A stretch of DNA of 38,244 bases from an uncultured Candidatus Poseidoniales archaeon (GTDB lineage Archaea > Thermoplasmatota > Poseidoniia > Poseidoniales > Poseidoniaceae), in the NCBI GenBank assembly GCA_905182715.1, contig CAJJCP010000024.1, positions 1-38,244 of the forward strand, written 5' to 3'. Shown one piece after another: positions 1 through 38,244 of this stretch. The notes beneath the pieces were generated by a model. It was not told where the DNA came from. It was given only the letters and a program-made list of their open reading frames with translations, and did no database searches. The stretch's first letter is position 1; the number at the start of each line of letters is the position of its first letter. The position numbers were made by a program, and so were the translations under genes.

Positions 1-220
1 TGGGACCTTCTTCAAACCGGGTCATGCCAAGTCGATGCGATTCATTCTCTAACCAAATCAGGGTGATTCGGTCACTGATCCAAGGACGAAAGGCTGCATC
101 GGTCACGCCAGATAACATCTGCAGTGCTGATTCAACCAATTCAAGAGGTAAATTTGGCTCATGCGGAGGGATTGGTACATCGGCAAGAGCGATTGTGCCT
201 GCCTCCTGCTCGTCGCCCAT
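1..220 (-). CDS. Hypothetical protein, truncated by window edge
   Basis: An open frame on the minus strand runs from an ATG at 220 off the left edge of the window, giving about 73 codons of an N-terminus. It reads as ordinary protein: an acidic start (MGDEQEAG), then proline-rich and amphipathic stretches ending ...RLGMTRFEEGP. I do not recognise a family. The same frame is open further upstream to a TAA near 250, but holds no other ATG there. Its position just downstream of the SEC-C ORF on the same strand allows a two-gene transcript, or a single gene broken by a stop and a frameshift. The function is unknown. Confidence 0.45.
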   Translation of the reverse strand, partial: MGDEQEAGTIALADVPIPPHEPNLPLELVESALQMLSGVTDAAFRPWISDRITLIWLENESHRLGMTRFEEGP

Positions 221-278
221 GGAAAGCGGTAAGGCTTCACCCTCAAGAACTGTATGAAGGCCTCCTTAGACCACATGC

Positions 279-377
279 TCAGGCGATACAATAGCCTCGA
301 GATTTAGCACAGCATTGGTAAAACTTCTTTCCACTTCCACACGGACATGTATCCTTCTTGAAGTGGCATTTTAGCAA
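279..377 (-). CDS. SEC-C motif zinc-binding mini-protein (32 aa)
   Basis: Reading the minus strand from a TTG at 377 gives a 32-residue ORF containing CPCGSGKKFYQCC. This is a textbook SEC-C zinc-binding motif (CxC, eight residues, then CC), as found at the SecA C-terminus and in YchJ-like proteins. The upstream codon in frame is a stop, so TTG is the only start. The ORF is shorter than most SEC-C proteins. It may be a genuine mini-protein, or the N-terminus of a longer gene whose reading frame is lost after the motif, because the next frame (residues like AIVSPEHVV and then the edge ORF) also looks coding. The motif is certain; the gene boundaries are not. Confidence 0.5.
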   Translation of the reverse strand: MLKCHFKKDTCPCGSGKKFYQCCAKSRGYCIA

Positions 378-383
378 TTACTC

Positions 384-407
384 AAAAAGCCGTCTCTACG
401 ACTTTTT
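384..407 (-). terminator. Candidate bidirectional terminator hairpin
   Basis: AAAAAGTCG and CGGCTTTTT (minus-strand reading) form a nine-pair stem with one G-T wobble around a six-base loop, ending in a T run on either strand. It overlaps the last codons and stop of the phosphatase gene and lies just before the SEC-C ORF. Its shape fits an end-of-transcript signal; function is inferred. Confidence 0.4.
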
Positions 408-1247
408 AGCCTGTTCCCGAGCTGTTGAATCCCATGGCTCAACACGTTCGATTTGCCGAACTTCAAGCGTTTGAAGATTGAAAGCAGTAAGAAGAGCAGG
501 TTTGTTTTCATCATGGAAGACACAGGTGTCCAACCCTATACTTGCCGAACGACCGTCGACTGTTGCGATCTTTGAAAACCATGGTTTCCCCCAACCTTCC
601 GGGCCCATCGAATGATTCAGCGACATTGTAGGCGTGTGACCGAAAAGTACTGTTCGGTGCTCGTCAATAGGCCTTGTAGCAGAATGAAACGGCCTTCGAA
701 TCCACAAATGAACACTTTCATCCTGGCCTTCAAGTTCTTGACGTGGGTCATATCCTGCATGAACCAAACGCCATTTGTCAAGAATTATGTGCGATGGGAG
801 GCGTTGCATCCATTCTTTATCGTCCTCCACTTGGAGTATGAGTTGTTCTGAATCCTCTTGTCCGAATTCGTCGGTATAATCCCGAATGTAGGATGCTACA
901 GTGGCCTCTCCGCCATTGTACAGCCATGTTTGCATATCACTGTCCGGTTTCGTGAGCGATTCAAGTTTAAATCCATCCACCATCATGTCTTCATGGTTCC
1001 CTTTGACACATTGAATACGTGGGTCGCAGCGAGCAATTCGAACAACATCAAAACTATCAGGCCCGCGGTCAATTAAATCCCCAAGCAATACCACGCGGTC
1101 ATTCATGCTCAAGTCACATACATCTAACAATGCTTCAAGCGTTACTGAGAAACCATGGACATCTCCAATTGCCCAGACATTATGATCGTTATCAAGTGCG
1201 TTTTGCAGATCCGTTTCGATGTCTTTTCTACGCATATTCTTTACCAT
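396..1247 (-). CDS. Calcineurin-like metallophosphatase (PrpA/ApaH-like)
   Basis: A 283-residue phosphoesterase with the complete metallophosphatase signature in order: GDVHG (about residue 28), GDLIDRGP (about 56), GNHE (about 83), a LVHAG block (about 162) and FGHTP (about 201). These supply the Asp, His and Asn ligands of a dinuclear metal centre. The spacing and the DRGP form are typical of PrpA-type Ser/Thr protein phosphatases and diadenosine tetraphosphatases. Substrate choice between phosphoprotein and Ap4A cannot be made from sequence. There is no signal peptide, so it is cytoplasmic. An internal ATG at residue 5 is an alternative start. The gene is divergent from tRNA-Ala and ends inside a hairpin terminator. 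Confidence 0.9.
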   Translation of the reverse strand: MVKNMRRKDIETDLQNALDNDHNVWAIGDVHGFSVTLEALLDVCDLSMNDRVVLLGDLIDRGPDSFDVVRIARCDPRIQCVKGNHEDMMVDGFKLESLTKPDSDMQTWLYNGGEATVASYIRDYTDEFGQEDSEQLILQVEDDKEWMQRLPSHIILDKWRLVHAGYDPRQELEGQDESVHLWIRRPFHSATRPIDEHRTVLFGHTPTMSLNHSMGPEGWGKPWFSKIATVDGRSASIGLDTCVFHDENKPALLTAFNLQTLEVRQIERVEPWDSTAREQAKKS

Positions 1248-1349
1248 AAAATAAACCGTTCAACACTACTTAAAGAGGACAGAAAACGAGAGGCTGAACT
1301 GTGGAAACTAAACTCATAAACAACCAATGTCGGGTTGGCAATGCTTATG

Positions 1350-1386
1350 ATGGGCGTGCAAGTGGACAGATTGCGAAAGCACCCAT
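1350..1386 (+). other. Hairpin in the tRNA-Ala leader
   Basis: ATGGGCGTGC (1350-1359) can pair with GCACCCAT (1379-1386), leaving a two-base bulge and a ~19-base loop. The hairpin ends two bases before the tRNA gene. Its 5' arm contains GGGCGTG, identical to the first seven bases of the tRNA, so it could compete with the tRNA 5' strand for the acceptor 3' strand. Any role in expression is inferred. Confidence 0.35.
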
Positions 1387-1388
1387 TT

Positions 1389-1461
1389 GGGCGTGTAGAT
1401 CAGTTGGAAGATCGCTACCTTGGCATGGTAGAGGCCCCGAGTTCAAATCTCGGCACGTCCA
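1389..1461 (+). tRNA. tRNA-Ala (GGC anticodon)
   Basis: A complete 73-nt cloverleaf: acceptor GGGCGTG/CACGTCC, D-arm GATC/GATC, anticodon stem CTACC/GGTAG with loop TTGGCAT (anticodon GGC), T-arm CCGAG/CTCGG with loop TTCAAAT, discriminator A. Pair 3-70 is G-U, the classic alanine identity element. CCA follows directly at 1462-1464, so the 3' end could be encoded, although CCA is also part of the repeated motif. No intron is present. The last 12 bases of the tRNA plus ACCATT are repeated downstream four more times. Confidence 0.95.
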
Positions 1462-1906
1462 CCATTCGAACAGATTTCATCAACTCCATGGTGGACTTGC
1501 GCATCAACGAATCAAATTCCAATCACCTTCGTTGATTGCTCGGCACGTCCACTCTCAATTGAGTAGATTCTGATCAATCCGCGAGAGTGGACTTGCGCAT
1601 CAACGAATCAAAATCCAATCACCTTCGTTGATTGCTCGGCACGTCCACCATTCGAACAGATTGTCATCAACTCCATGGTGGACTTGCGCCATGAAGAATA
1701 CGTTTCTTTTTGCTTTCTTCATTGGCTCGGCACGTCCACCATTTGAGTAGATTCTATCAATTCCATGGTGGCTGTGCGCCACAAATGAAAGTGTCAATAT
1801 TTGACTTATTTGTCGGCTCGGCACGTCCACCATTTGAGCAGTTTTCATTTAATCCATGGTGGACTTGCGCATCAAACAAAGCCGATGCCAAGCAGTTTCT
1901 TTGTTG
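1449..1906 (+). repeat. Five-unit tandem array of tRNA-Ala 3'-end repeats with paired hairpins
   Basis: Five units start at 1449, 1539, 1635, 1726 and 1817 (lengths 90, 96, 91, 91, ~90). Each begins CTCGGCACGTCCAC; the first copy is the actual 3' end of the tRNA. Hairpin A pairs GTCCACCAT with ATGGTGGAC across a ~22-base loop. In unit 2 the stem becomes CCACTCTC/GAGAGTGG, a compensated change. Hairpin B follows with different but self-complementary arms: ATCAACGAA/TTCGTTGAT (units 1, 2), ATGAAGAA/TTCTTCAT (3), ACAAAT/ATTTGT (4), ACAAAG/CTTTGT (5). No convincing protein is encoded. This fits a structured RNA array or serial duplications at a tRNA attachment site. Confidence 0.85.
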
Positions 1907-1987
1907 GTTCAGAATGCCACTGTTCAAACATAAATGAACATCAATAAGAACTCTTATGAACTGGGATAAGCAGGTAAGGTCGTTCCT

Positions 1988-2821
<834 letters not shown>

Positions 2822-2895
2822 ACTTGTGATCTCATCCAATTTACACCGAAATCTTGTATTCAAGAAACGTGGATTGAAATTAAACATTAGGTAGA

Positions 2896-2904
2896 TTTAT
2901 ACAT
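2896..2904 (+). promoter_or_regulatory. TATA box for a leaderless start at 2926
   Basis: TTTATACAT in an AT-rich stretch is centred about 26 bases before the ATG at 2926. That is the spacing expected for an archaeal TATA box driving a leaderless transcript. It supports 2926, rather than 3134, as the original start of the helicase gene. Confidence 0.5.
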
Positions 2905-2925
2905 TTTAAAAATTCCGAGGCTGTC

Positions 2926-3201
2926 ATGCTCGATGCTAAACAGTTACAAAAAAAAACGCAATCGGTATACTTCGGCTCACTCAAAAGCATCTGGCTTTCA
3001 CATATACCAGTTCATGAGCGTCAAGAAAAATTCCCTGATGCTTTGGAACAAATCCCATCTAAATTGGTAACTACGAGTACGTTTTGCAACATATTTTTCC
3101 CAGACTTGTCGAATGGACAAAAAGGGAGTTTAGATGGTGAGAAGAGCCTGGTTTGGGATACGTTCAATTCTGAAAGGTGGAGTTCTAGCCATACGTCATG
3201 A
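2926..3201 (+). pseudogene. Probable N-terminal fragment of the SF1 helicase, in a shifted frame
   Basis: This 91-codon frame starts with an ATG placed correctly behind a TATA box. It reads like protein up to ...GEKSLVWDT (near 3162). The next frame continues as IRSILKGGVLAIRHDGNY. Joined, they give a block of the form vW..IRS.lKGG, resembling the stretch before motif II in TRANK1-like SF1 helicases (from memory of the family). The overlap and the +1 frame change suggest one gene broken at about 3155-3165, by mutation or sequencing error. A separate small protein is the alternative. No helicase motif lies in this fragment. Confidence 0.45.
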
Positions 3202-6200
3202 CGGAAATTACACCAAAGACGATCTCGCCCAACTTGGAAATACAGAAACTGTTCAAATTCCCGCAAGGCATACTTCAGAACACTTTTCTGATGAAGAACT
3301 CAAGTCTCTTCTGATCATTTACGAAGAATATCAAAAATGGCTGATGCAAAAGGGATTTTATGATGATATAGACCTTGTAATACGTGCAGTTCGGAATGAG
3401 TCCGGTGAAGAAGCTAGAAATCAAAAAGAAAAAGATGACCTGTTTAATATCTCCCTAACCACAAAGGCAGACAAGAGAAAAAATATGATAAATAATATCA
3501 GACTTAACGATGACCGGGTTGTATTCAAAAAACCGGCCCAAAAAGAACTAAAAAAAATTGAAAAGCAAAATGATAATCGCAGACTGATTTATGACTGGAT
3601 TCACCGCAATATATTGAACCACAGACCATTTACTCAAACTCATGTTGAACAAATAAAAAACCGCAATGTAGGCTCAACTGAAATAGGGGTGCCGATTTAC
3701 AAATCAAATATAACGAAAGGCGGGCGTGTATATTGGTCTTCTATTAAAAAGGGAAAGACAAGTACAATAGTTATTTATGATTTTTGTACTTCAAAAGAGG
3801 AAAAGGACCCTCGCTTATCTAAAATTCTTAAAAATTACAAATACTTAGAAGCCCATGAAAAAGACGATGAAAGTTCAAAGGCAATAACGGTAGACTTTAC
3901 GATTGATGACACACCTTGTGAAGGACCAGTAAGGCCATGGCCACATTCTGTCGAGATTGGATTTGGCCTAACTGAAAAAATCAACAGAGACTCCAATATT
4001 CAGCTTGACGAATTGCAAAGAGGGGCTATTTTATCCAATCAACCGTTATTGATTGATGGTTTAGCGGGGACTGGGAAAACAAGTGTGTTGTCGTATAGGG
4101 CAGTTGTTCGATGTGCAACCAGTTCACCGAAAACATCCATATTAGTTACTGCATCGAAGGACCACGTTGTGCAACGTATATCCGACACAATGCTGGAGAT
4201 CAAAGAAAATGGTGATTGGAAAGGAATGGAATTTGAGATGCAATATAAACTCGGGCCTGGAATCTCGAATGATAAAACTCCAACTATGGACCTCGCCAAA
4301 TTTAGCCAAGAAATACCCTCTGAAGGTTTCGATGAAATAGTCCTTGATGAAAGCCAAGATATTACATCAATTGAATTTGAAATGCTGAAAAGACTCTTGA
4401 TTGGACACAATTTACGCCGCTTGGTTTTTGCTGGAGATCCACTCCAAACCCTCAACCCAACTGGATTTGATTGGAATCGAATCCAAGCGATGTTTATCGA
4501 CGGAGGTGTTGAAAAATCGGACATAAATATTGAAAAATTTTACAACAATTACAGGTCACAGAAAAAGATTGTTGAATTTGCTAACGCAATACAACTCAAA
4601 CGTGGAGAATTATTTGGAGATAAGTCGCGAACTGTTATGAAGGCAATACGTGGAGGGACCGAGAAAATTCGATTTATCCGATATAATCTCGAAATCGATA
4701 ACCATATGCAGGCAATAGGAGATATAATCAGAAATGCTGGTGAATCGAAGGCCGTGGTAATCACCTCCGCACCCGATGATACTGGGATCAAAGATTTGCT
4801 TTCAGGGAACAATGCAGTCGATACCAACGACCCGGTGATGCAACATGTTTGGCAAAAGAAAAATCATGATTCAGATGAAGAACTCGACTCTTCAAATTTT
4901 CGGAAAGAATTATACTTACATTCATCATCTTCAGTAAAGGGTGCAGAATATGATGTTGTCGTACTGTATCGATTTGCCTCTAGTCAAAGTGCTAGAGAAT
5001 CACTTCTAAGTTTACTGCAGGAATGGAGTAGCATGGGAAAGGTGGCAAAAGAGCAGGGAATTAAGATTAGATATGAGTATAGTAAACTCTATGTCGCCTT
5101 GACACGGGCTTTTTCTAGAATCTATCTGATTGAAGATACGGAAGGGTATGACTTTTGGAAAAATGTAAAATTATATGAGAATGGTGCAAAACCTGAGAAT
5201 GGTGTCCAATTAAAAGGCATTGGCACATTTATTGATTTTGAAGATTATTTAGACCCTCTCAAAGCGGTGGACTCTGAAGACTTAAAACCCAAGATTGAAG
5301 CAAACAGAGAAAACTATAACGAGGAACGAGACAAATTTTTGAAAGATCCAACAAATATTATTGCTTTGCAATATGCCATAGGATTGGGGAAAAGATTACT
5401 TCAAAAAGAAAAGGATTCAGATATTCAAAAACAGCTATATGACTTACAGGGAGAATATGCTTGGTATCAATCTCGCGAGCCAGGACGCAGTGATAAGGAA
5501 AGAAACCGTCTTCTCGAGGATGCATTAGAATTCTTTACCAAAGCGGGCAGTTATGATAAAGCAGGTCCAATCTATTATTCAAGTAAGAAATATGACAAAT
5601 GTTTGACAAATGTTCAAAATATGACTGGAAGTTTCTATAAGTTCATCACTCTACTTTGTAAAATACATTTGAAAAGAGATACCAATCTAAGCCTCAGCGA
5701 TTGTTTAGACCTTCTCGATTATAGTATTCAACCGAATCAAACTTGGGCGAAAATATATCCAATGGACGAAGGAAGGATCACCTTGAAGGATTGGATACTT
5801 GGAAATTACACTGCTAACGAAGTAGTGCAAAATGAAAAGTCAAAGCCGCAATATGATGTCGCAGAACTTATTGCGAACTATCCAAGTTCTAAAGATATCA
5901 TGCTTATTTTAGAAGTACAGAAACAAACGAAAACTCTTAGATGGAACGAGTTGTATGCCGAAAATGTGATTAAATACATCAAATCTTTAGATACAACAAA
6001 AGATCAAAATGGAGAATACTATGAAAAACTCCAACACCTCTCGAATGCTTCAAAAGAAGGAAAAGTTGTAAAGAATCTTCGCAGAAGTATTGATAGAGGA
6101 TTACTCGAAGAACTTCCGAAGCACAAAAACCCCTCGACAAATCTAAAAAGTGTCTTTGATGATTTAGAAAAGGAAGAGAGGAAATCTCCGAAAGACAAGG

Positions 6201-7663
6201 ACCCAATGGAGATTGAAAATCTACAGACAAAAGGTCTTTTCTTAGCACGTAGAATAAGTGCTTCAGACAATGATTTAGGAATATTTGATGTTATTTTAGA
6301 AGCATCCGGTACGAAAGAAAAATCTGTTATGATCTTTGAAACATCAAAAGCGGAAAGAATGTTGAAGATTATGCAAGCAGGACCCGCAACCCATAAATTC
6401 CCGACCCAAGCTAACTTGGCTTGGCTTAATAAATCAAATTATGCAACCGTAATCGATTCATATCTTCAGAAATTGTTTGAATCATCAATCGATGAAAAAT
6501 ATCACAATAAAGATCCGAGTGTAGTTTGGAAGGAGCAAATCAGCACCAAAGCAAACAAGAAGATAGGGAAAGGTGCGACAAATGAATCAATGAAAATGAA
6601 AAAGGAATTCAAAGAATGGTTTGAAACTTTTTACAAATATACTTTCCAAACAAGATTCTCAGCCAATCTGGAGAGTAATTTGATACGATTATTTAGTTGG
6701 ACTGATTTTAGTGGATTTGATCAACAGGATGAAGGAAAATCTTGCTTCATAACACTCATGGATAATCGAAGCACTCCCCCAAAAATTTATGATTGTGAGC
6801 GTCAATTTATTGACACCTACATCAAAGCTGAATCAACTGAAATTAAACAATCAAACTGGAAGAAAATTCTCAAATGGAATGATGAAACACTATCAAGAAC
6901 AGTTATGAAAGCACGCTGGGAACGTGAAAATTCTCGATTTATGCTACAATTCAATGATAAGGATGCTAAAAAAATCAACCAACAAACATTGAGTAAATAT
7001 CTCAAGGTACTCGGAGAGAATGGATTTGTAGATGAAATGATTAAGGCTGAAGAACAGATAACCATTACTGAAAAGCAAGTTTTTGAGACACTAAAAGCGA
7101 AATGGGAGGAAGGGGATTTGCCAGATTATTTCAAAAATCGACAAGAGTATACAGATAAAGGCATGACAGAATTGCCACATGTGCCAGAGATGAATCTAGA
7201 CACCTATTTTGATAATGAAGATTGGTTTAAGGAGCATGGACTCTGTTTTTGCAGCGAAGAAATCTTAACACTAGCTCCAAGAGTTCCTAGTTCTAACATT
7301 GACTTAGAATTATTTGGGTTCCTCTATTCTAAGAACTTCAATACGTGGGTGGACAAGGGATTAATTGACTCAACTGCACCTGATATATATGACGAAAAAG
7401 AACAACTTGATGAAATTTTGGATGACCTATACCGGTCCTTTACTCCAGCTCCAAGTGCTAAACATCGTAAACTGTTTGCAAGTGATGATTGCGCTAAAGC
7501 CCAGTTCATTGCCTTTTTAATCGTTTTTGATATCATGGAAATACCAGATCAATCAAGTTGGGATATCTGCAATAAATATATTCAAATGTATAAACAGAAG
7601 AGAGACTTCTTCAATGAGAAGTCTTTGAAGGAAGTACAAGAAAGAATTAATAAATTCAAATGA
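3134..7663 (+). CDS. Giant SF1 (UvrD/TRANK1-like) helicase with RelE-like domain and TPR-like tail
   Basis: A 1509-residue protein. Residues 126-240 resemble a RelE/ParE toxin fold: a VVFKKPAQKELKKI helix, then a GRVYWSSIKKGKTSTIVIYDF strand pair. The SF1 core follows: Walker A GLAGTGKT (~309), Walker B VLDESQD (~404), GDPLQTL (~432), NYRS (~470), VKGAEYDVV (~600), LYVALTRA (~652). After ~740 comes a charged, helical, TPR-like region (for example FFTKAGSYDKAGPIYYSSKKYDKC), then ~650 residues I cannot assign. The usual insert before motif II (YEEYQKWL...DDIDLV) lies at the N-terminus, residues 55-88, instead of within the core. ATP-driven nucleic-acid translocation is firm; a defence or RNA-quality role is inference. 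Base composition is AT-rich relative to neighbours, and a TAG directly precedes this ATG, so the gene probably starts at 2926 with a frameshift. Confidence 0.85.
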   Translation: MVRRAWFGIRSILKGGVLAIRHDGNYTKDDLAQLGNTETVQIPARHTSEHFSDEELKSLLIIYEEYQKWLMQKGFYDDIDLVIRAVRNESGEEARNQKEKDDLFNISLTTKADKRKNMINNIRLNDDRVVFKKPAQKELKKIEKQNDNRRLIYDWIHRNILNHRPFTQTHVEQIKNRNVGSTEIGVPIYKSNITKGGRVYWSSIKKGKTSTIVIYDFCTSKEEKDPRLSKILKNYKYLEAHEKDDESSKAITVDFTIDDTPCEGPVRPWPHSVEIGFGLTEKINRDSNIQLDELQRGAILSNQPLLIDGLAGTGKTSVLSYRAVVRCATSSPKTSILVTASKDHVVQRISDTMLEIKENGDWKGMEFEMQYKLGPGISNDKTPTMDLAKFSQEIPSEGFDEIVLDESQDITSIEFEMLKRLLIGHNLRRLVFAGDPLQTLNPTGFDWNRIQAMFIDGGVEKSDINIEKFYNNYRSQKKIVEFANAIQLKRGELFGDKSRTVMKAIRGGTEKIRFIRYNLEIDNHMQAIGDIIRNAGESKAVVITSAPDDTGIKDLLSGNNAVDTNDPVMQHVWQKKNHDSDEELDSSNFRKELYLHSSSSVKGAEYDVVVLYRFASSQSARESLLSLLQEWSSMGKVAKEQGIKIRYEYSKLYVALTRAFSRIYLIEDTEGYDFWKNVKLYENGAKPENGVQLKGIGTFIDFEDYLDPLKAVDSEDLKPKIEANRENYNEERDKFLKDPTNIIALQYAIGLGKRLLQKEKDSDIQKQLYDLQGEYAWYQSREPGRSDKERNRLLEDALEFFTKAGSYDKAGPIYYSSKKYDKCLTNVQNMTGSFYKFITLLCKIHLKRDTNLSLSDCLDLLDYSIQPNQTWAKIYPMDEGRITLKDWILGNYTANEVVQNEKSKPQYDVAELIANYPSSKDIMLILEVQKQTKTLRWNELYAENVIKYIKSLDTTKDQNGEYYEKLQHLSNASKEGKVVKNLRRSIDRGLLEELPKHKNPSTNLKSVFDDLEKEERKSPKDKDPMEIENLQTKGLFLARRISASDNDLGIFDVILEASGTKEKSVMIFETSKAERMLKIMQAGPATHKFPTQANLAWLNKSNYATVIDSYLQKLFESSIDEKYHNKDPSVVWKEQISTKANKKIGKGATNESMKMKKEFKEWFETFYKYTFQTRFSANLESNLIRLFSWTDFSGFDQQDEGKSCFITLMDNRSTPPKIYDCERQFIDTYIKAESTEIKQSNWKKILKWNDETLSRTVMKARWERENSRFMLQFNDKDAKKINQQTLSKYLKVLGENGFVDEMIKAEEQITITEKQVFETLKAKWEEGDLPDYFKNRQEYTDKGMTELPHVPEMNLDTYFDNEDWFKEHGLCFCSEEILTLAPRVPSSNIDLELFGFLYSKNFNTWVDKGLIDSTAPDIYDEKEQLDEILDDLYRSFTPAPSAKHRKLFASDDCAKAQFIAFLIVFDIMEIPDQSSWDICNKYIQMYKQKRDFFNEKSLKEVQERINKFK

Positions 7664-7707
7664 AATAAGTAACTTAGAATCTTGAAAGGTCTACAAAAGG
7701 CGCTCCA

Positions 7708-8278
7708 TTGAATGATACGAGGATTCAAAGCATCGGTGCTCAACCTAAAGACATGGAACGAGCGTTACTCGGTGGCGGCTGCTTTTGGTGTACAGAAGGA
7801 GCGTTCAAAGGATTGTATGGTGTTGAATCGGCTTTGCCTGCCTATGCTGGAGGCCATGATCCCAATCCTCGATACGAACCTGTATGTTCTGGCACAACCG
7901 GCCATGCTGAAATCGTTGAAGTCGTTTTTGACCCCGATTTGATTCCCTTTGAAACGCTGCTTGAAGTGTTCTTTACTGTCCACGACCCTACTCAATTCAA
8001 TCGTCAAGGCAACGATATCGGTTCTCAATACCGCAGTTGTATCATGCCAACGACTGAACAAGCAAGTCGATATTGCACGGTCAACCATTGAAAAAATGCA
8101 AGAATTCTACGACCGCCCAATTGTCACATCCGTAGAAGAAGCAACGTACTTTACCTTGGCAGAAGAATACCATTACGATTACTACGCTCGCAATCCTGGC
8201 CAAGGCTACTGTATGGCAGTTGTCGGTCCGAAACTGAGTAAGGTTCGAGCAAAACACGCTCATCTCTACATAGCGTGA
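7708..8278 (+). pseudogene. msrA: Peptide methionine sulfoxide reductase A, frameshifted
   Basis: MsrA reduces the S-epimer of methionine sulfoxide in damaged proteins. The 5' part has the active-site [12 protein letters not shown], then [12 protein letters not shown] and [19 protein letters not shown], all diagnostic. The frame stops at 8091, but the C-terminal part ([19 protein letters not shown]..., AEEYHYDYYARNPGQGYC) continues in the +1 frame to 8278. The break lies near 8060-8075, at about GAACAAGCAAGTCG. One extra base (or two missing) explains it. The ORF opens with TTG at 7708; the ATG at 7753 (MERALLGG) is the more likely start. It is a sequencing error or a recent pseudogene; catalytic residues are intact. 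Confidence 0.9.
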
Positions 8279-8310
8279 TGTTGAAGTGGCGGGTGCGATA
8301 GCATCGGTGC

Positions 8311-9948
8311 ATGGTGAACAATGTTCCTCGCCCACCGACCCCTGTTAACGAACCCGTACTCGGCTATCTTCCTGGAAGCCCTGAGCGTATTGCATTGAAA
8401 GCTGAGATTGCTCGGCAAGAAAGTGAAATCATTGAAATTCCATGTATTATCAACGGTAAGGAAGTCTTCACTGGCGATGTTGTCGAACAGGTCATGCCTC
8501 ACGATCACAGTCACGTGATTGCTCGTGTTCACATGGCAAGTAAAGCCAACGTCGAAGAAGCCATTCAAGCCTCTCTCGATGCCCACGACATGTGGTCAAC
8601 CATGCCATGGGAAGCACGTGCTGCTATTTTCCTCAAAGCCAGTGAATATTTGAGAGGAGACTACCGTGCTCAAATTAACGCCAGCACCATGCTGAATCAA
8701 TCGAAAACATGCCATCAAGCAGAAATTGATTCTGCATGTGAACTCATCGACTTTTGGCGCTTCAATACCAATTACGCTCGTGAAATCTATGAAGACCTTC
8801 AACCACCGATCTCGACTTCTGCCATGTGGAACTCAAGTGAAGTTCGGCCTCTAGAAGGATTCGTGTTCTCTGTTACACCGTTTAACTTCTCGAGTATCGC
8901 TGCAAACCTTCCTTCAAGCGCTGCGATCATGGGCAACACTGGCGTTTGGAAACCAAGTCGAAACTCCTATGTATCCAACTACTTACTTATGCGACTGATG
9001 ATGGATGCAGGACTTCCAGCTGGTGTCATCAACTTCATCCCAGGAAAAGCAAGCATGATTGGAGATACCGTTCTTGCTCACCCCATGCTTGCAGGAATTC
9101 ACTTCACTGGTTCCACGAATGTGTTCCGAAAGATGTGGCGAGATGTTGCCAACAATCTTGAGAATTACCGTTCGTATCCTCGTGTCGTCGGAGAAACTGG
9201 AGGCAAGGACTTCATTGTAGCGCACCCTGACTGTGATGAAAAAGCAGTGATAGTAGCACTTCTCCGCGGTTCCTTCGAGTTCCAAGGACAGAAGTGCAGT
9301 GCATCAAGCCGCGCCTACATCCCACAAACCGTATGGAACAACATCAAGGATGAATATTGTGCTGCTGTCAGTAAAATCACCATCGGTGATCCTCGAGACT
9401 TCACGAATTTCATGTCAGCAGTCATCGATAAGAAATCCTTTGACAATATCACCGGTTATATCGACCGAGCCAAGGCAGATGCTGGTTGCGAAATCGTCAC
9501 TGGAGGTGGCTATGATGGCTCCAAAGGTTACTTCATTGAACCAACGACCATTGTATGTTCTGACCCTCACTATGAATCAATGGCACAGGAAATATTTGGC
9601 CCTGTTCTTTCGATTCACGTCTATCCAGATAACGGATTTGATGCAGTTCTCAAGACCTGTGATGAGACTTCAGAATACGCACTGACAGGCTCTATTTTTG
9701 CCACCAAGCGTGAAGATGTTGTCACCGCAATGAACGTTCTCCGCTATGCTGCTGGTAATTTCTACATCAACGACAAGCCAACAGGGGCCGTTGTCGGCCA
9801 ACAACCGTTTGGCGGAGCACGTGGCAGTGGAACCAACGACAAAGCGGGCTCTCCGCTCAATTTGTTACGCTGGGTCTCTCCTCGTTCGATTAAGGAAACA
9901 TTCGCACCTCCACATTCGTGGGGTTACGGTTTCCTCAGCGAAAAGTGA
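8311..9948 (+). CDS. pruA: L-glutamate gamma-semialdehyde (P5C) dehydrogenase
   Basis: A 545-residue aldehyde dehydrogenase that oxidises P5C/glutamate semialdehyde to glutamate with NAD, the last step of proline and arginine breakdown. Length matches the ALDH4 group. Key parts: VTPFNFSSIAANLP and WKPS cofactor-binding segment, FTGST, the general-base Glu in GETGGKDF, the catalytic Cys in FQGQKCSASSRAY, EIFGPVLS, and the C-terminal QPFGGARGSGTNDKAG. No proline dehydrogenase is in this window. The start at MVNNVPRPPTP lies 32 bases after msrA. Its end faces the next gene across two bases. Confidence 0.93.
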   Translation: MVNNVPRPPTPVNEPVLGYLPGSPERIALKAEIARQESEIIEIPCIINGKEVFTGDVVEQVMPHDHSHVIARVHMASKANVEEAIQASLDAHDMWSTMPWEARAAIFLKASEYLRGDYRAQINASTMLNQSKTCHQAEIDSACELIDFWRFNTNYAREIYEDLQPPISTSAMWNSSEVRPLEGFVFSVTPFNFSSIAANLPSSAAIMGNTGVWKPSRNSYVSNYLLMRLMMDAGLPAGVINFIPGKASMIGDTVLAHPMLAGIHFTGSTNVFRKMWRDVANNLENYRSYPRVVGETGGKDFIVAHPDCDEKAVIVALLRGSFEFQGQKCSASSRAYIPQTVWNNIKDEYCAAVSKITIGDPRDFTNFMSAVIDKKSFDNITGYIDRAKADAGCEIVTGGGYDGSKGYFIEPTTIVCSDPHYESMAQEIFGPVLSIHVYPDNGFDAVLKTCDETSEYALTGSIFATKREDVVTAMNVLRYAAGNFYINDKPTGAVVGQQPFGGARGSGTNDKAGSPLNLLRWVSPRSIKETFAPPHSWGYGFLSEK

Positions 9949-9950
9949 AC

Positions 9951-10235
9951 TTACTGCTTTTTACTTCGATCGATTCGATGAAGCGAATCGACCAACACTC
10001 GAGATTCGATACGTTGACTGACCAGAGAAATAAGCCACCATCCGATGGTCAACAAAGGCGTAGACACAAGGACGACTAAGCCGAACCAGAGAAGGATTCT
10101 CCCTTCGGTAATCGGCCAAGCCCAGAAACCAGTTGAGATGAGAGTCAACAGGAAAAACAGACGAGCCGCCTCGCTCGGTGTCGACCAACCCCGATGATCA
10201 CGACGAGGAGCAAACAGATATTCTTTCACACCCAT
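9951..10235 (-). CDS. Small two-helix membrane protein
   Basis: A 94-residue ORF with a basic N-terminus (MGVKEYLFAPRRDHRG) and two hydrophobic stretches (about residues 25-42 and 47-70), then a basic tail ending RSKKQ. It is converging with the P5C dehydrogenase gene and nearly touches it. The membrane-protein pattern and clean boundaries argue it is real. I do not recognise a family or function. The upstream 200 bases to 10435 hold no other gene I can support. Confidence 0.6.
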   Translation of the reverse strand: MGVKEYLFAPRRDHRGWSTPSEAARLFFLLTLISTGFWAWPITEGRILLWFGLVVLVSTPLLTIGWWLISLVSQRIESRVLVDSLHRIDRSKKQ

Positions 10236-10435
10236 GTTTCGAGTTCCGAGGGAGAGAATATGAAGGGGTGTTTTTCACCATTGCGTTCCGGTGGGTTGAT
10301 GTGTGAGTGGCTGAAGCGTCAACCCCGCAATGATGATGGCTTTGGCCGAATGCTGTAACAACAGTGACGAATGATGGGCGAACTGAGCGGGACCTCTTCG
10401 TAAATGTGATAGGGTAACCTCTCGCTGTTCACATC

Positions 10436-11872
10436 ATGCAGGGTCTTCCAACTACACCGTTGACCCCGCCTCCACCGGGCCTCACGCTCGCACATCCATC
10501 GACTCCCTGGAAAGTTGTTCGTTCGATGCTTGGGTTTGTGTTCTTGGTACTGATCATTGTTCAGGTCTCGTTTGTATCAATATTCGGGGGGATTCTTGAC
10601 AGCGACTTTGATGGTGACCTTGGGCCTTCAAATCCACTTTTGACTCTCTTTGGTACTGCATGTTTGATTCCATGCATCATTGGTTTTTCCTCTCTCCGCC
10701 GTCCAAGACTCACCCATGTCATTCGAGGGACAGAATCTATAGAAGGACGCACATTTAACATGATTGCGCCACATACTGCCATTCAATCATCGCAGCCAAT
10801 TCATGTAGATCACCATCTTATTCGAGATTCTACGCCTTTAGAAATGCCCCCTGGTAAGCATTTGTGGTGGTTGTTTTTCGGAGGCGTTTTCATCAGTACT
10901 TTTTGCATGTTTCCGATGATGATTTTTGGCCTCAACATATTCACAGGATTGCTTTTCGGACTCGTGGCAATTCCTGCATTTGTCGTTGGTTTCTCAACAC
11001 CAGTTTTTGCTTGGTGGTCGACATTAAACGCTTATTTCGGACTTCCGACGACGCGCCGACTTGCTGAATGGATGTTAATTGCAGGAATGGTTTCGGCAGC
11101 CCCTGCAGTTGTCATCAATTCCTTTGTGTCTCCCATTTTTCTAAGCGCTCTTGGTTTGGAGACATTCGATCCTATGAGTCTCGGATATGGAATGATTCTC
11201 TTTCTTTCTGCCCCAATTGGTGAAGAACTCTGCAAAGCAGCAGCAATACTTGCTCTTGCCCGATTTATCGATAGCCCTCGTCGAGGTTTTCAGATTGGAT
11301 TTACAGTGGGCCTGGGCTTTGCTTTACTTGAGAATTCGATCTACATCATGTCGACCTTTGCAGCCGGAGAAGCGAGTGCACTTGTATTCCCATTCACCAG
11401 TCTTCGTCCGTGGCATTGGCTCCATTCCCGCACATGGGCTTTGGACGGGCATCTCAGGATATGCAATTGGTTCGTATCTAAGCACACGTGACATGTCCCT
11501 CTTGTTCAACCAGGATATCAGGTCGCCTCTGACCGTACAGCACCGCCAATCACAGATCAGTGGATACTCCTGGGTTCTTCAGGCGAAATAATGAAGCAAT
11601 CAGCAACAGAATTCTCACAACCAATTCAAATTCCAAAATGGCTCTGTTCTTCGAAGGAAGATGCATTTCCACTTCCAAAGAAACCAATGTATGGAATTGG
11701 CTTAGCAATGTTGTTCCATTCCTTTTGGAACGGCTCTTCTTGGCTCGTTAGCATCGTATTTTCCGAGACCCATGATCTGGTGTTTCTTTTGGCCATACTG
11801 ATGTGGACGGCGTGTTTAATTGGCGGGCTTTGGCTCATCACTCGTAAGATTCTACCAACTGCTCTTGCATGA
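10436..11872 (+). pseudogene. PrsW-family intramembrane metalloprotease, two frameshifts
   Basis: A multi-pass membrane protein with PrsW hallmarks: EELCK within GEELCKAAAILALARF, then GLGFALLENSIYI, VRGIGSIPAHGLWTGISGYAIG, and later MLFHSFWNGSS. PrsW (CPBP-like) proteases cleave substrates within the membrane, for example anti-sigma factors in bacteria; the archaeal substrate is unknown. The frame breaks twice: a +1 shift near 11400 and a -1 shift near 11485-11500. After these the last frame (…PLVQPGYQVASDRTAPPITDQW…) runs to 11872. All expected conserved blocks are present across the three frames. That favours sequencing errors or very recent decay. Confidence 0.8.
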
Positions 11873-11957
11873 CCTGAAAGCACTTACTGAAACGCCATTC
11901 GCCGGAGTTGATAGGGAAAGCACCTTTCAATGAGAAGAAACCACGATGGTTTGAGGG

Positions 11958-12737
11958 ATGTACATGGATGTGCTTTCAGGTGGGCTCAATCAAGGTAATT
12001 TGATTGTCACATCAGTCCTTTTATTGACGCTCATTCTTGTGTCACGTCAAGCGAAGATGCTTGACAACCCTGGCATCATCGCTGCAACTGCGCTTGGGTT
12101 TGTCGTTGGTGCACTGGGCCATTGGACTTGGCTTCTAATCCTGCTTGGTTTTCTTTTGGCATCTCATAAAGCAACAAAGTGGAGATTTGATGAAAAAAAG
12201 GCACGCGGAATGTCCGAATCTGATGACGGGCATCGAAGCTATGGAAACGTCATTGCCAACGGTGGCCTGCCCGGACTTGTTGCAATCTTTGCCTTTCTCA
12301 CAGAAGATTGGTACAACGGTCTTTGGATGTTCAGTGCAGCTGTTGCGGTTGCCTCTGCAGATACATTCGCCAGCGAAATCGGCTGTCTCGATGATAATGT
12401 CCGTATGATCACAACCATGAAACCATGTGAACCAGGAATGAATGGTGGATTCTCAGCATCTGGGCAAAAAGCTGCATTAGTAGGTTCCAGCATGATTGCA
12501 GGTCTCACTTTTTTGGCTTGGATGGCAACGAATGCAAGTGTTGACGACCTGCAAACGGGATTCTTAAAAATCGTTCTTGTTGCCATCATTGGTTGGCTTG
12601 GATGCCAAATGGACAGTCTCTTAGGCGCTGTTTTTGAAAACCGTGGTTACCTCACAAAAGGCGGTGTCAATGGTATTTCCATCACTTGTGGAATGCTCGC
12701 AATGTGGGCAATACTCTCTTCCGGATTGTTTGTTTGA
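11958..12737 (+). CDS. DUF92 family membrane protein (VTE6-like)
   Basis: A 259-residue protein with about six membrane segments and conserved DUF92 blocks: GHRSYGNVIANGG, ASADTFASEIG, NGGFSASGQKAALVGS and GWLGCQMDSLLGA. The plant member VTE6 is a phytyl-phosphate kinase, and other relatives are only predicted. A polyprenyl- or phytyl-phosphate kinase role is therefore plausible but unproven here. The ATG at 11958 precedes an alternative at residue 3 (MDVLSGG). Confidence 0.85.
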   Translation: MYMDVLSGGLNQGNLIVTSVLLLTLILVSRQAKMLDNPGIIAATALGFVVGALGHWTWLLILLGFLLASHKATKWRFDEKKARGMSESDDGHRSYGNVIANGGLPGLVAIFAFLTEDWYNGLWMFSAAVAVASADTFASEIGCLDDNVRMITTMKPCEPGMNGGFSASGQKAALVGSSMIAGLTFLAWMATNASVDDLQTGFLKIVLVAIIGWLGCQMDSLLGAVFENRGYLTKGGVNGISITCGMLAMWAILSSGLFV

Positions 12738-12772
12738 TTTGATTCAATCATTATCAAAGGGCCATCGCCTTC

Positions 12773-15110
12773 ATGAACCAAAACCATCTGGTGATGACAA
12801 TGCGCCAGCGTAGCCTTGCCTTGGTCTTGCTTACACTCTTGCTTGGAGTGACAGCAACAGGTGCCGTTCATGCTGCGGAAGACCCTGAATACGAACCTGG
12901 TTTTGTCGAATGGGATGTCAAACCCGTTGAACGCTTATTTGTCGAAGGATTGGATGCTGAAGAAGCGGTTCTTCAGCGCCAACGTACTGACAATGCTGTT
13001 GGCAGCCAACCGGTTGCGTATGGAAACGGCGTCGTACCTGTGTTCACTGTTTCCAGTGAACCGTTGCAAAACCCAATCAACGCAACGGTCAACATGACCG
13101 TGTTCATGTCTGCGTATATTGACGGCGTTGGCGGACCTCAATTCTGTGAACGTCAAACCTTGGACTGACAGCAGTTTCACCATGGTCTATTCGGTCGACG
13201 CTGGCGGTGTACCAGTTTACGATTCTAGTCGTCACACAGGTTGTCAACACCGATACTTCGAACTCTGCCATGAACTTCTCCGGGGAACGTATCGAAGTGT
13301 TCCTCTCGATGAAAGCAGGAGATGTGTTCACCCTTTCGGTTTCGGCTGAAAACAATTGTGTTGGGAAGCACCATACAAGTTCAATGGGGGGCATTTGAGC
13401 AGAACAGTGGTGGCATCGTTATGGAAGGCCAACTCTACGAGCCTAAGGCTCGGGTCTTTGTCGATGCTGAGCGTCGAGCACACATCGAGTTTGAACCACT
13501 CTTCCCTTGGGGAGTCGATGATGTCAAAACCACAAAATGGGAACTCTGGGGTCCATTAGCAGGCGATGAAAAATTCGTTAAAGATGAAGATTTGATCATG
13601 GAAACCTCAACTGGTAGAATTCGAATTGACCGTTCAATACCAGGTAATAACACTATTCTGGGCTTGGTCAGGAATGGTTCCCTTAACGCCCGGTGATGCT
13701 AATTTAGAGGTCTGTATTCAAACAGTATCAGGTGACTTGAACAGTGATTGTCACGCCTTCGGCATCATACGTTTTGATGTGGAAAAGGCAGACAAAGGAC
13801 TTGCAAGTTCGACCGTATTTTTGTCACTCGCCACCGTTGGTTCACTGATTGGATTCATGGTCATGCTGGTTCGAAAGGATGAACTTCCACCTCTTCCAAT
13901 ACTTGCAGCAATTATACTCATGACCATTCTCTTTATTCCAACGGCAATAAGTCAGCCAAATTTGGGTTCAACTGAACTCATCGATGACCATGCACGAGTG
14001 TTTGACACTGAACTTTATGACGAAAATATGCAATCAATGATGGTCTCTGAACTCTTTGATGGCAAGGATGCACTCATCATCGCCATCGCCTTACCTGGCA
14101 CTCAAAATGTTGTTGACCAAGCTACTGAACTGAATAAAACTCTTGACCTGATAGCCGATGAGGTTTCTGTCGTACATGTTCTTTCAGGCATGGACGCTTC
14201 AGCAACTGATGTAGCATCAATGAAAGCAAACTACAACCTCACATGGGCAACGTATGTCGACATCGATGAGTCCTTTACTCGAAGTTCACCAAATGGAACA
14301 TCGGATTCAATTCTAGTTCTTGACAAATCAATGCGGGTGGTCTATTCAAACGCACCTTCAGCCTCATCAGAAGAAATAATCAGCGCTGTTGAAAGCATTA
14401 ACAACGGCGGTAGTTCAAGTGCATGGTCCTATTTCTCCTTGATTTTTGGCCCTGGATTGTTTTTATTCTTCTTAGCTCTTCCACGTGAAGAATATGAGGT
14501 CTTAGAGGAACCTTTGCCAATTGGCATGTATTGGGGAGCAATCATTGCAGCAAGCGGTGCTGGAATCGTCTTGGTCAACCTACCACTCCTCATAGCGACA
14601 CTTGCACCAATCCCATCAAACACTTTGTTTTGGGTTGATGTTGCAATGCTTGTATGGTTACTGGAGATGAGCATTGTCACTGCACGTAGAGGCACACCGT
14701 TTGAAGCAGACTTTGTAGGTGCGGCAATACACAAACTGTTCCCAAAGAATTTCCAAGATTGGCGAGGCGTTGAAGACATGAAACGAGATACGTTGATTGG
14801 TATCTGGATGGGCTGGTTTGGCTGGTTTGCATTCCCAGCATTATTCTCCCAAGGTGTTGGGGCAGCAATACTCAGTGGCGTATCAGGAATCTTCTTTGGA
14901 AGTTTTGGATTCATCTTGATCATCCTTCTTGGAGGTGCAACCGTTCTGTTGTTGCGAATCATTGCCTCACTCGGAGGCTCCATCTCACGATTGTTTGGCG
15001 AATATGGATTCGAATCCTACGCTCAATATTCGGGATGGTGCATTGTCCCTCTTGCTCTCTGGTCAATCGGTAATACCATTCTCTCGATGCTGGAAATTGG
15101 TATTCTCTGA
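12773..15110 (+). pseudogene. Large exported/membrane protein broken by four frameshifts
   Basis: The N-terminus has a signal peptide (about residues 9-34, cleavage near VHA-AED). A beta-rich extracellular region then runs through successive frames: to ~13120 in frame 2, ~13130-13205 in frame 3, ~13207-13350 in frame 1, ~13360-13655 in frame 2, then frame 3 to 15110. Each change is a +1 step and each junction joins sensible protein. The last part holds a transmembrane segment (STVFLSLATVGSLIGFMVML), a domain that could be thioredoxin-like (DGKDALIIAIALPGTQN...SVVHVLSG) without a CxxC, and about six more membrane segments. I know no family. Intact conserved-looking segments argue for base-call errors; true decay is the alternative. 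Confidence 0.65.
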
Positions 15111-15148
15111 CCGAATCTTTGACAACCGTTGAGGCCAATTCGGCTGAT

Positions 15149-16039
15149 ATGGAAACAAAAATGGAATGGAGTCGTACACGAAGAGATTTATTTTTAAAAT
15201 GCCCACGCGCTTGGCATTTACGCTATGGCTACCCAACATCAGCATCTGGAATTACTGAATTTCCAACCAGTCGCCGGCCTTGGGATTTGATGCTTCGTGC
15301 GATGAAGGAAATACTTGTTGAACGTTTAGAAGATCTCCAAGAAGGTAAACAATGGTCTCCTTTACTCCTCGAACATCAACTGAAATATTCACTTCAAAAG
15401 CAAATAAAACAAAACTCAAATAGCATAAAAAAGAGATATTTCGAGGCTTTATTGCGCTATGCAAAACATCGCTTTGCACTCTTATGGCGATGCAGAATCA
15501 TACGGCAATTAGAACAGAGAAAGTACGCATGCTGGTATGTATTGGACCGTACAGTATCCGTTTTAATCGGCAACCAGCGAATCTATGCCTCCCCTGACCT
15601 TGCGGTGTTAATTCAAAATAAATGGCACCTCATTCGTTTTGACATGCAAAGTGCTCCAACAAAATCCACCGATGAATTCGAAGCAAATGCCATGGTATTG
15701 TGGGCTAAAAATCGTGATGGATTCCCACAGAGCGAATCTTCTTTCCGATTGCATACAATTGGGTGGAGGAGAGGTTTTTGGCACACTGAAACATTCCAAC
15801 CAACGAAGCATTCAGTCGAACAGAGTTACAAACTCCTTGAATACGATTGTAAGGCTATGCTTGAAGTACATCGATATGCACGTTTGAATCTCGCTCTCCT
15901 TCCACTGGCAACGACGAAAAAAACCTGTGAAACATGTTCTTTTCGATTCCATTGTCCGGGTGGAGAAAACCTCGCTGTTGCTCGACAAGAGCAAACGTTG
16001 CTAGAACTTGAACAACAATTTGTGTCAAGCAAGACTTGA
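15149..16039 (+). CDS. Cas4/RecB-like PD-(D/E)XK family protein with degenerate active site
   Basis: A ~296-residue protein with the cysteine arrangement of an Fe-S-bearing Cas4/AddB-type nuclease: C18 in FLKCPRAW and C260, C263, C269 in CETCSFRFHCPGG. Between them, SPDLAV (D150) and HLIRFDMQ (D165) sit where the nuclease core's PD and (D/E)xK motifs belong. The expected Lys is Gln in DMQ, so nuclease activity is doubtful. A DNA-repair or DNA-binding role is inferred. The frame can begin at TTG 15119, but ATG 15149 is chosen. It starts just after the preceding membrane gene, and its end overlaps tpiA by 15 bases on the opposite strand. No CRISPR or other cas gene is nearby. Confidence 0.7.
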   Translation: METKMEWSRTRRDLFLKCPRAWHLRYGYPTSASGITEFPTSRRPWDLMLRAMKEILVERLEDLQEGKQWSPLLLEHQLKYSLQKQIKQNSNSIKKRYFEALLRYAKHRFALLWRCRIIRQLEQRKYACWYVLDRTVSVLIGNQRIYASPDLAVLIQNKWHLIRFDMQSAPTKSTDEFEANAMVLWAKNRDGFPQSESSFRLHTIGWRRGFWHTETFQPTKHSVEQSYKLLEYDCKAMLEVHRYARLNLALLPLATTKKTCETCSFRFHCPGGENLAVARQEQTLLELEQQFVSSKT

Positions 16040-16693
16040 GGTGAGATCTGCCAGAACGGCTTCAACGTCACTTGCCTTAGTAACACCACTCGCAAGAAGA
16101 ACTCCTTCCGCACCGAGTTCTACCGCTTTCGCAACATCTGCGCCACTTTTGACACCAGCGCCGCAGAGAACGCGGACGTTTGGGTTCACAGCCTTCACAA
16201 CGGCAACGGTATCGCTGACAATTGAAGGGTCTGCTGTGGTCACCGAGATATCTCCGCCAATCAGTTCTGGAGGTTCAACAGCGATGAAAGTCGGTCCAAT
16301 TTCCGCGAGATGTTTGGCTTCATCGACATCTGCAGCGCATCCACACATCGGAAAACCCTCTGGCAATTGTGCCTTTAATTCGGCAACATGCTCCATGGAA
16401 ACTTTGTGTTCAGCATGGTTAATGATGGTCCCTTGTGCTCCTCGATGAAGAGCAGTATGTGGCTCTAGCCAACCAGTAAAACCACCTTGGCCAACTGGGT
16501 CTAAGTGCTGAGTCCAAACTTCTAACGAAGGGGCAACTCGTCGAACTGCTTCTAGATCGAAAGCAGAAACGACTGCAACCATTCGAGCAGGTCCGTTACA
16601 ATGCGCTTCCATAGCGATAGCAAGGCGTTCTGCGGTAGCTCCACTTGCAGAAGCATAGGTTTTGAAATTGACAACGACCAATGGTTTGTTCAT
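16025..16693 (-). CDS. tpiA: Triose-phosphate isomerase, archaeal type
   Basis: It interconverts glyceraldehyde-3-phosphate and dihydroxyacetone phosphate in glycolysis and gluconeogenesis. Starting at MNKPLVVVNFKTY (ATG 16693) it has 222 residues, the short length of archaeal enzymes. The catalytic Lys is in NFKTY, His in INHAEHK, and Glu in AVEPPELIGG; the phosphate loop is LCGAGVKSGADV with GVLLASGV. The open frame extends upstream to 16774, overlapping the nucleotidyltransferase, but that extension (basic, Arg-rich) does not match the family. Downstream in the same direction of the nucleotidyltransferase, probably one transcript. Confidence 0.95.
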   Translation of the reverse strand: MNKPLVVVNFKTYASASGATAERLAIAMEAHCNGPARMVAVVSAFDLEAVRRVAPSLEVWTQHLDPVGQGGFTGWLEPHTALHRGAQGTIINHAEHKVSMEHVAELKAQLPEGFPMCGCAADVDEAKHLAEIGPTFIAVEPPELIGGDISVTTADPSIVSDTVAVVKAVNPNVRVLCGAGVKSGADVAKAVELGAEGVLLASGVTKASDVEAVLADLTSSLA

Positions 16694-16745
16694 ACCTTTG
16701 GCAAGCATGAAACGCATTTGAGTTCTTCGCCGGTTCCGAAGCAAT

Positions 16746-17744
16746 TCATTCCATTCGCGGCCATTGGCCACCAACTAAGGCAGTGCCACTTGGAACTGTA
16801 CTGCCGTGGTCAACCACAACATCTTGAAGCCGAACATCTGCCCCAATGGTGACGTTGTCGCCGATTAAACTGGATTCAATAATCGAATTGTCTCCAACGA
16901 TGGTACCTTTGAGAAGCGTAGAGCGGTGAATTTGGCTGTTTGCTACCATAACATCGGTTTCAATCATAGATTCAGTGACCTTTCCAGAGGTTTGATTCGC
17001 CGCAGAACCATACCAGGAACTTCCATGGACCATTCCACGACTAAATCGCTTTTCGATGATACAACGGTGTACGGCATCAGACCAAGCACTTGGGGTTCCA
17101 GCATCGAGGAAATAGCCTTCGAATTGTTGGCCATTCAAGAGGTTCTGTTCAGCGAGTTTTGGAAAGACGTCTCTTTCTATAGAGTGCTTTCCATGAGGCA
17201 TATAGTCAAAAATATCATCCTCAAAGATGTAAGAACCAGCATTGATGAGATTCGAAAAGACTTCATCAGGCTTGGGCTTTTCTTTGAATTGAGTTATTCG
17301 AGAGTCTTCATCAAGACCTACGATTCCAAAGCGAGTCGGGTCTTCAACTTCCCAAAGTGCAAGACTGCCTACTCCACCGTTGCGCTTATGTAAATCCAAC
17401 AGCGGTTCAATTTGAAGTGAAGAGACAATGTCCCCATTGAAGCAGGCGAAGCGGCCACTCACAACATCTCTGCAGTTTCCTAATGCGCCTCCTGTGCCAA
17501 GTGGTTTATTTTCGTTGACAATTCGGACATCGAAATCAACATCACGTTGAGCAAAGTATTCTTTGATCATTTCAACTTTGTATCCACCTGCAACGACGAC
17601 TTCATCAATCAAATCATTTGGTACGCCTTCGACAACCCGTTCAAGTAACGACATATCCAGCATTGGAAGCAAGGGTTTGGGCATTTTATTGGTCCAAGGT
17701 CGGAGACGTGAACCAACTCCACCAGCCAAAACAACCACTTGCAT
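16746..17744 (-). CDS. Sugar-phosphate nucleotidyltransferase with left-handed beta-helix tail
   Basis: A 332-residue NDP-sugar pyrophosphorylase. The N-terminal catalytic domain shows LAGGVGSRLRPWT (nucleotide loop), PKPLLPM, LGTGGALGNC, FNGDIV (metal-binding Asp), FKEKP and NAGSYIF. From about residue 250, hexapeptide-like repeats (VTESMIET, VANSQIHRS, IVGDNSIIESSLIGDNVTIGAD) build a beta-helix. Members make GDP-mannose, UDP-glucose or dTDP-glucose; the sugar and base cannot be fixed from sequence. It feeds glycosylation or surface polysaccharide synthesis. It is divergent from sucC across 138 bases. Confidence 0.9.
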   Translation of the reverse strand: MQVVVLAGGVGSRLRPWTNKMPKPLLPMLDMSLLERVVEGVPNDLIDEVVVAGGYKVEMIKEYFAQRDVDFDVRIVNENKPLGTGGALGNCRDVVSGRFACFNGDIVSSLQIEPLLDLHKRNGGVGSLALWEVEDPTRFGIVGLDEDSRITQFKEKPKPDEVFSNLINAGSYIFEDDIFDYMPHGKHSIERDVFPKLAEQNLLNGQQFEGYFLDAGTPSAWSDAVHRCIIEKRFSRGMVHGSSWYGSAANQTSGKVTESMIETDVMVANSQIHRSTLLKGTIVGDNSIIESSLIGDNVTIGADVRLQDVVVDHGSTVPSGTALVGGQWPRME

Positions 17745-17882
17745 GAACAGGGCGTTCCATCAATTACCTATCAAAACACCTCACCATCATCTTCGAATCC
17801 GCTAAATGTTGGCCACCAATTCGCCAATTGACGCATCAAAGTATTCAAAGACGGGCTTTCTTTGGAAGGATTGGAGAGCATC

Positions 17883-19091
17883 ATGAATATACACGAATAC
17901 CAAGGGAAAACACTCCTTCGAGAAAACAATGTTACTGTGCTCGAAGGTGTTCACTGCACCAATGTTGAACAAGCGCTTGCAGCCTACGATTCGCTCGGTA
18001 GCAAAATAGTTGCAGTCAAATCACAAATCCATGCCGGTGGCCGTGGAAAAGGAACACTGTACAATCCAGAAACACGGGAACATGTCATGGATGGCGGTGT
18101 TAAAATCGCTTTTTCACGTGAGGAAGTCGAAACCTATGCAACCAACATCCTCGGCAATGTCTTGGTTACCATTCAAACTGGTGATGAAGGAAAATTGGTG
18201 AGTAATCTCTACGTGGAAGCTGGCTGCGATATCGCTCATGAATACTATCTTGCATTACTCGTGGACCGAGACACAAAATCAGTACTCATCATGGCTTCGA
18301 CCGAAGGTGGAATGGACATCGAAGATGTTGCTCACAACACTCCAGAATTAATTCATAAAGTGGTTGTTGACCCAAATGCTGGACTTCTTGGTTTCCAAAA
18401 GCGTGACCTGGGAATGGCATTAGGCCTTTCTGGAGCCGCATTGAGGTCATTCGGAAAGATGCTCTCGAACATGTATTCAATGTTCGTTGCTGAAGATTGC
18501 GTAATGGTTGAAATCAACCCACTTGTCCGAACAGGTGCAGATGAAATTGTTGCTCTCGACTCCAAAATATCATTCGATGAAAATGCAGAATTCCGACACA
18601 AGAAGTGGGATGACCTACGAGATCTGTCCGAAGAAGAAGACGTCGAAATACGAGCAAAGGAAACCGGTCTCTCATATGTCAAACTCGATGGGAACATCGG
18701 ATGTTTGGTGAACGGCGCAGGACTTGCAATGGCAACAATGGACGTTATCAAACTCTATGGTGGAGAACCAGCTAACTTCCTCGATGTTGGAGGCGGTGCG
18801 AATGAAGAACAAGTCAAAACGGCCTTTTCGATCATTATGGAAGACCCAAATGTGAAGGGTATTTTGGTCAACATCTTCGGAGGCATCATGCGCTGCGACA
18901 TTATTGCTCGTGGCGTAATTGCGGCGACTGAAGCACTTTCACTCGAAGTTCCTCTCGTCGTTCGACTTGCTGGAACCAATGTCGATGAAGGCAAGAAAAT
19001 CCTTGCCGCATCAACCTTGAATATTCATGCTGCTGATGATTTGGCAGAAGGTGCGCAAAAGATTGTTGCACTCATTGGAGGTGGACAATAA
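17883..19091 (+). CDS. sucC: Succinyl-CoA ligase beta subunit
   Basis: The ATP-grasp subunit that, with SucD, converts succinyl-CoA to succinate with nucleotide triphosphate formation in the TCA cycle. The 402 residues start [17 protein letters not shown], the family start; an upstream in-frame ATG at 17862 adds seven unlikely residues. Visible blocks: [16 protein letters not shown] (EINPLV), [36 protein letters not shown] and [23 protein letters not shown] stretch precedes the start and may act as ribosome-binding site. The stop overlaps the sucD start by one base (TAATG), so translation is probably coupled. Confidence 0.96.
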
Positions 19092-20014
19092 TGTCAATTT
19101 GGATTGAAGAAGATGCAAAAGTATTGGTGCAAGGAATCACTGGAAAGCAAGGCATGTTCCATGCCGATAAAATGGTTGAATACGGCACCAACATCGTAGG
19201 CGGATGCACACCTGGAAAAGGTGGACAAACAGTTGAACTGCAAGGAAAGCCATATCCGGTTTGGCACAGCATGACTGATGCAATAGACGCAACCGATGCT
19301 GATGCAACGGTCATCTATGTACCACCACCATACGCTGCTGAAGCAATTATGGAAGCGGCTGATGCATTTGATTTCATCAAAGGTGAAGGCGTAATTGTTT
19401 GTATTACTGAAGGAATCCCTACATTGGATATGGTCAAAGCAGTTGCTTATGTTGAAAACCGTCCAGGTATTCGCCTTATTGGTCCAAACTGCCCAGGCAT
19501 CATCACCCCAGGTGAAACTGGTGGAGCCAAAATCGGCATCATGCCAGGTCACATCCACGCAAAGGGTCGAATCGGGATTGTCAGCAAATCTGGAACCTTA
19601 ACGTACGAAGCAGTTGCTCAAACAATGAGTATCAATGAAGGACAATCAACCTGTATTGGAATCGGTGGAGACCCAGTCAATGGAACTGGATTCATTGAAT
19701 GCCTCGCAGCTTTCGAAGCGGACCCTCAAACTGAAGCAATCATTATGATCGGAGAAATTGGCGGAAATGCTGAGCAAGAAGCGGCTGCTTGGGCGGCCGA
19801 AAACGTCACCAAGCCAATCGTTGGGTTCGTCGCAGGTGCAACAGCCCCACCCGGTAAGAGAATGGGACACGCTGGAGCAATCATTTCAGGCGGTAAAGGA
19901 ACTGCTGAAGAGAAATTCGAGGCATTCCGAGAAGCAGGAATTGCTTGTGCTATGGACCCTTCAGAACTCGGTGCTGTTCTGCTTGAGTCACTGAAGGCAG
20001 TCGGCCTACGGTGA
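19091..20014 (+). CDS. sucD: Succinyl-CoA ligase alpha subunit
   Basis: The CoA-binding, phospho-histidine subunit partnering SucC. It has 307 residues with the CoA-binding Rossmann segment [65 protein letters not shown], and the active-site His in [10 protein letters not shown]. The length is normal and the gene complete. It is the second gene of a two-gene operon with a one-base overlap; priS follows 31 bases later on the same strand and may be co-transcribed. Confidence 0.96.
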
Positions 20015-20045
20015 ATCCATTAACCGATATCGATTCTGCAAGAAT

Positions 20046-21341
20046 ATGGCAGAAGCGTCGGTGTTTGACCCCTCTGTCTTGGAAGGCTATTATTCAACCC
20101 AATTTGAAATCGATTTATCTTGGTTGAAAAAGCCGACTCAACATCAATTTCGCTGGCGTGTAATGGAGAACCGCTGGCATTCATCGCCTCGTCGGGTTCG
20201 TGATTCTGTCACATTGGTCAAAGCGTTTAGAAAATCCATTCCAACTGATGTCTATGTCTCAACCTCTTCATGGCTGAATCCGGTAGACCTGCCCCGACTT
20301 CACGACCTCGAAACTCCCGCACCTGTTCTTTTGGACCATTTGGTTGTATTCGATATTGATGTGCCACCCTTTTCACAAACCAACATGGAGATGGCCCGGA
20401 AATTCGCACTTGAACTGCACCAATGGATGAAAGAAAAGGACGAATATTCATTTTCACATGTCACGTTCTCGGGGAGTAAAGGATTCCACTTGTTCTACAA
20501 CGACCTTCAACGTGAGACATTCCAAATTGCAGACCCTCGTCAACGTGAAGAAGCGGTAAGAAAGGCAAGAAAGGAGTTGTTGGAAGAAGTCGTAAAGGCT
20601 GGCCATCCCGTTGACCAAAAGATTACTGCGGACACTCGTCGAATCATCCGTCTTCCAGGAACAGTACATGGTACCACTGGATGGATCTGTTCAATAATCA
20701 CTCTTGAACAACTTCAACAACCGTTCAAAACCTGGATGAGTTCACTCGAAAGACATCACTCAGCACTTATCATGCCCAAAAAAGCGAAGAGAAAGAAGTC
20801 GCTGTTTTCACGAGAAGTCAAATCGGTGCTCGTACCTGAGATTCAAACCAGCATCGAAGTAAGCACGCATATACCGGGTACAAAAAACCGTTCTGCTTTT
20901 TTCGAATGGTTACCTCGAAGTTGGGGTCCGCCTTCGGAAGCTGTCGAAAAGGCCTTGCAACTTTGTATTGAATTTTCTTTAGGCTCAACCGCCTTTTGGA
21001 CCGATGGAAAGCGAACATTGATGCTGTCCCCCCGGGCAATTCCGCGAGAACACCTTGCAAAAATTGCCAAGAAAAATGGATTTATACACTTGAAAAATGA
21101 ACTCAAAGAAAAAGACCATGCATGGATTCGAGTCTCAGGGAATTACGGTGAAAAAAGCGGCTGGGAAGAGGATTTGAGTCCAATAAATGTCTTAGCGCAA
21201 GAAACAAACTCTGAATGTAAATGGCCTTGGTCAGAGGCACATTTGAATCTAGCAGAACGGATGGGATTGCCGATCAAAAGAGATGATGGCGAAAGTGCTG
21301 GGAAGCCAGAACCATCGATACGTATTGTTCAACGTGGATAA
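20046..21341 (+). CDS. priS: DNA primase small (catalytic) subunit
   Basis: The archaeal/eukaryotic primase catalytic subunit, which makes RNA or DNA primers together with PriL. It has 431 residues, somewhat longer than many archaeal PriS. Motifs: VVFDIDVPP with metal-binding D103 and D105, FSGSKGFHLF (~141-150), and RRIIRLPGTVHGTTGW (~198-213), the nucleotide-binding RLPG.lHG motif. The first 40 residues (YYSTQFEIDLSW..., RVMENRWHSSPRRV) also match the family. The C-terminal ~130 residues are less conserved. PriL is not in this window. Confidence 0.93.
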   Translation: MAEASVFDPSVLEGYYSTQFEIDLSWLKKPTQHQFRWRVMENRWHSSPRRVRDSVTLVKAFRKSIPTDVYVSTSSWLNPVDLPRLHDLETPAPVLLDHLVVFDIDVPPFSQTNMEMARKFALELHQWMKEKDEYSFSHVTFSGSKGFHLFYNDLQRETFQIADPRQREEAVRKARKELLEEVVKAGHPVDQKITADTRRIIRLPGTVHGTTGWICSIITLEQLQQPFKTWMSSLERHHSALIMPKKAKRKKSLFSREVKSVLVPEIQTSIEVSTHIPGTKNRSAFFEWLPRSWGPPSEAVEKALQLCIEFSLGSTAFWTDGKRTLMLSPRAIPREHLAKIAKKNGFIHLKNELKEKDHAWIRVSGNYGEKSGWEEDLSPINVLAQETNSECKWPWSEAHLNLAERMGLPIKRDDGESAGKPEPSIRIVQRG

Positions 21342-21440
21342 TTAGAATCAAGAAAATGACTATATGGTGTCGGAATGAGTTAATTTCGTTCCCACCGGAG
21401 CTTCGGCAATGACGGCTGCACACGTGCCTTGAAACCACAC

Positions 21441-21471
21441 GCTGTTGGCGCATGGGAACAGCGCCAACAGC
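21441..21471 (+). promoter_or_regulatory. Perfect 11-bp hairpin before the zinc-finger membrane gene
   Basis: GCTGTTGGCGC and GCGCCAACAGC form a perfect 11-base-pair stem with a nine-base loop, ending 17 bases before the ATG at 21489. It is not followed by a T run, so a simple terminator is less likely. A 5'-UTR structure or a dimeric-protein operator would fit; neither is shown. Confidence 0.6.
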
Positions 21472-21488
21472 CCCCAAACGGAGTTAGA

Positions 21489-22502
21489 ATGAATAAATTC
21501 GGTGCCGTCATATTTTTGTTTTGCACCTTACTTTCAGGGGTTTTTGTCCTGGGAATGATGGGCTCAACAGAACGTTCGACAATTCCTGTGGATGCTGTCA
21601 TCAATGACCAAACAACGTATGATGAGTCGTACTCTTCATATTACACCTGTACTGCATATATCGGGTTCACTTACTCAGCCGATGGTGGAGATTACGAGGG
21701 CAGTACTGTTGGTTCAATGGAAAGCTCTCAGTCGTGTTTAGATGAAATTAAATCGTATTATTCAATCGACTCGGAAATTAGGATCTATTATTGGGATGAT
21801 GCGCCATCAGATTATACCTTTAATCAAGAAAGCGAAGATGCTGCTTTCCTTTACGGATGCTGTGCCGCTTTCTTTGGAATTTTGGCAGTGCTCGGGCTCG
21901 TTGTAACCTTCAGCATGGGGTCACCTGGAAGTTCAAGCACAACGGGTGGTCTTTCAGGTCGGGTTAAGAATTTGAGTGGACAAAACTCCAAACAAATTAA
22001 GCCAGAGAACGAACATTACCAGACTCTGCCATCTCAACAACACCTTTCAAGAGATACGAAATCAAAACCAAGAAACCGTTGGAAGGGAGACCGTATGACT
22101 CAAGCAAGAATTCGTAATTATGATTCCATTCTTAATCGACTGAATCTTAAAAATCGAAATCTTAGCAACATTAAGGAAGCCAAAGGATACGTCATGACAA
22201 GTGGAATAATGAATCAGAGAGAGACTGATAAATTCTTTGCCAACAGTCATGTGATCAGTACACTTGGATTACTACCAGATGGGGAATTAAAATCATCTTC
22301 AATGAGTCAAAGCAAACCAAAAGAAAATTTCTGGTCTCAAAGCAAGATTTCGACGTCAAAGGGCTCTTCAGACGGAAGTTGTGGTGATATAAGTTGTTCG
22401 AATTCCGTAGATTCATTTGATTTCCGGTGTTTTGATTGCCGTAAAAGATTCTGCAGTCAACACCGAGGAAAAACCTTCAAGTGTGCAGCATGTGCAAATT
22501 GA
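21489..22502 (+). CDS. Membrane protein with C-terminal AN1-like zinc finger
   Basis: A 337-residue protein starting MNKFGAVIFLF (the upstream frame to 21429 would place a soluble segment and the hairpin before the first helix). Membrane segments lie at about residues 4-26 and 118-142, separated by a ~90-residue Tyr/Ser/Asp-rich, presumably external domain with cysteines (TCTAY, QSCLDE). The second half is cytoplasmic, basic and Ser-rich. It ends with CGDISC...FRCFDCRKRFCSQHRGKTFKCAAC, matching the spacing and FCxxHR core of AN1 zinc fingers. Such fingers in eukaryotes bind ubiquitin-related or proteasomal partners; here the role is unknown. The end is two bases from the converging helicase gene. 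Confidence 0.75.
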   Translation: MNKFGAVIFLFCTLLSGVFVLGMMGSTERSTIPVDAVINDQTTYDESYSSYYTCTAYIGFTYSADGGDYEGSTVGSMESSQSCLDEIKSYYSIDSEIRIYYWDDAPSDYTFNQESEDAAFLYGCCAAFFGILAVLGLVVTFSMGSPGSSSTTGGLSGRVKNLSGQNSKQIKPENEHYQTLPSQQHLSRDTKSKPRNRWKGDRMTQARIRNYDSILNRLNLKNRNLSNIKEAKGYVMTSGIMNQRETDKFFANSHVISTLGLLPDGELKSSSMSQSKPKENFWSQSKISTSKGSSDGSCGDISCSNSVDSFDFRCFDCRKRFCSQHRGKTFKCAACAN

Positions 22503-22504
22503 AC

Positions 22505-25291
22505 TCACAAATAGACTTGCTTTTGATGGAGTCCAAGTTGAGGGCTCAAGTCACGTTGTAAGATCGTTCGGAGAAGTTCCTTGCCGCCATCAGTTCGCAT
22601 GTAAGTCAGTACACTTGGACTGACATGAAGTGTCCAATGTTTGAGGAAAACTTCTGCACGTTCTTTGGATGAGGCAAGCTTAGAAGGAACTGTGTGGTAC
22701 ATCTGAACATGACTTACTTCCTTGCGGAGGTATTTGGCGATGACTTCAGGCATCAATTTTGAGACCCATGTATCTTCCATGAATTGAGATGAACGAGTCA
22801 CGACATAACGTGGATTGTGAATTGATCCAAGGACTTCTTCAAGTGATTCACTAAACAGTTGAGCCTCATCAGGTGTTGAATGGTGCAAATGATAGCGAAG
22901 CCATCCTCCACCTCGCACTCCACCTTCTGGAGAACAATGTCTGGTCATCTCGCCTAATTCACAGAATGCACCGGCAATCGCTTCAGAGATAGCAAGTGTA
23001 AGTGAACTATCTGTCCACATCTCTTTCTCGGTTCCAAAACGAAAACCGCTAGAGAAACCTTCGGGTGCCTTCGCCTCGATTGCTGGACGTGATTCTGTAC
23101 CAAACGGTTGACCAATGCCCCACAACTCACGAGTATGCTCACGGTTACGTGAACGGCGTAGCATTTCTTCATTGAACAATGCCATTCCTTCACTTATTCC
23201 CTCTGGACGTACATCATTGAATGCAGCATGTACATGCCCGACTCCTTTCTCAATTGTTCCGTCATCACAAACACCGTACAATTGCTTGTGCTTTTGTTTG
23301 AAACGTTCGTAATCATCAAACCCTTTGGTAAACTCTTCTGCAATACAAATGATGTCCCAATTATTGGCAACCTTTTCAGGCCATAATTTATCAATTCGAA
23401 TTGAACGCCCCCTAAGTTGGTTAATACTTACACTCGTTGTAACGGAGGTCATATCAATTAAAACATTGATTCGAGAAGCATCCCACCCTTCCCCAAGTAA
23501 TCCACGAGTACCGACCAGACATCGGGTAAAACCTTCTTGGAAGAATTCGGTAATCATCAATGAATAATAACGAGGAATCCAATCTTTTCCTTTACCATCA
23601 ATTTCATGAAAACCTTGGTGTGGGCGGTGTTCGAGTCTGATATCAAGTTCTCTTTCTGCAATCCAAAGTTCTGCTTTAGTGATGAAACGTTCACATAAAT
23701 CATCGTCGACAAGAACTGTACTTCCGGTCATCAAAATTGGATCGAGGTAATCTCCAGCAGGATGATTCACTAAAGACCGTAACACCGAAATCGCACCTCC
23801 AGCTTCGGCATCTAAAACCCCTTCAACAAGGGTGGTAGCGGAAGTTTTTTCATAATCAGTAACAATGACTGCACGAATGCCTTTTCCAAGTGTCTGCATC
23901 TCGACATTGATGATCTCATTGACTGCTTCAGTTTTAGCCGATGCGTAGGACATAACACGGCCCACTGGTGAAGCACATGGTCTGGAACCAGTATCAGTGA
24001 TTTGAACGCCGAGCATTCGCAAACGTGCAACTACAGATTCTGCCAATGCATGATCTTCTTTCTTCTTTGAACGTCGAAGACCGTGTCGAACATACCGAGA
24101 GAGCACATTTCGAAGCATACTTATTCGAGTGAAAGATTCGTCCTTTTCAAAAGAATATATGTCTGGAACACCTGCTGGTAATTGAATCGAGTTCAATTGT
24201 AAAAAACGACGACCATCAAGTGTGAATGCGGGATATTTACGCTCGTATTTGTCCCAAGTTAGCGTCTCACCACTCGGAGACTCTCGTTCCTTTAATTCGT
24301 TGAGTACCCATTGGTCAAGCGGTGGTATACGGCCTGGCTTCGCACTCTCATTGGGCTCACGCAACTCGCGAAGTAGCGATTCAAACTCTTCATCGACACT
24401 CGCAATATACTGCAGCTCATGACTCGCTGGTCGAACAAAATAGCACAAATCTTGGTAAGGTGCAAGATTCGAATCCCGAACCAGTGCAGGTACGGGAACG
24501 CTGTAATCAACAGGTCCAAAGAATTCCTCATAACGTTCGACATCGGCCTCTTTGAATCCTCCCTTTTCGGGAGGGGGTGTTGCCGTTAATCCGAGAATAA
24601 CAGGGTCGTCAAACATATCTCGAACTTCGGCAAGGATTCGGCCCCAATGATGCATTAAATGATGACATTCGTCTAAGATGATGAGTCCAATTCCAGCTTC
24701 TTTAAGCAAAAGAAGATTCTCTTTTGCACTTTCATGTAAAGTCCATAATGCATTACCATGTTCAGAATACTCATCCCGTACTTTTTTCCTATATTTCGAG
24801 AGTTGCTTGTCATAATACTTCTCATTTCGTTCACCTAAATCATTGAGCCAAGACATGCCTTCTTGGTGGTCCGAAGCTTCGCCGTCTGCAATAAGTTTCT
24901 CGGCCCATAATTCAAGCGCCACTGCGTCCAGATCTTCACCACCTTTGCGAGGCATGGTCACCGATTGATAGGTCAATGAAGTGAGTAGACCTGGCTTTTT
25001 AGGGTCAGTACTGATGAATTCATCTTTCCCGTCTAAATCAAAAAGTGAGGTGCGTGCAGCCCATTGTGCTTGTATTGCCGAGTTTGGTGACAACACTAAC
25101 GCGGGCTTTCGAACTAAATCGGACCAGACATACAGCCCAAGAACGGTTTTCCCCGAACCTGGCGGGGCAACGATATGTAATCGCTTCTTTCCAGATTCAA
25201 GTTGCGGTATGATGACTGAACTTGCAGCGACTTGTGCCGGCCGGAGTGTTCCTGAAAAATGAATTTTACCAAAATCTGGTAAATCGTCCAT
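22505..25291 (-). CDS. SF2 DEAD/H-box helicase (XPB/type III restriction-like)
   Basis: A 928-residue superfamily 2 helicase. Walker A is APPGSGKT (42-49), motif Ia ALVLSPNSAIQAQW, motif II DECHH (207-211), motif III GLTATPP, and motifs V-VI GLLGEGWDASRINVLID and QLRGRSIRID (~625-634). This is the order and form of COG1061-type helicases (XPB, type III restriction R subunits). An insert of ~100 charged residues lies between Ia and II. The last ~250 residues have no motif I recognise, and no nuclease motif is evident. It is 18 bases downstream of the zinc-ribbon gene, so the two are probably one operon. A DNA or RNA repair/remodelling role is inferred. Confidence 0.88.
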   Translation of the reverse strand: MDDLPDFGKIHFSGTLRPAQVAASSVIIPQLESGKKRLHIVAPPGSGKTVLGLYVWSDLVRKPALVLSPNSAIQAQWAARTSLFDLDGKDEFISTDPKKPGLLTSLTYQSVTMPRKGGEDLDAVALELWAEKLIADGEASDHQEGMSWLNDLGERNEKYYDKQLSKYRKKVRDEYSEHGNALWTLHESAKENLLLLKEAGIGLIILDECHHLMHHWGRILAEVRDMFDDPVILGLTATPPPEKGGFKEADVERYEEFFGPVDYSVPVPALVRDSNLAPYQDLCYFVRPASHELQYIASVDEEFESLLRELREPNESAKPGRIPPLDQWVLNELKERESPSGETLTWDKYERKYPAFTLDGRRFLQLNSIQLPAGVPDIYSFEKDESFTRISMLRNVLSRYVRHGLRRSKKKEDHALAESVVARLRMLGVQITDTGSRPCASPVGRVMSYASAKTEAVNEIINVEMQTLGKGIRAVIVTDYEKTSATTLVEGVLDAEAGGAISVLRSLVNHPAGDYLDPILMTGSTVLVDDDLCERFITKAELWIAERELDIRLEHRPHQGFHEIDGKGKDWIPRYYSLMITEFFQEGFTRCLVGTRGLLGEGWDASRINVLIDMTSVTTSVSINQLRGRSIRIDKLWPEKVANNWDIICIAEEFTKGFDDYERFKQKHKQLYGVCDDGTIEKGVGHVHAAFNDVRPEGISEGMALFNEEMLRRSRNREHTRELWGIGQPFGTESRPAIEAKAPEGFSSGFRFGTEKEMWTDSSLTLAISEAIAGAFCELGEMTRHCSPEGGVRGGGWLRYHLHHSTPDEAQLFSESLEEVLGSIHNPRYVVTRSSQFMEDTWVSKLMPEVIAKYLRKEVSHVQMYHTVPSKLASSKERAEVFLKHWTLHVSPSVLTYMRTDGGKELLRTILQRDLSPQLGLHQKQVYL

Positions 25292-25309
25292 CCGAAAGTC
25301 ACCTGCTCA

Positions 25310-26968
25310 TCAACGCGGCGGGCCTCTTTTGGGGCCTGAAGGGCCGCCTTTGGGTGGACCACCTTTCGAAGGACCTGGTGGACCGCTCTTCTTTGGAGGG
25401 CCGCCTTTTGAAGGACCTGATGGACCACCTTTCGAGGGACCTGGTGGACCGCTCTTCTTTGGAGGACCGCCTTTGGAAGGACCTGATGGACCGCCTTTCG
25501 AGGGACCTGGTGGACCGCTCTTCTTTGGAGGACCGCCTTTGGAAGGACCTGATGGACCGCCTTTCGAGGGACCTGGTGGACCGCTCTTCTTTGGAGGACC
25601 GCCTTTGGAAGGACCTGATGGACCGCCTTTCGAGGGACCTGGTGGACCGCTCTTCTTTGGAGGACCGCCTTTGGAAGGACCTGATGGACCGCCTTTCGAG
25701 GGACCTGGTGGACCGCTCTTCTTTGGAGGGCCACCTTTCGAAGGACCCGGAGGACCGCTTCGCTTGGGAGCACTACGTTTTGGAACTTCAACAACTTCTT
25801 CTTCCTCTTCTTCGAACATTGCACCACAATGAGGGCATTCATTATCGGTCTCTTTGACCAAACCGTCACAGATTTCGCAAGCGAACATTTCAACACCGTC
25901 ATCTTCGGAGTCGTCTTCATTGAGATTTTCCACTTCTCCGTCCTTTGAGCGTGATAATTTCAACTCGGTTGTGAGATCAAATCCTTTGAGGGCTACTTCA
26001 GTTTGAATCGCATGTTGGAATGCCTGAGTAAGTGCTTCAGGTGTATCGAGAACTCGACCATCGTCAACATAAGTGACATTGACCTTGAGCGTACTCTCTT
26101 CGACGTTCGCCTGAGGAGTCTCAACAGCAACACCTCGCTTTCGTGCAACCCGACGTACAGCGACTTCACACATTCGGCGAAGTAAGGCTTCATTTGGGGC
26201 ATCCGAAGGAGGCGGATTCGAGTCTATGCCTCGAAGATGTGAGGGCAGTTCAGTTCCAAGAGATGCGAGAACATTATTGGCAGGTGTTTGATTCATATCG
26301 AGCCATTGACTTCGGCGTTCATCTTTCATTGCCCGTTCAGCTTCAGCCAATCGGTTCACCATTGCGTCTGTAGGAGAGGTTGCTGGATTATTGGCGACAA
26401 CTGTGCCACCCGGTGTGTATGCAGAGATATTACTCACTGGGTTTTGAGGAACTGCTCCGCTGGCGAGCGAAGGTCCACGCGCTTGCTGAGGGCGATCTGA
26501 TTGGACATTTGGAAGTACATTCCCCTGTTGAGGAGGGTGTTGAGGGATATTTTGAGGAGGTTGTTGCTGAGGCATGCCTTGAGGAGGAAGGTTACTCATC
26601 TGGTTGGGTGGGAAATTTGGCGGTGGATATTGACCCTGTTGATGGGGGGGGATATTCTGAGGAGGGATATTTTGAGGGGGGAATTGGCCAGGAGGAATAT
26701 TCGGTTGTTGTTGAATCCCCATAGCAATTTGCTGAAGGATTTCTGGAGAGATATTTGTATTCCCGCCCATGGTCATGTCTCGTTGATGGCGAACAGCTTC
26801 ACCCGAGACGACTCCGAAGTTACGGCCGCCTGAAACTTCTTGCCCACTTAGGCCAATTGAACCAGGGTTGGTAAAACCTCCAGCGCGTGACATTTCCTGT
26901 CGCGCACCACATTCAGGACAGAAGATACTATCATCCGGAATAAGTTCTGTACAAGAGCCACAATCCAT
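25310..26968 (-). CDS. Double zinc-ribbon protein with collagen-like Gly-Pro-Lys repeat tail
   Basis: A 552-residue protein. A zinc ribbon (CGSC...FCPECG) opens it. A Pro/Gln/Asn-rich disordered stretch (~85-190) follows, then a folded middle (~205-350, including LRRMCEVAVRRVARKRGVAVETP). A second zinc ribbon lies at ~362-382 (CEIC...CPHCG), followed by an acidic run. From ~398 the tail is built of a 22-residue repeat, GPPGPSKGGPSGPSKGGP plus PKKS, in five full copies with partial ends. It is basic, Gly-Xaa-Yaa-like and probably disordered or nucleic-acid binding. There is no signal peptide, so it is cytoplasmic. Upstream of and likely co-transcribed with the SF2 helicase, suggesting a partner. 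Function unknown. Confidence 0.8.
   Translation of the reverse strand: MDCGSCTELIPDDSIFCPECGARQEMSRAGGFTNPGSIGLSGQEVSGGRNFGVVSGEAVRHQRDMTMGGNTNISPEILQQIAMGIQQQPNIPPGQFPPQNIPPQNIPPHQQGQYPPPNFPPNQMSNLPPQGMPQQQPPQNIPQHPPQQGNVLPNVQSDRPQQARGPSLASGAVPQNPVSNISAYTPGGTVVANNPATSPTDAMVNRLAEAERAMKDERRSQWLDMNQTPANNVLASLGTELPSHLRGIDSNPPPSDAPNEALLRRMCEVAVRRVARKRGVAVETPQANVEESTLKVNVTYVDDGRVLDTPEALTQAFQHAIQTEVALKGFDLTTELKLSRSKDGEVENLNEDDSEDDGVEMFACEICDGLVKETDNECPHCGAMFEEEEEEVVEVPKRSAPKRSGPPGPSKGGPPKKSGPPGPSKGGPSGPSKGGPPKKSGPPGPSKGGPSGPSKGGPPKKSGPPGPSKGGPSGPSKGGPPKKSGPPGPSKGGPSGPSKGGPPKKSGPPGPSKGGPSGPSKGGPPKKSGPPGPSKGGPPKGGPSGPKRGPPR
25385..25780 (-). repeat. 66-bp in-frame tandem repeat
   Basis: The landmark GCTCTTCTTTGGAGG recurs at 25385, 25451, 25517, 25583, 25649 and 25715, an exact 66-base period. 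Central copies are almost identical, which implies recent expansion or homogenisation. It encodes the 22-residue repeat of the zinc-ribbon protein and also leaves long, meaningless open frames on both strands. Confidence 0.95.
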
Positions 26969-27260
26969 AACACATCACCCCGAAGGATTGGTGCTCGCAT
27001 ATCCCTCCCTAAAGCCTTACGACGAAATGCCACAGACAAAGGAGGGATTTTATGGAATCCTGTCGAGCCAAAGAAGCGTAGGATTGCGCAGTTCAAAGCC
27101 AAGACTTCGAATTGACATGCGGTATGGCAATATGGAGATTAACGCCAAAAATACAGCTTTACACGAGGTAAGTCCTTCACTCGAAAAGTCACAAAGGAGC
27201 AAGACTTCCCTCCCACAGGGTCAAGAACAGAGAACAGTTCCGCCAAAACGAGGGGATGAG

Positions 27261-28277
27261 ATGGCAGTACTCATCAATGCAAAAATCGATGCATTACTCG
27301 AAGCGACTTCTCGTTCGTTTTATCCAACTCTGAAGTATCTTCCAAAGAAGATTCGTGGGCAAATTGGATTACTCTATCTCCTCGCTCGAGTTGCGGATAC
27401 AATCGCTGACTCAAAGCATGGAGAGACCGAAGTTCTTCTGAAGCTTCTTCAGGAGTACAATGATGTCGCCCAAGGTACGAGTTCAACTCTGCCAGATTTC
27501 ACTGAACTTGCTGACATTCAAACAAATCCAAACGAGGCTGAACTACTTCGGAATGTTGCCGATGTCATCGAGGGTCTTGAAGTCTATAATAAAGTGGACC
27601 AGGGTCTGATGCTTGAATGTCTCGAGACTATTGTTGGTGGGCAAATACTCGACCTTGAGAGGTTTGGAACCGCAAATGAAGGAGGAAAAATTTCCGCACT
27701 TGAAACCGATGAACAGATGGATGATTATGCGTTCCGAGTCGCAGGCTCTGTCGGTGTATTTTGGAGTAAAATGTCACTTGAAAATCTGTTTTCGTTACCG
27801 CCAGAAAAAGAACAAGAATTCTTTGAAAAGGGCATAAGGTTTGGTAAATCACTTCAAATGATCAATATTTTAAGAGATATTCCCGAAGACTTACGCTTTG
27901 GCCGATGCTATATTCCAGAACAGGCACTGAGTCGGTACAACCTCAAGCCAGAAGACTTGTTAGATGACAAAAATATTGATGCGTTCAGACCATTATACGA
28001 TGAATATCTGGACTTGACAAATGAACATCTCGATGCGGCAATAGAATACATCACTATGCTACCTGATTCTCAATTACGCCTCAAAGCGTCATGTATGCTC
28101 CCAGTCCTCATAGGACAGAAGACGGTTACCTTGTTGAGAACAGGTAACGTATTGAATTCCGAAGAACGCATAAAGGTCACTCGTGATGAAATCAAATCAT
28201 ATGCTCGTAAACTACTTCGGGCCCTCATAATACCTGGTGGAGTAAACCGTCTTCTTCAGAAAAATAAAGGCAGTTGA
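27261..28277 (+). CDS. Squalene/phytoene synthase family protein (first paralogue)
   Basis: A 338-residue head-to-head prenyl synthase. The start MAVLINAKIDALLEATSRSFYPTLKYLP matches the family N-terminus; the frame runs open back to 26868 over the opposite-strand gene, which I reject as coding. Two Asp-rich motifs are present: ARVADTIADS and INILRDIPEDLRFGRCYIP, which bind the diphosphates via magnesium. It condenses two prenyl diphosphates (C15 to squalene or C20 to phytoene). The DTIAD form leans towards squalene synthase, but this is uncertain. It is the first of two adjacent paralogues. The ~290 bases before it hold only a promoter region for this and the divergent zinc-ribbon gene. Confidence 0.88.
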   Translation: MAVLINAKIDALLEATSRSFYPTLKYLPKKIRGQIGLLYLLARVADTIADSKHGETEVLLKLLQEYNDVAQGTSSTLPDFTELADIQTNPNEAELLRNVADVIEGLEVYNKVDQGLMLECLETIVGGQILDLERFGTANEGGKISALETDEQMDDYAFRVAGSVGVFWSKMSLENLFSLPPEKEQEFFEKGIRFGKSLQMINILRDIPEDLRFGRCYIPEQALSRYNLKPEDLLDDKNIDAFRPLYDEYLDLTNEHLDAAIEYITMLPDSQLRLKASCMLPVLIGQKTVTLLRTGNVLNSEERIKVTRDEIKSYARKLLRALIIPGGVNRLLQKNKGS

Positions 28278-28280
28278 GAA

Positions 28281-28288
28281 AATATATT
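28281..28288 (+). promoter_or_regulatory. Putative TATA box of the phytoene synthase gene
   Basis: AATATATT lies right after the stop of the first prenyl synthase. A start site ~25 bases on (near 28307) would give a ~38-base leader that begins with the inverted repeat ACCTCA/TGAGGT (28307-28325). This suggests the second paralogue is transcribed on its own. Confidence 0.4.
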
Positions 28289-28345
28289 GCAGGCAAAGAA
28301 GGGTAGACCTCAAAAAGGGTGAGGTATGAGGCCTAACTGGTCACG

Positions 28346-29644
28346 ATGCTTGAACGCCGAAAACCACTGGAATTGCTCTTTCCCCTCAAAGGGAATGCAA
28401 CTTCAAGGGAAGAAGAGGGTGAAAAAAAGAGCATGACCACGCTTGACCACCTTCGAGCAGGTGTGATGCTTGCACGTGATGCAGTGAAGGCCGTCAGCCT
28501 CACTGCTATGGAAGCCCTTCGCGAAGGTGCAACTTACATTGGGATGGTCGGAGAAACAAACGAACTGGTTGACCCTTTTTCGCATCTTGACGCTCCAATC
28601 TGGTCACAGCGACCACCACAAGAACTCTCCAAATTGGCTTTCCGCTACTGTGAAGAACTCACGATTCGCGAAGCCGGTAATTTCTATCATTCATTCAAGT
28701 ATCTCCCTGACCAACAGCGCCACGCCATGTGCGCAGTGTATGCTTTTTGCCGAAGAGCAGATGACATTGCAGACGGTGACTGGGCTGACCGATTCCCAGG
28801 GAGCAAGGGAGAGATGGATCCTGAAGCTGTCGCTTATCGCGAGCAACTCGAAAGTTTGCAAGACCAAGGTACAATTCTCGACCATGAGGCTTATCTCAAC
28901 AAGATTACACAGTTGTTTTTCTTCCGTAAGAAACTCTCAACTTGTTATTCAGATGTCTATTCCACCGACCCTGTATTCCTCGCATTGAAAGAAACCGTCG
29001 AGACGTATTCGATTCCAAGAGAAGTCTTTGATGACTTGATTTCTGGTATGGAAGATGACCTTTACAACAACAGATACCGCAGTTTTGATGAATTGTATGT
29101 CTATTGCTACCGGGTTGCTTCCGTAGTTGGATTGATGTGTATCGAGATCTATGGATACGAAGACCCACGGGCAAAGAAGTTCGCCGAATCATGGGGGATT
29201 TTTATGCAACTTACCAATGTGTTGCGAGATGTCGGTGAAGATATTGAGCGCGACCGAGTCTATCTCCCTCTCAACGAACTTGAAGCCAATGGAATTGTCG
29301 AAAGTGAACTTGACGGGAAAGTTGTCCTTAACAAAAATTGGGAACCCTATTGCCGTGAATACGCACGCAGAGCGCGAACCTATCTCGAAGAAGCACGTCA
29401 ACTCCTCCCATTACTTCCTCGACGAACTCGTTATTCTCCAGCAGCAATGATTGCCTTTTATGACAAAATCCTTCGCCAAATTGAGCGACAACAAGGGGAC
29501 GTCTTCACCAAGCGTGTTAAGCTCAATAAAATTCAGAAAATAAGTTTGGCAGCAGCAGTGTACATGCGCCATAGATTACTCCCTGCCTTCCTTGACCCCG
29601 TTTGGTCAGGTCTTGCAAGATTTGGACTACTCCCTGCAGTTTAA
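28346..29644 (+). CDS. crtB: Phytoene synthase (CrtB-like)
   Basis: A 432-residue trans-prenyl synthase; the extra ~90 residues at the N-terminus are unusual compared with ~300-340 aa relatives. Family motifs: AGNFYHSFKYLP, CAVYAFCRRADDIADG (first Asp motif), YCYRVASVVGLMC, and LTNVLRDVGEDIERDRVYLP (second Asp motif). It likely joins two geranylgeranyl diphosphates into phytoene for carotenoids. An ATG at residue 30 (MTTLDHLRAG) is an alternative start that removes a low-complexity charged leader. It lies 68 bases after the related gene, behind its own apparent promoter, and ends at a hairpin terminator. Confidence 0.9.
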   Translation: MLERRKPLELLFPLKGNATSREEEGEKKSMTTLDHLRAGVMLARDAVKAVSLTAMEALREGATYIGMVGETNELVDPFSHLDAPIWSQRPPQELSKLAFRYCEELTIREAGNFYHSFKYLPDQQRHAMCAVYAFCRRADDIADGDWADRFPGSKGEMDPEAVAYREQLESLQDQGTILDHEAYLNKITQLFFFRKKLSTCYSDVYSTDPVFLALKETVETYSIPREVFDDLISGMEDDLYNNRYRSFDELYVYCYRVASVVGLMCIEIYGYEDPRAKKFAESWGIFMQLTNVLRDVGEDIERDRVYLPLNELEANGIVESELDGKVVLNKNWEPYCREYARRARTYLEEARQLLPLLPRRTRYSPAAMIAFYDKILRQIERQQGDVFTKRVKLNKIQKISLAAAVYMRHRLLPAFLDPVWSGLARFGLLPAV

Positions 29645-29663
29645 GCAGATTAACCGTAATTAG

Positions 29664-29685
29664 GGACCTAACGGTCCGTTTTGTT
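29664..29685 (+). terminator. Terminator after phytoene synthase
   Basis: GGACC-TAAC-GGTCC forms a perfect five-pair stem with a four-base loop, followed by GTTTTGTT. It lies 20 bases after the phytoene synthase stop, in the convergent gap before the DUF2892 gene. Confidence 0.55.
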
Positions 29686-29709
29686 AAGAAAGGTTTACTC
29701 ATGTGTGAA

Positions 29710-29907
29710 TCAGATTGGGCAGGTCGAATGACCTCTCAATTTGTAAAATGGACAGAAACCAAATGCTGAGGTCAAAACACCCCAGACACCGACGATCAAA
29801 AGGAGAATATCCCAGTTGAGATTCGCAGCATAATCTACGGCAACCATGCTAAAACCTGCTGAGAGTCGGATAAGGCGGTCAGTTAAACTCAGATTCACTT
29901 TAATCAA
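29710..29907 (-). CDS. DUF2892 (YgaP-like) small membrane protein
   Basis: A 65-residue protein with the family pattern: MIKVNLSLTDRLIRLSAG at the start, two hydrophobic helices, and FGFCPFYKLRGHSTC at the end. DUF2892 domains occur alone or fused to rhodanese domains (YgaP) in sulfur-related membrane proteins; the role of single-domain forms is unknown. The start is TTG at 29907, with GTG at 29898 as alternative. A TATA-like CTTTATATG on the minus strand (29938-29946) lies about 35 bases upstream. Confidence 0.8.
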   Translation of the reverse strand: MIKVNLSLTDRLIRLSAGFSMVAVDYAANLNWDILLLIVGVWGVLTSAFGFCPFYKLRGHSTCPI

Positions 29908-29938
29908 CTCTTGAACAATCTTAGTTCAAGTATCCAGC

Positions 29939-29946
29939 ATATAAAG
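29939..29946 (-). promoter_or_regulatory. Putative TATA box of the DUF2892 gene
   Basis: CTTTATAT on the minus strand lies about 32-39 bases before the TTG start at 29907, leaving room for a short leader. The placement is plausible for an archaeal core promoter; no BRE is clear. Confidence 0.35.
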
Positions 29947-29991
29947 ACATGTTTTCATCGTTTAATCAGAAATTTGGACATTTAAGCGGTT

Positions 29992-31167
29992 TCAGATGGT
30001 ACGAGTGAAGGCTTGGATTCCCGTGATATATCGACCAATAATTAAATTATGAATGTCGTGCGTCCCTTCATAGGTCTTCACTGATTCAAGGTTTGCCATA
30101 TGACGCATTATTGGATATTCGTCTAGAATCCCGTTTGCTCCGTGAATATCACGAGCAACACGGGCAATTTGAAGAGCGATGTCGACATTGTTCATTTTGG
30201 CAAGAGAGATTTGTTCAGGGAACCAGGTCCCATCATCTTTCTTACGACCAAGATGGTATGCGAGGAGTTGCCCCTTGGTTATCTCTCGAAGCATCCAAGC
30301 TAATTTATCTTGGACCAATTGGTATGAAGCAATCGGGTGGTCGAATTGAATACGTGAAAGAGCATAGGTTTTGGAACTGTGGAAGCAAGACATAGCAGCA
30401 CCCAATGCACCCCATGAAATACCGAAGCGTGCATTGTTAAGACACGAGAAAGGACCTTTCAAGCCTTTGACGTTTGGCAGCATTCTGTCCTTCGGAATCT
30501 TGCAATCTTGGAACACAAGTTCACTTGTCACAGAAGCTCTTAGTGAATACTTTCCTTTCATTTCCGGTGCCGTAAAACCTTCATCATCTTTCTCGATAAT
30601 GAAACCACGAATGTCGCCATCGAGTTTTGCCCATACAACTGCTACATCAGCAATCGAACCATTGGTGATCCACATTTTCGCTCCATTCAAGAGATAATGG
30701 TCGCCTTTGTCTTCCGCTTTGGTAATCATATCGCCAGGGTTTGAACCGTAGTCCGGCTCGGTCAAGCCAAAGCATCCAATCCATTCACCAGAAGTCATCT
30801 TTGGAAGATAATAATTCTTCTGTTCTTCGGAACCAAATTCCCAGATTGGATACATAGCAAGTGAACCTTGTACAGATGCAAAGGAACGAAGACCTGAATC
30901 TCCGCGCTCGAGCTCTTGGCAAATTAAACCGTAGGCAACATAGGAAAGTCCTGGGCATCCATAGCCCTTCAGAGGCGCACCGAGCACACCCATTTCACCG
31001 AGTGCAACGCGCCATTCATCCAAGAAGATTCCTTCCGCACATGCATGTTCGATTTTTGGAAGTACTTCCTCATCGACCCATTCACGAACCATGTCGCGTA
31101 TCATGATTTCTTCTTCTGTAAGTAAGCTTTCAATATCGTAGAAATCGATTCCTTCGTAAGGCTCCAT
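29992..31167 (-). CDS. gcdH: Glutaryl-CoA dehydrogenase
   Basis: A 391-residue FAD-dependent acyl-CoA dehydrogenase. The tail TYEGTHDIHNLIIGRYITGIQAF is characteristic of the glutaryl-CoA group, whose enzyme oxidises and decarboxylates glutaryl-CoA to crotonyl-CoA in lysine and tryptophan breakdown. Its Glu in YEGTHDIH is the catalytic base. Other blocks: CFGLTEPDYGSNPGDM, NGAKMWITNG, RFGISWGALGAA, QLVQDKLAWM and IHGANGILDEYPIMRH. Electrons would pass to ETF, whose two subunits are encoded at 35.3-37.0 kb. The gene is complete with a normal length. Confidence 0.93.
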   Translation of the reverse strand: MEPYEGIDFYDIESLLTEEEIMIRDMVREWVDEEVLPKIEHACAEGIFLDEWRVALGEMGVLGAPLKGYGCPGLSYVAYGLICQELERGDSGLRSFASVQGSLAMYPIWEFGSEEQKNYYLPKMTSGEWIGCFGLTEPDYGSNPGDMITKAEDKGDHYLLNGAKMWITNGSIADVAVVWAKLDGDIRGFIIEKDDEGFTAPEMKGKYSLRASVTSELVFQDCKIPKDRMLPNVKGLKGPFSCLNNARFGISWGALGAAMSCFHSSKTYALSRIQFDHPIASYQLVQDKLAWMLREITKGQLLAYHLGRKKDDGTWFPEQISLAKMNNVDIALQIARVARDIHGANGILDEYPIMRHMANLESVKTYEGTHDIHNLIIGRYITGIQAFTRTI

Positions 31168-31285
31168 GTTACCGTCTCATTATAGGGTCTGCACGGGGCT
31201 TCAAGAACCTAACCCTCTTCTCGCTAGATGTAAAGAATCTTTTTGCATGGAATTCTTCATAAATCTTGCATAGAATTTGTGACGA

Positions 31286-32464
31286 TTATTTCTTCTTCAA
31301 TCCACGGAATTGTAAATATTTTCTTTGAAGGTAAGGGCTGTTCATGTAGATCAATCCCAAGACGACACCTGGAACCGAAATGGTAACTGCTGCCATGACC
31401 ATAATAGATATAAGGTCTAAATCTTCACCGGTTACGCCTATTTTTTGAAACGAGACAACATTGCCAAATGAAGTAATGATAAATCCTTCTTGATGGGCGT
31501 TCTCCCATACGACTTCGAGTGAACGTCCAGCGACAACTGCGTCCCATGCCATTGCATCTTCAGACACAATTTGGGCAAATGCTTCAGAGACCAACGGTTG
31601 CTGTCGAATGGTTGCAAATGGTGCCATGTGAATGAGAGTCGTTCCATCATGCCCTCGAGATACACCGGTGAAATCACCTTCTAATGAGGAGAGTTGCATG
31701 ATTGCCCGAGTTGTTGATTCACTCGCATCCACCATATCCAGTCGAATCGCTTGAGTTCTCAATCCGCTGGCAAACCCGACACACTCATTCAAGGTAGGGT
31801 CTGCACAATCTACGCCGACCCAAGTATCGCTACCAGTACCTGAAAGGAACGTAAGTTGGTCGTTAGTCGAAAGAACGGCGAGGCCATCATTGAGTGTTGC
31901 CACCACGCAAATGTTCTGACTACGATGGCAGGCAATATCGCTTATTGGAGAACTTCGAGTTTCAGCAATGGCGGTCATGCCTGAACCTTCATTAAACTTC
32001 CAAAGGCTTCCATCCGATGCACCAAAGTAAGCATAATCACCCGCAGGCCGCCATTCAACTGCAGTCATATTGAGTCCCAAAATCGAACCCGAACCGTTAA
32101 CGGTCGTAACTGCATGGTTCTCTGTTGAATAACGTAGAGCAACCCCCATGTCACCGGTAATCAAGGCTGTTTCGCCTCGTGGATGCCAAGAAACATCATG
32201 TAACGCAGCATTCCGACCCGTACTCAAGTCGATATCCTGACTTCGGTCTTCAGCATGAAGTGCAGAAACAAGATGTGCATATCCATTCTCTCCGACGAGT
32301 AAGACTGACAAACCATCCGGTGACATCTTCCCAGCGTGAATACCAAGATCCGAATCTTCGAGCGAGTCTACTAATTTCAGTTCAATGAGCGACTCAGGTT
32401 GGGCAGGGACTGCTGGTAACAGTAAGATAAGGAGGCATACGCCCAAGAAAAAGTGCCCTCGCAT
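31286..32464 (-). CDS. Exported beta-propeller protein with C-terminal membrane anchor
   Basis: About 392 residues from MRGHFFLGVCLLILLLPAVPAQPE, a clear signal peptide; the upstream in-frame ATG at 32506 adds a poor basic extension. Repeats of ~40 residues with WD40/YVTN-like strands follow (MSPDGLSVLLVGENGYAHLV, WHPRGETALITGDMGVALR, WRPAGDYAYFGASDGSLWKF, CVVATLNDGLAVLS). Near the end is one transmembrane helix (LISIMVMAAVTISVPGVVLGLIYM) and a basic cytoplasmic tail ending GLKKK. It is probably a cell-surface binding or scaffold protein. No enzyme motif or specific family is recognised. Confidence 0.8.
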   Translation of the reverse strand: MRGHFFLGVCLLILLLPAVPAQPESLIELKLVDSLEDSDLGIHAGKMSPDGLSVLLVGENGYAHLVSALHAEDRSQDIDLSTGRNAALHDVSWHPRGETALITGDMGVALRYSTENHAVTTVNGSGSILGLNMTAVEWRPAGDYAYFGASDGSLWKFNEGSGMTAIAETRSSPISDIACHRSQNICVVATLNDGLAVLSTNDQLTFLSGTGSDTWVGVDCADPTLNECVGFASGLRTQAIRLDMVDASESTTRAIMQLSSLEGDFTGVSRGHDGTTLIHMAPFATIRQQPLVSEAFAQIVSEDAMAWDAVVAGRSLEVVWENAHQEGFIITSFGNVVSFQKIGVTGEDLDLISIMVMAAVTISVPGVVLGLIYMNSPYLQRKYLQFRGLKKK

Positions 32465-32571
32465 GATTTGCCCAATGCCAACTACAAAAAAACCCCTCCT
32501 ACGCAACCGAACGGGTTTTTCTCATTCACCTCAACGGTGAGCCTTATGGCAAAGAGGCTCTTCGCCGATGT

Positions 32572-33096
32572 ATGGAGCGATTCGCAGTCAAGCGTGGTTT
32601 AGAGAAAAACATTGGTGGGAATGCAGGGCTTGCACGTATTGCAACGACCTATTTCGACAACATTCAAGTGAATGCTGAAGGCGAATTTACCGGCTCATTT
32701 GCCATTCTCACACGAATCAATGGCCACTTCGGCTCCGATGGAAAACTCGTGATGGATGTTGAACAAATGAAAGGAGATGTCCTCACCAGTTTCTTGTCTG
32801 CCGACGGTGGACGTGAAAACGCAATGCTCTCGCGTCAGAAATGGTCATCATTCCTGGATGAAGTCACTGGATACTCCCCAAAACAACGTGGCGATAAGGC
32901 AAAAGAAGATGCAAAGAAATTCTCCAAGGCCAAATCGGCCATTAAGATGGCCTACAAAATGATGGAAATGAGTAAGACAATCGACCAAGCCACCATTGAT
33001 ACAGCAAATACTATGATTGCTGAATTACAAGCAATGATTGATTTAGGAACTCCTCCGTCAGAAGGTAAGGTAAAGAAACTTAACGACTTAATTTGA
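32572..33096 (+). CDS. Hypothetical protein, N-terminus probably incomplete
   Basis: A 174-residue soluble protein (CMERFAVKRGLEKNIGGNAGLARIATTYFDNI...) with a Lys/Ala/Met-rich helical C-terminal half. I do not recognise a family. The same frame reads as good protein upstream of the ATG (GEPYGKEALRRC preceded by RVFLIHLN) but has no start codon. An ATG at 32475 (MPTTKK) would join it if one base were removed from the A7-C4 run at 32486-32496. The real protein is therefore probably ~33 residues longer, with a homopolymer indel in this sequence. It lies 12 bases before tyrS and is likely co-transcribed. Confidence 0.7.
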   Translation: MERFAVKRGLEKNIGGNAGLARIATTYFDNIQVNAEGEFTGSFAILTRINGHFGSDGKLVMDVEQMKGDVLTSFLSADGGRENAMLSRQKWSSFLDEVTGYSPKQRGDKAKEDAKKFSKAKSAIKMAYKMMEMSKTIDQATIDTANTMIAELQAMIDLGTPPSEGKVKKLNDLI

Positions 33097-33108
33097 AGAA
33101 GTGGTAAC

Positions 33109-34254
33109 ATGGGCATCGATTCAGTTCTCGAATCCTTTGTCGAAGAGAACCCACGTATCCTTGAATTGAATGAGCAGCAACAATACCGACTTGCGTTAAT
33201 GGTTGGCCAAGTGGATGAAACTGTTGGCATTGGCCATCTCGTGAATTGCTTGGCAGACAACACCAGCATGGCCGGTGATGGCGTCATACGCTGTTATGTC
33301 GGATTTGAACCGTCAGGAAAAGCACACATTGGCTGGAAAGTTCTCTCCTTACAACTCCGAAGAATGCTAGAAGCCGACGCAAATGTACTCATATTTTTGG
33401 CAGATTGGCACGCTTGGGTCAATGACAAATTTAACGGCGTCATGGAAGATATTCAAACTACAGCGACCTACATGGAAGAAACATTCCGTGCTCTGCTCGG
33501 TCATCCTGAAGAAGGCGATGGACCGGGACAACTTCGTTTCATTTGGGCCTCTGAAATAATGAGCTCGGGTGATTATTGGGCGCGAGTGCTTCGATGTTCC
33601 AAGGGTGCAACACTTGCTAAAGTCCGCAAAACGTTCACCATCATGGGCCGAGATGAGGCGTCATCAGACCATGACCTGTCGAAATTCTACTATCCAGCAA
33701 TGCAAGCCAGTGACATCTTTGAGATGAAAATTGATGTTGCTCTTGGTGGCATGGACCAACGTAAGGCACACATGTTCATGCGAGATGTGGCGACTCGATG
33801 GAATTGGGAAAAGCCAACCTGTTTACACACACCTATTCTTTCATCACTCAAAGCAACAGGAGTTCGAATGGAGAGCTTTGACCATAAGATGAGTAAATCG
33901 GACCCTTCAGGCGCCATCTTACTTCATGATGAAGCCAAAGCCCTCCGAAAGAAAATGCAAAAGCATGCTTATTTGAATCCCGAAGACCCTCATTCACCTG
34001 TCTATGAACTGGCTGAGCATGTTGTTCTTCCCGAATGGGGAGAAATTATCGTCACTCCGAACCCAAAATTTGGCGAACCCTCGACTTGGAATGATCTGGA
34101 GGCATTCAAGGCAGCCGTAGTTGATGGCACTCTTCACCCCCTTGACGCAAAACTCGGCGTTGCAGACGGAATTATCCGCGGCTTACAAAGTGTCTCTGAA
34201 CATTTCGAAAGGCACCCGGAAACGCTTGATGCTGTTTCATCTCTACGAAAGTGA
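33109..34254 (+). CDS. tyrS: Tyrosyl-tRNA synthetase, archaeal type
   Basis: A class I aminoacyl-tRNA synthetase charging tRNA-Tyr. It has 381 residues. The GFEPSGKAHIGW block carries the HIGH-like motif, FLADWHAW follows, and SKFYYPAMQASDIF and ALGGMDQRKAHMFMRD line the tyrosine pocket. HKMSKSDPSGAI is the KMSKS loop. The C-terminal region is short, as in archaeal and eukaryotic enzymes, without the bacterial S4 domain. Its end overlaps the converging MCM-like gene by 12 bases. Confidence 0.95.
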   Translation: MGIDSVLESFVEENPRILELNEQQQYRLALMVGQVDETVGIGHLVNCLADNTSMAGDGVIRCYVGFEPSGKAHIGWKVLSLQLRRMLEADANVLIFLADWHAWVNDKFNGVMEDIQTTATYMEETFRALLGHPEEGDGPGQLRFIWASEIMSSGDYWARVLRCSKGATLAKVRKTFTIMGRDEASSDHDLSKFYYPAMQASDIFEMKIDVALGGMDQRKAHMFMRDVATRWNWEKPTCLHTPILSSLKATGVRMESFDHKMSKSDPSGAILLHDEAKALRKKMQKHAYLNPEDPHSPVYELAEHVVLPEWGEIIVTPNPKFGEPSTWNDLEAFKAAVVDGTLHPLDAKLGVADGIIRGLQSVSEHFERHPETLDAVSSLRK

Positions 34255-35127
34255 TTCTTCTTCAGATGAATCTTCTTCGACCTCGACATGGTTTGAAAGA
34301 CCTTCTTCAACACTGTGAGCTCTCAAGAAAATCATTCGACGTGTATCTCGAATGAAATCGCGGTTAATGAGCGGGTCAACTGCAACAACGGCGTTGATGG
34401 TTAAACAGTCACCTTTAGCGTATTGTCCAACATATTCATCGAACACAACAACTTGGAAACTTTCTCCATTCTCTGCCATGCCGTTTTCCAACATGAGTGG
34501 AGATACAATTTCGAGATATTGTACGTCTTCATAGTAGTTTTCTTCCGCCACCATAGAGATGTCTGTAGGTTCTTTATGGTACGACTTCGGTTTCTTTGCA
34601 TCCATATTGGAAAGAATGATATCGAGGCAAGTTCGACAATATTTCACTTTTTCACGTGGACGAGCTAAACGCTCTTCGACAGACCATTTCGAATCGCAAT
34701 CATTGCATTTGTGAACACTGGTTTTGAGCCAACCAATAATCGGACTTGTCGAAACGACAACACCGTCGAAGGTGAGTAATCGAGTACGGTCACGCATTCG
34801 TAGTTCACTTACTTCATAGGCTCGATTATCGGGCAGATTAATCACACGAATCACTGGGCGTGTCGACATGTTTCGGTCCGTATATTGCTCCTTGAGGACT
34901 TGATTTCCGCAAAAAAGAGTGGAACTCATGTTTTCAGAGAACTTCACTTGAAGACCATCATACTCCGCTAAATCATCCCATTCAACTTCAAAACCAAAAA
35001 CAGGATCCCCATTACCAGGAAGTGCATCAAGGTCGTTTTTGTAAACATCACTTTCAAACAAAAGCCTCCATGATTCGAGGGTACTTTGAGAATCTTCATC
35101 GGGTTCAGTAGGAGTTTTTCGCTTCAT
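34243..35127 (-). CDS. MCM N-terminal-domain protein lacking the AAA+ ATPase
   Basis: A 294-residue protein resembling the N-terminal half of the replicative helicase MCM: a helical start (ESWRLLFESDVYKNDLDALP), then SELRMRDRTRLLTFDGVVVSTSPIIGWLK, matching the OB-fold signature. A zinc finger of the form C..C-20-C..C follows (cysteines near 139, 142, 163, 166), then a beta block (QYLEIVSPLMLE, YAKGDCLTINAVV) and an acidic tail (EEDSSEEESLS). No Walker A or B is present, and the length leaves no room for an ATPase. It may bind single-stranded DNA or modulate MCM. The full MCM gene is not in this window. Confidence 0.8.
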   Translation of the reverse strand: MKRKTPTEPDEDSQSTLESWRLLFESDVYKNDLDALPGNGDPVFGFEVEWDDLAEYDGLQVKFSENMSSTLFCGNQVLKEQYTDRNMSTRPVIRVINLPDNRAYEVSELRMRDRTRLLTFDGVVVSTSPIIGWLKTSVHKCNDCDSKWSVEERLARPREKVKYCRTCLDIILSNMDAKKPKSYHKEPTDISMVAEENYYEDVQYLEIVSPLMLENGMAENGESFQVVVFDEYVGQYAKGDCLTINAVVAVDPLINRDFIRDTRRMIFLRAHSVEEGLSNHVEVEEDSSEEESLS

Positions 35128-35313
35128 GGATTCTATCGGGCAGTTGAGGCGGTTAAGAAACGTTTTGATTAGTCGTCATTTACTTACTTCACTCTCAACG
35201 ACCGGTGAGATTTGGTTCAATGTGTCACTGCGAGTGACTCGCCAATGAATTAGGTGCAAACGTTCAAGAATCCCTTTGAGGTGGTCAAGATATCCCTTGG
35301 GAGCGTCTCTGCT

Positions 35314-36051
35314 ATGGCCAACATAATCGTCCTCGTTAAACAAGTACCTGATACCAATGCTCGTATCGTCCTCTCTGGCGACCGAGTCGACCTTTCTGCT
35401 GTCAAAAAAGTCATGAGTCCTTACGATGAATTTGCGGTAGAAAACGCACTCCAACATCGCGAATCAAGCGGTGGTGAAGTAACTGCAATCACCGTCGGAG
35501 GCGCAGGTGCAGACAAAGTATTGAAAGATGCGAAAGCGATTGGTGTTGACAACATTGTCCGTATTGATTGCGATGCTCAACTCGATTCAAATTCACTCCA
35601 ATCAATCCTCGCATCAGTCATCTCAAGCCTTGGCGCAGAAGTCGTCTATTGCGGAAAGTCTGCTGCAGATACTGGTGCAGGCTCCACTGGACCTGGATTG
35701 GCTGAACGACTCGGCTGGGCTTCTGTTTCAAACTCAACAAGTGTTGAGTTTGGTGAACAACTCTCCGTCGTCACCCCATCTGCTGGAGGAAATGCTCGAA
35801 TCAATGTACCTCTACCAGCAGTGGTCTCCTGTGACAAGGGCAACATCAAGGTTCGAAAGCCAAATGTCAAAGGAATTATGCAAGCAAAGAAGGCTCAAGT
35901 CGATGTTCGTAGCGTTGATGTTCCTGTTTCGACTGTTTCGGTCGTAGCACACAGTATGCCTCCTGCAAAACCTGCAGGCAAATCCTATCAAGGTGGCGCA
36001 GCAGCAGCTGAAGTCGCTCAACTCCTCCGAGATGAGGCAAACGTAATTTGA
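35314..36051 (+). CDS. etfB: Electron transfer flavoprotein beta subunit
   Basis: The AMP-binding subunit of ETF, which carries electrons from acyl-CoA dehydrogenases to the respiratory chain. From MANIIVLVKQVPDTNARIVL (ATG 35314) it has 245 residues; the frame extends back to 35254 without support. Visible: SPYDEFAVENALQ, KDAKAIGVDNIVRID, YCGKSAADTGAGSTGPGLAERLG (nucleotide-binding) and the C-terminal VKGIMQAKKA that resembles the recognition-loop region. etfA starts 10 bases after its stop, so the two form an operon. Confidence 0.94.
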   Translation: MANIIVLVKQVPDTNARIVLSGDRVDLSAVKKVMSPYDEFAVENALQHRESSGGEVTAITVGGAGADKVLKDAKAIGVDNIVRIDCDAQLDSNSLQSILASVISSLGAEVVYCGKSAADTGAGSTGPGLAERLGWASVSNSTSVEFGEQLSVVTPSAGGNARINVPLPAVVSCDKGNIKVRKPNVKGIMQAKKAQVDVRSVDVPVSTVSVVAHSMPPAKPAGKSYQGGAAAAEVAQLLRDEANVI

Positions 36052-36061
36052 GGTGAAAGAA

Positions 36062-36994
36062 ATGACTGAAACTATAGTAATCGCTGAAATCGTCAAGGGT
36101 GCAATCCATCCTACAACTGCTGAACTCATCACTGCGGCCCTCGCACTCGGATCCCAACCTGTTGTTGTTGTCCCGTGCACAGACGCAAGTGTTGCAGATG
36201 GTGCCTCCCAACTTTCCGGTGCTGCACGTATTCTTGCTGCCAAGTCTGATGTCTTCTCAAACTATGATGCTGCAGGATGGGCATCTGCCCTTGATGCAGT
36301 AGCACCTGCAGGTATCATCATCACCTCAGCCTCTCCACAATCAAAAGATCTCGCTGCCCGATTGGCTGCACGTAGAGGTATTTCGGTCGTACAAGATGTC
36401 GTGAAAATCGAAGGTGGAAACCTGACTTCACCAATTTATTCTGGCAAGGCAATGCAAACTGTATCCATCAGTGGAAATGCAGTTGTCACAGTTCGCCCGA
36501 ATGTCTTTGCAGCAGCAGCCAGCGATGGTTCAGCCGACGTATCAGTTGTCGACACGACTGGAAACGTCGCTACTGCGGTTCAAGAGTTCATGGCTCGTGC
36601 TTCAACTCGACTTGATGTGGCAGAAGCAAACATCATCATCTCTGGTGGAAGAGGAATGGGTTCCCCTGCCAATTTCACCCACTTAGAAGCAATTGCAGAT
36701 ACTTTAGGTGCCGCAGTTGGTGCATCACGTGCAGCAGTTGACACATGGGAAGATATTCCTCACTCGATGCAAGTCGGTCAAACTGGAAAAACGGTCAATC
36801 CAAATCTCTACATCGCTGTTGGCATCTCTGGCGCCATACAACACTTAGCGGGAATGCGTTCATCCAAATACATCGTCGCCATCAACAAAGATGCTGATGC
36901 ACCTATATTCCAACATGCAGATTATGGAATTGTTGCGACTTGGGAAGAGGCACTACCTGTTCTTCAATCAACACTTTCAACCATGATGGCGTGA
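36062..36994 (+). CDS. etfA: Electron transfer flavoprotein alpha subunit
   Basis: The FAD-binding partner of EtfB. It has 310 residues from [15 protein letters not shown] (ATG 36062), preceded by GAGGTGAAAG as a possible ribosome-binding site; GTG 36053 is an upstream alternative. The N-terminal domain is followed by the conserved C-terminal FAD domain: [61 protein letters not shown] and [20 protein letters not shown]. Glutaryl-CoA dehydrogenase, encoded ~4 kb away, is a likely donor. The stop abuts the stop of the next, converging gene. Confidence 0.95.
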
Positions 36995-37777
36995 TTAGGC
37001 ATATCGCCCACGGCTGTAAACACCAGCGCCAGCATCATCTCCAACAAAGGGGTTCGTCTGCTTTTCGTGACCAATTGTCGTCAATGGTCCGTGACCAGGG
37101 TAGACGATTGTATCAGGCGCTAACGGCCAAAGTTGAGTATGAATTGATTGTGCAAGTACAGTAAAGTCACCACCAGTATCTGGCAGATCGGTACGACCTA
37201 CCGAGCCTGCAAACAATGTATCTCCGACGAACAAATGGTCTGGTCCATCATCAACGATGAGTCGAAGACAACATCCACCGAGCGTATGACCGGGGGTATG
37301 AAGAATTTCAAAGGCAAGTGCGCCAACATCGAGAATTTCACCGGCGACCAAATCCACATCAGCTACAGCAGGCTCAGGGACTTCGAAACCGTACCGTTGG
37401 GCTGAAGAAGGGGCTAATGTTTGCAAATACGTATCATCGGGATGAAGATACCATTGAACGTCATAGCGGTTCAAGAGGTCAGGGATATGTCCACTGTGGT
37501 CAAAGTGAGCATGGGTATTAACCAAGGCCACTACCTTTCGAGTTGGGATGTTTTGTTGAATCCTTTCATTGTCGGTACGAGGTCCATTCGACCAATCCGG
37601 GCCATTACCGGCAAATCCATCAACCCAATCGATAAGACGCTCTGGTTCACCACCACCATCAATGATGACAGTATCGCCCGTGGCTCGGTCTGTAACAATT
37701 GAACAGCGCATCTGTAAAACACCTACGAAGAAGTATTCGACCCACGGTTTACTCACGCCCATGGTAGGGCTAAGCAT
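36995..37777 (-). CDS. Metallo-beta-lactamase-fold hydrolase (glyoxalase II-like)
   Basis: A 260-residue MBL-fold hydrolase. Metal ligands: THAHFDHSGH, HTPGHT, VGDTLFAGSVGRTDL and YPGHGP. The order and the GDTLF...GRTDL block match the hydroxyacylglutathione hydrolase/YcbL group rather than true beta-lactamases or RNases. The substrate is a thioester or similar, unknown here. There is no signal peptide. A second ATG at 37762 (MGVSKPWVEYF) is an equally good start. It is next to, but opposite in direction to, etfA. Confidence 0.9.
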   Translation of the reverse strand: MLSPTMGVSKPWVEYFFVGVLQMRCSIVTDRATGDTVIIDGGGEPERLIDWVDGFAGNGPDWSNGPRTDNERIQQNIPTRKVVALVNTHAHFDHSGHIPDLLNRYDVQWYLHPDDTYLQTLAPSSAQRYGFEVPEPAVADVDLVAGEILDVGALAFEILHTPGHTLGGCCLRLIVDDGPDHLFVGDTLFAGSVGRTDLPDTGGDFTVLAQSIHTQLWPLAPDTIVYPGHGPLTTIGHEKQTNPFVGDDAGAGVYSRGRYA

Positions 37778-37799
37778 CTCCCCTTCAAGAGACTAAGCC

Positions 37800-38244
37800 C
37801 TATTCAATCAGGATATGCAAGGAATCGCTCGACCATTGTCCATCGCGGTCACATATACGTAATTCAAATCGATGGCTTCCGCGTGGAATTCGAACACGAA
37901 CCTTAGCAGAAGAAGCAATTTCCTTACCACTACTCTCAATCCAAGACCATGTTTGAATACGTTGTTGTGGGTCAAAAGAGGTTGAACCATCAAGTGTAAC
38001 GATTGCAGAACCATCATCGTCAGCTTTGAGATGCTGGTCGTCACCAGAAACGGCACGTGGCACAAGGATTTCTCCAATTTCGGTGTTTAACTCCTCGAGA
38101 AGATCTTCTGAAGGTAGAAGTGCCATTTTAGTAATTGCATCATCAAGTTGGGCAAGTAAGTCCTCTGTGTCAATATCAAGTGCTCCATCTTCAGTCACTT
38201 TCTGAGATTCACCAAAGTCGCCTTCTAATGCACTGTGTAATGCT
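37800..38244 (-). CDS. PKD-like domain protein, 5' end outside the window
   Basis: The frame is open to the right window edge, so the start is missing (a GTG at 38198 is possible but internal to the open frame). The visible ~147 residues begin acidic and helical (TEDLLAQLDDAITKM...LLEELNTEIGEI). They end in an Ig/PKD-like fold: VTLDGSTSFDPQQRIQTWSW, VRVRIPRGSHRFELRICDRDGQW, the pattern of PKD domains in surface proteins. No anchor or catalytic motif is visible in this part. It probably precedes the MBL gene on the same strand, 22 bases apart. Confidence 0.7.
   Translation of the reverse strand, partial: ALHSALEGDFGESQKVTEDGALDIDTEDLLAQLDDAITKMALLPSEDLLEELNTEIGEILVPRAVSGDDQHLKADDDGSAIVTLDGSTSFDPQQRIQTWSWIESSGKEIASSAKVRVRIPRGSHRFELRICDRDGQWSSDSLHILIE

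Follow-up and report, generated by a model that had tools for sequence, protein, structure and literature searches.

In the SF1A helicases UvrD, PcrA and Rep, subdomain 1B is an insertion in subdomain 1A, between motifs Ia and II. An SF1 helicase preceded by a toxin-like domain is known from the CoCoNuT systems (type II and III-A), whose CnuH carries a RelE/colicin D-like RNase toxin-like domain in this position and has a predicted RNA-directed antiviral context (PMC11090510). CnuH is UPF1-like; its further parts are an OB/stalk, an SmpB-like domain and, after Walker A, a coiled-coil insertion, and its partners are McrB/McrC homologues (PMC11090510). The fusion of a RelE-like domain to an SF1 motor, which an earlier note on the DNA studied here had proposed for one of its genes, is thus already described, and is here placed in marine archaea. 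We analysed a stretch of 38,244 nucleotides (the window) from the genome assembly (1.78 Mb, 36 contigs) of an uncultured Candidatus Poseidoniales archaeon, in which a helicase gene and its surroundings present the following features (residues are numbered from ATG 3134).

1389-1464, plus strand: tRNA-Ala (GGC), border of the cargo (ARAGORN).
1449-1880, plus strand: array whose units, ~91-96 bp each, combine the tRNA-Ala 3' end (CTCGGCACGTCCACC) with an extended, imperfect hairpin (DNA fold).
1988-2821, plus strand: second cargo gene, a predicted membrane protein of 277 aa, with no Pfam family over cut-off and syntenic in genome G058.
2926-3146, plus strand: beginning of the helicase gene (frame 1), which encodes the first half of the relocated 1B, with a putative start at ATG 2926 (match to G058 and dN/dS).
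3134-7663, plus strand: open reading frame as noted earlier, 1509 aa; the actual gene is about 2926-7663.
3139-3147, plus strand: insertion of a single base, with a shift of frame (window GGTGAGAAGAGCCTGG, G058 GGTGAAAGGGCTTGG).
3149-3403, plus strand: second half of the relocated 1B (WFGIRSILKG ... DDIDLV), residues 6-90 (HMM of canonical 1B regions).
3509-3853, plus strand: candidate RelE-like domain, residues 126-240, moderately to weakly supported (profile, HHalign, AlphaFold).
4058-4081, plus strand: Walker A (motif I) GLAGTGKT, residues 309-316 (motif match, Pfam).
4172-4342, plus strand: closed insertion site, a short Ia-II linker where relatives have 1B (Walker A to motif II spacing).
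4343-5107, plus strand: SF1 motor from motif II to motif VI, residues 404-658 (motifs, PADLOC, AlphaFold and Foldseek of a homologue).
5231-7660, plus strand: fast-evolving tail, residues 700-1509 (alignment to L039 and G058).

Behind the RelE-like region, the complete SF1 motif set reported earlier is indeed present and in order: motif I is followed by Ia (residues 336-346), II (LDESQD, 404-409), III (AGDPLQTLNPTGFDW, 433-447), IV (NYRSQ, 472-476), V (598-609) and VI (YVALTR, 653-658). Since all motifs are kept, the motor is expected to be active. Pfam recovered AAA_19 above cut-off and UvrD weakly, the best PADLOC matches of the motor were to the UvrD-type GajB (E 2e-7), and a search of the full-length protein against the PDB by sequence gave no match. 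The motor part of the AlphaFold model of the homologue L039 mostly reached pLDDT 75-94, and its core, with two RecA-like domains, retrieved UvrD, PcrA and Upf1 in Foldseek (E down to 4.5e-8, probability 1.00).

The earlier note missed what stands ahead of this motor: the first 90 residues correspond to the motor's own 1B subdomain, relocated. From sequence comparison we are highly confident that the N-terminal block (2926-~3403) represents this subdomain, shifted from between motifs Ia and II. An HMM of canonical 1B regions matched the window protein at residues 4-90 with 28.6 bits (iE 7.5e-10) despite the truncation by the frameshift, the best of 400 shuffles of the protein reaching 6.0 bits, and also matched the N-termini of the homologues in G058 (iE 7e-15) and L039 (1.1e-12). 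Scores ranged from 28.6 to 44.9 bits over the three proteins, against at most 6.3 bits in 400 shuffles of each, and the same HMM gave no match in any of the three at the usual site between Ia and II. This site is closed: Walker A and motif II are separated by 96 residues in the window protein and 101 in L039; in 43 canonical members the distance is 205-241 residues (median 215). The signature W..IR..IKG, which may resemble TRANK1, lies about 110-160 residues after Walker A and before motif III in every canonical member where it was found together with Walker A. In L039 and the window protein it comes ahead of Walker A instead, at a distance of ~300 residues. A corresponding block stands between Walker A/Ia and motif II in two genomes of the same genus (G039, G003) and in one of the same family (G196); when L039 was searched against G196, two segments came back in swapped order, residues 74-169 matching immediately ahead of motif II. 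The name 1B rests on the position between motifs Ia and II and on the span of the Pfam UvrD N-terminal model, which covers the corresponding block in the canonical relatives L043 and G003.

The SF1A layout, with 1B inside 1A, is common to the canonical relatives examined and absent from the window protein, where 1B is N-terminal. The domain order is 1B, RelE-like domain, 1A with motifs I and Ia, short linker, 1A with motifs II and III, 2A with motifs IV-VI and a long variable tail, as compared with RelE-like domain, 1A with I and Ia, 1B, 1A from II onwards and tail in the relatives. The permuted order is found in the window protein, in L039 (QQSK01000008.1), where a single intact 1607-aa open reading frame with N-terminal 1B comes from a different genus and an independent assembly, and in two partial homologues, in G058 and in G137; the latter, the fourth permuted member, also starts with an N-terminal 1B and lies at a contig end. 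Of the intact homologues with a name, the nearest belongs to a Candidatus Poseidoniales archaeon. In the tree, both permuted motors whose cores are complete group in one clade (support 100/99), whose sisters are canonical archaeal members (92/85), a placement that is tentative because of long branches. As the farther relatives have the canonical order, this is most simply taken as the ancestral one. In a single archaeal lineage, then, 1B has left the motor for the N-terminal end of the protein. On the simplest route, RelE-1A(I,Ia)-1B would have been duplicated in tandem, after which the first copy lost RelE-1A(I,Ia) and the second copy lost 1B. Scanning 85,000 species genomes for [AG]GDPLQT[LIV]N yielded 47 family loci; as this pattern leaves out variants of motif III, the permuted type may be wider than found. 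A search of open-access papers, most subscription journals lying outside its coverage, found no description of a relocated 1B.

A RelE-like domain is likely in the family as a whole and suggestive in the window protein. A RelE/ParE profile built from archaeal ParE/RelE loci, independently of the window, has its best place within residues 1-100 in 12 of 30 bacterial members (7% expected, P 3e-7) and, after thinning of the set, in 8 of 18 (P 1e-5). HHalign aligned the bacterial N-termini with RelE at 83% probability (E 9e-6, 76 of 82 columns), ten decoy segments giving at most 0.5%, and R56, R78 and Y83 are nearly invariant in these relatives. For residues 126-240 of the window protein, where a RelE/ParE-like pattern of strands and helices had been read by eye, the picture is mixed. 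The best place of the archaeal profile in the 1509 aa is at residues 128-173 (iE 0.0035), and its best place in G058 (197-241) is the same site; HHalign gave 35-39% for this segment and at most 0.5% for all non-overlapping ones, with only the first strand and two helices aligned. In the AlphaFold model of the segment, strands and helices follow one another as in RelE (strand-helix-helix-strands), but pLDDT is 50, and Foldseek with this low-confidence model returned no RelE structure and meaningless top matches. Pfam RelE did not match the window protein, and profiles of the region against the PDB found only a marginal RelE (2khe, E 0.042 and 0.35) beside stray chance matches. Direct profile comparison of the archaeal region with the bacterial N-termini gave no match; in the aligned segment, G68, K73, G79 and R81 are the only residues common to the archaeal rows, and residues like R81/Y87, equivalent to R78/Y83 of the bacterial relatives, are not evident in the window protein. 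Neither Pfam nor PADLOC revealed an antitoxin partner gene beside the helicase, the sole cargo neighbour being the membrane protein, which has no family match. The proposed RelE-like head before the SF1 motor is therefore plausible, clearly better supported in the bacterial relatives than in the window, and may cleave its target.

The long tail announced for the region behind the motor (over 750 residues) is there, at ~800 residues. It can be aligned to L039 over its first ~320 residues only and to the tail of no other member, and its last ~130 aa are 40% identical to G058, as against 75% for the N-terminal part. Such divergence would suit a rapidly changing sensor or partner-binding region. 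As for its supposedly TPR-like beginning, no TPR match was obtained in the window protein, but a weak TPR_2 match occurs at the same place in the relative from G003.

The helicase and one membrane-protein gene make up a cargo of ~5.7 kb (1988-7663) beside tRNA-Ala, which is common to the window and G058 in the same place, downstream of the same tRNA; the membrane proteins are 73% identical in amino acids. GAT codons (poly-Asp) form two runs in the membrane-protein gene, and the length of the first is not the same in G058. In G028, whose msrA-ALDH region is 97.5% identical, the tRNA-Ala-derived array adjoins msrA, and helicase and membrane gene are absent. An HNH nuclease gene lies on the far side of the G028 array. 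The dS of the cargo exceeds that of the flanking ALDH gene, which suggests that the cargo has been exchanged between lineages. The array units fold strongly as DNA (z -4.3 to -7.0), and the letters of the inner stem vary between units while pairing is preserved; in being folded hairpin units they resemble attC-type recombination sites. Arrays of the same kind occur in L088 (5875-6282) and L014 (2219-2416), and the exact pattern was not found elsewhere in the assembly. A canonical member of 1474 aa stands between msrA and ALDH in G003 (L009, 6999-11429), on the other side of msrA from the window cargo.

Three overlapping searches returned family matches, some of them remote motor matches, in 7 of 100, 7 of 340 and 6 of 390 genomes, so that only a few per cent of relatives have one. 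No close relatives were found in phages and plasmids, nor in viral contigs, where there were just two remote motor matches (22-27% identity). Relatives of ~2,240 aa (G030, G059, G014), which represent a different AAA-SF1 protein whose neighbourhood is constant, were left out of the counts. A conserved protein of this length, with a distant SF1 motor and unchanging neighbours, is encoded in L010, L011 and L012, from three genomes of the genus, and is probably another giant family.

The neighbourhood survey of homologues that the earlier note had proposed gave a divided answer. Some are linked to defence genes: a canonical member (L069, 3996-13731) in a type III-B locus between Cmr3-6/CARF(-TM) and Card1, another (L072, 82-8652) directly upstream of the Cas10 and RAMP genes of a type III CRISPR-Cas operon, and a third (L058, 5506-11528) carrying a HEC-01A/AriA-like ATPase fused to its C-terminus and immediately followed by HEC-01B (DUF4276); in L065, SspB (DUF4007) is downstream. 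Many others, however, are solitary beside housekeeping genes, and a defence role is therefore not uniform across the family. At the window locus no recognisable defence partner was seen adjoining the gene. The antiviral role suggested earlier thus receives indirect support from the patchy distribution, the cargo position at a tRNA hotspot, the fast tail and the type III CRISPR and HEC-01 homologues, and defence cargo is the best-supported context.

The window protein is best read as a domain-rearranged variant of the RelE-SF1 helicase family, probably serving defence. As cargo of an archaeal defence locus, it would act as an ATP-driven SF1 translocase tracking along RNA or single-stranded DNA, while the fast-evolving tail would sense or bind an invader-specific partner and the RelE-like head would act on mRNA or the ribosome, or would have turned into a binding module. 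1B, tethered only via the RelE-like domain, would fold back to its usual place beside 1A, which would tie the head's position to the motor's engagement of nucleic acid. We hold this mechanism, taken as a whole, to have an even chance of being right. As substrate, RNA is weakly favoured over DNA on the links to type III CRISPR and the parallel with CnuH. That we are dealing with a natural topological rearrangement of an SF1 motor, in which an uninserted 1B works and docks via the RelE-like domain, so that in an archaeal antiviral protein translocation is mechanically coupled with a head acting on ribosomes or mRNA, is a doubtful proposition.

The protein could instead be a factor of RNA metabolism or ribosome rescue, its RelE-like domain binding ribosomes and its motor clearing stalled complexes. 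RelE-like domains act on ribosomes according to literature cited in PMC11090510, and the many homologues alone beside housekeeping genes would fit; but a patchy, island-borne distribution and a fast-evolving tail are unlike a housekeeping factor, and homologues sit within type III CRISPR operons and are fused to HEC-01A, so that we consider this role unlikely. The PADLOC matches to GajB, together with Foldseek matches that include UvrD and PcrA with DNA, would agree with a DNA-directed anti-plasmid or anti-phage helicase with a Gabija-like motor, the RelE-like region being an inactive protein-binding module. Against this stand the absence of a GajA OLD nuclease beside the gene (Pfam, PADLOC) and the association of homologues with RNA-sensing type III CRISPR, and we give such a helicase little chance.

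The open reading frame at 3134-7663 exists as described earlier, but its start is an artefact of the frameshift. A TAG stop lies immediately 5' of ATG 3134. Frame 1 from ATG 2926 runs MLDAKQL...SLDGEK, reading MLDAKQL...LSNGQKGSLDGEK, and then breaks; the product of 2926-3146 is 76% identical to residues 7-73 of G058, where this text and RAWFGIRSILKGG..., split between frames 1 and 2 in the window, form a single frame. The corrected protein would have about 1580 aa. As dN/dS is low on both sides of the break (0.21-0.31 before, 0.12-0.16 after), both halves are, by this measure, selected as one protein, with purifying selection on each. The neighbouring msrA (7753-8279) also has one base more than in G058, at ~8060, a second frameshift within 5 kb that breaks the gene, which suggests a sequencing or assembly error as the simplest cause of the extra base in the helicase gene. 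Programmed frameshifting was rejected, G058 having the stretch in one frame and msrA another extra base. The canonical member in G039 (L013, 7567-10594) is likewise split by a frameshift, near motif II. That the window gene is a decaying relic, with a real frameshift, a vestigial 1B part and a protein now without function, is very improbable, since its single frameshift and that of the G039 copy are outweighed by the low dN/dS on either side of the break, the intact frames of L039 and of G058 (N-terminal part) and the pointer to sequence error in the conserved msrA.

The preferred reading, a rearranged RelE-SF1 helicase carried as defence cargo, can now be set against the known systems. With CnuH, the window protein shares an SF1 motor, with a candidate RelE-like domain ahead of it and a predicted RNA-directed antiviral context, whereas the OB/stalk, the SmpB-like domain and the coiled-coil insertion were not seen in it, nor were McrB/McrC homologues at its locus, which is flanked by the membrane gene and by msrA/ALDH. 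With Gabija GajB it has a UvrD-like motor in common, and differs in lacking a GajA partner, in size, in its putative RelE-like domain, its tail and the relocated 1B. The motor motifs and core fold are those of UvrD, PcrA and Rep; however, 1B is not inserted in 1A, and a putative RelE-like domain and a tail are added. A moved 1B under purifying selection, with an intact copy in another genus, amounts to an experiment of nature on whether 1B has to be inserted in order to function. Among the closest systems is an unnamed family (L040-L085) from cyanobacteria, Thiotrichaceae/Chromatiaceae, Chloroflexota, Planctomycetota and archaea, which has a RelE-like N-terminal domain (well supported in bacteria, a candidate in the window protein) and, like the window protein, an SF1 motor and a long divergent tail, and shares its motif III, GDPLQT[LIV]NP[TS]GF. 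This is a second family, beyond CnuH, for the idea of a RelE-like/SF1 helicase, with members in type III CRISPR operons and in marine archaea; while 1B lies between motifs Ia and II in L040-L085, the window type has an N-terminal 1B and a short Ia-II linker.

Follow-up and report, generated by a model that had tools for sequence, protein, structure and literature searches.

The window of this study, by which the whole analyzed stretch of 38,244 nucleotides is meant, is a contig (C24) of a Poseidoniales (Marine Group II) assembly that is 1.78 Mb in size and 73% complete. Sequence comparison suggests that its forward strand carries a cassette of three parts, which are a gene for a PriS paralog, a structured RNA and a gene for a protein with a small domain referred to as the 'Y...LGL' domain. 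The features of this region are as follows.

20046–21341, forward strand: PriS paralog, gene 1 of the cassette, assigned to the archaeo-eukaryotic primase fold by profile score and motifs
21360–21365, forward strand: TATA-like box CTATAT, at -28 to -23 relative to the start of the RNA
21388–21471, forward strand: structured RNA of 84 nt (83–100 nt in relatives), identified with covariance models R1–R3
21388–21394, forward strand: 5' strand of P1 (GUUCCCA), which pairs and covaries with 21453–21459
21395–21415, forward strand: kink-turn CCG-GA-GC[UUCG]GC-AAU-GA-CGG, recognized from its GA steps, its bulge and a covarying NC pair
21418–21427, forward strand: P3, a short variable hairpin GCA[CACG]UGC, recognized from a base swap and stem statistics
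21441–21471, forward strand: P2, the 11-bp hairpin that was flagged first (loop 21452–21460), recognized from self-pairing, covariation and fold energy
21453–21459, forward strand: 3' strand of P1 (UGGGAAC) inside the P2 loop, a pseudoknot pairing
21480–21483, forward strand: Shine-Dalgarno-like GGAG between P2 and the start codon, recognized from sequence
21489–22502, forward strand: membrane protein of 337 amino acid residues, gene 3 of the cassette, with a helix (residues 3–25), a beta ectodomain (31–110), a second helix (117–142), the 'Y...LGL' domain (205–261) and a finger (298–335)
22101–22271, forward strand: helical 'Y...LGL' domain of about 57 amino acid residues (residues 205–261), profile E value 4.5e-19
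22380–22493, forward strand: AN1-like zinc finger, C-x4-C-x10-C-x2-C-x4-C-x2-H-x6-C-x2-C
22505–25291, reverse strand: superfamily 2 helicase (ResIII), a convergent neighbor, identified by profile match

The original prediction had singled out a perfect 11-bp hairpin 17 bases upstream of the start codon. Its arms (21441–21451 and 21461–21471) are indeed 11 nt each, 100% complementary and separated by a 9-nt loop, and the ATG at position 21489 is 17 nt past the stem. The hairpin had also been described as unlike anything else between the genes of the window, and it is the sole perfect stem of at least 11 bp (loops of 3–12 nt) in the 38 kb. The only other perfect 10-bp stem, at 35729–35752, is within a reading frame. 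The fold energy of the hairpin had a z of -6.57, and none of 200 shuffles was equally good. A first-order Markov control of window length (40 runs) yielded a mean of 0.275 perfect stems of at least 11 bp, with a maximum of 4. Because 0.275 such stems are expected per 38 kb, stem length alone is weak evidence, and it is conservation that makes the hairpin significant. The base identities of 13 aligned relatives to positions 21388–21471 of the window ranged from 82 to 100%, and those of their proteins that were compared were 40–57% identical, with 73 and 91% for the closest two. As to the conservation expected upstream of orthologs, 15 of the 26 loci compared (L032–L042, L046, L047, L052, and L054, of which L032 and L033 are from one genome) had the stem 17–19 nt ahead of the start. 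Of the remaining 11, three began intragenically or in a run of N, and eight were more distant and had no such stem within 140 nt. The contigs of these eight, recognized by their lengths, contained the RNA after all, 135–151 nt upstream of the gene. Thus, the leader hairpin is real and conserved, but it was an incomplete account of the leader: covariation points to P2 as merely the last, 3' helix of a larger, pseudoknotted kink-turn RNA.

In the alignment of 89 loci, which includes the window, the order of elements is the 5' strand of P1, the kink-turn, P3, a C-rich linker and P2. The P2 loop AUGGGAACA can pair with UGUUCCCA or CGUUCCCA, with which the conserved block begins, and the two sides covary. 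Of 1562 pair cells, 96.3% were standard pairs, 15 of 19 pairs were changed on both sides, and none of 500 shuffles reached as high. When the NC helix was added, 93.3% of 1823 cells were standard pairs, and 17 of 22 pairs were changed on both sides. The cells with changes on both sides numbered 302 vs. 82.4 in the shuffles, none of 500 being as high (89 sequences, 87 of them distinct); these shuffles, like the co-occurrence counts given below, ignore the relatedness of the sequences. When the partner was shifted by one, two or three columns, pairing fell from 93.3 to 31.9–43.2%. The alignment was fitted to a model that contained P0 and P2, and these helices are hence favored. The helices outside the fitting model still paired, with 91.2% of cells for the pseudoknot and 75.1% for the NC helix. 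The best run of P1 was at least 5 bp in 85 of 89 sequences and 4 bp in the other four, and its mean was 6.0 bp vs. 4.64 bp for permuted partners (maximum 4.92 in 1000 permutations). In the P3 region the mean best stem was 5.1 bp vs. 3.9 bp after shuffling (83 distinct sequences), and U-A replaced A-U in L040. A first P0 pairing, of columns 8–11 with 16–19 of alignment A3 (model R1), was consistent in close relatives; it was dropped when the diverse set was found to have G(N)C-loop-G(N)C instead, and the kink-turn reading came next. UUCG and GAAA/GGAA tetraloops were interchanged across relatives and G-U pairs were present, which is consistent with an RNA and not with a DNA site. In the J region, an unpaired A at column 75 was found in 86 of 89 sequences. 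Comparison among relatives thus settles, at the level of sequence, that an RNA of this predicted fold has been strongly selected as part of the cassette.

A search of the window with the 4227 models of Rfam release 15 found only a tRNA at gathering score, for which the gene is at 1389–1461 (RF00005). The best matches to the leader were at chance level (E values of 0.64 and 4.5), and the search with the RNAs of 12 divergent relatives produced one match, elsewhere in the locus (E value of 0.75).

The element at 21395–21415 agrees with the definition of a kink-turn as a three-base bulge followed by tandem G:A and A:G pairs (PMC8191799, cited in part) in all 89 sequences. A tandem GA step was found on each strand, and the last base of the bulge was U, in 89 of 89. 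Both flanking helices were also identified. In the C helix, which is capped by UUCG, GAAA, UUAG and other loops, 99.2% of cells were paired. The NC pair 4n:4b was standard in 84 of 87 distinct rows (22 AU, 21 GC, 20 CG, 20 UA, and 1 GU), and the outer NC pair was standard in only 44 of 87. At 3b:3n, 69 of the 89 sequences had the Watson-Crick pair C:G and 20 a non-Watson-Crick combination (19 C:A and 1 C:C). By the published rules, a Watson-Crick C:G pair at 3b:3n folds poorly with ions alone (PMC8191799, cited in part), and the 69 kink-turns would therefore need a protein to fold. L7Ae-family genes were present at two loci.

L7Ae binds kink-turns of 5' leaders in archaea and represses translation, according to the cited parts of PMC6298567 and PMC5539422. 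Similar to these l7ae leaders, the RNA of the window has a kink-turn in what would be the 5' leader of an archaeal gene, close to the start codon. As far as the cited parts of these two papers describe them, both have a three-base bulge followed by tandem G:A pairs, which is GAU in the l7ae leaders and GAU in 29 and AAU in 45 of the 89 sequences here, and both have a 3b:3n pair that would require protein for folding (here in the 69 sequences). Different from the l7ae leaders described there, the kink-turn is within an 83–100-nt pseudoknotted RNA, and it ends at 21415, about 65 nt before the Shine-Dalgarno-like motif at 21480, so that its stem does not overlap the ribosome binding site. In addition, -1b:-1n is C:G in 86 of 89 sequences and in none of the six l7ae leaders given there, and the gene that would be controlled is not l7ae.

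At each of the positions from -28 to -25 relative to the RNA, G+C was at most 7% among the 89 loci. With an A/T box at such a distance, archaeal transcription would begin at the first base of the RNA. The strict word [TC]T[TA]TA, beginning at -31 to -27, was found in 57 of 89 loci and was absent from 32. The distance between the end of P2 and the chosen start codon was less than 60 nt in 72 of 83 relatives, with a median of 18 nt for those 72, and it was 13–23 nt in 64 of 83. A Shine-Dalgarno-like motif was picked in 65 of 83 by a script that ran without a chance control. Sequestration of the Shine-Dalgarno motif by the conserved CC-rich J region was considered and rejected, as the pairing was 4.11 bp vs. 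4.36 bp when permuted. A clade of 11 loci has the gene 135–151 nt beyond the RNA (10 of 11 measured). In this long-spacer clade, P2 is followed by a T-run in 8 of 11 loci, compared with 9 of 79 elsewhere, and a second promoter-like box TGAAAGAYTATGTGCT is present about 43 nt past P2 in 10 of 11, L085 being the one without it. Compensatory changes are kept in the clade (L092, L098, and L100/L135, by eye). In these loci the RNA may lie outside the mRNA, judging from the boxes and runs around it.

The product of gene 3 had been described as a two-helix membrane protein with an external Tyr/Ser/Asp-rich domain, and both parts of this description hold. The helices at residues 3–25 and 117–142 flank the beta ectodomain, and Y, S and D make up 42% of residues 26–116 vs. 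26% of the whole protein. The ectodomain (31–110) has weak similarity to DUF3592. Since the ectodomain of a relative (L123:426-1580) passes the Pfam cut-off for DUF3592 (31.5 vs. 25.3 bits), the Tyr/Ser/Asp-rich domain of the window probably belongs to this family. Structure matches of the ectodomain were middling (best Z of 8.5 over 66 residues), and no relationship is claimed from them.

The C-terminal finger had been assigned to the AN1 type. PF01428 matched residues 298–326 with an E value of 0.004, but the score of 17.7 bits was below the gathering cut-off of 27.9, and four relatives that matched zf-AN1 scored 16.0–17.2 bits. The AN1 ligand pattern is C-x(2-4)-C-x(9-12)-C-x(1-2)-C-x4-C-x2-H, with H-x-C as the last pair. 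The first six ligands had AN1 positions and spacing (C-x4-C-x10-C-x2-C-x4-C-x2-H) in 50 of 68 matched sequences, including the window, and the finger H was replaced by C in 18 of 68. Different from AN1, the last pair was C-x2-C in 68 of 69 finger sequences (L068 had neither form), which gives the finger of the window seven cysteines and one histidine as ligands, and the finger is replaced or absent in many cassette proteins. A search of the finger profile against solved structures found no match. Judged by these predicted ligands it is at most a variant, AN1-like zinc finger, and membership in zf-AN1 is not claimed. Nor did the finger turn out to be the key feature of the locus: the RNA goes with the domain at residues 205–261, and relatives without the finger still carry the RNA. 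The finger was identified in 74 of 94 loci, the 20 without a match including at least three cut or interrupted genes (L080, L145, and L157); in some members a different small cysteine cluster is present, and others lack a finger. A paralog in L184 (G042:C21:23900-26600), which is preceded by a sucD-like frame, has both the ectodomain and a finger-like tail. It lacks the 'Y...LGL' domain, and no convincing RNA was found there (best match of 5.0 bits, E value of 1.5, 14 nt).

The 'Y...LGL' domain is characterized by an invariant tyrosine (Y211 in the window) and an end that is mostly LGL/LGW-like. With an HMM trained on the proteins encoded after the RNA, it was found in 88 of the 94 downstream loci that had an open frame of at least 60 amino acid residues in reach. 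Of the six misses, L085, L118 and L158 were cut contigs or had a run of N, and L084/L104 (one locus) and L150 had a divergent domain by eye. Three types of downstream protein were found, which are two-helix proteins with a beta ectodomain, proteins of 210–260 amino acid residues with N-terminal hydrophobic stretches (by eye), and proteins of 88–130 amino acid residues that begin with a short, amphipathic-looking stretch (by eye). The domain thus appears, from its distribution in the alignments, to be obligatory in the cassette protein and the AN1-like finger optional. No Pfam family matched the domain above its cut-off, and one small domain protein scored 19.3 bits with RecX_HTH1 (cut-off of 26). 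When modeled alone, the domain had a pLDDT of 62 and no Foldseek match at E < 3, and its profile had no convincing match among solved structures (best E value of 0.13). In the genera g10 and g3 (L150, L151, and L186–L189), a conserved tail, EWTDF..WYR...PGPW, with W or E variants, comes after the domain. Among 318 genomes, the profile, which was built from RNA-linked proteins (A7), found the domain in 124 at E ≤ 0.01 and in 120 at E ≤ 2.6e-5. At E ≤ 3.5e-5 for the RNA and E ≤ 2.6e-5 for the domain, weaker matches being omitted, 115 genomes had both, 4 the RNA only, 5 the domain only and 194 neither. The four with the RNA only were G121 and G212, in which it is at contig ends, and G129 and G163, with a divergent domain or a split contig. 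Of those with the domain only, G049 and G075 were cut upstream. In the other three (G025, G166, and G196) as well as in G164 and G165, the RNA was found ahead of the domain gene with the search filters off.

Gene 1 of the cassette scored 22.5 bits with DNA_primase_S (PF01896; cut-off of 26.8) and 35.5 bits with TIGR00335 (cut-off of 143.5). Similar to PriS, it keeps the primase-fold motifs FDID, SGSKGFH (SGxKGFH) and DTRR (D...R), of which the DxD, SGxxGxH and D/R motifs are taken by us to be catalytic. D103, D105 and S142-G143-K145-G146-F147-H148 were invariant in all 14 aligned sequences, including that of the window, and so were D190, D196, R199, R202, and H208. By these residues the PriS paralog looks intact. 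Different from PriS, it is below the cut-offs of the family, and the canonical PriS is encoded by a separate gene of the same genome (G000:C13:17431-18126, 60.7 bits). In all 16 sampled loci, which were read over 6–18 kb, the PriS paralog immediately precedes the RNA and has the same orientation. The gap between the two, counted from the last aligned codon, ranged from 33 to 82 nt (median of 39) in 111 of 111 pairs, which were hand-picked PriS matches that share a contig with an RNA match; matches on other contigs and the double matches of G086 were left out, and so were G025 and G164–G166. Among the 318 genomes, 121 had both the PriS paralog and the RNA, 12 the PriS paralog only, 3 the RNA only and 182 neither, a count that includes five genomes found with filters off (124 RNA genomes in total). 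In the three with the RNA only (G118, G127, and G196), the contig extends less than 300 bases upstream, and in the 12 with the PriS paralog only, the genes were, by eye, partial or within 100 bases of a contig end.

A homolog of the helicase is convergently downstream in 13 of the 16 sampled loci and may or may not belong to the cassette. A gene of 123 amino acid residues with two archaeal-histone-like repeats (by eye) comes after the cassette in L191 (G129:C21:44000-52000). PADLOC had no match at E ≤ 0.1 for the PriS paralog, the protein of the window or two other domain proteins, and it matched the helicase weakly (E value of 0.0005). A known defense system was set aside for lack of a PADLOC match to the PriS paralog or the domain proteins. 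In viral contigs, the exact core pattern of the RNA was not found, and one partial relative of the PriS paralog was found but no other. The phage records contained no relative of the membrane protein at E ≤ 1. A viral origin was set aside on the lack of viral matches to the RNA core and the membrane protein.

The RNA occurs in 124 of the 318 Poseidoniales genomes and in a single type of cassette, with exceptions that are at cut contigs or have a divergent domain. A first covariance model, from 14 leaders, had matched 45 genomes at E ≤ 0.1, of which G268 and G275 were then rejected. A second, from 28 sequences, matched 131 at E ≤ 0.1 and, among these, 119 at E ≤ 3.5e-5. There was one strong copy per genome, except for G086 with two near-identical short contigs. 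The cassette occurs in genera of both families, yet is absent from many genomes of those genera. Some of this patchiness is due to genome incompleteness; among the 35 genomes with a completeness of 90% or more and a contamination of 5% or less, 13 had no RNA match at E ≤ 0.1 and 14 no PriS paralog, and G169, which is one of the 35, had only a rejected RNA match. When 389 genomes of the phylum were searched with model R3, the only matches outside the order had E values of 4.8e-4, 0.0021 and 0.0046. These three and 14 weak matches within the order (G013, G029, the second of G063, G155, G168, G169, G216, G235, the second of G249, G258, G268, G275, G277, and G278) were all rejected on reading. All 17 were wholly inside stop-free frames of 148–828 codons, a test that does not discriminate alone, given that true RNAs were in stop-free frames of 372 (window), 88 and 52 codons. 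The last 35 nt of the rejected matches formed stems of 5–9 bp, with one of 11 bp (G235), and those of three true RNAs stems of 11–12 bp. Beyond the 17 that were read, there were further weak matches in G028, G053 (second), G104 (second), G124, G139 (second), G235 (second), and G315, and a second one in G052 (C10). A weak match in G063 (L180, G063:C151:21398-21503, E value of 0.0057) had no long stem and was upstream of a nucleotidyltransferase-like gene.

The reading of these results that we place slightly ahead, with a probability of roughly 0.42, is a 5' leader that would act in cis, be transcribed from a promoter of its own and block ribosome loading when its kink-turn is bound. The RNA would then be the 5' end of the mRNA, and L7Ae would bind and fold the kink-turn. 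The bound kink-turn, perhaps together with the encoded domain, would lock the 5' end onto the P2 loop, and the stacked P1/P2 block would stop a few bases before the Shine-Dalgarno motif and hinder 30S loading, so that the protein would limit its own synthesis or be made only when the RNA is free. A cis leader is favored by the position of the RNA close to the start codon, by the TATA-like box at -28, which is suitably placed for transcription to start with the RNA, by the archaeal precedent of L7Ae on leader kink-turns, and because the protein encoded after the RNA keeps the same domain and varies elsewhere. Self-regulation is supported by the single strong copy in each genome and the single type of target gene, and the C:G pairs at 3b:3n, which by the published rules would need protein to fold, also count in favor of this reading. 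Similar to autoregulatory leaders of the ribosomal-protein type, for which it is well established, one gene family goes with one RNA class just upstream of the start. Different from such leaders, the gene encodes a domain that is often attached to the membrane, and the RNA is also tied to the PriS paralog. Control of the third gene alone would leave this tie unexplained, which weakens the case for a leader, as do the second promoter-like box and T-run of the long-spacer clade, the failure of the J region to sequester the Shine-Dalgarno motif, the 20 of 89 kink-turns with a non-Watson-Crick 3b:3n and the 32 of 89 loci without the strict TATA word. An orphan riboswitch for a metabolite or ion, ahead of a membrane sensor gene, would also be expected at a 5' end. 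A pseudoknot with a kink-turn is a common aptamer architecture, kink-turns being known from at least seven riboswitches (PMC4316175, cited in part), and the unpaired A at column 75 is the kind of conserved base that would suit one. Such a riboswitch is nevertheless improbable with no enzyme or transporter downstream, no Rfam match and one strong copy per genome on one kind of gene, whereas a riboswitch class commonly controls several genes from the same pathway.

The chief rival of the leader is a free RNA of about 90 nt, made or trimmed separately and held by L7Ae at its kink-turn, that would act in trans with the PriS paralog and/or the membrane-anchored domain protein. This is a tentative but serious alternative. 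The PriS paralog and the RNA come and go together, the gap between them is short in every pair examined, and the long-spacer clade has a promoter-like box for the RNA, the T-run and the second box as well as the kept fold. L7Ae also binds kink-turns of many archaeal non-coding RNAs (PMC5539422, cited in part). Similar to the RNA of this study, the OLE RNA with OapA/OapC is a conserved kink-turn RNA with membrane-associated proteins, but it is about 600 nt and bacterial in the cited parts of PMC9723947 and PMC12265935, whereas the RNA here is 83–100 nt, archaeal and has no Rfam match. A free RNA would resemble that system or the polymerase-plus-RNA cassettes. However, P2 ends 13–23 nt before the chosen start in most relatives, mostly with a Shine-Dalgarno-like motif between, in the fashion of a leader, the T-run is rare outside the long-spacer clade, and RNA binding by the PriS paralog or the domain protein is purely conjectural. 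A machine of primase-polymerase, structured RNA and membrane protein goes further and is unlikely, although its occurrence in part of the Poseidoniales resembles that of accessory or defense systems. In it, the kink-turn RNA would be a free partner that the PriS paralog uses or by which it is controlled, and the third gene would be a sensor or effector of which the small domain is kept and the anchor and finger vary. Finally, a hairpin shortly after a gene, with T-runs following in 17 of 90 loci, could be a protein-binding inverted repeat or the terminator of the PriS paralog, a DNA element with no RNA function. This is already disfavored and highly improbable given the covariation of pseudoknot and kink-turn, the tetraloop swaps, the G-U pairs and the TATA-like box between the PriS stop codon and the RNA.

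Kink-turns, pseudoknots and leader RNAs have been described before; for their combination here, its partner domain and the tie to an extra primase, there was no match in Rfam, Pfam, NCBIfam, PADLOC or the literature searched. In that literature, whose scope excluded subscription journals and preprints, no paper was found that combines structured RNA and riboswitches with Marine Group II, and searches for Poseidoniales noncoding RNA returned only papers on other subjects. To our knowledge, reports of archaeal structured RNA classes with deep covariation are rare, and RNA-level control is poorly understood in Marine Group II, a common group of archaea in the surface ocean. This analysis also defines a small protein domain for which there is no Pfam family at cut-off. 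The RNA appears to be a novel RNA-based regulatory element or ribonucleoprotein machine, and there is a real chance that its cassette is more than a variant of the known leader RNAs. Its strict gene partner and its tie to an extra primase lead to testable hypotheses, which are control by an archaeal leader with a kink-turn and a pseudoknot, or an RNA-protein machine involving a primase. The latter, if true, would be an archaeal counterpart of the polymerase-plus-RNA cassettes built on a primase fold.
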